Source: Selaginella tamariscina
Lineage: Eukaryota; Streptophyta; Lycopodiopsida; Selaginellales; Selaginellaceae
Assembly (NCBI GenBank): GCA_003024785.1
Contig: PUQB01000764.1
Coordinates: 39,419 to 103,418, forward strand
Reading direction: 5' to 3'
DNA: 64,000 nt
The first letter of the stretch is position 1. Every line of letters starts with the position of its first letter. The position numbers and the translations under genes were made by a program. The notes under the pieces are model-generated. The model ran no database searches and was not told where the DNA came from. It saw only the letters and a program-made list of their open reading frames with translations. Positions 1 to 64,000 of this stretch are shown here, piece by piece.

Positions 1-445
1 GAGAGAGTTAAATTATCACATAATAATAAATTAAAAAAGAGAAAATTAAGTTATTATATACACATAGTCGTTTCAAAGAATCAAAAGAGAAATTATTACA
101 TACACATTATTTATGTATTTGCTGTTGACTTGAAACAAAAGACACAGCCTGTTCTTCCTTGAGGTTGTCACTTCTGTGAGGCAATGCATAGAAATCGTCC
201 ATTTGCTCCAAATCTTTCACAGATAAACTTAGTCATAGTCATAGTAGTATGCAGCAAATAAACTTACTTACCTTTAGGTGAGCTTGCACATATCACATGA
301 GCAAAAGCATAGCTTTAACAAACTCATATTCCAATCACTGCAAGTCACAACAAACCAAAACATTTAACCAAATATCAATTGAGCAATTAAAAATCAGATT
401 TTATATTAATTAATCAATGCTAAATAAATATTCATTACAGAGTAC

Positions 446-964
446 CTAAGAATGACAGATTTCCAGCACTTTCTTCCCTCCTTTCCTAAATATTCTAGCT
501 TTATACCACGTAGGGGGTCTGTTAATTTTACCTGCAATATTTTGGCATCCCCCGAAGCAACCGTGTGTGGGCCAATCGTGGCACGGGGAATATGCAAAAT
601 TGTTTAATTGATAAAATTAATTAGTATTTATAAATCAATAAACCTCTTCATATAGATTGTACGGAAGGGCAAAACCGTAGCCTACTGCCAGTATTGCATT
701 TGGACTACTGAGAAACACCTGCTCCAAAAACATAGCATATAAGTACACACAGAACAAGAACATCTGCATACATGCATATTTTGTGTGCCTGAGGGCACGG
801 ACGTCTTTGTGTGCGTGTGCGTGCACGTGTAAATGCAGTAAATTGATAGGAGTTAAACTTACTTCGTCACCTGTGGCATATTCTTTGTCTGCTATTGCCT
901 GGTTGAAAAGAGCGAACCTGACATTGTATTCTGAAGTGATGACTTTCAGCCGTTGGACGGTCTC
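446..964 (-). CDS. Unrecognised gene, three internal exons
   Basis: Three minus-strand exons with good splice sites lie at 964-863, 718-644 and 531-446. The first two are whole-codon exons (34 and 25 codons) that join in phase 0. They read through motifs such as VQRLKVITSEYNVRFALF and SSPNAILAVGYGFALP. The third adds DPLRGIKLEYLGKEG and ends in phase 2. The amino-acid composition looks coding, with no low-complexity bias. I do not recognise the family. More exons probably lie on either side, and a possible one around 225-135 reads into a stop. The gene has no link to the gypsy element that starts 400 bp away. The exon calls are inferred from open frame and splice consensus only. Confidence 0.4.
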
Positions 965-1386
965 CTGATATGCTTAAGCCATGATAATTCTTCTTCGTTC
1001 CAGAATATCTGCTCACGTTAAGGCATGTCTACGTTTTAATCAGCTCCCATGTTGAGGGAACATTCCATTCGCCTTTAAATTTTGATTATTGATAGTCACT
1101 TAGTACAGCTACATATACATAGTTCACTTAGTACACATTCTTAGTTTATGCATTTTCAACCACTTAAAGAACAGGTTTGAGGTCTAGGGTTTAGATGTGG
1201 TATGACGTCACGCTGCCCGGCCAAGTAGTTGCAAGGGAGTTAACCAAAATTATAATTATTATTTTAGTTACTTTAATTTATTAATTGTGGATGTATTCCC
1301 AGGGAGGCCACGCACCAATGCGTACAAAAGACGTGAGGGGTGTAAATAACTTATTTTAAGTACGCGTATTACTGTTTGTATAGGCC

Positions 1387-3440
1387 CTAGGTTAAGGTTA
1401 AATGTGAAGTATATACAGTGTGTGGCTCATAATTTGTAAACACCTTGAAACTTGCACCATAAAAATACTGCCTCCAAACTTGTAATGCATTAACAATAAC
1501 CAGTAATTCTTGCTCATACGTTGAATACTGTTGCTCTGCAGAATTCAAAGTACAACTCTCATAAGCAATAGGCATTCCCTCTTGAATAAGTACAACTCCA
1601 ATGGCCACTCCACTTGCATCACATGATACCTCATAAGGCTTACAGGATCTGCAATACATAAAACTGGTGCACGTACCAAAGCTTGTTTTAAAGCTTGGAA
1701 ACTGCTCTTCTTTCAAGCACTTTATGCAAAGGGAACGTCCTTCTTCAGCAACCTAGTTAACGAAGAAGCTTTCTTGTCATAATCCTTAACATACCGCTGG
1801 TAATAACCAACTATGCCCAAGAAACTCTGTAACTCTTCTGCATTGCTAGGAACTGGCCATTGCTCCACCACTACCACCTTCTGTGGATCAATCTTCACTC
1901 CACTTGGCATCACAATGTGACCCAAATCTCCACTTCGCACTGAGCAAATGCACATTTTCTCTTCTTTGCATAGAGCTTGTTCTCCCTCAACAACTGAAGA
2001 ACTCTTCGCAAATGTTGCACATGCTCCTTCATATTCTTACTGTAAATAAGAATATCGTCGAGGAAGATCTCCACAAAGTCATACAAGTAGTCACCAAACA
2101 CCTCAGTCATCAACCAAGTGAATGTGACTGGGTCATTTGTTAAGCCAAATGGCATAACAGTGAACTTGAAATGCCCAAAGTTAGTGTTGAAAGCAGTTTT
2201 GTAGATATATGCCTCCTTCATAACAATCTGATGATACCCACTGTGCAAATCTATCTTGGTGAACACTCTGGCTCCACCGAGATGATCCATGATAGTATCC
2301 ACATGTGGCATGGGCATCATGTCCTTCACTGTTTACTTATTGAGAGCTCTTTTTTATGCACATCCTCATGGTGCCATATTTCTTCATGACAAGCAATACT
2401 GGTGCATCAAATGGAGACTTGCTTAGTTGTATGAAGCCATATTCCAATAGCTCCATCACTTGTCTCTTAACCTCTTGCTCTTTAACATGGCTCATCGGAA
2501 TGGCTTACAGTAAATGGCTTTCGTACCCTGTTTCAACACAATCTCATGCTCCACACCTCTTGCATGTGGTAAGCCATGAGGTAGCTTGGGAGGGAAGACG
2601 TCAGCAAACTCTTTACACAACAACTTTGCTCAAGGTGACAGTAAAAGAATTTGTTTGGAGACTCAAGCTTTGTTCCAAACCAAGTGTCTTTCACTTCACT
2701 ATACTCAAGCTTCATGTGCTTGGTGCTCTACTAGATCTTAGGATCCACACGCACTAGCTTCGCAAGAAAGAAAGTCTCCACAAGCTGGGTTTTGCCAACC
2801 TCTAGCTGTAACTCCTTCACACAAGCAATTTAGCTCTATGTGACAACTAAGCCCTCAATCTCGTATTGAGGCACAGTCTTCGTGCAACTCCACCAGCTGG
2901 GTTTTGCCAACCTACAGTTATAACTCCTCCACATAAGCACTGTAGCTCTATGTGATAACTGAGCCCTCAATCTCGTATTGAGGCACTATCTTTGTGCATC
3001 TCCACTAACTACGTTTTGTCAACCTCCAGTTGTAACTCCTCCACACAAGCACTGTAACTTTATGTGATAATTGAGCCCTCAAATTCATATTGAGGCACAG
3101 TCTTTGTGGGCAAGCCACAAGGACTTGCACTGGACGCTCACCAAGTCGTCCCTCCACCACAATAGCACGTGTGTGTGGCTCCTCCCATGTCATGCAATTT
3201 ACCTGTTGAGCAAGAACAAATAGAAATTTACCTTGTGGTTTAGAGAAGTCTTCTTTATGCTCCTCTCCACGCTCCATCTCCTGAAGCTTCTTAAGCATCT
3301 ACTTGTCCTTGCCACCAATAAAATCCTTCCTTGGACAATTTGCTTTTCAGTGTACATCTCCACACAGGTGGTATTATCCTCTCCTTCCCACTAGGCACTC
3401 ATCTCAAACCTTACTCTGATACCAATTGTTATGCACCACT
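1387..3440 (-). mobile_element. Truncated Ty3/gypsy retrotransposon (gag end, protease region, RT, RNase H)
   Basis: On the minus strand, a 5' LTR tail and a primer-binding site (3420-3440, TTGGTATCAGAG, the plant initiator-Met type) are followed by the gag end and protease region (3300-2760). Reverse transcriptase follows (about 2480-1730), with conserved stretches such as KIDLHSGYHQI, VMPFGLTN and the catalytic FLDDILIYS. RNase H (1716-1387) keeps VSCDASGVAIG and YSTYEQELL. The element stops inside RNase H, so integrase and the 3' LTR are missing. Several frameshifts and stops separate the pieces. It is a dead 5' fragment. The same family appears in the opposite orientation at 11.7-13.1 kb: both copies share the QGKFLFVL and EEPHTRA region. 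Confidence 0.85.
2776..3110 (-). repeat. Three tandem copies of a 112 bp unit in the gypsy protease region
   Basis: Copies begin at about 2776, 2888 and 3000. Each carries the string GTTTTG(C/T)CAACCT, then AACTCCT(C/T)CACA, then TTGAGGCACA, and they differ at roughly one base in ten by eye. A period of 112 is not a multiple of three, so the repeat breaks the polyprotein frame. Confidence 0.8.
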
Positions 3441-3620
3441 ACGTACAAACTAGACAAAACCACCCGACCTCCCCAAGCTGTTTCTAGTCTTCACACGTTG
3501 CTCTCCAAAAGGCTTCCAATATTAGGTGCCCTTAATTCTTTTAGATCTAGGTATAGCTTTTTAAGAATATTCTAACTTATACCTTTCTAGGGAATATTTT
3601 TTTGATTTGTTATACGGGTC
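3420..3620 (-). mobile_element. LTR end and primer-binding site of the truncated gypsy element
   Basis: The minus strand reads TGCATAACAATTGGTATCAG just inside the LTR, which is the initiator-Met tRNA primer site of plant Ty3/gypsy elements. The flanking LTR-like sequence (3445-3610) matches plus-strand sequence at about 11690-11890, upstream of the second copy. The outer LTR end could not be fixed. Confidence 0.65.
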
Positions 3621-6459
3621 GTATATCACCAAACGATATTTCACTCTAAGTTTTAAAGTTTTAATTAATGATTGTTAATCTATTAAAGTGCTTAATATAA
3701 TCCATGCATATGTAAAAAAAAAAGAATGTTTTGATTTGATTTCTACTATATCATAAATTGATAATCTAAGGGAAAGATGTGCATTAAGAATATTAATAAC
3801 TGATCAATCATCATGCAATTATGTTAAAAATGTTAAATTTAAGCTGTCAATTTGCTTTAGTTTACTTACCATTTTCTAGCATACATTAGAAATCCCCTAA
3901 TTGAGTTATGAGTTGCTTTTCGTATAAATGGGGCAATCTATTATAAGGTTTATAAAAGAATGTATGCATATTTTAATAGAATCTTTGAGACTATCTTGCT
4001 TACTATTGTTGTGGTGGTTTTAAAAGTATAATACTAAATGTAACAAGGTATATAAAAGAATAATTACACATTTTAATAGACTCTCTTGCTTATGAGTGAT
4101 GTGGTGGTTTAAAAATATAATATTATATTAAGTGTGAAAAAAGAATTTAGGTTAAAGAAAGATATAAGTGAAGGCCCAAATACATTCATATTAAATTTAA
4201 ATGCACTTGAAATTCAAGTGGAATTAAAATGCAATTATAAGTTTATTAATTTAATTTTATTAATTCTAAAAATATTAATTTGCTTTTTAATTTGTTTGTG
4301 TGTAAGATTTTATAAATGCTTTTGAATTTGCTGAGTATCAAATTATTTTAGTTAAAATTACAATAGCTTTTAAATCATAATTGAAGAGTGTTTGTGTGAG
4401 TTTTTAATAATGTATTTTAATTAAGTATAAATAATAACTAAAATATGTGTCAGTATATTAAGGTTTTGAGATTACAAATTAAATCTTGTTTTTAAAACAA
4501 TATATTTTAAGAATATTGTTGATATATAATTAATCTTGGACCATCCCTCCACTTATATATATCTAATTGAAATTAGGTTATTTAGTACTCACTTATAAAT
4601 AACTAATTGAACTTAGGTTATTTTTATATATTTTTGATATTGGCATTTCAAGATTTGAAACATGTGCTCATAAATATTTGATATATCTAATATTATTTAA
4701 ATTTAATATTTATAATATATAATCGTTTTTAGCATATTTTTATTATTAAATTTTATATAATTATATATACTTAATAATTAATAATTAATTTATTAAATTT
4801 AATTAATGAAAAGAATAAGAATGAAATAAAAATGTTTGCTATTAGGGAATAAATTTATCAAAAAGTCATTTAATCAAAAAGCATTTTCTTAATTTACTTT
4901 ATATGGAAAAGTATAATTATTTGTAAATAACATACTAGTGATATCAAAGTTGCAGATTTTGGTATATGTATGGTAAAGAGTCCCCAACATTCATACTATG
5001 GCTGACGCATGTTATTAATCAACCTTCCACTGCTTCCTCCCCTAATGAGACGATATTCCAACTTTATTTCTATCTGTTTGTTTTCAAAAGTATATATTAG
5101 TTTATTTAAAGTTGATATTCTGTAAAAATATTTAGCATTTGTCCCTTAAATTATTTTTTTATTAACTAATATTTCTTAAAAAATAAAACTCTATCCACAT
5201 TTCTTCAACGGTCTTGTTAGTTCACCAAGTTTAAATCTATATAAAAAAAAGGTTAAAAGTTTGTTTTTAATATAATTTGGTGAATTTATTGAATGCTTAT
5301 TACATTTCTATGTGCTAATAACTTAATAACTAGACAGCTTAGAATAGTCTAATTATATTCGATCAATGGTCTTCACAAGGTTGCGATGTACATGCTCGAA
5401 CTTGTTTTGGTTCTTAATTATTAACGCTTTGATTAATTATTTATTTTCTTAGTGCATATCTTTGATATAGTGAATTGCATTGGAAATCAAGCTGAACACA
5501 TTTACTAGGGTGGAAGAAGTAAGGATGGTATTAAAGATATTACCAGTGTGGTTTTCCATGCTTTGATTTACAACAACGCCTTCTTAGAGTGCAACCTTCT
5601 TTATGCATCTAGGAATGGCTATGGGCAATTGCTTTGAGAACTTTAAAGTCCTACCTGCATCCATGCCCTTGTTTAGCAACGGGGTTGTGCTCTCCATGTT
5701 TATGATAAAGTGGTTAAGTAATTTAATTAATTAATAAAAAAATTAGATGAATAATATTCTTGGAATTCACACATTCATGTGTATACACATGGATACATAT
5801 CCATACTACATGCATACATCTCCTATGTATATAATATGCATGCTTAACTTCAAATCCAACAATTCATGATGTACATATATTGTTGCAAAACACGAGTCTC
5901 TCCCCGCTCTCTCTCACACACACTCTCAGGTTTAGACACATGTTCTACATGATCGATTTCTTTCTTACATATTTATACACACAAAGACGTGCATGGAATT
6001 TATATGTTATCTTTATTAACAAAAATTGCAATTCGGATATTCATAAGTGTGATTGCTCCTGGTAGCAGCCATAGTCGAAATGAAGTGCAAAGAACACACT
6101 GAAAGAGTGATCATATTCTTGCTAGTCTCACAATATGCACTTTTGGCATGGTTGAGGGAGTAGCAAACACAAGTATATTTGAGTTTTTCCATGAACAGAC
6201 CCTTGACACATTCCATAGCTTGGGCCTTGGTGCTGGAGTTCTTAAGCAGTGCACTAATCACATGTGTTAATAAGGCTGCCTTGGCTTGGTTACAAAATAA
6301 TGTTAATATGGGCACTATGATTACTTCTATTGGCTATTGGGCAGGTCTAATGTTGAATGGATCGTTTTGCTTATGTATGTGACAATATATTTTTGTCTTT
6401 GGCTTATTTATCTTATGCAATACCCAAATTAGAAAAAAAAAAATATTAAACTTTTATTT
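3621..6459. other. AT-rich intergenic DNA without a supportable gene
   Basis: There are only short open frames, all biased to Lys, Asn, Ile and Leu as expected from AT-rich noncoding DNA. A frame at 6179-6382 has hydrophobic character and ends near a (TA)n tract, but no family or splice structure supports it. Confidence 0.5.
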
Positions 6460-6518
6460 ATATAGATTCTATATTATTCATGTTATATCATATGGTATAT
6501 TTTTTATTATATTTACAT

Positions 6519-6559
<41 letters not shown>

Positions 6560-7096
6560 ATATAATTGTATAGTATATTACATATACTACAACACTCACA
6601 TATTATATGTGCCTTTTGCCGTTTTATATTACCTCTTAAAGTTTTGTTCTAATACTTGTAACTCCATCATTGTTAATCACGACCTTAATATATGCATCTC
6701 CTTCTACCATATAAAGTTCTCATAATGGATTTTCTTTTCCCTCCTATTCAAAATGAAAACTCTATTTTAACTAATGCAATAAAAGGTTTTTAATTCTTTA
6801 AAAGGTGTAATAATGATTATGAATCAAATCTAAATCTAACTTGGATACGAATTAAGTAATCATGATTTTTGCACCTAATGAATGAATCATTTTTATTAAT
6901 TAATATAAAATATTGATTGTAACATACGAATATCCAGCAAATGACATTATAAAATTTAATAACCTACCAAAATTAATTAAAAGTGCCCAATTTGAATAAT
7001 ATTAATTTAGTAGTTAAGTATTTTTATATGACTTGAATTTTGATCTTAATAATTAGTTTAACATGTAAATTAGTTCACACAAACATAATTGATGCC

Positions 7097-7162
<66 letters not shown>

Positions 7163-7490
7163 TGTACCTAATTAGGCATAAAATAGGTTACAAAACCATT
7201 CTATAAGTATGATTAGCAAGTAATCTATAAATCAAATGATTATGAGTAGCTTATATAATTCTTAATGTTTATTGCAAAGTTTACATAATTGCTTGAGCAT
7301 TTGAATTTATAAATTAAGTTTTAGAAATCGGACCTGCTAGACAAACACCCACCCCTTTGCTATTTGGACACCCACCTAAATATTTAAATAAAATAAACCT
7401 TCACAGTTAATACATTTTATTTTACATAAAATTTATTATAAGTAAACTTTTTGAAATACATATTTTCAATTGACTTTTGCATTGTCTAGA
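6460..7490. repeat. Copy A of a 1 kb dispersed duplication
   Basis: This stretch matches 8815-9815 in the same orientation. Shared landmarks in order are CTTGTAACTCCATCATTG, AATGCAATAAAAGGTTTTTAAT, TAACATACGAATATCCA, CATAAAATAGGTTACAAAA and ACCTAAATATTTAAAT. Copy A holds a (TA)n run at 7099-7160 that copy B lacks, and another at 6523-6555. It probably arose with duplication of the neighbouring F-box locus. Confidence 0.8.
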
Positions 7491-8410
7491 GTCATTGACA
7501 TGGTTTCAATATCTTCCCACCATCTTATTTTAGGGTAGAAAGAGTATTATAATAATAGCCCTTCTAACTCTTGAACATAAAGTCATAGATGTGTTTATAT
7601 AATTTTGAGTAGCTAATTACTTTTCAGGATTCTTCAACATGACTCAAACACACATATCCCATGGAAAACTATATTGCCACACTCATATTTATACGTGCCA
7701 ATCTTATGTGGCTTATTACATGTGCAGCACATGGGAGTTTTTCACAACTAAGTATTATGGGTACTTGAAATGCCTTAGTAGCTCCCCACAATTTCTTGCC
7801 CTATTACCTTTGGCATAGTCAATTTCCCATTCTAGCTTCCATACCAAAGGTAAGAAGTTGTAGCCATGTTCACCATGTAGCAGTTATAACGCACATGAAT
7901 AGAATAATTATGTTGCTAAATAAGTTTTGGTGCAGGCATAACATGTTCATTATTGGGGGGTACTAATTAATTTCCATGTGGGAATCTTGTATAAACCTAT
8001 TTAATCAAACTAGAATAAATAAAGCTAGCATAAAACCTACAAGAGATAACTTAGATTGATGAATGATGTGCGAGGGGATTCACACAATGCCACATGTACC
8101 ACGTGAGAATGTAGAGCCACATGTTAACCTTAATAAAAACCTAAACTATCCTACTTTCATAGTCTTTATTTAGAGTAAGACATGTTTGTAAGGAGTGGTA
8201 GGCCATCATCTTGTCAACAAAGTTTACAAAGGTATGGCAAAGACACTGAGAGATATGGGTTATGGAGAGTAAGGGATCTTTACTGTGGTACATAGATAAG
8301 GATAACCTAAAATCCTAGAGGATACCTAATTGCCCCTTTAATAAATTTAGATTTGTAACATCGTTCAATGGGTTGGTGTGCATTCAATTATTAAACTATA
8401 AAGTTATGTT
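7491..8410. other. Intergenic stretch, no gene seen
   Basis: There is no open frame with coding character and no RNA gene. The last 150 bases run into the decayed F-box gene. Confidence 0.45.
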
Positions 8411-8880
8411 GGTTGTGGGAAATCCAGTTCTAAACATTTGGAAACACCTCCCTATTTTGCATTAGTCTCAATCATATCTAGCTATTTTCACTTCATGGAG
8501 GCTAATCATAATGGTTACAAGGTTGGTGTCTTGTGTCAATTAGTGTGTGATTATTCTCAAATCTACTTTCATATATATGATTCTCAAACCGGTAAATGGG
8601 AAATGAGTCCGCCTTTAAACTCTCACCCTAGTTATAAGTTTGATCTATGTATGACCCTTGCTAGTCCATATGTGTTCATCAAGAACAACGTTTTAATAAC
8701 ATATAACAAGGGACTCCGTGCATGGTGTGGTATACCTATACCAGACTTTTATACTAGTGGAATTTGTTCTTATCTACTTGTTTTCAGTTACAATGGAAGA
8801 TACATCATGACTTTATATAAAATTTATTTTATTCATGTTATATCGTTATATAATATAATCTTATCGTATATTACATATAC
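8411..8880 (+). pseudogene. F-box/kelch-like gene fragment (C-terminal part)
   Basis: The frame from 8438 continues for about 130 residues of F-box associated (kelch-like) character. IYDSQTGKWEMSPPL is the usual 'picture of the facts' phrase of these proteins and is followed by a strand-rich run. Just upstream in another frame, NPVLNIWKHLPIL (about 8416-8450) resembles the phrase 'NPLTKxWxxLPP', so one frameshift separates the two. No F-box itself was found upstream. The 3' end is replaced by copy B of the 1 kb duplication. F-box proteins recruit substrates to SCF ubiquitin ligases, but this copy is probably incomplete. The assignment rests on phrase-level resemblance. Confidence 0.45.
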
Positions 8881-9815
8881 TACACCACTCACATATAAAT
8901 TATAAACATGACTCATATGTGCCTTTTATATTCTCTTAGAGTTTTGTTCGAACACTTGTAACTCCATCATTGCTAACCACTACCCTAATATATCTGTTTC
9001 CTTCCAATGTATAAAGTTTTCACATTGGATTTTCTCTTTTTGCCTCTCATTTGAAATGAAAACTCTAGTTTAATTAATGCAATAAAAGGTTTTTAATATT
9101 TAAAAGGTTTTATAATAGTTTTGAACTAAATATAAATCTAACTCAAACACAAATTAAACAATTATGATTTTTTTCACCTAATGAATGAATGTTTTTGTTG
9201 GTGTTATATTCTAATAACTCAATAATTAAACTTATTTAAATTTATTATATTAATTAATCATTTTTTATTAATTAATATAAAATGTTAATTGTAACATACG
9301 AATATCCATCAAATGACATTATAAATTTAATAACCTACCAAAATTGCCCAATTTGAATAGTAATAATTTAGATAGTTATTATTTATAAGTATTTTTATAT
9401 GATTAAGTTTTGATTTTAATAATTAATTTAACATATAAATTGAAATATGTAGTTCACACAAACATAATTGGTGCCATATGTTATACCTAATTATGCATAA
9501 AATAGGTTACAAAATTGTTTTATAAGTATGCCAAAAGTTTTGACATGTGCTAGGGAGCACCCAACTCCATGGGAAACAGAATAAAAAGCTATTGAATTAG
9601 CAAGTAATCTATAAATCAAATGATTATGGGTGGCTCGTATAATTCTTGATGTTTGCTGGCAAAGTTATATGTATTGCTTGAGCATTTGCATTTATAAATT
9701 AAGTTTAGAAATCGAACTTGCTAGACAAACCTCCACCTAAATATTTAAATCAAAATAAATCTTCACGGTTAATACATTTTACTTATACACATATTTTCAC
9801 TTGCTTTTTAATGTT
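8815..9815. repeat. Copy B of the 1 kb dispersed duplication
   Basis: Partner of 6460-7490 (see that entry for landmarks). It starts inside the 3' end of the F-box fragment and ends near 9815, before the promoter repeats of the next F-box gene. Confidence 0.8.
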
Positions 9816-9950
9816 TTATTAATTAACTAGATAAGATTAATTGAATTAATACAAAGAAGGTGTCCACCTAGGAGGTCCCTTTGAAATTTGCATATTAGTG
9901 TTAGCTTCAATACAAATAATTATCAAAAACGCACTGAAATGGCACGTGGA

Positions 9951-10075
9951 TAACTCACGCACGCCCATATCTTATATATATTAAGAGCTTTTCTTAACCC
10001 TAGGTAACTCACGCACACGCACATCTTACATATACTAAGCGATTTTTCCTAACCCTAGGTAACTCATTCGCTTGG
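9951..10075 (+). repeat. Direct repeats of about 55 bp upstream of the F-box gene
   Basis: Two near-identical units each run from TAACTCACGCAC through ATCTTA(T/C)ATATA to TTAACCCTAG or CTAACCCTAG, followed by the beginning of a third unit (TAACTCATTCGC). They end just before the start codon at 10082. The repeated CTAACCCTAG core resembles a telo-box-like element. They are probably in the promoter or 5' UTR. Confidence 0.7.
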
Positions 10076-10081
10076 TTAACA

Positions 10082-11040
10082 ATGGAAGAGACTGGATTAC
10101 ACGATTTGTCGGGGGCAATACTTGGGGAGATCATGAAAACATTGAGTTTTCAGGATTGTATTCGGATTACGAGTGTGTCTAAGGACATGAAGGACAAGAT
10201 AGTTAAGGAAAATATACTACATCCATTTCTTTTAGCCCTGCATGCACATAATGCCTCTATTTCTGCATATGATCCACTCTCTTGCACTTGGCACAAGTTT
10301 TCCGGGTGGCACAAGCTTAGATTGGTTGGTGCTGTTGGTGATTTCCTTTACTTTAGAAAGTTTGCAAATGAAGATATCTCAATAGTGATCATGAATGTCC
10401 GCACTCAGAAGAAGAAGTTATCTCATGCCCTTGTAACTTCTTTGCAATACAAATGATAGTGCTTGCAACCAAGTTTAAGATCATTTGCACTTCAAAACTT
10501 GCCAAGGGTTCAGTGCAAGCTTGGGTATACGACTCATCTGTAGGTTCTTGGGAAGGAAAAGCTGAACACGACGGTGTCTTGGATGACATGGATATTCATT
10601 TACATATTGTCCAACAACTCATTGGGATGACAAGGTTTGGGTTGTCTTGTCGAGATCTAAAAGGGTTCTAGTTTATCACATTTCACAGGACAGTTTTCGT
10701 TGCACAAAGAGTCTGAGCAATTGTCACATTATGTGTAAATTCGTCTATAGTGTGTTGTGCAAGTAGATTGTTCTTGATAGGACAAGATGTTTTGGAGGTT
10801 ACTAATATGAGATTGATAGGATTGGTAAGCTCCACAAAGTGAGCTCTTTTAAAGGTCCTGCGATGCCTTTCTAGAAGGGTGCGATGGTGTAAGGAGGATA
10901 TGGATGCTTGGAAATGTTACAAGCGGAAGGTTATTTAAGAAAGTTTCCTAGAGTTTGATATTTGTTCTAGGAATTGGACATGGTTACCAGTGCCGAATGA
11001 TAAACAAGGGGCCCTCTGGCCTATTGGTGCTTTTATAGTA
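10082..11040 (+). CDS. F-box/kelch-like protein gene, frameshifted
   Basis: The start at 10082 opens an N-terminal F-box (about residues 6-42, LSGAILGEIMKTLSFQDC then ITSVSKDMKDKI). It is followed by a kelch-like associated region with DPLSCTWHKF. The frame breaks at 10450-10452, where AAA would need to be AAAA; the continuation holds VLATKFKIICTS and VYDSSVGSWEG. A second break at about 10610 restores WDDKVWVVLSRSKRVLVYHIS. Further degenerate pieces reach NWTWLPVPNDKQG near 11000, with several stops. The product would be a substrate receptor of an SCF E3 ubiquitin ligase. The first two breaks look like sequence errors; the 3' third carries more damage and may be real decay. The gene has no introns. 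Confidence 0.65.
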
Positions 11041-11049
11041 ATTTGCAAT

Positions 11050-11690
11050 TGAATGTTCAGTAACAAATAAAGTAAAATACCAAGATATATGCCCACCAAA
11101 CTTATTAATATTGGAAGTCAAAAAATATTTACTCTACATAAAGTGTTTGTAAATCAAAGGAATATAAAACTTTAACCCTTATTGGATATTTAAGAATCTA
11201 ATGCGAGCCAAATCTTTTGTGAATACCAGCATAGCAACTATGTATACACTTGTATATAAAGCATACACAAACAAACATACACATATAATTTATGAACATG
11301 TAGGAAGGATAGACACTAAGAACACAATTTACCATACACACATAAGGGAAAATATGTGTTGATACCTAATTAGGGCATTTACCCTATAAATTGGCATATA
11401 AGTGACAATTATATTCTTAACAAGTACAAAAGAAGTCCAAGATTAGAATCAATTATTACTATATTGTGCCATTTATATATAACTTATCTGTTTACATACA
11501 CTAATGAATGTAAAAAACAACAATTATTTCCTTTATTATACTAAGGAACTTTGATATTGAGAATCTTTTTAGTAAAATTTGATATTTCAAAATGATTTTC
11601 ATCAACATTGATTTTATGCTTTAGGACTTTTAATATAAAGCCCTAAACTAATCACAAAGAACTTTACATGTTATGACCTATATAACAAAT
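11050..11690. other. AT-rich spacer
   Basis: No gene is seen between the F-box gene and the gypsy remnant. Confidence 0.5.
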
Positions 11691-13110
11691 TAAAGAATAT
11701 TCCTCAAAAGGTATAAGCTAGAGATTTAGAAGAATCCAAAAAGAATATAGTAAGTTATAAAAGGGAATTAGGAGAATTAAGGAAGACTTTAATATTGAAA
11801 GCCTTTTTGAGAGCAGCGTGTGGAGATTAGAGATAACTCGAAAAGGTTGAGTGGTTTTGTGAGGGTTTAGTTTGTACATGTTGGTGCTTAACAATTTCGT
11901 ATCAAAGAAAGGTTTGAGATGAGTGACCGATGGAAAGAAGAAGAATAATACCAATGAGGAGTGGACCAACTAGGAAATTGTGCTTGAATTGTACATTATA
12001 GTAAAAGATTCAAAGCAAATTCAAGAGTATGTGAATGGTGATTCATGACCGGTTGGACGCTATCAAAGATCAGCTTGCTCAAGGAACGTGGGTGGTAAGT
12101 CGAGTATTGGATCGTCTTTGTGTTCCGCCTTTTTTTCAGAGAATTCACAAATGAGGCTATGAGTTGGCTTGAGATAGCAACAAACTTGCTTACTGTGCAA
12201 AAGTGACTACTGAGCAAGCTATGATAGCCATATCAGTGGCCTTGAAGGATAAAGTATGAGGTGGTGGACACACTCTTCAATTGGCGCCAGTTAACTCATC
12301 ACAGATGATTGCAACTTGGGAGAGTTCTTTGAGTTATTTAAAAAGGAGCATGCTCCTCGGTTCGATGTGTCTCATGCAAGGAGTGAACTGAGACACTTAG
12401 AGCAAGGGAAGATGACCTTAAAGATGACTGCATTGAGAAGTTAAGGCAGTTACTATGCCGTGTACCTAACATGTTTGTCAACCAGCAAATGGATTATTTT
12501 ATAGATGGCTACAAAGTGCTAACTTGCATATACATCTTAACTCGGTAATTCAATCTAAGACTTTTGGAGGAGTTATTCGAGTATGCCCACTTGCTAGATG
12601 AGGATAAGAAGGTGTTTAAGGAGAATGAGTGACATAGCAAGAAGCATGGTAGGAGCAGCTCTCCAAGTCCTCGTGAGCACTAGGAGTATAAAGGGAATAG
12701 CAATCATGCTAGGCCAAAGTCCAAGCTAGTAGCCTCTAGTTCTTATCACACCGATAATCGGCCGAAGAAGATTGTTAAGGTGTTTGATAGTGAACGTTGC
12801 CACCTATATGGAGAGGTGGGACACTGGAAGGCAAATTGTCCAAGGAGGAGCAAGCCCAAGGGCAAAAATTTTAATGGTGGTAACGACAAGGAGACGCCTA
12901 AGAGGCTTTAGGAGATGGAGCGTGGGAAGGAGCACACTAAACCACAAGGTAAATTTTTGTTTGTTCTTCTTCAATAGGTAAACTATATGGCACAAGAGGA
13001 GCCACACACACGTGCTAAGGGACGACTTGGTGGATAGTCTTTGTGGTTGCAATCGACAACCCGTGATAAGGGTTGAACGGAATAAGGGAATATGTAATAA
13101 GATAAAAATC
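11691..13110 (+). mobile_element. Ty3/gypsy remnant: LTR end, primer site, gag with zinc knuckle
   Basis: Plus-strand LTR-like sequence (11691-11890) and a decayed primer site (about 11890-11915, ACAATTTCGTATCAAAG) are followed by gag with many stops. A CCHC-type zinc knuckle survives near 12795-12845 (RCHLYGEVGHWKANC, with the second Cys of the usual C-x2-C changed to Tyr). Its 3' part (12910-13020) reads EMERGKEHTKPQGKFLFVL and EEPHTRA, matching the truncated element at 3.0-3.3 kb. The body stops at about 13110 where another LTR begins. This is an old copy, dead and interrupted. Confidence 0.8.
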
Positions 13111-13138
13111 AAATTTTAGAAGTTTGGAATGATGGCAA

Positions 13139-13602
13139 AGTATATAGCAGGTAGTAGTACTACGGATCTTGTCGCAATAGCAAAGAGAGATAAGTATACT
13201 AAGGAATAAAGAAACAAGTAGAAAAAGACAGTGAGAGTAAGATGAGAGCTTATATTATGTCCACACAAGGCACATAGTACAATAATCAATATACTCAGGA
13301 TCCCTTCCAAATCCTATTACAATTTATTTATACATTATTAGCAATTATTGTAACTTCTTCTTATCCTTATCCAATTAGCTACATAATCTCCTCATCGCTG
13401 TTATGATAACTTCTGCATATGCCGTATTCTGCATGACTTTATAGATGCATATTCCATCTCCTACTCTGCATTAAGATTGTAGTCCGTAATCCAGTGTTTT
13501 CATTTGACTCTTGTATTTTCACAATATATATTTATTTGGTGTTTTTATCATTATATGCCCCAAGGAAAGAAACATAACTAAAAATGCCTAGATGACTAAA
13601 TA
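13139..13602 (-). mobile_element. LTR (left copy, 3' LTR of the minus-strand element), one end truncated
   Basis: It matches 20112-20586 along nearly its whole length, for example GTCGCAATAGCAAAGAGAG, TTATATTATGTCCACACAAG and AAGGAAAGAAACATAACTAA. The right copy ends in CTAACA, that is, the LTR starts TGTTAG on the minus strand. The left copy stops at about 13602, short of those bases, and is joined to unrelated sequence. Confidence 0.8.
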
Positions 13603-13700
13603 TGAAATGGCTTGGTCCTTATAAGATTCTTCGTCAAGTTGGCTCTCAAGTTTACCATGTGCAAGATGTTGAGTCTCGATCCTAACATCCCTGGACTAGA
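13603..13700 (+). mobile_element. Chromodomain-type integrase tail fragment
   Basis: Next to the truncated LTR the plus strand reads MKWLGPYKILRQVGSQVYHV. This resembles the end of a plant gypsy integrase, where 'GPYxIxxxxGxxAYxL' is typical. It runs opposite to the element whose LTR it abuts, so it must come from another copy or a rearrangement. Confidence 0.55.
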
Positions 13701-16700
13701 ATTGTTGCATCGTCCCAATGCAACCTTAAGACAATCCTGCTTGAGTCCCACAAAAAGACGCAATCACTACCTTCAACTTTTGGTTCTCTTCTCAAAGTTT
13801 TCAAATTCTTTAGATTCTTTAGAGGTACTAGTACTTGCTAAATTCAGACTCTCTAGCTTAGTAAGGACATACCGCATTTGCTTGCCTTGAGTTTGAACCA
13901 TGTCGGTCAGTACCTTAAGTTGCTTGTATAGTTGTTGTGTGATTTTGCTCTAATCTTGGACTTGTTTGCCCATGGCATCGCACTATTCTTGAACATGTTG
14001 GGCTAGACTCTCCTCTCCATGGTGCTCATGCCCATGTCATATTAGTGTCTCCACTACACTCAACAAATGCAATAGCTAATCTCCCGAGCCTGTCTCACAT
14101 GGTGTTTCATGTGTTGGCATCTCTCCCATACCTAGTCTTGGTGATGTTGCTTGGTTGCTTTGCGCTCCTGGATGAATCTTGCTCTTGAAACTTTGCAGCA
14201 TGTTGCCCCATATTTGGTTGTTTGGGATGGGGTTTCTGCTCCATTTCTTTATCTAAGGTGCCGTTCTTGGGGTGCTATCCAAGTGTCCTAGATGATGGAT
14301 CCACTTCTTGATGTTCCTTCTTAACAATTATATTCTGTACTTCTTCTGGTATCCCTTCCTTGATCGTACTTGCACTAGGTGGTTGGCATATGGTAAATGT
14401 AGGAACCTATGGTATTGATGTGACTCCGTTCCCTTCCTGTGACTCGCCTAGTCATATGATTGTTAGTATTTGTGCTCCCCATTCTCTTGGTTGTGATGTT
14501 GCATCTTCACATTCCATGGGTGTTGTAGCAGTTGATGTTGGTTGTTTGGCTCGTAATTGCCTCTTTGTCCTTCAAATATCTCCTCGTGGCATCGATCTTT
14601 ATTGTAAGGGTTGATCATCCTCCTCATCGTCCTCTACAAAGTGATATGCAGGTTCTTGTGTTTGTGCTTTCTCTAGTCTTCCCATGTGACCTGGACCTCT
14701 TTCTAGGCTTCACTAGCAACATAGCATCCAAATTACAAGTATTAAAGATGTTATTAAGATACTAGGATGAAAGCCCTAACCAAAATGCCATCTTCCTTGG
14801 TATTACAGATGTTCCTACTAGAACCAAGTCCTCATATGCAATACACAATGCCAACAAAATCCGATGTAGAATAGGGAATATGGTCATCTCCTTATCCTTA
14901 CTTTTGGGGTTGTGTAGAGTTTAAAGCTTATGTTGTAACCCTAGTATGGCCAACTCCCCCAATCTACCTTCCTACCCTATGCACTTAAATGATAAGCATA
15001 TCTGATTTCCTTGTTGAATCCTGTCGGTGTCCTCCGAAATCTAAATGCAATTGTGATTGCCTTGAGACGGCTTCTTGTGCGGCTCTCATAGCACGAATGT
15101 CAGTGCTGCATTAGAAGTCTTTTGCTTCTAGAGAAATCTATCATAAGCATGAATGTAAGTATGAATATGTGGAACTGCCTCGAAACACTCATCATGCTGC
15201 AGTAACTCGAATACGCCCCTAATGAGCTTAGCGGTGAATGCAAATGCAGCACCATGTAATTGCAATGCTGTACATATGCCTTGATTGCCTGATCAACCAA
15301 GTGTTTCTCATGTTTGTCCAAATGCTTGTCCAAGAAGGTGTCAAAATACTGCTTCAGTTGTTGCTGTTGTATCCACTCCTGAATGTCTATGATGAGAGTA
15401 GGAGATGGTCGAGCTACATGGTATAGAACTGGGGAGATCTCCATGGTGGGCTTGGACTGCAACTTCAGTTGTGGCCCTGTGGATGATTTGCTCCTAGTGT
15501 CGGTGAGATAGTCCATTCTATCGACCATGTGATGATGGTGATTGAGGCTGGATGGCCCAATCAGATACTGGGGAAAGAGGGAAACCTTTAGAAGAAGAAA
15601 AACAAGAAGAATAAGGAAACTTGATATGGTCTCTCCCACACCACTACCCTTTTTATCACCATTATATTTATGGCCTATTAGATATTTTAGAATGGTCCAC
15701 GTGTCACCTTTTAATTTGTTTGTCGTAGTATTGTCTCGGCTTCTAGTAGATATTGCAGCTTATATTCTATCATTAAATAATGTGAACCTTAGTTTCCTCT
15801 GCTCGTTTGAAATTGTGTTCATGTGAGTTGTCTTGTCCATATCTTAAGATTTTGCTTACCTATCCAATACCATTAATTGAGGAATTATTATTTTCTTCCT
15901 GTACATCTTCGTTGTTGTCAACGTGTCCTTTTTTATTAAGCTTTGTTTTGATTATGTTCTTGCCCTTCTTTTGGTTCCTTCGTAGAACTGTCCTGTCTGT
16001 GTAGTTCTCTTATTTCGTGGTTCGTGTCTTCCTCGTCTATATCATCTTTTAGTTTGTTTATTGTGTATTTCTGTATCCAATTAGTATTGGTTGTGACTAG
16101 GACTCGGCTAGTGCCGTCCATGAGTAATACAGTGCTATTGGATCAGATATTTATAATAATATATGGTCTATACCACTTGGATTTGAACTTATGTCTTATG
16201 GGTCGTAAATTTCCTCGGTAATGTCATACCAATTCACCCACCCGAAATATGGGTTGTTCTTGTACTCTTTTGAGATGATCGTGCCATGCCTTAATTCATG
16301 CTTGAATAACCTGGATGTTAAACACAACCTGCTCAATTGTAATAATCTTTGTCTCACTTGTTCCATTTCCCTATATCTTATTCTAGTGACATGCATAGTG
16401 ATGATATTATAACTCAATGGGTGTAATTGCTTCCAACCCATATGTTAGTTGAAAGGGGTAAATTTCATGGCAACCTTGTACATAGTACTCTCCCGGTGTG
16501 CACTATTTTCATACTAACATTGTCTTCTGATGAGTGGGGGGGGGGGGGGGGGGCATCATCGCTCGCATCATGCTCCACTGATGCTGAGAAAAGCTAGGGG
16601 TCGTCCCTTCGGCCCTTCTTTTCAGTGCCCGCAAGCCCCGACGAGCCCGTGCATGGTATGTCCTCCCCTTTTTGTTGGGGGACCACCATTCCTCCCCACC

Positions 16701-19700
16701 AATTAGTTCTTAGTGGCCATACCGCCCGCCATCCCTGGGGGATCGTGCAATGTAGTACGATATGCCTATAATGCTAAAGTTAGTTTTTTGTCCTAATTCT
16801 TCTGATTTGTGTTGACTATTTTAGTTATACGGTCTTCAATATCTTGTTGGCAAATTCGGCCTGTCCGTTTCCTTTTGGATAGTATGTTGTAGGACACATA
16901 GTGTTTCACTAGATACTCTGCACACAATATCTTGATCACATTATTGACAAAACAACATTCCTTGATCACTAATGAGTTCTATTGGAGCTCCAAATCGTAC
17001 TACTTTCATAAATAAACTTTGTGACTCATGTTGCTCAAAAATTGCATAGTACAATAGCTTCTGCCCACTTGGTAACATAATCCGTCAACACCAAAATGTA
17101 TTGATTTCTTTTGTTGTTCTTAAGATTAATTGGTCCCATGAAGTCTATTCCCAACAACACTATGGGATGTAATGGTTGTACTTGGCGATGCAACACCGAT
17201 TGATGTTCATTGCACTTCAGACACTTCCTACAATACTCTATAACATCTTTGAATAGTGTCAACCACCATAATTCAGACTGCAATAATTTGCACATTGTTA
17301 GTGTCCTTGGAAAATGTCCATCGTGTTCCCTTGAATGGGCTTCTTGTAATATCATAGTGACTTCTTCTACTAGATACCTCATCTTTCCTCATTTGTATAG
17401 TATTCCCAGCAATTATGCAATATAGCTTTGGACGTAATACTAGTTGCTTTCATTGTTGTTTGTTGTCGTTTTTTTTCGGTACTAGACCTATGCTCAAGAA
17501 TTCCTCAATATCTCACAAATATCCATGTTGAAAATATTGTCTTGGGCTGCACCCATTTGAAATAAACTCATATCTGGTAGTTCATCATTGATGCCCACCC
17601 TCTTCTTTTCCAATCATACATCTTGATGATGTAGCTTCCCCGGCTTGTGAATAATTTTGGAAGTCAAACTCTTGTAACAGTAAAAACTACTGTACTAACT
17701 TACTCAACAAATGTATAAGTTTCTGATGATCCACAATGAATTTTACCTCTTAGTTAATAGAGTGTCAAAATTTCATGCAGTATACACCATTCTAAAAAGT
17801 TCTCTTTCTCCATAGTTATGTAGTTTTCTTCTGCATGTGCTCTAATCTCTTACTAGCATAATATAATGGCTGATCCTTCATGTCTTCTTATGTCTGGTCA
17901 ATATGCATCCAATGGCATAATACGATGCATGCACCTGTTCGTGAAATTCTTGTATCTAATTTGGACTAATCAAATAAGCGCCTTTGTTAAAGCTAGTTTC
18001 AACATTTGAAAACTCTTCTCGCATTCCGGATTTCATGCGAATGGTTAGTGGCTTCACTATTGCAAACATAAGTTTTGATAAATCGTCAATGATATCCTAT
18101 TTGCCGAGTAGTCATCGTATTTCGCTTACGTTTATAGGTGCTTACATGGTCTATATTACTTTCACTTTGTCTTGATCCACCATTATCCCTCTGCATATGA
18201 TATGTCCAAGTAGTACTTCGGATTTATGCAGGATACACACTTTTTGGGTTCAATGCGATATTATTTTGTTGACATTCTCAAAATAATTCATCAAACAGTC
18301 TAGATGATCGTCTTTCGTCCCATATATGCAAAAATCATCTAAGAAAACTTTCATAAATGTCGTTAGGTAGTCTCAAAATGTCTCACTAACCAATTGTTGA
18401 AAAGTGAAAGTGCATTGCACAACCCAAAAGGCATGACGTGATATGCAAAAAGCTCCCCATGGACTAATGAAAACTGTCTTTGGCTTAATTTTGCTTCCTC
18501 TATTTGTACTTGGTTGTACCCTGAGACCGGCCTCATATATATTGTGTCCCGCAAGGGTGTTCCAACAATTCCTCAATGAACGATATTGTACATATTCCCG
18601 CTTTGTTACATCATTCAATTCTTGTAGTTGTACTTCGCCTGGTGATAACCACTGCACTTTCTCAATTAGGTATATGTAATAGCTTGTCCACTTCCCCTTT
18701 ACTTTTGCTAGAAAGGTTGGATTCGTCCAGTACACTTGTTGCTTCTTGGGTATTGCATGGGTAGCAATTCTATCTTGTGTGTGCATTAACTCCTTCAAAA
18801 TCTTCATAACTCCATGCAAATATGCCTACATTTTGTTATATATGTTGACTACTTCCTTTCAATATTCTAGCTCCAAATCCACTGCAATTCGTACTTTGCA
18901 TGGTTCTTGTTCACTTATCTTAATTTTTATCCTTCGTCTTTTTGTTACTCGTAATCTTTAAACGCTATTTGGCTCTTGATAATTGCTCGCTCTCAATTTC
19001 ATATTCTTTGTTGCTCTGTTGGTTGTTTGAATTTGTTGGTTAATCCCAATACTTCCATATGTTGATGGTGCTCCATCATAACCATAATCTACTCTCTTTG
19101 AGTGTTTGTATCACAGTGTGTCATTTATGGTGTCATCTGATATAAGTTCGCCTATGCAATCTCAACCAATTTTGGATTACTGTCAAATAGTACTTTCTCC
19201 TCTTCTATATTTAGACCATAGTCTAATCATAATCTTCCATTCCTAAGGGTCGAGTTGGTCCTTCAATTTGTGCCTTTTGTTGAGTTTTAATGATAACTTT
19301 CTTGTTCGTTCTTGTATATCATTTCATTGTGTTCCCAGTCATGTCGTACTTTTGCATCATGTAACCAGGGTCCTCCTAGTAAAATCCAATAGGATCGATT
19401 TCATTTGCCCAATCTGCAATATGACTAAAGACACCTTGTACTTGATTCCTTCAATATCAATGCATACCACTCTAATTATACCAGCAAGTTTTTACTTTTC
19501 TCTGATCTACCATCTGTACTAGGAAGGGTGCATTCTCCATTAGTCCAATCCTAATTCCTTACAAGCTTCTCCTCGATAATGTTGACTCCTGAGCCGTCGT
19601 CAATGGGTATGTTTTGGGTGTTGTTTTTGCCGATTCGTGCAGTTATCATTGATACTTCCTCATCCCAATCTTTCTCTTTAAGAATTTCAGTTGTATTCAG

Positions 19701-20111
19701 CTGAACCCGACTTGTATCTTGTTGGGTATGGCTCGCATTTAGTACATTAGTTATCTGTGTTTGTAAGAATGGAGCAAGAGTAAAACTCTCCTATATTCAA
19801 CTACCGGTTGCTGCAATATGACGGCCACAATACAATCTCCAAGTGGCAATGCTGACATGGATCTCATAGATTGCTCATTTGCTTCATTTGGTATAGAATT
19901 TTTTTTTTCTTCTTGCTGTATTTTTTAAATCTGGTCCACCACTTTATGCACTGTAGCTTTCTCTTTCCTAATTTTTGCATACTAATTCTTTTTTACTTGC
20001 TTTCATCTAGACGCGCTTAGCACATGTCATTGCATATGTTTTTGTCGAGGGTAACTTTGTATCTTCTTCCCATTTGCATTCATGATCTTGTTCCTCTTGA
20101 TCTTGTTCCAA
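13701..20111 (-). mobile_element. Decayed minus-strand Ty3/gypsy element between the LTR pair
   Basis: The internal region is read on the minus strand. RT fragments lie at 18819-18360 (SGYNQVQI and AYHVMPFGLCNA are recognisable). An integrase fragment at 17382-17035 has the zinc-binding HH-CC region (HDGHFPRTLTMCKLL then YCRKCLKCNEHQ) followed by core sequence LGIDFMGPINLKN and LTDYVTKWAEAI. The order from right to left (RT, then integrase, then the left LTR) fits one element. Frames are broken throughout. Sequence at 15.1-16.4 kb on the minus strand is coding-like but unrecognised, and could be a second inserted fragment. The element inserted into the older gag-bearing copy that ends at 13110. 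Confidence 0.75.
16528..16745. other. GC-rich island with an 18-base G run
   Basis: A run of 18 G (about 16536-16553) is followed by about 190 bases of much higher GC content than the surroundings, including CGGCCCTTC, AAGCCCCGACGAGCCCGTGC and GTTGGGGGACCACC. There is no open frame of note. Composition and texture resemble organellar (mitochondrial) noncoding DNA; that origin is a guess. Confidence 0.35.
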
Positions 20112-20586
20112 TATAGTAAGTAGCAATACTACAGATCCCGTCGCAATAGCAAAGAGAGGGAAGTATACTAAGGAACAAAGAACAAGTAGAAAAAGACGCA
20201 GTGAGAGTAAAATGATAACTTATATTATGTCCACACAAGGCACATAATACAATAATCAGTATATTCGGGATCCCTTCCTAATTCTATTCCAGTTTATTTA
20301 TATTCGTACTCCCGGTCCAGTACTAACAATTATTGTAACTCCTTAACTTTTCCCAAACAATTATGTAACCTCCTCATCATTGTTATGATAACTTCTGCAT
20401 ATGCCTTATTCTGCATGACTTTATAAATGTGTATTCTGTCTCTGACTCCGCATTATGATTGTAGTTTGTTGTTTTCATCTGACGCACGTATTTTCACAAT
20501 ATATATATTTTTGGTGTTTTTTTTCATTATATGCCTTAAGGAAAGAAACATAACTAAAACACTTAGTGACTAAATATATCCTAACA
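20112..20586 (-). mobile_element. LTR (right copy, 5' LTR of the minus-strand element)
   Basis: Partner of 13139-13602. On the minus strand it starts TGTTAGGATATATTTAGTCA, a usual plant LTR opening, and runs to about 20112. The divergence between the copies (roughly one change per ten bases by eye) points to an old insertion. Confidence 0.8.
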
Positions 20587-20589
20587 ATG

Positions 20590-21555
20590 AGAGATAAGAA
20601 AGAAGAGATGCACAATATAAACATATACATATTATATATAAAAAGTGTCACTATGTAATCTTGCCATGTCATTTAAATTTAAAATTGTCCACTATAACAT
20701 TTGAATTGACAAACAAAATATACTACCAATTATAGATGCAAACCTAAACCACACAACACTTTGTGCTCTACAAACTAAATTAATCTGATTGAAAATAATA
20801 TTGTATCGTTTGAGTTGTCCATCTCATTATGATAATGCAAAGCCGATAGTCTAATAATGCAAAGCCAAGATAAGGGTTTGTGAGCCATCAAGATGAGTTG
20901 GTAGTTGACGGAGTAAGAAGATGAGGCACACAACACCAACAAGCAATTATGTCTACCTTAAGCTGCTAATCAAGGTTTGTTCTTTGCATTTTGGTTAAGT
21001 ATTGCATCCATATGTCGATTCCCCACATCTTTCGATTCAGACTGGATATGGCGGCTCTGTGCAGCTTGGGAAGGCAAAGAACACATACATATCTTTCTTT
21101 ATATATAAAGATTGCATATATATATTGAAGCTCTCAATAATTTGTTGAGGTTTCTCTTTAGGTAGGTTAATACATTTTCCACATATCCCAGCATTTTTTT
21201 TCCTATTTAATTCTATATATGTGTGTGTATGATGTGTATATGAGGTGCCCTTATTGTTTTCTCGCTTGTGTTGCATTTTCGGATTTTTATAATGTGGTTT
21301 AATGGAGTTTAATCTCAAGTTTTGGGCATTTGTTTCTATGTGTGGACATGAGCACATGTTAAAGGTAAGTATGTATTTATATATGAAACATGTGTGTTTC
21401 TCTCTTCCATCTATATAAATGTGTGTGTGTGTGTGTGTTTATGTATTTTAAGGTTTGATTTTTGTATACATACTCACGTATTTGAATTATAATAAATATT
21501 TAATGTATGTAGATATCTATGAAACTCTTAGTGTTTCATGTACAGGATATATGTA
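20590..21555. other. Intergenic stretch
   Basis: Contains short microsatellites (GT runs at 21420) and no supportable gene. Confidence 0.45.
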
Positions 21556-21559
21556 CATG

Positions 21560-22086
21560 TGCAAACTACATATTTGTATGTATGTATATGTATAATACTC
21601 ATATATAATTATATGATAATTTGGTGTGGCAATGAATATAAAGGAAATTTTAAATTTGTATTACATATACTATTATACCAAATTGAATGCAGACTTTCTC
21701 ACATTTTGTATTATTATATAATAAAGCTTGAGTGAAATGTGTTTAATTAATAATTTACATTGGCACCAAAGTTGACCAAGATGGAAGTAATTATCATTTT
21801 CAATCCAATGTAGTCAAAAGTGTTTGAATGTGCTATAGCTTTGTTAGAAGGAGAAATGAGAACTAAGAAATTTATATGTATTTTATCTTTTTGAAAATAA
21901 ATAAATGAGTAGTTAATAAACATATTGTAAACAAACCAACATATATATTATATATATATATATACCCTTATCTAAATATTAAACAATGTCAATAAACCAT
22001 AGAAAACCCACACCACAAACTATAAAAACAAACACAAAAACATTGACATAAGTAAATGAAACCAACACTAAGGCAAAGAAACTAGG
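21560..22086. repeat. Tandem duplication, first copy
   Basis: It is nearly identical to 22147-22746. It begins CTACATATTTGTATGTATGT and ends AGGCAAAGAAACTAGG. The short frame inside both copies has no coding signature. Confidence 0.85.
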
Positions 22087-22146
22087 TGGTGATCATGTCC
22101 TGCTCCTCCACACAACTAACACTTTGGTATTTGCAAACTATGAAAT

Positions 22147-22525
22147 GTGCAAAACTACATATTTGTATGTATGTATATGTATAATACTCATATATAATTA
22201 TACGATAATTTGGTGCGGCAATGAATATAAAAGAAATTTAAAATTTGTATTACATATACTATCGTACCAAATTGAATGCAGACTTTTTCACATTTTATAT
22301 TATTTATATAATAAAGCTTGAGTGAAATGTGTCTATAATTAATAATTTACATTGGCACCAAAGTTGATCAAGATGGAAGTAATTATCATTTTCAATCCAA
22401 TGTATTCAAAAGGGTTTGGTGAATGTGTTATAGCTTTGTTAGAAGAACTAAGAAATTTATATGTATTATTTAGCTATTTTGAAAATAATAAATGAATAGT
22501 TAATAAACAATATTATAAACAAACC

Positions 22526-22610
<85 letters not shown>

Positions 22611-22746
22611 TATACCCTTATCTAAATATTAAACAATGTCAATAAACCATAGAAAACCCACACCACAAACTATAAAAACAAACACAAAAACATTGACAAT
22701 AAACTACATAAGTAAATGAAACCAACACTAAGGCAAAGAAACTAGG
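22147..22746. repeat. Tandem duplication, second copy with expanded microsatellite
   Basis: Same unit as 21560-22086, but with a (CA)n block (22528-22561) followed by (TA)n (22562-22615) where the first copy has only a short TA tract. The difference in length is almost all microsatellite. Confidence 0.85.
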
Positions 22747-22826
22747 CCTACATCCCTAAGATTACCAAAGACAGGTTAGAAGGCCTTGGATTTGCAGTCT
22801 TTAGTGAGACCTATCCACTCACCATT

Positions 22827-22980
22827 AAACAATCCACCAAGCTTTTCTTCCCATCGCGCTCTTTGAAGAATGCAGAGAGCACATCATCCTTTAAAGCTTT
22901 AGGAGCTCTATGATTGTCCATAGCAACATACAGCTCAAGCATTCCTATCTTCCACTAGACCCCATTGGTGCCTCTTTCAC
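22827..22980 (-). CDS. Possible single exon of an unknown gene
   Basis: A minus-strand frame reads MLELYVAMDNHRAPKALKD then AFFKERDGKKSLVDCLM and ends at a fair splice donor (ATG followed by GTGAGT). Composition is protein-like. An upstream stop sits in the same frame and no partner exon was found, so this is either a gene relic or one exon of a frameshifted gene. Confidence 0.25.
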
Positions 22981-24047
22981 TCTCCAATTCAATTGGAGAA
23001 CTTGTTGCTACATGTTTGTTGTTGCCATTTGTTAATGTAAGATGCTTTTGTTGTTCTTGATTTTCAATTTGACATTTATATCATCACCTTCTAAATCCCT
23101 TCATATTACATGTTTAAGTTAATGGTAGAAATCACCCTTAATCCTTAAGTAAAACAAGTTAATTAAGGATTGGTGTGAATGTCCCCTCTGTTACATAAAA
23201 TAGTTCCACTTCAGAACATATTAACACTCTTACGGGATATATATATAATATAAAAATGTTCAGTCCCATACTTTAACAAAATTTTCAATGTTTAAGTTAA
23301 ATCTCTCGAAGTACGTTTGTTAAATAAACTTAATATGTTAAACTTTGCACTTAAACAAAAGAGAGAAATAAAGTTGGTTCAAAAACACTCTATAAAAAAT
23401 TAATTCTATACATGCTTTTCACACCTTTTGGCCACCTTGTGTATTTCCTAAATAATCTTCAGCATTTTGTATGTTTTATTTAATTTACCTATACAATTCT
23501 AAATAAAATTCGTATTTCCTTGTTAAATAACAGATACACGTGTGTGTGTGTGTGTCTGTTGTGTGTGTGTGTGTGTGCGCATACAAGTCTTTTAGATTTA
23601 ACTAGCAGGTACTCACACAGTAATTAAACGGGACCGTTGGATGCCGTATGCTATGTTATAAAACTAACAAAATGAACTAGGAATAACATTGACATGTGGA
23701 CACGTTACCGAAATTTGAACTTTAAGTATATTTAAACGTATATATGTAGATTGAATTTGTTCTAATAGATTTTAAGAAAACATTTAACTATCTTTATATA
23801 TGTGGGTGTATTATTTTAAATAAATTTAGAAAAGAGAACCAACATCGTAATTACGTCACATAGCTGCTTCAGAAGTTCTTTAATTTCTCAAATTAGCTTA
23901 AATGCGTTGTTACAGTCACCGATACAATATACTTATAAAATGTATATATACAAACAAAGTAAAACAACATACGCATATAAGTCAATATTTTTATTTAAAA
24001 AAGCCTTTATTTAATTGACTTATTTCCTATATTATACATACTCTCAG
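22981..24047. other. Intergenic stretch with GT microsatellite
   Basis: Low-complexity GT tract near 23540-23580; no gene seen. The right end is the 3' flank of the lipid-transfer protein gene. Confidence 0.45.
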
Positions 24048-24313
24048 TCAGGGGCATGTAATAGTTACATTACACCGAGCAGCAAGTTGAGTAACCCTAG
24101 ACTTGTATGCACTGGGGACACAACCACACAAAGTGGAAGCCGGCGTAGTTCGGGTGATATTACAGCACACGCTTGAGAAGGGGATCCGAATGCTGCAGAT
24201 GCACAAGTGTTCCTCAGATTGTTACATGAGAATGGCGGTGGCGGAGGAGCAGCGCCATCGACCAAGATGGATGTAGCAAGAAAACCAAACATAAGTAAAG
24301 CTACTCTCTCCAT
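24048..24313 (-). CDS. Non-specific lipid-transfer protein, one frameshift
   Basis: Read from ATG at 24313, the product starts with a signal peptide (MERVALLMFGFLATSILVDG) and a proline run, then enters the eight-cysteine lipid-transfer fold. C1 (FSC) and C2 (NTC) are in the first frame. A one-base loss near 24164-24168, at the expected CC pair, shifts to the frame that holds C5-x-C6 (TLCGCVPSAYKSRV), C7 (AARC) and C8 (ITC) and ends at TGA 24048. The 266 bases plus one give 88 residues, a normal size. Such proteins carry lipids in the cell wall or apoplast. A TATAATT box lies about 35 bp upstream. Without the shift the reading frame would lose four of the eight cysteines. Confidence 0.75.
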
Positions 24314-26488
24314 TACTATTACAAAACTAAAATGCTTTCTTAAGATGAATGAATTATAGGCTTGTTTAAATAATAAGGCAGAGTTTTCAGTGTAACTACT
24401 TTAAATTGACTTAATGTAAGCAGAAGAAAAAAAATAAGTGTACCTTTGTAGAAAATTAACCTAAGTTTATGGTTGCCAACCGTATGGAATCAATTTAATT
24501 GTGTTTAAAGTCTATTAACAAATTGCTAACCAATGTATATCAATTCAAAACAGGTTGATCATGTCAATTTTAAGTGTGTACATGGAAAGAGAGAGACTAC
24601 GCTAGTGTGTGTATGTGTGTGTGTGTGTGTGTGTGTTAGTTTAAGCAAGCAAGCTTTGGCCCTAGACTACTAATGTACATGTAAAGCGAGAATATAGATA
24701 TAAAATTATAGTCATATGTGGGCCAGCAAAAATCAAAATAATTTACATACATACATAGATTATATTCATGGCTACTCGAATATGGATATGCATACATATG
24801 TGTGCATATATGAAACTAAATTATTATAAATATTGATTAGTATTTCTTAAGAAAATTTGATGTACATATTAAAAGTACACATGTATATTCATTTTAAAGC
24901 TTTAAATAAAGAGTATAATCCATTTTAATATATGCACATCATATAGTTTAAAATATTATGTACATACATATAATAAAGTATACATATTTAAAACTTTAGC
25001 ATTGTTCGTTAAACATAATTTAAATAAACAAACATGCATACACACGTGCGTTGATTAAAACTTAAGCAATTAAACTAAGGCATATTTTTACTCCCACCCT
25101 TCTTAAGTATGTTATAACGTCTGTTTGAAAATAATAATCTAATTTATATGAAACTAGAATATACTAATAACAATTTGATATATTTGATATATACACATAT
25201 ATAGAAGTAGAGGGTTTTAAAAATAGGTGTGAACAAATAATTAATATCTTAATTTATATTTATATTTTATGAGTAAACATAAATAAATTTGATTTACAAA
25301 TAAAACAAATATTATACTACATTAATCAGATTAAGTATTCTATTTGTTCTCTTTTAATGTTCGCAGACACCCATAATTATTGATATAGATTAAAACCATT
25401 ATGCATATAAAATGGTACGTCTGCAACGTATTTTATTTTTATGTTTAATTGCGTATAGCTTTATACAAATGAATAAATAAATTATTTAATGTCTCGTTTA
25501 GCCCAATAGCAGGCAATAGATATGTATATTTGTGACATGTGTGTGTGTACACACACACGACGTCAATTATGTATGGGTGAACTGAACATAATCAATCTCA
25601 TTTTCATATAGTAAAACCTGTCTAAATTAAATAGGTTATTAATTTATATAATAGTATCTCGTTTGTATTCTTATGTCAGTTACAGTCAGCATTTTATATT
25701 AATTAAGAAATGATTTATATTAATTAAATAGTTTGTACTGTTAGGTTAATATTGGAAATAGTGTCGACTTGCTTGTTTTATAACAAGATCTACAGGAAGC
25801 AAACAATCTTCTCTGAAACATCCTACGGATTGATATATGCCCAACGTACGTAGCCAAGGTGTGGTGTGTGCGTGCGCTAGTAATGTTATCTGCATACGCC
25901 AATAACAAGCGTATACGACATGTATGTTGGTGGGTATGCCCATAATGGACATTTAGAGAGTGTTTTACTCGATGCTGGAGAGCTGCATATGGCCAGAATG
26001 GGTATGTCTTATTATACATATGTACAAACATGTATACAGACGTATTCATTTAGTCCGTATATTTTATATACTGCACAGTATATTCATATCCATCATGAGA
26101 AAAGCACACACTCACCTACACACACATGAGCTGCAGAGCATCAGGTATTAGTTAAATATAATATACATTTGATGTATAACAAAACCATTAACACGCACTA
26201 CACACGTAAACATAACATTAAACATATCTTGTGTGCTGTTTCTGTCTACCTACATTGTGGAGGGTAGTGCTATATATTTAATGTTTTCGTACATGAACAT
26301 ACTATGTGATGTATATTGACCACCTTATATGCTTTCCGTTTACTTGGTAAAATATAAGTTGCAACATATACATATAATCAATCCTTTTCTTCTTGTTCAC
26401 AAGTCTATTGTTACCAACCAAAGAAGATATTCACGCACGCACGCATAAGAATTAACTTAATAAATTAATTACATGATCGTTTACACAT
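24314..26488. other. Intergenic stretch, microsatellite-rich
   Basis: GT tract at 24603-24635 and many short TA and CA runs. Small open frames at 25.7-26.1 kb have no coding signature. Confidence 0.5.
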
Positions 26489-27671
26489 CTACTTATGGCG
26501 ATATATCCAGTGCTGTCCGTCTGCCTCCACTGTAAGCCCGTTGAGCTTAGCAAACAAATCAACGGCTCTCCTCACGCCATGATAATCTGCACCGTTGAAA
26601 TAATCATGTCCAAACATCACAGACTTTCCATCCGACCTCATTAACGACCACGCCAAGTTTATGTCCGTCCACGCCGAATGAAAATCATGTCCGGCATCAA
26701 CCTAAATCACACGTATACATATAAGTGTACACACGCACGCACGCACGCACGTGTATACCTCAATAAGATCCGCTCGGACTCCGAGTTCACACAGCTTATA
26801 CAGTCCGGTGTTGGTAGAAAACGGAACCGGGACAATCTTATCTGTAACATTAGAGAAAACCACGTTTTGTAAGAACTGGTTCATGAGCATGACGTTGCCG
26901 TGTTCCTGTCCGATATCCGTAAACGTCTTACGGAAACCGGGCCATCCCCGGAAGTCGTCCAGACAGAAGATAGTGAAGTCGTCCCCATACAGTTTCTGTA
27001 TAGTCTTGGCCATGTGTATCGCTGAAGCTCCCAGGAACGTACCGAGCTCGACCACGATACGCGGCCGTACCTCCCGAATGAGCCGCTCGAAGACAGGGTG
27101 GTCGGAGCCCCATCCTTTGATACGCTGCTTCCGTACGAGCCTGGATATGTGACGCGGAGGGAACGCGGTGAAGGGGCTGTTCCCATCGAAGAGCTCGGAC
27201 AAGAGCTCGGTCCGGGCGGTGCTCGGGTCGGGCTGTGACGCACGGCATGAGTAGTGGAACCGGAGTAAGTCGTCCGGTAACTGTCGGACCTTGTTAAGAA
27301 ACCATCCTCGTGCTTGATAACGCCTACATTATGGAACTCTGGCTTTGTTAGTGTTTTAAAGCTTCAAATGTACGTACCCTCGGTGTTCTCTGTGAGACTC
27401 TCCTGCATGAAGCCCACACGTACAGGAGTATCTGTTTGAAACTCTGCTTAGTGTGCATGGTGTGCGTGTGCGTGTGTGTGTTTCTTACCTACTGTGGAAC
27501 TCTCAGATGGGGAGTTCGATGCAGCCGGAGGAGGAGCACAGTGATTCATGGGTGTTCGGATAAGGGAGAGGAGACAAAGCCGATAGTAAAGGAAATAAGA
27601 ACAGAGAATACAATGAGCAGGTTCGGAGCTGAGTTAACTAAGTTGAGCTGGTGCTGCTGATGGGGCTTCAT
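26489..27671 (-). CDS. SAM-dependent class I methyltransferase with N-terminal membrane anchor
   Basis: Four exons: 27671-27489, 27443-27374, 27323-26759 and 26701-26489 (introns 45, 50 and 57 bp). Exon 3 holds the SAM-binding region RIVVELGTFLGASAIHMA (motif I, E-x-G-x-x-x-G) and FTIFCLDDFRGW (motif II). Exon 4 holds VDAGHDFHSAWTDI and SVMFGHDYFNGADYHGV, typical of small-molecule or sugar O-methyltransferases of the Methyltransf_24 type. Exon 1 codes a hydrophobic stretch (LLIVFSVLISFTIGF) fitting a signal anchor for the secretory pathway. Its frame meets TGA unless the GGG at 27550-27552 (CCC on the coding strand) gains a base; with one base added the exons total 343 residues. The substrate is not identifiable. 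Confidence 0.65.
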
Positions 27672-27717
27672 GCTGGGATTTGAGAGAGAACGTGGGGAAT
27701 GAGGAGAATGTGGGAGA

Positions 27718-27726
27718 CTTATATAG
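27718..27726 (-). promoter_or_regulatory. TATA box of the methyltransferase gene
   Basis: Minus strand CTATATAAG, about 47 bp upstream of the start codon at 27671, in an otherwise G/A-rich leader. Confidence 0.5.
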
Positions 27727-30308
27727 AATGTAGATCGGGAAATACTGGGGCTATGGAGTGTTGGAGTGGGATGGAGTGCGTGGACTAACTGTGGAGAAGT
27801 TGGAGAAGAAATGGGGATTGTCCCTACCCGATTATGACATATCTCAACTAAATACTATTAAAAACTGCTTTCCCACCACTAAGAAGTTATTATTGATAAC
27901 GGAACAATAAAAGAAAAAGAAATAAATATTTAATTAATTGACTAATTCACTACTCAGGTATATTTTGGTAATATTTAATAATATGATGCTAGTGGACCCT
28001 CGGAAAGATACAGTTTGATGCATACCTACACCAAACAAATGACTTCCTGTCATTCACCAAGTAACGCTGCAGCAGACGCAATATCAGCATCGACGAGGAA
28101 TATTCTTAGTATCCATAGAATATTCATTTTTAGCAAACTTCTATGGAGGGGCCAGTTTCAGTCAGCCAAGAAACTAAAGCCGAGACGCAGACGGAATATC
28201 AGCTTTCACACACACACACACACACGCACACATATTAAGAATATTCTTGGAATCTTTTGTTATTTAAGTCCATATGGAAAAGTAAAAGCTGTGCAAAAGT
28301 AAAAGATTAAGGTGTATACACGCAAACGTTTATATATGGATATGTTAAATAAATATATATAAAACCTTACGCACATGTATGAATAATGGTGCTTTCGTGG
28401 GCTGCTCACTTTCGAGCTATATATATTACAAGTGCGAGCTTTAGTGGTTCATGATCAACTTAAATTAAGTTATTTTTCAAGGTCCACTCGCTTACTAGAT
28501 TGCATATTTGCCAAATAGCTTAAACTACCACACACACACACATCATTCAACAGTTAATATCATTTAAAAACATATTAATGTTAAAAACTATAAAAATGTT
28601 ATTTAAAATTTTTAACACTGACAATTTCTATTATTCCCTTAACTTAAGAATTAATATTTATTATTTGGTTTGCTTGGGTTTTTAATCTTATATGTCAAAA
28701 AATTTAAACTTATTTTCTTAAAACTCTTTTTCTTAAATAAGCATATTATATTTATATCTTGTATTAACTTAAACAATGAAACATAATTTTTTGACATAAA
28801 AATTAATAAATTATAATTAAGTAAGTCACATACCTTTGACAAAACTTATTTTGGGTTGCCCAAGCAAGAAGATTAAAAAAAAATTCATATGCATAATAAT
28901 TTTTATGAATAAAATAAAAGTTTAATAGCACCCCCATTGAATTCTTCGAATAATGATTTAAATGAAGAAATTAATACAAAAAGTATTTACTTCAAATTTA
29001 CAACTTCAATTAAGTGTGAATTTATTAAACAAAAAATTGCATGATATACAAGCCCTTTCATAAAAATTAATTTTGATCATTTACATTAGTTTGAAAAACT
29101 TAAAATAACTTTAATAATAATAATTCATATTAAAAACTCAATTATTAAGAATGCACATTCACGTCTAGTTAAATAGATGAATAATGTTTATCTTATGAAT
29201 CAAACTATGTATTAACTTAATTATGATTGTTATTTCTATTTAATGTAAATGATACAGTTGAAGTAAGTAAATTTGTAAAATGTAATGTGTCCCATGTGTA
29301 CAAGTGAATTATTAAATACTAATTAAACACTTTTGGTGACCATAAATGTAATGTCTCTTGTGTGAAAGTAAAATATTAAATAAAAAAGATTGACTAATTA
29401 AGTAGACTTGTGTTGTAAAATGTAATATATTACATATGTGCAAGTAAATTATTAAATAAAGATTGATTAATTAAATAGATTCATGTTATAAATATAAAAG
29501 TCAATTATCAAATAAAAATTAACTAATTAAATAAATTTGTTTTATAAAAGTAATGCATTGCATGTGTGTAAGTCAATTAGTGAATAAAAAAATTAATTAA
29601 TTTCTTAGATGTGACATATTCATGCACACTTGTTATGCATATTTATAACGATAAGGATAGGTTAACATTGATGTGTGTGATATATATGCACATGTTAAAA
29701 GTTAAGTCAATGCAAATGACATAACCAAGGATTATGTTAATGCAATGAAAGCTACATGTTTTTTCTTTAAACACTAATATGTTAATCACTCTACTTAATT
29801 TTCACATTAAACAAAGGTCTCTAACCTTACTCAGGGTTAGGTTAATGGTTTCACATGTTATTCTAGAGAATATTCTTTGATATCAAATGTAATAGTTCTT
29901 ACATTGGAGGTCTTCACTGTAAATTCTTAAGAAACTGATAATAAGAATTCATGTTATAAATTCCCATGAACTCATGCTCACAATTTAATTTTATTTAAAA
30001 CTCCACTTAGAACTTAAGCAATTAATGAAATACATACGTCATATATAATTTTCAGTGATATCACAAAGAATTGTATATCGTGCCAAACCAGATTTTTGAT
30101 AAAGAGACAAGCTTGTGATTCACCTGACATTACATTTCACTGGAAAATCTTATATAATCTATACAGAAGCCATTAATATCATAATCTATGTATACAGATA
30201 TATATCTACATATTGAGACATATGCATGTATTGCATAGTTACTGCATTAAATTTAACAGCCGAAGAAAAGCTTTAATACATGTCCATAATTAAAACCATA
30301 TGTGCATA
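27727..30308. other. AT-rich intergenic DNA
   Basis: No gene seen. Around 28100-28250 several GAATATTC palindromes cluster beside a (CA)n tract. 28500-30300 is AT-rich with repeated short motifs (for example ATTAAATA next to AAGTCAATTA) and may be an old tandem or MITE-derived region. Confidence 0.45.
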
Positions 30309-33300
30309 TCAACGCTTCTTCTTAGCACCAAAAATCGCAGCAAGTCTCGCCAGCAGCTTAATTTTCTTCTTCTTAGCAATCTCCATCACAACCTGTTGCT
30401 CCTGTTGCTGCTGCAACATAGACATCATCTTCCGATCCGGACCATCCACTACCTTCAGATCCTGACCCTCAATTCTATTTCGATCCTCACCCTCCATTTT
30501 CCCGCCATCTTCCATTTGAAGAACCCTAGCGAGAGTCCCCACATGAGCAGAGACTCTGGGCTTGTCCACAGATCTCCTGGGCGAGCTGTTCACGCTGCTG
30601 TCCGCTGTCTCTCAGATCTCCATCTCCGTAGCTCGCCTTCTACGGCCGATTTAGCAGCTTCAGCATCCGCAGCCTTCTTTGTAGCAGATTTTAACTCGTT
30701 CTTCATACTCTCATTCTCAACCTTGGCGTCTTCCAGCTCCTTCTTGAGCTCCTCTTCGGGTCTTCACAGTCTTCAGCTCAATGTCAGCCTCCTGAATCTT
30801 GTTGTGCATCTCCTCTTCTATGTGAGCCCACTCATCGTCGTGTGTCTCCTCGTTGTTCAGCTTCTTCATCTCGTCCAGAGATTTTCTCCTCATTCTGCCT
30901 CGCAAGGTTCGCCTCATTTGTTGCTTGCTCTATTGCTTGCTCTGCTGTGTTTGCCTGTTTGTGGAGATCGTCCGTGTCTTTCCTCATTCTGGAGTTCTCC
31001 TCGTCAACTGCCGCTTTCACAACATCTGACTCAATTACTTCTGCAAGTACCTGGGCCAGAGCATGGGTGAGAGAGGGGCATATGCCCAATTGCGAATAGA
31101 ATATGCCCGTTTCGGCTGTGCGTGCGCGTGACAAAAGAGTATACAAACTCATGAATGTATAATATTATAAACATATTACACATTCTTATTATAACAACAA
31201 TTACAGTGGCAAAGGGTTGTAGGGTGGTAAGAGGAGGCAGTAGAGCATGTTGTATAGGTATAGTAGCTACCGTATTATCCTACACTCTTCCATATAACAG
31301 AATCCATGTGTGTACGAATCCGTATAGTTCAATTATAGCATCTGAACAACACACACACAGACGTACACACTGCTTTATATATATAACAGCAGCGTGTACG
31401 TCTGTGTGTGTGTGTGTGTGCATTACACCCATGTATGTGTATGTACCTGTTCAAAGCCATCGAGGATGCCTGAAACGGACTCTTCCAGGCGAGGAGCAGT
31501 AATTTGTGCAGCCTTCGCGATCTTACCTTTTCCTTCAGCTTTCTAAGGCGTCAACATGGGCATCATTCTTGAGATAGTCTAGCTCCGACTTAGTACTCTC
31601 CAACTCGGGCTCCAAGTACCTGTTAAGTGTATGTGGGTATGAGTATGTGTATAAACACATATGCACACCACACATATGCGTGCGTATACATCTATATAAG
31701 AAGCGTGTGTAAGAACTTGGAAACATCGTGTGTTTATCTATATGTTGCATATATATGTTAATGTATTTACACATAGAAACATACATACCTCATTGTAGCT
31801 TGTAGAGTGCTCTTTTCATCTTCCACTTTCTTTAGCTCGGACTCCAGACGGCGAGCTTCTTCAGTAACCTCACCAAGACTAGCTAAAGCACGAGCTTCCG
31901 AGCTTTCAGTTGGTTAAGAAGCTGGTTAGCATTGTTTAATTCCGAGCTTAATTCTAAAATCTTCTCATTAAGCCTTAACACCTCCTCTTTTGTACGTGTC
32001 AGCTCCTCGGACAGTTTATCAGACTTCTTTTGTGCTTCCGTAATCTCCACCTCCAGCTTTGACACCTGTGTATTTTGTATATTTATGTGTATATGTATAC
32101 AAAACAGCATGTATGTATATGTATGTGTATATGTATATATATAGATTATAAACACCACAGTCACTCTGGAAGACGCACAGTTCTTCGTTTCTCAGAGTGG
32201 AGTGTATGGTGTCTGTGTGTGGTGCGTGCGTGCTGTGTGTGTGTTGTATGTGCTGCCTGTGCAAAGATAACTACATATCATCTGTCTTACACCGATATAT
32301 GCATACACGTTATCTTTAGACGTATATATATCATACGTATCTCTAGTGTATACATATACATGTAAAAACGTATACATGTGTTATAGAAAGACTAACAATT
32401 GTGTAGTATACGTTTATACAAGTATATAGACATACATATTTATATATACATATCACAATAACCTGTTGTTCAGACTCTGTGAGTTTGTGTTCGAGTCTCT
32501 CACCATTCTCAACAGCGTCTTTCTTATTAGCAGCAATCTCAGCTTCAAGCTTCTCAACTTTATTCTTCGACTTTTCTAAGTCCCCAAGTACAGCATCGTA
32601 CATACTCTGTAGCTCATCCCTACGCTTGGTATATTCCTCCTCAGCTACGGATGACGTGGACAACGCGGCTTCAAGTCTCTTGCTCACTTGTTCGTAGTCT
32701 GTCTTAAGCTTTGTTAGCTCTTCTTCTATTTTGACCTTGTCTCTCTCAACTTTCTCTTTTTCATATACAGCTTGCGTTAATTCCTCCTTTAAAGTGCCAA
32801 TAACTGGACTCTCATTTGCACGCTTCTGCAAAACACATGTATAAGTATATATGTATATGTGTATAAGTATATACACACATTTTTTGCATATGCATATGCA
32901 TATGTATATGTATGATGTATAGCATGCATGTGTAAAATAACTGTCCATATGTATACAGCATATTTATATAAATATATATTAGTAGTACATACACACCATT
33001 TCCGTATATGCATAATATGTATGTGTATATACATAAAACGATACAATATGCATGATGTATAGATGTCTGTATATATACATGTATAATATTTGTACATATA
33101 TATGTTTATGACTGTATATCTGTATATGCATGTATATGTAACATAAAACTGTGCATATGTATACAGCTAATTATATAAATATATAAAATAGTAGGTACAT
33201 ACACACACATTTTCCGTATATGCATAATATGTATGCGTGTAAACTACAACGATACAATATGCATTATGTATAGATGTCTGTATATATACATGTGTAAGTA

Positions 33301-33700
33301 TATATGTCCAATATGTACACATTATGTTTATGACTGTATATCTGTATACAGCATAGAGTGCTATATAAATATATAAATAGTAGTCCACACACCATTTCCA
33401 TAAATGCATATGTTGTGTAATACATAAAACGATGACTGTATATCATACAGCATAGTATGTTTATAAATATAAAATGTGTCCATACACAATGTGTGCATAA
33501 ACCATACAATATGCATTATGTAAATATGCTGTATAGACTGCTATCTTATTTACCTACCAGTTTATTATAATTTTGCATACAGACTAATGGGTCTCTCTCT
33601 CATGTGTGTGTGTGAATGTATATATATGCATACCTCAGCAGAGTTTGTTAAACCAGGTTCAAACCGCAATATAGCTTCACGACACTATGTGGAGTACTTA
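30309..33700 (-). CDS. WEB-family (DUF827) coiled-coil protein, several frameshifts
   Basis: Exons: 32825-32463, 32065-31789, 31619-31447 and 31050-30309. A likely earlier exon ends at 33634 (REAILRFEPGLTNSAE), resembling the N-terminal 'SVxEAVSxF' of the family. The body is heptad-rich coiled coil (for example SKLEVEITEAQKKSDKL). The hallmark is in the last exon: ISLDEMKKLNNE, then AAKSAVEGELRRWRSE, matching the family's conserved 'LxVExELRRWR'. The C-terminus is a Lys-rich tail (AKKKKIKLLARL). Known family members act at the plasma membrane and chloroplast in light-driven chloroplast movement. Breaks occur near 30600, 30764, 30877, 31545 and 31907, each repaired by one base. The true 5' end is not fixed. 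Confidence 0.6.
32945..33540. repeat. Intronic tandem repeat of about 100-200 bp units
   Basis: At least three diverged units share TATACAGCATA, TTTCCGTATATGCATAATAT, ACGATACAATATGCAT and GATGTCTGTATATATACATG. They start at about 32950, 33155, 33340 and 33440 (the last two shorter). They fill the intron between the first two recognised exons of the WEB-like gene. Confidence 0.65.
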
Positions 33701-33779
33701 AATCCCTGTTGCCAATATACCTACACATATTCATTTGAATATATATATACAAATGAGAACTTACATATGGCCTTTGTTA

Positions 33780-36510
33780 AGCGCTTGTTAGGGAGATCCT
33801 GGGCAACATATTAAAAGCCCCATCTTTCGGGAGCCTTTTCGCAAATCCACACCCTTTTTATGAGCAATACAAAATAAAACACAGGAAAAAAGGGCAGATT
33901 TCCCGCAATTAAATAAATTACTTGTGAGACAAGAAAAAAACACCTGCCTCCTCTGTGTGCCCTTAATTCGCAAGCAAAGCTACAGTGACAGAAAAGGTTT
34001 GACTTATCTACACTAATCCCATTAATCTAATTATATGCCGGGTATATCCCATCAAGCATATTCCAAGAATATGCTTTCTATTTAAATTTTTTAAATGTAA
34101 GGATCTCTCTCTCACACACACACGCACGCACGCACGCACGTAAGCATCATGCATTATTATGTCTTTTCCAGATATGGAACATGGTCTGAAGGACATGCAA
34201 CAAGACAAACCTTTGTAAGCTTTTGGGGACGATATGATTTTCTTATTAATTCTATTATGATAAATAGTTGTTTTAACAAACATAAATAAAATGAATGTAA
34301 TTACTAATAATTAATATTAACATTGTATATTGTTTGGTTAAAGGTAACTGTCTTTTAATTAAAATTAAACTATGAGATTATTATATTATAAAAAGATTTA
34401 AGAATTAAAAAAAAATGAATGTTTCTGTCGTTGAGCTGGCATGCAATGATGACATAAAATGTCACTCTCAGTGTGAATAGACACAAGACTTGTATTAAAT
34501 AATATTATTCCACAAATAATTATTAATTTAATTTAATTTAATTTGACTAGTATAATTTATAATAAATGTAAACACTCGATTCACACCTATTACCTATATG
34601 TGAATTAAGTTCACATAAAGCATCTTTAAATAATTATGACGAATATTCTTTCTTGTCATATCATAATGTAATCCGTACATAGAAAATCCAATAATCCGTA
34701 TATTTATACGTACACACGTATTGAATATACGTATTTTTTATTCTCCTGTGTTTTCAACCTGGGTAAAAAAGTAAAAGCTTTTGTCCACATCACCAGCTTT
34801 CAGGCACATTTACCATGCTTAGGTACAATAGATACGTTCTGACTACACTGCCCTAGAATTTTAATTATATTTTCAACGACTATATTTATCTTTATCCAAC
34901 GTGTATATATACACCGTATATACGATCCAATATAATCGTATTAGTTAATTATTTAGTTAATAATACACAATACGTATGGTATTCATATATAGGAAATATG
35001 TTAAACAGCATATACTCTACGGAATGACAAATACCAGCTTTTAAGTATACATATGTTTAATATATATAGAAAAACAATTTATTATATAGATAACTATGTA
35101 CTATATAGAATCTTATGTACGTGGTTACGTTTGCATATATAAATGGCTATTTAAATGATAGTTGAAGTATATAGTACAAGTGTAATAGATATATGGACCA
35201 CGTGGCTTACTGGCATTCCTTTGCGTTTGTTCTTATCTATCACATTTAGTTTACAATTTATAAAACCATATAGAATATTTAGCTATATTTAATCTAATTT
35301 TTATTTAATTAAAACATTTTTAATATTGTGTCTGTAAAATGGTGAGATCATTATCAATATTCACGCTGTTTAATATAATTAATATATTATTAAACTTTAC
35401 TGTATATAATGTATAAAAATATACTGTATGGTTTTGACCATTGTGGGGTAAACTAACGTAGTATAAATTATAATTAATATGATAAGATTAAATATAAATA
35501 TATGAAACTGTACAGTCATTCTGAGCGGTTTCGACTGTATATAACTGACTACATCCATGTGTACATTCAGAAACAACAAATTAACAATTTAAATAGTGTT
35601 AAAGTTTTATTTAACTATATAATAAACTTAATAATGAGTATATTCCCTGTATATTCTATGAAAAGTTAGTTAAACCACACTTAAAAATTTACTAAACGGC
35701 ATACGTCATCTAACACGTGATTTAAATATATATATAAAAGAAACGTCTCTCTGTAAACCGTAGGTATCCGTTATACGTTTATACATGTATTAATGTTAAG
35801 TTAATTAAACTACTTATGATAGTTAATTAAACTAGTAATGTCTGTTATACGTTTATACTTATAAAATGTTTTAATATTAAGCCTGTTTAGCTTTGTTTTC
35901 ACGTCGCAGACAGCATCGAGCATCACTTAATATGTAAAATACCTCATAATATGTAAATTATTTTAATAAATAAAAATAATTTTTAAATAATTAATGTAAA
36001 ATATATACGTAGATTGGTATAATTTACCAATCAATATCCACCCGTTGGAATCCTTCAGTACTGAGTGTCCTACATTGCTTTCCATTTGATAGAGAAATAT
36101 GCCCCTTGAACAGTCCATTTCCTACATAATAATAATAGCCTTATGATAATTAATTAATTAATTAATTTGTAAGATACGTGTACATACCCGGTAAAATGCA
36201 CACGTGTGATGTGAATCAACCTTAGATTAAGTCGTGTATGGAAAGATTATATAAATAAAGGCCCCACTTCTGGAAACTCCTTAATTTAATTTATTTGTAG
36301 TTTTGAGTAAAATGTAATTGGTTTAAATGCTATATGATAGTTTGCTCTCACCATATATGATGTGGAGCTTTTAACCACTGGGGTTTAGTTTAGTTAATCT
36401 TCTTTAAGTATCATTAAGATAAAACTTGTTAGTGGTTTTTTACCTATGCTGTCTTAGACTCAGGTGTGAATACAGCTCCTCTGTTATCTTCCTCCCTTAC
36501 TCTCTTCTAT
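33780..36510. other. Intergenic stretch between divergent genes
   Basis: 33800-34000 has mixed composition and could hold the 5' UTR of the WEB-like gene. The remainder is AT-rich with no gene. A TATATAAATA box at about 36248 is a candidate promoter for the glucanase. Confidence 0.45.
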
Positions 36511-38561
36511 ATGGAATCAGCAGCAGGAGAAATACATGGATTTTTTACAAGGCATTGTATGCTGCTCGTGTTATGTATCATCTTCGCATTATGTACAGGT
36601 ATGTTCTCAAATCTGGGAATTTCTTACATAATTTCTATCATGGGTTTATAAATCTCTTTGAATAATCACTAGATTTCTATTATAAATGTATAGAAACATG
36701 CTATTTTTCTATGTTGGTCCCTGTTAATCTTAGTCATAAATGTGTAGAAAAGCTGTTCATATGAGTAGAGTACAAGGTGTTAGAGTTATCTTTACCCTTT
36801 TTGAGTTTCTATTGGATTTAAGAATCTTACTGTTCTTCACTGAAATGATTAAAGCAATATCATAAAATCTTACCCTTTACCCTTACCCTAATAAAGTCAT
36901 ACATTTCGTGTATCATTGAAACACTGCCTGTTTTTCAATGGGAGATTCTACACGCACACACATAACGACTTCATGTGTGTTTCAGGTGTATTAGGATCCT
37001 TTGTGGGTGTTAACCTGCAATATCCCAAGCGGAATGGGGAACTTCCAAAACCACGACACGTGGTGGAGCTCCTCGACGTTCTACAAGTGAGGCACGTGAG
37101 GTTGCACGAGGGGTTCGACCGCGCGTTATTGGAAGCATTGTCCGGATCAGAGATCGAACTAATGCTTGCCGTACCGAACGAACACATACGGTCCCACAAA
37201 CAGGCCCACAGGTGGCTCGAGGAGAACGTACTGGACAACCTCCCCGGCACCCGGGTCACAGCGGTTTCATTCGAGTGGAACCCAGCAATCTCCGACGAGC
37301 TGCTCAGGGCGATGAGAGGGCTCCACTCTTCCCTCAAAACTGCCGGTCTCGAGCACGACGTCAAGGTGACTACCTCGATACCGGTCGAGGTCTTCCTCGA
37401 GGAGGAGGAGGATCCAACCAGGCAGGAGCATCTCGAGTATCTCTCCGACCTCCTCCAGTTCCTCCAGGAGACGGACTCCGAACTGATGGTGGACGTCAAC
37501 CCGTATGACGCCTGTCTCGAGTCGGTGGATCTCCCGCGGGAGTTCTTCACGCTGGAGACAACAGGAAAGCCTACCTTCTTCGACTTAGCGGTTCACTCCG
37601 CGTATGCTGCCCTCAGGAGCCTCGGGTACCCGAACATACCTGTTACGGTCGGTTCCATCGGTTGGCCGTGGAAGGGGGAAAACGGACGGCTGGCTTCCGT
37701 CGAGAATGCCGCCGTGTTCACTGAGAACCTCGTAAAGCACGCATTCTCGAGCTCGGTAAACGTGTACATCAGTGAGTTTCTCGACCTCAGCGGCAGCGAA
37801 GGCCCGAGGTACGGATTTTACAGTACCAGTTTGGTGCCAAGGTTCCGGTTCGACATAAGCTCTAGTACTAGTAGTGAGGAGCAGATAATGAGGAGGGTTT
37901 TAGCTGATAACGGGACTTCGAACGGAACTTCAACCGGAGGCACAACCGGGGACAGTACTGCGTGGCCAAAACAGACGCACCAGATGCCCTGCTGTCGAGC
38001 GGACTTAACTGGGCTTGCGGACCAGGGAATGCAGACTGCTCTGCTATTCAGCCGGACGGGGCGTGCTACTTGCCTGACACGTACAAATCTCATGCCTCGT
38101 ATGCGTTTAATAGCTACTACCAGAAGAACGCTGCCTCCGGTGCCACTTGTGACTTTCAGGGTGCTGCTCAGCTTGTATCCGCTGATCCAAGTATGTTTAG
38201 CTTAAGTTAAACTTAATACACACATACACACACGCACGTACAGTGGCTTCTTAACGTGTGCTCTCTGCAGGTTATAATAGCTGCATATACACGTCCTCAT
38301 CCACAAGGTGAGACATTAGATGCGTGTGTGTGTGAACATAGTTGTACATGCTATTATATATATACATGTATGTATTTATGTGTATATATATACAGTGGGA
38401 CGCCTGGCGGCGTTAATGGGACGGGTGGTACCTCATCGGGCGGTATAATACAGCCGTTTAATCCGTCTGGGAACACGTCATCAGCGACAAGGACCATCGC
38501 AGCTGCCACGTGGATGGTTGGGATTTTACTATGGAGTTGCTGGAGATTCTTAGACATTTGA
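36511..38561 (+). CDS. GH17 glucan endo-1,3-beta-glucosidase with X8 domain and GPI-type tail
   Basis: Exons 36511-36598, 36986-38190, 38271-38307 and 38396-38561. Exon 1 codes a signal peptide (CMLLVLCIIFALC). Exon 2 holds the GH17 barrel (GSFVGVNLQYPKRNG to YGFYSTSLVP, about residues 32-330), then a Ser/Thr/Gly linker and the X8 callose-binding domain (YCVAKTDAPDALLSSGLNWA, CYLPDTYKSHASYAFNSYYQ). The X8 domain finishes in the short third exon. The C-terminus is a Gly/Ser/Asn run and a hydrophobic tail (TWMVGILLW), typical of GPI anchoring. The frame shifts in the linker at GGGG 37948-37951; one extra G gives 498 residues. The usual 'ETGWP' nucleophile motif reads SIGWP here, so the catalytic Glu seems absent. 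The protein would bind or remodel callose at the cell surface or plasmodesmata. Confidence 0.85.
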
Positions 38562-38958
38562 TATATAAATTTCTCTGCATTTTCTGTTAGATTCTCGAAT
38601 ATACATCTCTAGAATATACCTCCTTAGATGCTTCTTTAGCTAGAGCATTAATTCATCTTGTGGAACTCAGTTTTTGGTCTAACCTTGTATTTAACTTGTT
38701 TTTTGTTTAAACCACGTATGCATGTATGTGTATGTACCTAAGTTTACATAATTAATGACACGTAAGAATTTTAAAATAATATTTTTTTAAATTTATTTTA
38801 TATATAGAAAATTACATAAAAGTTAAGCTTAAAATTCTGCAGTGCACTTGTTGTCGTTTACAAAGTTTCCAAACATATTCCAGGTTGTAACATGGTTGGG
38901 CTGCATCATTGTATGTATATATGTGTCGTGTGTCTATATATATATATATACACACTTA

Positions 38959-39008
<50 letters not shown>

Positions 39009-39137
39009 CTTACGTGTATATACGAAACTTTCTCGTCCTTTACCTTCACCTAAAACACTTAAAAAACTGTATTAATTGAGCTAAAATCAGTAAACTATGA
39101 AGTATTATATATTACATAAACCGTACCATATTATGAT
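38562..39137. other. Spacer between convergent genes
   Basis: Contains 3' flanks and a (TA)n tract at about 38940-39010. No gene. Confidence 0.5.
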
Positions 39138-40641
39138 TTACTTTAAGTAAGCGACCGTACAACCAGAGTTTACATCTTCGAGCTTTTCAACGTTGGGATT
39201 TCTACGTAAGTAAGAAAGGACAGCGTCTTTCAAAGCGCCTGTTCCAATACCATGTATTATATAGAGCACTGTACCTGGTTCACGTTCTAAAATCCCATTT
39301 CTCACCACAAGAATCCCATCTTCCACAGACAATCCCCTCAAATCCAATGTATTCCTCGACGTTTGCACTACCGTCCCATATTTTATTCCCCCTGTTTCCC
39401 ATCCCTCATACATTCTATCGGTTTTCTGTGCAAAATAAATAACAACACCGTATATACATGTATACTATCCCGTATGTTGTATAATATTGTACAAAGTAAT
39501 AGATAGTCCATAACATACTACACTAAGAACATAGTATAATACAACTGTACAACTGTATAAATGTATAATATATATATATACAGTCATATATACACACATA
39601 CCTTCGGTTTTTGTGTAGGAACAGGTTTAGTAGGCAAGATAACCTCATTGGTTTTAACACGCATCTTCATAGTGCCAAGCTGGACAAGAATATTCCCGCT
39701 TTCATCAGCAGATTCCGTAACCGTAGCTGGCTTCTTACCAAGCCTACGTATAAATACCTTCTCCCCACACAAGGCATACGGTATACAGTCTCCTCTTTCA
39801 TCGTATTCAGCGCAGCATACCTGCATGAGTGTGTGTGATGTGCGTGTGAGTGAGAGAGAGAGAGAGTGCTTGGCTACATATATAAAGATATTATATATAC
39901 ATATATATGAACGAGCGTATACACACCTGTTTATTATGGATGTGATTTCTTCCTGTGCAGATCTTAACTGTGAAGCAGGTTGTGCCTGTGTGAAACCTTG
40001 TTTAAAGTTTAATATAACTTTATCCATTTCACATTTTGCATCTTAATCCTTTTCTTTATCGACGCGATTTCTTGACGTTTTAATGCTATTTTCCTCTTAT
40101 CCAAATCCTCAGCTTCATTACATATCTGTGTATATATATATACATTATAAAAATCTTTGTACACATAAATACACGTATATACGTGCACACACATATATAC
40201 TTACTTCATGATGGAGCTTTTGAATGTCCGTAAGATGAGAATACGCAGTATTTGCATGCTCCTCTTCTTGCTCAGCTTGCTTCTTGAGTTGTAACATGAG
40301 GTCACTTTGACGATTTTTAAGCCCTAAAACACACGCGACGTGTGTGCAGTGTGTGTGTGTGTGTGTGTGTTTTCATTATATTTACCTGAAGGGGTTAACT
40401 TGGTTAACCAATAGTTGGCACGCTGGAGGACTTTAGAGTCAAACCCCAATGAGTCAGCAATGTTCAACGCATTTGACTGGCCTGGGATTCCCCATAATAT
40501 TCGATAGGTAGGTTTAAGTGTCTCCAAATTAAACTCCACGATGCATTTTCATAAACATTGTCAACCTGTTTAGTTATATAAGTATATATGATTATATATT
40601 TACACACACACACACACACACAGAGAGCATATGTGCTACCA

Positions 40642-40674
<33 letters not shown>

Positions 40675-42646
40675 ATGTATGTGCTAATTAAAAATATTTT
40701 ATACAAATTATAAACACACACACGTACCTGGTCATGAACAGGGAGCGTTTTCAATGACGCACTGTGCGTGGTGATTAAGCAGAGTTTAACGTGTTTAGCG
40801 AGGTGTTTAAGGAGTGCAGCAGCCAATGAGGAGCCTTCAGAAGGGTCTGTGCCCCCTCCAAGTTCATCAATTAACATAAGCGAGTCCGTATTGCTTTCTT
40901 CTATTATCCTACGTAGTCTCCGAATATGACCACTGAATGTTGATAGGTTCTCCTCCAAGGACTACATTCACATAGTCATATATGTGTGTGTGTGTGGTGT
41001 AGACACACATACATACACCATGTTGTGCATGTACGTGTGTGTGTGTGTGTGTGTGTGTCATACATAACCCGCAGACACATGATGTATGCACATAACGTGT
41101 GCGTAGCATATTGTAGTACTGAGAATACATCAGTACACACAGACTCACACACATAGTTAACTGAACATTCATACTATACAGTGGGGCATAGTCCTCTCTC
41201 TCTCTTCATGTGTGGAGAAGGCACATAGCATATCACACTATCACGTATGTTATATTCTATATGTATTTATATATGCGTATGTACATAAGTATAGACTTAT
41301 ATACACATACTGGTCTCTCTCTCTAGCATAGCGTAGCATATAATTAAAACGTGTGTACTACATATACATAGACGTCTCTAATACACACACACACACACAC
41401 ACTGTGTAGTAGTAGATAAGTCCTTAAAAACACACGCACCTGAGAATCACCAACATCTGCGAATATGCGATCGAACCAAGGAATATCCGGATTATTCTCA
41501 GAAGGAATATACATTCCCGCCTTCACCATGACAGCGGATATTCCAAGTGTTTTCAAAGCGACCGTCTTTCACCAGTATTGGGCCCAGAGATAATCACCAC
41601 CTTAACCCCGTCTTTAACCTTAATATTAATGTAAATTAGTGTTGCATCAAATTTTGTATTAAAGTTATTATTGATATAAAGTTAGAATCTCTTAATATAT
41701 ATAGTTATATTATATCAACCTTAATATCAATTGGAACAGGCAAATCCCCCCTTCCTTTCTCAAGTGCAGCTCCAAGCAGCAAAGGATGCCGAACATTCTC
41801 CACATTAACTTTATCGTTCTAATATCACACAGATTAAGTTACTGATGTGTAAATATATGTATTATATGTATACGTTTGTGTAATACACGTGTAAATGTTT
41901 ATGGTTCATATACACACACACTTAAATTAGAAATATATATACACGTGTATTGCATACCCAACATGTATATATGCACACACATATATCTGACGTATGTAAG
42001 TATATGTTTTATATGATTTTCCATAATTTTATATACATACATAGATTACTATAGATATAAAAATACATATGCACGTCTATAATGAATTTATATATGTAGT
42101 ATATGTATTATAATAAGTACGTATAATACATATATGATGTTTGTGGACTTCATTATTACTCTCAAACGTGAGTAACGTATATAGTGCACGGCAAAAATAT
42201 AGATATTTATATGACAAATACATATACTATAATCTCCTTTTGTATATATACACGAGCATATACTCTCTCTCACACACACCACACACACGCACGCACCTGT
42301 GAAGGACGTACTGCACCAAGCCATTTCGCATGCTTTGCGCGTGCACACGCCAGGTCGAGAGTTGTAATAGCGTGTAAAGTTTTCGAATCTTTTCTGCCTT
42401 TGTTCCCACCATTTGTGAAAGAAACCTCAGAATGTTCGCTTCTTCTGCTCTCTCACCTCCACTTAGTTTTATTTCCATGTTGTTTAAGTGCATTGCTTGC
42501 TGTGGTTCCATGTATAACGTGGCCCTGTGTTGCTCTCGTCTAATACAAGACCCCCAGCTAGCAAAACTCTGTATATAAGTGTGTATATGACGTGTATGTA
42601 TACAAGTTAGTGTGTCTATACACATACACACGTTCTATTACACACA

Positions 42647-42684
<38 letters not shown>

Positions 42685-43028
42685 GCTATACTATAATTCA
42701 TGATATGTAAAAGTTTTCATTAAACATGAATAAGCAAAGAGGACTAAATGTTTTACACAAGCATGCATTTTTAATAATAGAACTTTAATAGTATAAAGCT
42801 GTAATTTGTTACAAAACCTCTGTAGAAATGACAAATATAAGAAAAAGTTGACAAACTCATGTAAAAGTTTTTAATCATATTAAATTAATCTTTAATGAGC
42901 TGTAGTTTTATCAATGCGAAATGAAATGTTAAATTACTACTAATAAATGTTGATTCATAAACGAACATATTGACGTATTTTAAAACTCTTGCATTCATTA
43001 TCGATTTGCACATTATATATGCAAACCT

Positions 43029-43064
<36 letters not shown>

Positions 43065-43451
43065 GCATATATATATATATATATATCTGTGTGTGTGTGT
43101 GTTCCTGTATATATGATTAATAAGTAAATATAATTACTTGTGTGAAGCTCTGACTGCAACACAAAGCCTGGCTCTCCTTGTTGTTATAGTCATTGTATCG
43201 ATCCCACCTGCCTGCACCAGATTTCGAGCACATTCCTTAAGAATATCCTCGAGTTTCCGCATATTCTCCTTCCTCTCTGCTCGAATATTAGCTAGCTTTT
43301 GACTCGCACTGCAATAGACACATAAATCATTCACATGCGTGTATACTGTATAGGTGTACGTATCTATGCATTGTAATACTCCATAGTATCTCATTTAATA
43401 TATATTTATATTGTATATACATATATACGTTAAAGTACTCTTATGCATAAA

Positions 43452-43507
<56 letters not shown>

Positions 43508-44343
43508 TAACATACACCACACCTGTCCAAAACTGCATCTCTTTTGAAATCTAAACACTTATGAATTTCTTCTTGAAGATCATCGCAAACATCTAAGCCG
43601 TCCATTATTTGTAAAAGAGATTCATCAGCCATTGCGTCCTCCAATTGGTTCTTCAATCTTTTAGCACACTCCAATGTTTGCTTCACCGTACACAGCTCAC
43701 TCACTGTAAACAATATACACATTATAAGATATATAAACATGGTGTAAATGTTGTGTATATATGCATGTTGCAAGTGATGCATACTACTCACACACTCACA
43801 CACACACATACACACACACACACACCTTTGCATGTTTCTCCATATGTCGCTTTGTTAACTATGAGATTAACATCTTTAACTCCAGAAAAATCCAAGGTTT
43901 GTGTTAATCTATGAGCAGCACATGTTTGCTCTTGCAAAACTATGCTTTCTTCTCGTGTTTTGCCAATTTGAATCTCGGCTTGTCGAGCAATATATACTCC
44001 CTAATCAACAAAAAATGTGAGAACATACTCTCTCTCTCTCTCCTCCCTCTCTCTCTCTCTCCCCACACCACACACACAGCATATAAACTATATACGTACC
44101 ATTGGAGTTAAACAAAAGCCAGCAACTTGTTGACACACGAGTGGCCATTCTAACAAGCTTAATGTCTCCATCTCTACATCAACGATGGGTATGTGCGTAT
44201 GTACGTATGCATAAACCTTGACATGCATACATATGTATCATGTTTACATAATCACAATTAATTTAATAATTTTACTTGTTTTATATGCATTTAGAGGAAA
44301 CTGTTAATGCATTGTCAATTAATCAATTTTTAAGTATATACAT

Positions 44344-44374
<31 letters not shown>

Positions 44375-44529
44375 TTACCTGGAGAATCTTGTTGTACATT
44401 TAGATTGCCAGACAAAGCTTTATAAATGGTACATCTTGAAAGTCTTAAATTGTGATATCCTAACTTGCACTTACGAGAGTAATGAAAATGTAATAAAGAG
44501 TTTTTATTACTGCTACACACTAATAGCAT
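39138..44529 (-). CDS. MutS2-type DNA mismatch-repair-like ATPase, plastid form
   Basis: Fourteen exons: 44529-44379, 44173-44100, 44000-43826, 43703-43523, 43308-43138, 42568-42297, 41818-41720, 41618-41440, 40961-40728, 40565-40386, 40323-40205, 40125-39927, 39820-39602 and 39425-39138. Exon 1 is Ser/Arg-rich, like a transit peptide. Then come the MutS core (LEWPLVCQQVAGFCLTPMG, LDFSGVKDVNLIVNKA), the Walker A region (VVIISGPNTG, exon 8), Walker B (LMLIDELGGGTDPSEG, exon 9) and WGIPGQSNALNIA (exon 10). The C-terminal Smr nuclease domain follows (LDLRGLSVEDG, IIHGIGTGALKDAV). Breaks lie near 42523, 42381, 41570, 40537, 40041 and 39815. Counting six lost bases the sum is 848 residues, normal for the family. 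Bacterial MutS2 acts in recombination control and ribosome rescue. Introns carry CA, CT and TA microsatellites. Confidence 0.88.
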
Positions 44530-45168
44530 TTTATTAAAAAGTGATTATTTAAATTAAAATAATTACTAAATTTAAACTAAACTATATAAAGATATAAGCT
44601 GCAGAATATCGTGAATTACGATAAGAAAACAGTACCTAATAATCTAAATACTCCAAAATTTATGAAATTGAATGCAATATATATATATGGTACATATATA
44701 ATTTATCTTTTGAACATATTAAATCACGTATATATATGGCATTGACCAAACCTGCATGCTAGTGAGTTTAATACTTTGTTATAAGATTCAATATCTGACC
44801 CTAATTATGTGGTTTAACATCAATTTAGATTAAGTTTGGATTAAATCCAATTAACTTTAATAAACCACAAGATGAATATTCGAACATTATATCAAAAACG
44901 TAAACAGTAATATTAATATTAATTATACTAATAATATACCAATATATACACTCCTATGAAATACATGAGATTGATTAAATTTAAATAATATATCATCTAT
45001 TCTATCACACACACACACACACACACAAAGAGTTAATGTAGCTATTTCGGTTAATTTAGAAGAATGCATAATATGTAGGATACATACACAAACACAGGCA
45101 CAAATATATATGCTTATAAAATTGGAAAATTACAAGAAACAAATAAAGAAAGAGAAAATACAAGCAGC
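44530..45168. other. Spacer between two minus-strand genes
   Basis: AT-rich, with a (CA)n run at 45008-45028; it must hold the MutS2 promoter and the 3' flank of the VTA1 homologue. No gene seen. Confidence 0.5.
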
Positions 45169-47626
45169 TTACGAGGCGTGTGGTGAAGTGAGGAGCTCGA
45201 GGGATCGCTTAAGGTAGCTAATGGCCGTGGGGACGTCGTCAAAAGCAAGTGCACTCACAGCAAACCTGGCCGACTTGTGTGCATCTACTACTCTCTCAGG
45301 AGGCGGCTTGTAATTAATATCCTGCTCAACCGGGACACTAGTTGTTCTCGATATCGGATTCTCCTTAACTGTTGTATGCCCTGCACACACCATGTTCAGT
45401 CTGTGTATGCTGTATGTACATATATTACAAGTCTACGTGTATAACAGTATCTACCCTGCTATGTAAATATACCGACAACATAACTTAGTAAAAAATACCG
45501 ACAGCGTAGGTGTGCATTATAAATGAATATAATAGTGAGTTATCTATCTAAACAACACCCATGCACACATACACACACGCACACAGACGTGCATATGAGC
45601 AATACCTGCAGGTTGAGCTTGATAACCTTGACCGTATGGAGCCGGGTACGAGCTCGGACTCTGAACATAAGGACTCGAAGTCGGAGCCGGGTACGAGCTC
45701 GGACTCTGAACATAAGGACTCGAAGTCGGAGCCGGGTACGAGCTCGGGACTCTGAACATACGGACTCGAAGTCGAAGCCGGAGGGTTGTACGGACTCGGG
45801 CTCGAACTGTAGGGGTTTAAGCTCGGGTTCACGCTGGAGGAATACGAATCTGTAAAATAGAACGGAGTAGCGGCAGAAGGATAATTAGAACCCTGGTTTG
45901 ATTCATTGTGATCGGGCTGGACGAAATGTTCCGTCGTGTGTGGAAACTTCTGTTTGTCAACAAAAGTTTTAGAGCTATATACAAGTGTGTGTGTTGCAAC
46001 TCACGGTGTCCGGTGTCGCTGAAGGTATATTATCCGGCGGTGGTGCAGTCGGAGTGTAATACGGGTTCTGTAAAGAGCTGTCTTCGTATTTGTGAGGTGC
46101 ATCATCGTATTTGTGAGGTGCATCATCATATTTGTGAGGTGGATCATCGTATTTGTGAGGTGCATCATCGTATTTGTGAGGTGGATCATCGTCTTTGTGA
46201 GGTGCATCATCGTATTTGTGAGGTGGATCATCGTATTTGTGAGGTGCGCCAGCTGACGCAGTATGTACAGGTTCGTGCTCATGTTCTTCCTGTATAACAA
46301 GAAAACAGAATTATATAATCTACAATAGACTCTCTCTCTCATGTTAGTAATGCATGTTTCATATATGTATATATATTCCAATTTTCAGATATTCAACAGA
46401 TCTGCATGATATATATAATTTGTGCGTGAAAGAGAGATGCATGTGTGAAAGTACATTTTACGTGCCAGAAAGAATATGGGACGCTTGTCTCTGCATAAAA
46501 ATGTCTATGCACACACACGTACATCGCACACCACACACACACACACTCACAACGTTATCAAGAGAGAAGCCGGCATCATCACCACCAGGAGGACCAGGTT
46601 CAGGAGTGCGACCTTCACTGAGAGCTTTCCTGATATCAGCAGCCTTCCAAACAGCATACTTTTGCTTCTGTTCTATCTACAAATACCACCTGAGACAGGT
46701 TAAAATGTTGCACTTAGTTTAAGAAGTTAATTTTGATTTTAATTACTTCTGGGTCCAACTCCCCAAATTGGCTTAATATTTCAAAGAATATGCTCGATGC
46801 GTAAAACGTTTTTGCTGTATTCCTGCAGTCCACAGATAGCAATGTAAGAATATATAGATGCCAAACAAGTGTAATAAGATATACTACTGACGGGATTGCC
46901 TCCTGCACATACTTATATACTTATACAAACATATACTTACAAATCTGCACGTCCAGCACGGTCTTGCTTATCAGCCTTCGAGAAAACACTTAAAGCGAAT
47001 CCTTCAACATGCAGATTATCATCTGGGCTTAGCGGTATCGTCTTCTTATCCTGCCAAAGAATCAATACACACTTATAAAACGACGAAACATAACATACTA
47101 GTTCGTGTGTTTTTTGTTAAAAAATAAACTATATATTTGACTTTATACAAACACACACACGGTTTTCACCATTAAATATGTATGTGTGTAGATTATACCC
47201 TTTCGAGCTGGTTCATCAGAGAAACAAGAATAGCAGTCATTGTTTTAGACCGCTCCTTTGCAGGATATTTTAATCCTCGCTCCATAGCATATAACCGACC
47301 TAGAAAATTTGCAATTTTTATTAACTAATCCTGTATTCTGTACCAATATACTAGTTGATCTAAACAAAACACCAAGTTTAATAGACTGTCTATTATATAT
47401 CAACAACATAAAGAACAAAATGCGGATTACAATAAGAAAATAACAATTCTACACAGGAGTCAGATTTATTAGAGATTTCTGTACAGATTTCTTCATTTGT
47501 ATACAGATTTGAGAATCTATGATACTTACAGTAGTAGGCGACGAGAGGATCGTGCTTCTGGAGCTCATCGGCGCGCTGCAAATATGGCAACAGGATCGTC
47601 TTTGCCGGCTCCACGCTCTTGTCCAT
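45169..47626 (-). CDS. VTA1/LIP5-like ESCRT regulator
   Basis: Eight exons: 47626-47530, 47299-47199, 47050-46941, 46822-46747, 46676-46551, 46289-46005, 45949-45606 and 45380-45169. The N-terminal pair of MIT-like helices is clear (ILLPYLQRADELQKHDPLVA, YAMERGLKYPAKERSKTM, TAKTFYASSIFFEIL), then KYAVWKAADIRKAL. The C-terminal VTA1/SBP1 region is VVDAHKSARFAVSALAFDD and AISYLKRSLELL. Between them lies a long linker of two amino-acid repeats (listed separately). The exons total 1351 bases, that is 449 residues plus one extra base, which sits at GGG 45746-45748. In other species VTA1 activates the VPS4 ATPase that disassembles ESCRT-III on endosomes. All splice phases agree. Confidence 0.9.
45640..45785 (-). 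repeat. 45-bp coding repeat in the VTA1 homologue (15 residues)
   Basis: Three units coding SPYVQSPSSYPAPTS, almost identical at DNA level (ACGAGCTCGGACTCTGAACA on the plus strand). One unit has an extra base that breaks the frame. Confidence 0.85.
46085..46252 (-). repeat. 21-bp coding repeat in the VTA1 homologue (PHKYDDA/P)
   Basis: Eight tandem units of seven residues, PHKYDDA or PHKYDDP, with one KDDD variant, within a single exon. The unit is a multiple of three, so the frame is kept. Confidence 0.9.
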
Positions 47627-47727
47627 CCCTCACTCCAATCAAGTACCCTAATCACACTGTGTTTAACAAAGTTTTTTAAAATTCGAAATTTTACTTAAGA
47701 AACAAGTCTAAATTTAATTTATTTATA

Positions 47728-47762
47728 TTTATAACCCTAACCCTAACCCTAACCTAATCCTG
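47728..47762. repeat. Short telomere-like (CCCTAA)n tract in a divergent promoter
   Basis: AACCCTAACCCTAACCCTAA then CCTAATCC, about 105 bp upstream of the VTA1 homologue start and before the VPS20-like fragment. It has the 6-base unit, not the 7-base CCCTAAA usual in plants. Confidence 0.75.
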
Positions 47763-47782
47763 AGGTTAGGGCAACACTCGAG

Positions 47783-48284
47783 GAGCGATGTATTCTGACA
47801 CTCAAGACACAGCGAAGACGCTTTACACAGTACGAAAAGCAGGTAATGTATGATCAGAAAATATCTATATAGATAAGCAGACCAATTCAAACACCATTAT
47901 ATCACTTATAATAAATCCATTATGATGCAATCTATTCATTGAAAACAGCCCGTATTGAATAGGACTATGTCTTCTGAGTTATTTAATCATCAAATGCTCC
48001 AATGTGTGCATGTTGGGCATTACAACTACATATGCTGCTGATAATGTATTATGTATGTATGTTTGTACCCACACATACATACATATGCTTTACAACTATT
48101 GGTCAGCTTGCAGATATTGACATCTAAAACAAAGACCCTTAAGTTGCATAAAACACAATTGAAGACCTCCAGGAAAATACTTAAAGTAATCTTCACGACC
48201 TTACCAAAGCTCTACGAAGATGTAAGACATGTATTTCCATTTGATAGTCTGTGTTTGTGTATATCCTCTAGTATTGCAATGTAT

Positions 48285-48316
<32 letters not shown>

Positions 48317-48660
48317 TGCATAGAGAGAGAAAGAGAGTTCTGAAATAACATGATAAAATATGGAAATGCAGGAAGTGAACTGTATACTAACACAAAAGCT
48401 CTCTACGGATGATGAAGAAGCAGCATTGGTGGAGCTTGCACAAATGGAAGCCAAGGTACTGTATACAAATGTGCCTGGAGAGAATGTTCGGCGCGCCGAG
48501 GAGAATATTCAAGTTGCTGAATCAGCGCGATGTAGAATATTCAGGCGGCCAGAGAGGAGAATATTCAGGTGATTGAAGCCCAACGAGAATACTCATGGCT
48601 GGAGACGGGACGGTGGCCAAAGAGGTGGCTAGGGAGAATAGTCTAGAAAGGTAATTAATT
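47783..48660 (+). pseudogene. VPS20/CHMP6-like ESCRT-III gene fragment
   Basis: A short open exon at 47789-47836 (MYSDTQDTAKTLYTVRKA, then a donor) has unsure membership. An exon at 48114-48221 carries TKTLKLHK, TIEDLQ and LPKLYED in different frames. The exon from 48372 reads EVNCILTQKLSTDDEEAALV and VELAQMEAK, which resembles the C-terminal acidic helix of SNF7-family VPS20 ('ILxxKLSxEDEEAxLxE'). The N-terminal helices of an ESCRT-III subunit are missing. After 48480 the frame runs into a repeated GAGAATATTCA motif and stops. It is divergent from the VTA1 homologue, whose product regulates ESCRT-III. It is either a relic or a heavily mis-sequenced gene. Confidence 0.4.
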
Positions 48661-49175
48661 ATTTCAGCACGCGCACACACACACACACAATGATGTAAAC
48701 TGTGTCTTTCTTTTTGTAAAACACACACACACACACAAGGTAGGTATATATAGTTCCTTTATGATATAAAATACCAATGAAGATGAAAATACAACACTAC
48801 ATATTGGATTGTTCAGCTCTGATGGATAATACCTTGGCAGCATGGGGTTAACAACAAGAACGGTAAGTTGTGTGTGTGTGTGTGTGTGTGTTTCTGTATT
48901 ACTTAATATGTAACTGCAATTAGTTTAGTCTTAATCCGGTGTTTATATATGTGTTTTCAGACATTATACAGCAGCATGTGGAGCAGGACGTATACGCTAT
49001 ATGTTCTTGAATGTCTAGTTCTTTTGTGTGCTTTTGTAATTACACGGTGAGCAAACTATTGTACAAAATGCTAAGCATTCGTGATTAAATTACATATAAA
49101 CATTTTCCTTCTACAATATCTAATCGAACATCTGATGAAGTTCTCTCTCTGTCTCTCTCTCTCTCTGTGTGTGTG

Positions 49176-49209
<34 letters not shown>

Positions 49210-50610
49210 CACACACACACACACACACGAGCACAGATTGTATAGAATTTTAGTATTAACTATAAATTACATACAGAATATATGTGCATATATGTATATG
49301 TATCTGGTGCGTGTGTGTGTGTTTTAAATGGGAGAACGGCAGGCACTGCCCAAATGTTGTATAGTATTATTATATATGACGATAATTATAATAACGTTTT
49401 CTTACCATATATAATTGTACGTATCGTTGTGATTGTAACACACTCACACACACACACACACACATATGATGAATTTACTTTCACAAGTGAAAGGAGCAAA
49501 TTCAATAATTAAAAAATTGCTTTATATCAATATGACAATAATCTTGTGATTTCATTTAAATTACTTAATTTAACATTCAAATTTGAATGTTAAATGTTTT
49601 TTCAAATATTTTTAAACTTTAAGGAAAAGTTCGTCCTGGTCTCCTCTTTGATTTATATATTTGTTAAAGAACTTTAACTTGGAATATAATTTGTCATTTT
49701 ATAAAATTAAATTTAAATTTTGTTAGAATTAATTTTTTAAATTATTGTAAATCTCTAGAATTAAGAAATATGTAAATCATAACACAAATTTAAACTAAGT
49801 GTGGAAATGAGCTTTGGTATTCATTAATTTAATGAAAAGTCGCTGCGTCTAATTAACATAATGTTTAATTATAACGATTAGACCTTTAACGTATGTATAT
49901 GCACATACATGATTGCGGCTGCGTAATGGTTTCATTCTATGTTGTGTGTGTGTGTGTGGCAAGTCATGAAGTCCCTAAGATGCAGTCAGTATTTCAATAT
50001 GTAATGATATTACCATAGTTTATTCTACAGTAAAGTACTATATATAAAGATATATAATATATATATATATATAAGTAATTAATTATTAATATTTATACTA
50101 ACATATACATACTTTGTATATCATTTACACATTTGTATAACGTCACACACACGTGCATACTTTCTATATTATACTATAACACACACACACACACACACAC
50201 ACACAATATATATATATAGACACACACACACACACGCAGCTTTTACCTCGGGGATCTTGAGTAGTTGCTATGTTTTCTGATTTTTCAACAGGTATAATGT
50301 GTAAATAAACACACATGCGTATTATACATGTATACATACGTATGCATATAAGTGTATACTTACATTCATATTCATGCCAATTGTGTATACCTGTACATTT
50401 ATGTATATATACGTATAAATATATATCTTTATGAAACTATAGTTTTCTTTTTAACATTTAAGTTTAACATTGGTTAAAACAAATTTATTTTAGAATTTAA
50501 ATTTTAAATCTCACATATATAATTATCTCTAAATTTAAACAGTTCTATAGATTAAAATTATGTATATCGTTTTTGGCTTAAAGGGATTCGAACCGGGACA
50601 ATCAAACAGG
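48661..50610. other. Microsatellite-rich spacer
   Basis: (CA)n, (GT)n, (CT)n and (TA)n tracts at 48680, 48720, 48870, 49145-49230, 49310, 49450 and 50180-50235. A short spliced-looking stretch at 48790-49060 has no long frame. No gene is supported. Confidence 0.5.
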
Positions 50611-50640
50611 GTCTAAAACCCTAAGCCCTAATCCCTAATA
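50611..50640 (+). promoter_or_regulatory. Telo-box in the promoter of the WDR43/UTP5 gene
   Basis: AAAACCCTAAGCCCTAATCC contains the plant telo-box AAACCCTA plus further CCCTAA units, about 50 bp before the first candidate ATG. Telo-boxes are typical of plant ribosomal-protein and ribosome-biogenesis promoters, which fits the gene that follows. Confidence 0.65.
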
Positions 50641-50674
50641 CTTATTGCGAAGGAGGAAGACGGCTGCGGAGGGG

Positions 50675-52331
50675 ATGCTTGGCGGCGATGCACGAAATTT
50701 AGTAAGATTTCAAGGTACGCAATTAAGTTCCACACTCCGTATGCGTCGATTTGATGGTTTTTATTGATCATACTGTTGTTGTCGCATTCTCTATCTTACT
50801 CCATATATATGGCCAATTGGGTTTCTCCTGTTTATTTAGTATAAATGTATATGTTAAATCATTTCCCTTTGTGGATTTTGTACTTTGTGCATTGATAATA
50901 GCAGTTATTATATATGTTCTTAAAGATGGGCTCCAGTTTCAAATACCATCCAATATACTAAATCTTCATAAAGGGAAAATGATATTATATGATGTCAAAA
51001 TGTTATACAGTGTGAAACCATTTTCTCTCTATGAAGATTTTTACTTACTGTTTTAGAACAACCTTCTCAGTGTGTAAGCGTGTATGCATAGTTAGTGATA
51101 TTAGTATATGTAGATACTCTCTTATCCATGTATATACAGAAATGGCTGGATCGATATTAAAGGATGTGCTAGCTGCGTTTAGTCCACGCGGTGATCAGTT
51201 TGCTATTACAACAGGAGATGGACGAGTAAAGGTAACATATATACACATGAATAATGTGCTATAATCAATGTGTTAATTCTATTTCTTTGCCTTTTCCAGA
51301 CATGGGATGTTGCTAGTGGTCATGTCTGTGCGGAGTTTAATGCAATAACGGCAGACGGTCCCTCTGTGCTGAATTCTGGAGGCCATTTAGATCTCAACTA
51401 TAAAACACTAGCTTGGGGTGCTATACCATCAGCAAAATCAAAGAAGGTAGAGAGAGAGATCAATCTACAGTATCTTTTGAGTTGTTCGTTTCAGTTGGCG
51501 TGATCTATATGTTTATGTATTTTACATATATCATAAAATCCGTTTTTGCATATATTTATCGGTTAAATATTTTTTCTATGCAGAGCAAGAAAAAAGGATC
51601 GCTTATATCTTTAGGAACCGGTGGCGGAGATGTGTTAGCTTGGGATCCGGTTTTAGGAGAGCTGAAGTGGAGAGCAAACGATTGTAATCCGGGGTACACA
51701 CACGCATACATACATATCTATTTAAATGTTTTTAATTGTATACTGTACTGACAGAAAACATATATGACTACTGTTGTATATGTTGACACAAACGCTTACA
51801 GGGGAGTGAGGACTGTGTGCTTTGTGAAGGGTCAGGAAAGTCTATATAGTTCTGGGATGGATGGCATGGTTTGCGAGCTCGATGTCGGGTCTGGGCAAAT
51901 TTTAAGCAAATTTCGTGCTTCTAAAAGTGCTGTGACATCTATCGCTTTATCCCCGGGTATATAACATACACATACACCTACACACACACACGCATGATAT
52001 CTATGTACATATATTTTGCGTTATAATTGTTTTGTGTGTGTGTGTGTGTGTTGTGTAAGTGCGTGTAGACTATATGGAAGGCAAATATACACAAACAGGT
52101 ATTGCTGCACTAAACAACTATACACATGTACATACGCTCACATGTATTGTACATAGTCACAGAATAAGTACATAATATGCATATATTCACAACGTCTTAA
52201 CGTGTGCATTCTGCAGATGGTACTTCGCTACTTGCTGCCGCGAGTGAATTGAGGCTCTTTGACATGTCAACTAAAAAAAGAATACGGAAGTTTACCGGAC
52301 ATGCAGTAAGTTTATCCAATATTTTAGTGTG

Positions 52332-52368
<37 letters not shown>

Positions 52369-55300
52369 CATATTGATTGTAACTCATACACACAGACTTG
52401 ACTTACATATTGATTTTGGCAGTCATCTGTAACAGCAAGTGTATTCTCTGGAGACGGGAAATATGCGTTATCGGCAGCAGAATCTGAAAGACATGTTGCG
52501 ATTTGGGATTGTGAGGCTTCTGGAAAAGGGGCTACGAAGGTTTTGGCTATGGAACATCCTGCTGTTGCTCTTGATACTTACGGTTTCGGAAAGGATGGTA
52601 AACCTCTCAAAGTACGTACTGTACATATGCATATACATTTTTGAACTGATATTGTATCAGGTACTTGCAATATCAGAAGCGGGAGAGGCTTATGTATGGA
52701 GTGGCGAGAGCTTAGAAGAGCTTGGAAAGGCAACTCCTGTGAGAATAAGTGTATCCTCCAGTAACACAGGAAATATTCCAAAGAATCTATCATCCTCGGA
52801 CGCCTCTTGGGGTACGTTGCATGTAACAACTAATACCACGGATGTATATATGTGCATGTAAGCCGTGGATGCCCATCAAACTTTTGCATACAGATACACC
52901 CACATTATTTCTAATGGCTTTTTGTGAAGGGACTCGCTACTTGTTGCTCGTGGTGCTACTGTGAAGCCGAGTTTTGAAACTTTAAATTTAGCAGGACACG
53001 ATAGTAATGTGATTTTACCACCTTCTCAACCTGGTAACCTTCTCGAGCCCCGTTCTGATATGAAAAACAATAAAAGCGCTGAAAATGAAGGTAATTTGTG
53101 TGAGTGTGTGCGCGTTATACTCATGTTTATATTTACAAACAGTGAAATGGGTTATATGCATTCATATATACATAAGTATATATTTGACATGCAATACGCC
53201 CATGGATATTGTACATAGATAGTTAACTCTTAAACTATATGCACGCAGACACACACACACACGTACAAATGTATATGTAAATATGTGTACGTTTATCTCA
53301 TATACATCTGATTGCATAGATGGATTCCTTACAGCTATTGGTATGAATATTTAGAGACGATGATTATCGTGTATATATGTATATATATAAGGTATTGATA
53401 GATAGAACATATATACTTATATATACATATATACATGTGCGTGTGTTTACATGCAGTGACTGTACTTGGAGCGGATAATGCTGCAGATGCGAGCCTCATA
53501 AAACCTCAAATTGAAGCGGTTGATGTTAAGAAAGAAAAAGACGTGCTGTTAAATTAGCAGAGAATGTGGAAACTACACAAGATCCCGAAGGTAATAACTG
53601 TGTATATAAAAAGTAGATGCACAAATTGTGTGTGTGTGACGTTACAACAATGTTTAAATGATATACATATATCATTATATGCACTCTACAATAAAAATAT
53701 AATTTGTAATATCATTATACATTATAAGACCGAATAACATTATATATCAGTATGTTAGGGGATATATGTATGATAAATATACAATCACATATGTATACTT
53801 GCAATTATGTATAGATTTATTCACCACGTATTATTCTTGTTTGCTATTATCATGGCAACATACTTCGTGTATAAACACACTACATACTTAAGATAACATG
53901 TACACGCACGTATGACACAGTCTTGTGTACAGGAAATAAGGATGAAGATGTTCCAATGGAAGAGAATGAAGAGATGACAATGGAGGAGCGTTTAATGGCA
54001 TTGGGGATCGTCGAGAAGAGGCCAGAAGGCGAAAACGCCTCCGAAAATGCACACGTTGTCCCTCCTAAATCTGACTCTCTTAATGTGCTTCTCAGACAGG
54101 CAGTTCAATCCGATGACAATAATCTTCTCGAACAATGCCTGCACGTTTATGACGAGAAGGTTATAAAGATGTGTGTGTCTATGTATATTTATTGATGTAC
54201 ATTTGTATGTACACACATGATGGGTGTTAACACTTTATAGTGAACACTACAATAGACATGGTTATGATATTATATAATAATTATAACCATGTCTTACGTG
54301 TGTTTAGGTAATTAGCAACACTATCAGGTCGTTGCCTGCCGTCGATGCGTGCAAGCTTCTGCGTCTTGCCATTACGAAGCTTGAAGCAAGGTATCGTTTA
54401 TATTACGTATATATACACACGCACAAACATAGAGACTACACCGTGATACATTAGCAAATAATTATATGGATTTTTGTTTTGTAGACCACGGAGAAGTTTA
54501 CAGTTAGTAGTATGGATACGTGCGGTCCTCGTCGAGCATGCAACGTATATCATGTCTCAAAATTCTTTACAACCTGTGCTAAGAACACTTCATCAGGTAC
54601 TGTGTTGTGTGTGCATGCGTGCGTGTGTGAGGGGGGTTATGATTGAAACACGGTGTTTAAGATACTTGCATGTATGGCTATATTTAAACACGCGCGCGCG
54701 CACATACAAACGCCCGCACACACTTCAATATGTGTATATATCCTATATATTAAGTTTATTGCTGAGAAATGTATGTGCAGATAATAGAATCTCGGCTTTA
54801 TATATTCAGGCCTTTGCTCTCACTCTCTGGACGATTAGACCTCATAATGGCTAAGGTAATTGTGTACACAAATACATGATTGCGTGTATGACTTTTATTT
54901 ACATTGCTTATCCATTATACATACACACACGTGTGTGTGTGTATTAACAGATAAAGGCAAGTGAGAAATCAAGGACAAGTGAAGACACGGAGGTAGTTGC
55001 AGTATATGAAGAGGAAGATAGCGAACAAGAGGTGGAAGATGCAATGGAGGATGACGAAGACGATGAGGACGAGGAAGAAGATGGAGATGAAGGTAATTAA
55101 GTAATTATTTTAATTTAAGTTAGTTCACTTCATGAAACTGACCCTCTCTAGTTTATATACAATTACACTTACCTACCTCTCTGTGCACTGTTTTAACTAT
55201 CTCCAGACACGCACACATAGACACACACACACACACAAGTCACGATATATACATAAACGCCCACACACCCTGACACATACAAAGTCTCTCTCTCTCTACT

Positions 55301-55411
55301 ACCTCTACACACACATTAGAGAGTTTTTGAACTGCAGCTGATCCTATGCAAGAAGATAAACCTTTGGAGAATGGTGGCAACTTTACAGACGATGAAAGCC
55401 AAGATGAATAA
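50675..55411 (+). CDS. WDR43/UTP5 homologue (WD40 plus Utp12 domain), U3 processome subunit
   Basis: Coding exons: 51142-51231, 51300-51446, 51584-51693, 51802-51956, 52217-52305, 52423-52611, 52661-52811, 52894-53090, 53457-53590, 53933-54159, 54308-54390, 54485-54596, 54781-54855, 54951-55092 and 55338-55411. An exon at 50675-50714 joins in frame and could add 15 residues; it may instead be 5' UTR. WD40 repeats read FSPRGDQFAITTGDGRVK, SLYSSGMDGMVCELDV and FSGDGKYALSAAESERHVAI. The Utp12 domain starts near SDSLNVLLRQAVQSDDNNLL and SLPAVDACKLLRL. The C-terminus is very acidic, as in WDR43. Breaks at GGG 52929-52931 and A5 53535-53539 each need one base; the total is then 658 residues. It acts in nucleolar pre-18S rRNA processing. 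A 3' UTR intron (about 55423-55620) is likely. Confidence 0.88.
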
Positions 55412-55639
55412 CCTTTCCATAAGGTACGAAATGTGCTTTTTTATTTGTTAATTTTTTTTAGCAATTACTTTAATAAACTTATTTTGTTTATCTGTTATAT
55501 ATATATATATATAGACACACACACACACCACACACACACACACATACATACATACAGATAGATAGATAGATAGGCACACACACAGACGATTTAATAGGAC
55601 TTATTGTTTTCTTTTTCCAGGGGAATGCACCAAATTTTG

Positions 55640-57658
55640 TTAATGCGCTATTAATTCGAGTACATGTATCTGACAGTTTTATTTAACTTTGGGTGAGAGA
55701 TATCCATTTTGATGAATTAAAATTGCATAATGTAATCAGTGATGCATAATATGGTTAATCTATATTTAATAGTATGCATTTATGATAAATTTTATACCAT
55801 GTACATTTATTTTATGTTAGTATTGTTTAACATTAATATAAATTACAATACTTTTCATATAATTCCAATGTTATGTTTAAAATGTATGTATATACAATGC
55901 TAAACAAAATTGGAATTTTTATTTAATTTTTTGATAAAAAAAATGAACCCTAAACCTTAAACACTTTTCCAATTTAAAACATACTTTATGTGTATATGCA
56001 TCTACATACGTTGATATATAAATCAATGTCAATATGGATGTTATATTATTGTTATTTAGAACTGGTAACGTTAAATATTTTTGTTATATATGTGTGTGTA
56101 AATATGTTCATTATTAACAAAGCTTGTCATTAATGTTAATCATTTAATAAATGTGTAACACATGCTAGGGTTCTTTACTTGTTTATATATATATATATTA
56201 CTAATCTTGAATGTTATTTAACATTTGTTTAACAGTGTTAATATTTCTTTTTAGTAAAATATTGTTAGGGATTAAGAATTTCACACACAAATAAGAATAA
56301 ATGATATGGTCAACACCAATTCATGGAATAATCATAAATTACATATATATGAATGACATAAGGATGCATTGAGTTTAAAAAATGCTAAATTCACGAGAAA
56401 ATCATAAAATATTATTATGAATTCTCCAAGTAGTAACGTAACACACAACACCATTCACCAAAGCATGATATGATTAAAGATATAATAATGAATATGGATA
56501 TCTACTCTTTATTTCATCATTCATATTCATTTTTCATTACTATTATTAAAGTTTTAACTAAAAATGTTAACACATGGTAACATGTGATTTTTAAGTGGCT
56601 ATCAAGTGTCTGAGCAAAACTAAGTTTTTTAAAACAATTCACTTAAGTGGTCATTCGGTGTTTGAGCAATACTAAGTTTTTAAAAACAACCTAACTAAGA
56701 TGTTAAAGTAAACATAAGACTTAGGGTTTTATTTTAAATCTTTTATCCATTAATAATCCAAATAAACTTTAGAATTTTATTTTAGAAAATTTAAACAAAC
56801 CCATACCGTAACCCCGTTAAAGAAAATCATCCTTAATTCTTATAAGGTAACAAGGGGTATCATGAATCACGATTAACTCTTAAGGATTTGAGTGGCCAAA
56901 TTATATCTTATACATTTTAAATATTATATTTCTTTATAACAAACCAGTCTCATCCATACCATACTTTGTTACAATCTACATAATGGTATTATAAGTTGTG
57001 GAACTCCCGATGTACTGTACAACAGGTGGGATACTGTTGTCACGTCTTCATACCACATTTACTGCATACACGCATAAATATAGTATGCTATAATATACAG
57101 TACTACGTACATATTTCCCATAGTTATATAAAAGAGTTATAAATATTTTCATTAAATTTGTTAGTGAAAACTACAATTCTATTATGTAAAAACTTTTTGC
57201 AAATGATGAAACTATTAGAATCATTGATGAATTGGGCCAAGATTTTATGAGGCTAATCAATCTAAAGAGCAATCGTTTTGCAAAGTTTGAAAGCCTTTTT
57301 TAAGGTCTTTATGTGTGTATTATAAGGTCAGAGATAGATGTGTATGTGTGCGTCATGGTGTATTTTGATATATAGACAGACAAATTTATGTACCGAATGT
57401 GTGTATATATATAATAACAATAGATACTTATGCATAAAATGTTTATATATAATTTACTATATTTTAATGCTTCTTCTCAGTAATGGATATACGACGTTAT
57501 ATGTCACATATACTTATGTGTTATACAAGGAATAAAGATGGACTCAAACCTATGGAGTATGTAATGTACGTTTGGTTTATATTATATGTTTTAAAATACA
57601 TATGTTTTATGTGTGGAAATATAATATAGAAAGTTTATACAAAAACTTGTTAATAAAT
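55640..57658. other. AT-rich intergenic DNA
   Basis: No gene seen; short TA runs only. Confidence 0.5.
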
Positions 57659-57731
57659 GGGGGTGTAGCTCAGATGGTAGAGCGATCGCTTCGCATGCGA
57701 TAGGTAAGGGGATCGATGCCCCTCACCTCCA
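57659..57731 (+). tRNA. tRNA-Ala (anticodon CGC)
   Basis: Full cloverleaf of 73 bases. Acceptor GGGGGTG pairs with CACCTCC plus discriminator A. The D arm is GCTC/GAGC. The anticodon arm is ATCGC-TTCGCAT-GCGAT with anticodon CGC. The T arm is AGGGG/CCCCT. The G3-T70 pair (G3:U70 in the RNA) is the alanine identity element. The T loop reads ATCGATG, so the nearly invariant T54 is A and the B box is GGATCGATGCC instead of GGTTCGATTCC. There is no intron. It may be a weakly transcribed or decaying copy. Confidence 0.85.
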
Positions 57732-57769
57732 AAGCTATGAATTTGTCTGTATTCAGGTATCATATAGGA

Positions 57770-57813
57770 TACTTGAATATTCTTAATTAATTTAATTAGA
57801 AAGATACTTAATT

Positions 57814-57854
<41 letters not shown>

Positions 57855-58262
57855 CGTAATTAATTTTTTTATCAATTTATTTATAAGAAAAGTACTTTAG
57901 AGTTATACATAGCTTGTTAATATTCCAAAACCATGTTTGAGAATATTTTAATTAGAAATATACTTAATTTGTTTATATATATATATATATAAACGTAATT
58001 GATTTTTTTAATCAATTTATTTATAAGAAAAGTACTTTAGAGTTATACATAGCTTGTTAATATTCCAAAACCATGTTTGAGAATATTCTTAATTAATTTA
58101 AATAGAAATATACTTAATTTGTTTATATATATATATATATATTATATATATTATATATAAAACGTAATTCATTTTTTTTATCAATTTATTTATAAGAAAA
58201 GTACTATTGAGTTATACATAGCTTGTTAATATTCCAAAACCATATCAAACATATTTCATATA
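57770..58262. repeat. Three tandem units of about 140-175 bp containing (TA)n
   Basis: Each unit runs AGAAA(G)ATACTTAATTTGT, (TA)n, AACGTAATT, then TTATTTATAAGAAAAGTACT, GAGTTATACATAGCTTGTTA and AATATTCCAAAACCAT. The units differ mainly in the length of the TA block, which is longest in the first and third. Confidence 0.85.
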
Positions 58263-58439
58263 CCAGTTATATTAATCATTTAACCTTTTTAATTAAATTA
58301 ATAATAGCAACATGTGATACTTAATTTGTATGTATATATATATATATATATATATTATAAGACTTCTTAAGGTACACGTGTACTTTATAGATAGATAAAT
58401 AGATAGATAGACATACACATACAAGTTAAGTATCGTGTC

Positions 58440-58590
58440 GTACTGGGTTTGACATTTCCTCGAGCGCAATTTGCCGAGCGTACGGATTTCCGTCATACCG
58501 GAATATTCCATTCCGTACAGAATATTCGTTTTCATATAAAGAATATTCTGGTGCGGCGGGCGGGCAATCATGGCGGCACGGTAATGTGTC
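58440..58590. other. GC-rich, palindrome-rich island
   Basis: Contains ACGGATTTCCGT, CCGGAATATTCCATTCCG, two further GAATATTC palindromes and a GGTGCGGCGGGCGGGC run in otherwise AT-rich DNA, 165 bp past the stop codon of the ParB-methylase gene. No open frame of note. Confidence 0.5.
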
Positions 58591-58752
58591 AAAGTTTCAC
58601 AAATTTGGGGGTTAATCTGACATATATATTTATATATTTATATTTATATTTATGTTTTTATTTTTTTAATATTTATATTTATAACTATAATTATATTTTT
58701 ATATAAATACCGCATCAAACTAAATAAAAATTACAATAAAAACATAACTCAA

Positions 58753-61700
58753 TCATGAAGACTCGTTTCCACCAGCCAGTGCCTCGTCGTTAATGAATGC
58801 ATTGTTACGGTGTCGTGAACGTTTCTCCAAAATCTGTCTGTCGTAAACTTCGAACTCTTCAACCATTTTCTTTGCCATCTGATTAGCGTAGTCTGGTAGA
58901 ACAATACTGAAAACATATTAAAGTTTAAAACCAAAGAAATGATAAAACAAATCTCACTCATCATCTGATGACTCGTATGATCTCTCTTCTGCTGACTCAT
59001 CTGATGACTCGTCGTTGTGCTCCACGGACTTCTCCGTAACAACATCCTTGTCGTTTCGAGAAGGCGGATCCTGGTCTCCATCGTTGTCGCTAGCCAAAGG
59101 CAAATCCTGTGCTTCTGTTTCCATGGCCCTCTTCCACTCATCAAAAGGAGTAATCATGGAAACAACTTGATCATCCCCACCACCTTCAGCTGCTGTAACA
59201 CTTGGAATGACCTTCCTGAAGACATCTCTGGCTGCTAAAACCAGATCCTTGTTGATGTCGATTCCATAACCATGTCTCCCTGTGTGAAAAGCTGCAAGAA
59301 TACTAGCACCGGTTCCCACTGTTAGATCCACAACAGTTCCACCAGGCTTTGTGAGCTTCTCCACTAGCATCGCAAACAACTTGGGAGATTTCGGGCCAAT
59401 TGAAATCCTGAAAGTTACAATATTAGAACATGAGAAATAACAAACAACATTATACCATGGGAGCTGGAAATCTTCTGGCTCATCAAAAAGAAGAGTGTAG
59501 CGAGTGTCCAAGATCTCCTTGTTCTTGGCAACCTTAGAGTAGGGGGAACCAAAAATACACATGGCAATGATGCTTTCCTGAAAAAATAAACATTAAAAAA
59601 TGACATTCTCAAAAAGAAGAATTACCTTTCTAGAGAAACGGTATCCCCATGACTTTGTCGTGTGCACATAACTCATCTGCAGAAACTTTAGCTTGCAAGT
59701 TTTGCAGTGTTCTTCAAAGCTAGAACATCATCCGGTAGCACAAAACTACCACATGGCCAGCTCTGTCTAATATCCCGAAAGCAAGGTTCACCAAGTTCTT
59801 CAGCAAAGCATCCGAGAACTTCGTGTATTGATCCACCATCCCGCCTGCCTCAGCAACGCATCCGGTAGGCGGGTCGATGACAACGAGATCAACAGCTCCC
59901 TGGATGCATTTTGGTGGAGGCTTCGCACCAAACACATGAATAGTCCAACTTGACTTGTGACTCACGATCCAATCCTCAAGCTCCTTCAATCCTGACGGAA
60001 AAGGCCTTCCGGCTTTGAAGTACTGGACTGCAAGGTTCTCTGAATCTGCATGAATGATTTCCCAGCTTCCATTTCCCTTCTCAGGCATCACCATCCTCAA
60101 CATATCATCTTCTTCCAATCCAGCCGAGATGAAGGATGGGGCTGAAGAAGAAGCTTGTCCCTTGCTGACCTTGCTCGCCGATCTAGCATACCTGATATCC
60201 ATCTTCACATGGAGCTTCCTTGCAGCATTGTCGTTCTTCCATAATAGCTCTCGCCGATCATCCTTGTGTATCTTATAGCTGGCCATCTCCCATTCGGGAC
60301 AGTCACCAGGAAGGAAATCCAGCCAGAAAGGACAGTGTTCCACTTCGTAATCACTGATATCACGTAACAACCGGCTCCACATGCTAGAATCCTTGGTAAC
60401 ATCCATCCACTCTTTGAAATCTTCAGGGAGTGCATCGTTCTTCCATTTTTTTTAAAAATCTGTAAAGAAACAAAAAAAAAACTTGCCTGAATGCCATTCT
60501 TTTTGCAGATTTTTCCAGCTCAAATAGTCGAGGAGGTGGAATTGTCGCACCGAACTCCTTGTTCTCGAGCATGTTCTGGTACATATCCAACTTAATTTCA
60601 TTGTGCATCTTCATATACCATGTCATGAACTCCTCTACATGCTCGACCAAAAGCTCTTTAGCTGCCTCCGCGACCTGGCACGATAAAACGAATAAAAATG
60701 AAAAATATAAATATTAAATTACCTGGAACCAGTAAGTAAAGATGTGCAAAAACTTGATGAAGTCCTTGTCAGGCCAGCCGGTGACACCTTCCTTCTTGTC
60801 TTTCTCCGTCATGTTCACCAGCTTCTCAAGAACGCCACGTTCTTGAATGTGCACAAGCTTTCCAAGGATATCAACCTTGACGTTGGAAGGAAGCTGGGAC
60901 TTCGCGAGCATTTGAAGCTTCTCCAGAGTTATTTGCTTCGTTGATGGTTTGATAGTGATATCTGTGATCGCCTTGAACCAATCTTCACCGACCGCCGGAT
61001 CAGCAATGGTGAGGAATTTGTTCATCCGAACTGTGAATGTCTTGTAAACGCTGGAGAGGATCTGAGATTCTGTCTGGTTTGGTTTTCTGTTCGCAAGTTT
61101 TGTAGCGATTTGTCGCTTCAGTTGATTCTGCAAAAGAAACCGAAAATCAAAAAACAGTCAAAAGAAGAAGAAAAGATTACCTCCCAAAAAATCTTCACCA
61201 ATGTCGTCTTTGGATACTCGTACCAAACGTCTTCTTTTCTGTTCGATCTCCACACTTCCACAGCTTTTCTATCTTCCTCCGGCATCCCGCGAAGAACATG
61301 ATCGGTAGAAAGATCTGCAGACTTCACACAACAATTCCGTAAGAACTGCAAGGTGTGAATGATTGTTGTAGGAACCACACGAGCAGTTGCTCTGCAAAAC
61401 AAAACAACATTTATTTAGTATTTAAATAATGAAACAAACAAGTCACTTACTCATTCAACCGATTGCAAGCAGCGATTAGTCTCTTCTCCTCTTGCACTGT
61501 GGATGCTATGAGTGTTGCACGTACACGCAAAGTCCATTTCAAACCTGGCTCTTCAGCAAGCAAAGTGTTCAAAGCAACCCGACGATGATTCCCATCCCAC
61601 ACCAGAAACTTTGCATCTTTCAGAAATCGATACCATGCAGAAAATGCTGGCTTATGCAAATCCGCTTCAAACTCTCTATCGACCTGTGCTTCTGACTCAT

Positions 61701-62367
61701 TCCAACTTCGGCGTTCGTCTGCACTCAGCTGTGGTCCGAAAGATAAGGTGAACACTGACGTCTCCTGGTAAAATCCTTCAGCTCTAATCCATCCAACAAG
61801 GTCTTTCACGCCGTCCTTAGTGACATTCCTCAAACGTTGGTGTGGGAGCAACCTGTGAACCGGGATACGCGGAGGCTCACCAAGCTCAACTGGAACGTAG
61901 TGGTCTCGTCCTTGTAGCGATGTGTCAATATCTGTGTCATACCGAATAACAAGATCCCGAAGAAGCTTGGATGGAGCCTCAAGTGTCAGCCGCTCCGGAA
62001 TTGCATATGATTCGGCAACATCCTCAGGAGCATCCAGTTTCCTCTTCTTATTGAACATTTTACTACCAAGATCAATATCCGGTACTTCCTCTGCATTACC
62101 GTGTTCTGCAGAGCTTCCTGCAATCTCCCTATTTCTAGGCATCCATTCACTCACCACAGTATGTTCATCAATGACTTGCGAACTATCCACAGGTTCATTG
62201 TTCGTCGGCATCATCTCTTTGTGTTGCAGTTGTTGCTTGGCGCCTCGGCCTCCTTTCTTGCCACGAGGTTTTGGAGCCATATCTGCAAGAGCTTCTTGGA
62301 CGATATGTTCTTGAAGTGTCAAAGTCTTGTATTTATCTCGTAGTCTCTTACTCTGCCTTTGTCTCAT
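58753..62367 (-). CDS. ParB-like domain plus N4/N6-type DNA methylase-fold protein
   Basis: Eight exons: 62367-61451, 61391-61181, 61127-60723, 60674-60483 (end unsure), 60459-59626, 59577-59456, 59407-58958 and 58906-58753. Exon 1 has a basic N-terminus (KPRGKKGGRG, KKRKL) and then a ParB/sulfiredoxin-like domain: PVHRLLPHQRLRNVTKDGV and FLVWDGNHRRVALNTLL, where ParB proteins have 'GxRRxxA'. Exons 2-4 are helical and unrecognised. Exon 5 has VDLVVIDPPTGC (motif IV position, DPPT instead of DPPY/F/W). Exons 6-7 have TLLFDEPEDFQLPW and VVDLTVGTGASILAA (motif I, replacing 'DPFxGSGT'). Motif IV before motif I is the beta order of PF01555. The C-terminus is acidic and Ser-rich. Breaks near 59743, 59691 and 60450 restore about 1095 residues. 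The ATG follows an acceptor, so a 5' UTR intron is likely. Nuclear DNA binding or modification is inferred. Confidence 0.62.
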
Positions 62368-62702
62368 TCTGCAATTACAACAACTGATAAGTGTGTGTGT
62401 GTGAGTTGTTTTAATTTATGGACACACATTTACTATATATGTATACCTATCAATATATATAGACACACACGCACACACACACATATTTATACGTGTAATG
62501 TTGTTTGTGTGTGTGCTCACTATATAATGTTCCTTGTGTATGTGTGTAATGTTGATTATGTGTGTGTGTGTGCAATGTTGTTTGTGTTTTGTGATGTGTC
62601 TGTGTGAGAGAATATGGGTATATTCATATCTCTTCACATGTATATACAGACGAAAAAGCATCATCTCATATATACAAGTCTTAAATTCATATACTTATAC
62701 AT

Positions 62703-62735
<33 letters not shown>

Positions 62736-63110
62736 ATATATATATATAAGTCTTTTTAAGTATGTATTTAAATATATATTTATATATACACACACACATG
62801 TATACAAGTCTAATGTTGTATAATCATACGTGTGTAAAATGTTATTTATGTGTGTGCGCAAAACACACACACACACACACACCACACACACACGGATTTC
62901 CTGCCCGAATTGGCAGGAAATGTGTGTGTGTGTGTGTGTGTGTGTTTGCCGAAATCGGCAATAACTCATGCGTCGGAGGTGTGTGTGTGTGTGCACACGC
63001 GCGTGCGTTTGTGAATACAAAGAAATCCTACTGAATTTGCACATACATTCACAGAAATTACTATACACATATATAAGATTTTACCTGTAGCCATGTCGCC
63101 GTGACGCTCA
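62368..63110 (-). promoter_or_regulatory. 5' UTR intron and leader of the ParB-methylase gene
   Basis: An acceptor (TTGCAG) sits one base before the ATG at 62367. A donor-like GTAAAATC near 63084 follows a GC-rich short leader. Joining the two gives ATGGCTACAG then AATGA, which stops, so the upstream ATG is probably not used or is a very short upstream frame. The intron is packed with (CA)n, (GT)n and (TA)n. Confidence 0.4.
62858..62965. repeat. Inverted repeats with CA and GT arms
   Basis: (CA)n, then ATTTCCTGCC, a short loop CGAATT, GGCAGGAAAT, then (GT)n: the two microsatellites are reverse complements, so the whole could fold as one long hairpin. A second perfect hairpin TTGCCGAAATCGGCAA follows at once. 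Confidence 0.8.
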
Positions 63111-63770
63111 CACTAGCCTCTTGTCGCCGCAAAAAAAAGAACAAAAGTGCCCTCTCTCAACAATGGAGAATGGAGAAGAAGAATGGGTAGTCCTGAACCT
63201 TTACCCTAAAATCTAACACTTAACCCTTTGACCCTTAACTATAAAACTGTGTTTAATTAAACCATACAACAGTATATATAATACTTACGATAAATAACAT
63301 ACTATATAAAAGGATACAAATACAAACACATATTTAAGTAAAAATTTGTATGTTAAAAAAACATATTATTATATAATTAAATAAATATTCGTGTAAAAAT
63401 ATGTATTTATAATTGACAATTGGTAGCGGAGCAAGTATTAATCAACATCTACATTTGATAAAATACTGGATCAAATAACTATATAATTATAATAAATAAA
63501 TTAACAGAATATAAACAAGTCATAAATAAATATGTCAGATGAATGTAGATTAGACACACATTTATTTAAAAGACAATAAAGATTGCTCTATCTCTACGTG
63601 AAGTGCTATACTATATTAGCATCTAAGATCTATACGTTTCCTTGAATTAAATATTCGCCCACGTTGAGTCATGATTGTGAATTTTTGAAATGGTAATATC
63701 CGATATTTACCAAAAGATGATTAAGTAATGCTGTTGTTTTTCTGTCACGTTTGTGGTAACTGCTTGCAAA
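63111..63770. other. Spacer between divergent genes
   Basis: AT-rich. Near 63203-63235 there are TTTACCCTAAAATCTAACAC and TTAACCCTTTGACCC, telo-box-like motifs that could serve the leftward gene. No gene. Confidence 0.45.
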
Positions 63771-64000
63771 ATGGCCAGGATTGTTTACGGCAATTTGGAT
63801 CACGATGTTCCTGTGATAGATGGTGTTGGAATCATTCTTACTAATCAGATTAGAACGTTCTTTGGCATTTTTGATTGGCAAAGTGTTCGTCTTTTTAAAC
63901 TTCTTCATGGGCAATCTGCTTTACAGATCGAAATAAACGAGGACCAAGATGCTGGAGGGAAGGATAATCCAGGATATGTTTTGTTACCGGATGAAGGACC
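63771..64000 (+). CDS. Start of an unknown protein, open at the window end
   Basis: ATG at 63771 (context GCAAAATGGCC) opens a frame of 76 codons without a stop up to the window edge. It begins MARIVYGNLDHDVPVIDGVG and continues IILTNQIRTFFGIFDWQ and SALQIEINEDQD. Codon use and residue mix are protein-like. I do not recognise it. It is divergent from the ParB-methylase gene across about 660 bp. No intron is seen so far. Confidence 0.5.
   Translation, partial: MARIVYGNLDHDVPVIDGVGIILTNQIRTFFGIFDWQSVRLFKLLHGQSALQIEINEDQDAGGKDNPGYVLLPDEG

What the first reader, a model, noticed from the sequence alone, without database searches (positions are those of the whole stretch)
58753..62367. Plant gene joining a ParB-like domain to a bacterial-type N4/N6 DNA methylase fold
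Both halves are at home in prokaryotes: a ParB/sulfiredoxin-like domain (GNHRRVAL at the 'GxRRxxA' site) and a beta-order methylase (DPPT first, LTVGTGAS later). ParB-methylase proteins are well known on phages and mobile elements. Here the gene has eight exons, introns and a nuclear-looking basic N-terminus. Both catalytic motifs deviate: DPPT lacks the aromatic residue of DPPY/F/W, and the motif I DPF is DLT. It may be a methylase recruited as a DNA-binding or regulatory protein, or an enzyme with a changed target. Function is inferred; the domain calls rest on motif reading.
Basis: partly seen in the sequence, partly recalled or inferred. Interest (0 to 1): 0.85.

Follow-up and report, generated by a model that had tools for sequence, protein, structure and literature searches.

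The report
Plant-genome gene of phage-type ParB-methylase build
A plant-like nuclear gene encodes a protein built like the ParB-methylase proteins of phages, joining a probable DNA-clamp domain to a DNA-methylase domain; similar proteins are already known from algal transposons, and this copy's changed active-site motifs suggest it may no longer methylate DNA.

Summary
The gene is real: minus strand, 62367..58753. The AdoMet-binding (motif I) part of a methylase is confirmed: Pfam N6_N4_Mtase E 8.5e-8, phrog_67 E 3.7e-10. The motif IV part (DPPT) is placed by order and weak scores (17 of 3000 shuffles). The ParB half is probable, not proven: no PF02195 hit; 0.5% to 10% of shuffles do as well, by profile; a model built on a ParB alignment resembles ParB/Srx structures, which is partly circular. 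Against 47 clusters of phage and bacterial ParB-methylases, DPPY (47/47) has become DPPT and HPTxKP (47/47) is lost apart from K; the 'DL' of motif I is normal there. The same pair of domains is published in an algal transposon protein (1104 aa, PMC12477816). No transposase or terminal repeat was found near the gene and no relative of the plant protein in the collections searched. Best reading: a member of that class, probably with an altered or dead methylase. Host, copy number and expression were not testable.

The parts
61451..62367 (-). Exon 1: basic N-terminus (KKRK at 62038-62049) and ParB/Srx-like domain
   Evidence: Open frame and GTAAGT donor; domain by motif, shuffles, model
61579..61596 (-). 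DGNHRR: candidate for the ParB P-motif (GxxR)
   Evidence: in 47 ParB-methylase clusters G 47, R 45
61181..61391 (-). Exon 2
   Evidence: GT-AG borders
60723..61127 (-). Exon 3, spacer
   Evidence: GT-AG borders
60483..60674 (-). Exon 4
   Evidence: 3' border doubtful: GTTTTT donor, or a GC donor at 60486 with a 27-nt intron and the wrong frame
60440..60482 (-). Doubtful intron 4 (43 nt) with T10 and A8 runs
59750..60439 (-). Exon 5: first part of the methylase region
   Evidence: phrog_67 alignment of residues 691-1005; not reproduced with the domain cut out
59864..59875 (-). DPPT, at the place of motif IV
59677..59749 (-). Doubtful intron 5 (73 nt); may be coding sequence with two frame shifts
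   Evidence: discriminating test inconclusive
59626..59676 (-). Exon 6
   Evidence: GT-AG borders
59456..59577 (-). Exon 7, with FDEPEDF (59467-59487)
   Evidence: hhalign sets it on an F-D-x-P stretch of the ParB-methylase profile
58958..59407 (-). Exon 8: motif I and acidic tail
   Evidence: PF01555 at residues 868-921
59308..59328 (-). DLTVGTG, motif I (AdoMet-binding loop)
58753..58906 (-). Exon 9 with stop codon
   Evidence: GT-AG intron 58907-58957

Best explanation
The gene descends from the ParB-methylase kind of protein, most likely through the class already reported on algal DNA transposons. The N-terminal domain would bind DNA as an NTP-gated clamp and hold the C-terminal methylase-like domain on the DNA of its own element. 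In this copy the methylase has probably lost or changed its catalysis: motif IV reads DPPT, HPTxKP is gone, and a core strand and helix fall in a frame-doubtful stretch, while the glycine loop of motif I is kept. Shown: methylase homology of the motif-I part, order of the motif strings, the motif changes. Probable: ParB fold, motif IV. Inferred: origin from a transposon, DNA clamping, loss of activity.
Against: No PF02195 hit. ParB-methylase profiles do not separate the ParB region from shuffles (509 of 5000; 167 of 3000, where the best alignment lay in the methylase part of the profile). hhalign gave the ParB region probability 0.2 and 0.4 and the motif-IV part 5. The exon-1 frame ranked second of 272 window frames, behind an unrelated one. 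The long phrog_67 stretch was not reproduced with the domain alone: only motif I aligned. AlphaFold without relatives failed (pLDDT 37.9; no ParB among its listed matches). No transposase or terminal repeat near the gene. Confidence was lowered from 0.55 to 0.5 on recheck, because.
Confidence: 0.5

Rival explanations
1. A host gene: the protein was domesticated and works as a nuclear DNA-binding, possibly AdoMet-sensing regulator with a dead methylase.
For: A stop-free 1063-codon GT-AG model exists; KKRK motif; no transposase or terminal repeat found near it; a tRNA-Ala gene and a sub-cutoff Utp12 match lie within about 4.3 kb.
Against: Introns 4 and 5 are weak; no ortholog could be compared, so there is no sign of selection.
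Confidence: 0.2
2. An active methylase of altered type, writing 4mC or 6mA on its own element or genome.
For: Motif I keeps D and GxG. 4mC methylases of bacterial origin in Marchantia are mentioned in PMC8885841 and PMC12344493 (passages).
Against: DPPY and HPTxKP, each 47 of 47 in the ParB-methylase clusters, are changed here; with intron 5 removed the protein lacks the stretch after GHV.
Confidence: 0.12
3. A pseudogene, or an assembly with indels, of an otherwise ordinary transposon ParB-methylase. This overlaps with the best explanation and differs in that the reading frame itself is broken.
For: Three apparent frame problems: the A8 run near the start of exon 5 and two places in 59677-59749, where PDDVLALKNTAKL scores as coding in another frame.
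Against: A stop-free GT-AG model exists. Adding the stretch as coding did not raise the family score beyond an X control (35.1 against 34.7, and 34.5 bits without it).
Confidence: 0.35

Closest known systems
ParB-like plus N4/N6-methylase protein of the Ectocarpus Sola1-1_Ec32 transposon, with green and red algal counterparts mentioned there (PMC12477816; abstract and passages read)
   Same: Eukaryotic genome, same two domains, similar length (1104 against 1063 aa)
   Different: There in a 21.5-kb transposon, opposite a transposase; here no transposase was found near the gene. Motifs could not be compared: sequence not held.
Phage and prophage ParB-N6_N4 methylases (Vibrio phage D81; Paracoccus prophages, PMC6536676, passages; PMC12704722, sections 6-8)
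   Same: ParB-like domain before a methylase with motif IV ahead of motif I; D-L at motif I common
   Different: D81 has 415 aa; DPPY and HPTxKP in all 47 clusters. The plant protein is longer, has introns, a spacer, an insert of about 40 residues in the ParB-like domain, DPPT and no HPTxKP.
Bdelloid rotifer N4CMT (PMC8885841; passages read)
   Same: Bacterial PF01555 methylase captured by a eukaryote
   Different: Chromodomain instead of ParB; reported active in E. coli
DndB (PF14072)
   Same: Matched at residues 250-303, around DGNHRR (E 0.005, below cut-off)
   Different: No methylase; part of DNA phosphorothioate systems (PMC10853773, passages)

Membership tests
N6_N4_Mtase (PF01555) | Profile match above the curated cut-off | tested here: met
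   Whole spliced protein 32.8 bits against 26.7, E 8.5e-8; best stretch residues 868-921, profile 165-218 of 221
N6_N4_Mtase (PF01555) | Motif IV ahead of motif I in one domain | tested here: inconclusive
   DPPT at 764, DLTVGTG at 890; phrog_67 stretch 691-1005, but only the motif-I part aligns when the domain is given alone; motif-IV part 17 of 3000 shuffles
N6_N4_Mtase (PF01555) | (D/N/S)PP(Y/F/W) catalytic motif (recalled rule) | tested here: not met
   DPPT; DPPY in 47 of 47 ParB-methylase clusters although the ORF filter allowed Y, F, W or T
ParB/Srx superfamily | Match to PF02195 | tested here: not met
   No hit with E up to 10, HMMER's filters on
ParB/Srx superfamily | GxxR motif after a strand and before a helix | tested here: met
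   DGNHRR aligned to AGHGR; strand 144-147, helix 151-163 of the model, which was built on a ParB alignment
ParB/Srx superfamily | ParB fold | tested here: inconclusive
Algal transposon ParB-methylase | Lies in a DNA transposon with transposase and terminal repeats | tested here: inconclusive
   None found in six frames of 49-64 kb or between the flanks searched; the window ends 1.6 kb upstream of the start codon
Algal transposon ParB-methylase | Sequence relation to the algal proteins | not testable with these tools
   Sequences not held

The most novel reading that the evidence does not exclude
A phage-type ParB clamp fused to a catalytically changed methylase has become a resident nuclear protein of a plant, working as an NTP-gated, AdoMet-binding DNA reader rather than a writer.
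Probability: 0.12. Interest if true: 0.8.

Novelty: new member of a known kind. Interest (0 to 1): 0.42.

Why it matters
In the papers seen here, ParB-methylase proteins are reported from bacteria, phages and prophages and from algal transposons. This would add what looks like a plant genome, with a copy in which the methylase motifs have changed while the order of domains is kept. Relatives in bryophytes, ferns or algae would show whether such proteins are selfish accessory genes or have been taken over by hosts.

Tried and rejected
Relatives of the plant protein: none in the 5.8-billion protein set with three queries (at E up to 1; at E up to 10), none in viral contigs with three queries; phages by tblastn: none and one at E 6; plasmids: two at E 7 and 10. 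No collection of plant or algal genomes was on hand, so this absence says little about plants.

Controls and tests that went against or did not help: exon-1 frame second of 272 window frames with the phage ParB profile; hhalign probabilities 0.2, 0.4 (ParB region) and 5 (motif-IV part); loop-removed ParB core, chosen after seeing the alignment: 0 of 5000 with the phage ParB profile, 6 of 5000 with the combined one and 238 of 5000 with the ParB-methylase-only one; intron-against-frame-shift test inconclusive; fold search with the first, poor model listed no ParB in its 50 rows. Terminal repeats were sought only as exact 12-base words between 56400-58752 and 62368-64000. Six-frame Pfam scans covered 49-64 kb only, at E up to 0.01 and 0.05; a transposase broken by introns could be missed; further left, 9 of the 24 open frames listed were scanned, with one frame at the right edge.

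The ParB-methylase comparison set is narrow: best 80 of more than 600 viral and 80 of 156 genome loci from one phage query; 3 of 160 loci were dropped by a filter on length, [DNS]PP[YFWT], GxG[ST] and word similarity to D81.

Full report
What is there. On the minus strand, from 62367 to 58753, open exons separated by short T-rich introns can be joined into one coding sequence of 1063 codons plus stop. The model has nine exons and eight GT-AG introns. Six introns look ordinary by inspection; introns 4 and 5 do not. Intron 4 is 43 nt with donor GTTTTT and an acceptor in AAAAATGGAAG; a better-looking GC donor would leave 27 nt and the wrong frame. Intron 5 is 73 nt and, at GC 0.41, unlike the five others measured (0.19-0.30; introns 7 and 8 were not measured). 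Inside it PDDVLALKNTAKL scores as coding, by codon statistics from the gene itself, in a frame other than that of exon 5; by recalled topology it sits where beta-class methylases have a strand and helix. So the gene is either intact with two odd introns or carries small indels. Adding the stretch as coding sequence gave phrog_67 35.1 bits, against 34.5 without it and 34.7 for an X control: no decision.

Methylase half. Pfam N6_N4_Mtase matches the whole spliced protein at 32.8 bits, E 8.5e-8, cut-off 26.7. phrog_67 matches residues 691-1005 in one stretch, 40.5 bits, E 3.7e-10. With the domain cut out, both fall back to the motif-I part: phrog_67 34.5 bits, PF01555 27.7 bits, E 3.1e-6. The motif-I part alone scores 17.2 bits against a ParB-methylase profile, 0 of 3000 shuffles as high, hhalign probability 90; the motif-IV part alone is weak (0.8 bits, 17 of 3000 shuffles reach it, hhalign 5). 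The whole protein scores 13.3 bits with that profile, 0 of 1000 shuffles as high, and only motif I aligns. So the AdoMet-binding part is certain; DPPT as motif IV rests on its place, on VDLVVIDPP and on the MAFFT alignment.

Comparison set. Vibrio phage D81 encodes a 415-aa ParB-methylase. With it, the best 80 viral and the best 80 bacterial-genome loci were fetched; 157 of the 160 gave an ORF that passed a filter on length, [DNS]PP[YFWT], GxG[ST] and word similarity to D81. With D81 these form 47 clusters at 75% identity. There, DPPY is 47 of 47, HPTxKP 47 of 47, motif I is D 47, then L 19, S 14 or P 7, then F 46, and the ParB G is 47 and R 45 of 47. One query and the filter make this a narrow sample. 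The plant protein has DPPT, SIGPKS at the place of HPTMKP (K kept), and DLTVGTGAS.

Surroundings. Downstream lie A/T-rich repeats of about 140 bases at 57775-58243 and a tRNA-Ala gene at 57658-57732; upstream, a divergent open frame from about 63.77 kb runs off the window and has no Pfam match. A sub-cutoff Utp12 match lies near 54.5 kb. No transposase was seen in six frames of 49-64 kb, and no terminal inverted repeat between the flanks by 12-base words. The host could not be named; GH17, MutS_V and reverse-transcriptase matches and a sub-cutoff F-box suit a plant but do not prove one. If the host is an alga, the published algal class already covers the case more closely.

What it works like. 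For phages, one paper reports the suggestion that ParB-like proteins direct the modification apparatus to sites in the virus genome during packaging, and finds the ParB domain fused to 36 prophage methylases (PMC6536676, passages). ParB-fold domains bind CTP, ATP or GTP, and the R of the GxxR motif is needed (PMC12704722, sections 6-8). [quoted passage not shown] Of its two references for this, number 51 is not held and number 50 was not looked up. The simplest reading is that this gene belongs to that class and that this copy has an altered or dead methylase.

Literature limits. A search for ParB with land plant and methyltransferase listed seven papers; no title or abstract opening describes such a land-plant protein (listing only). 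The library holds open-licence papers only, so absence there is weak.

Noticed in passing
57775-58243: Direct repeats of about 140 bases, A/T-rich, just past the 3' end of the gene; a stretch at 58316-58434 is palindromic (about 75%). Could be small mobile elements; whether they are binding sites for the protein is untested.
   Followed up: partly
63772-64000: Divergent open frame (MARIVYGNLDHDVPVIDGVG...) that runs off the window; no Pfam match. Could be a host gene or the partner gene of an element.
   Followed up: partly
57658-57732: tRNA-Ala with anticodon CGC (ARAGORN), also found by Rfam at 57659-57731.
   Followed up: no
1910-2332: Reverse transcriptase (PF00078, E 1.7e-25), minus strand; Ty3-like by reading only.
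   Followed up: no
36895-38205: GH17 glycosyl hydrolase frame (PF00332, E 3.2e-27), plus strand.
   Followed up: no
40464-40961: MutS domain V exon (PF00488, E 1.7e-12), minus strand.
   Followed up: no
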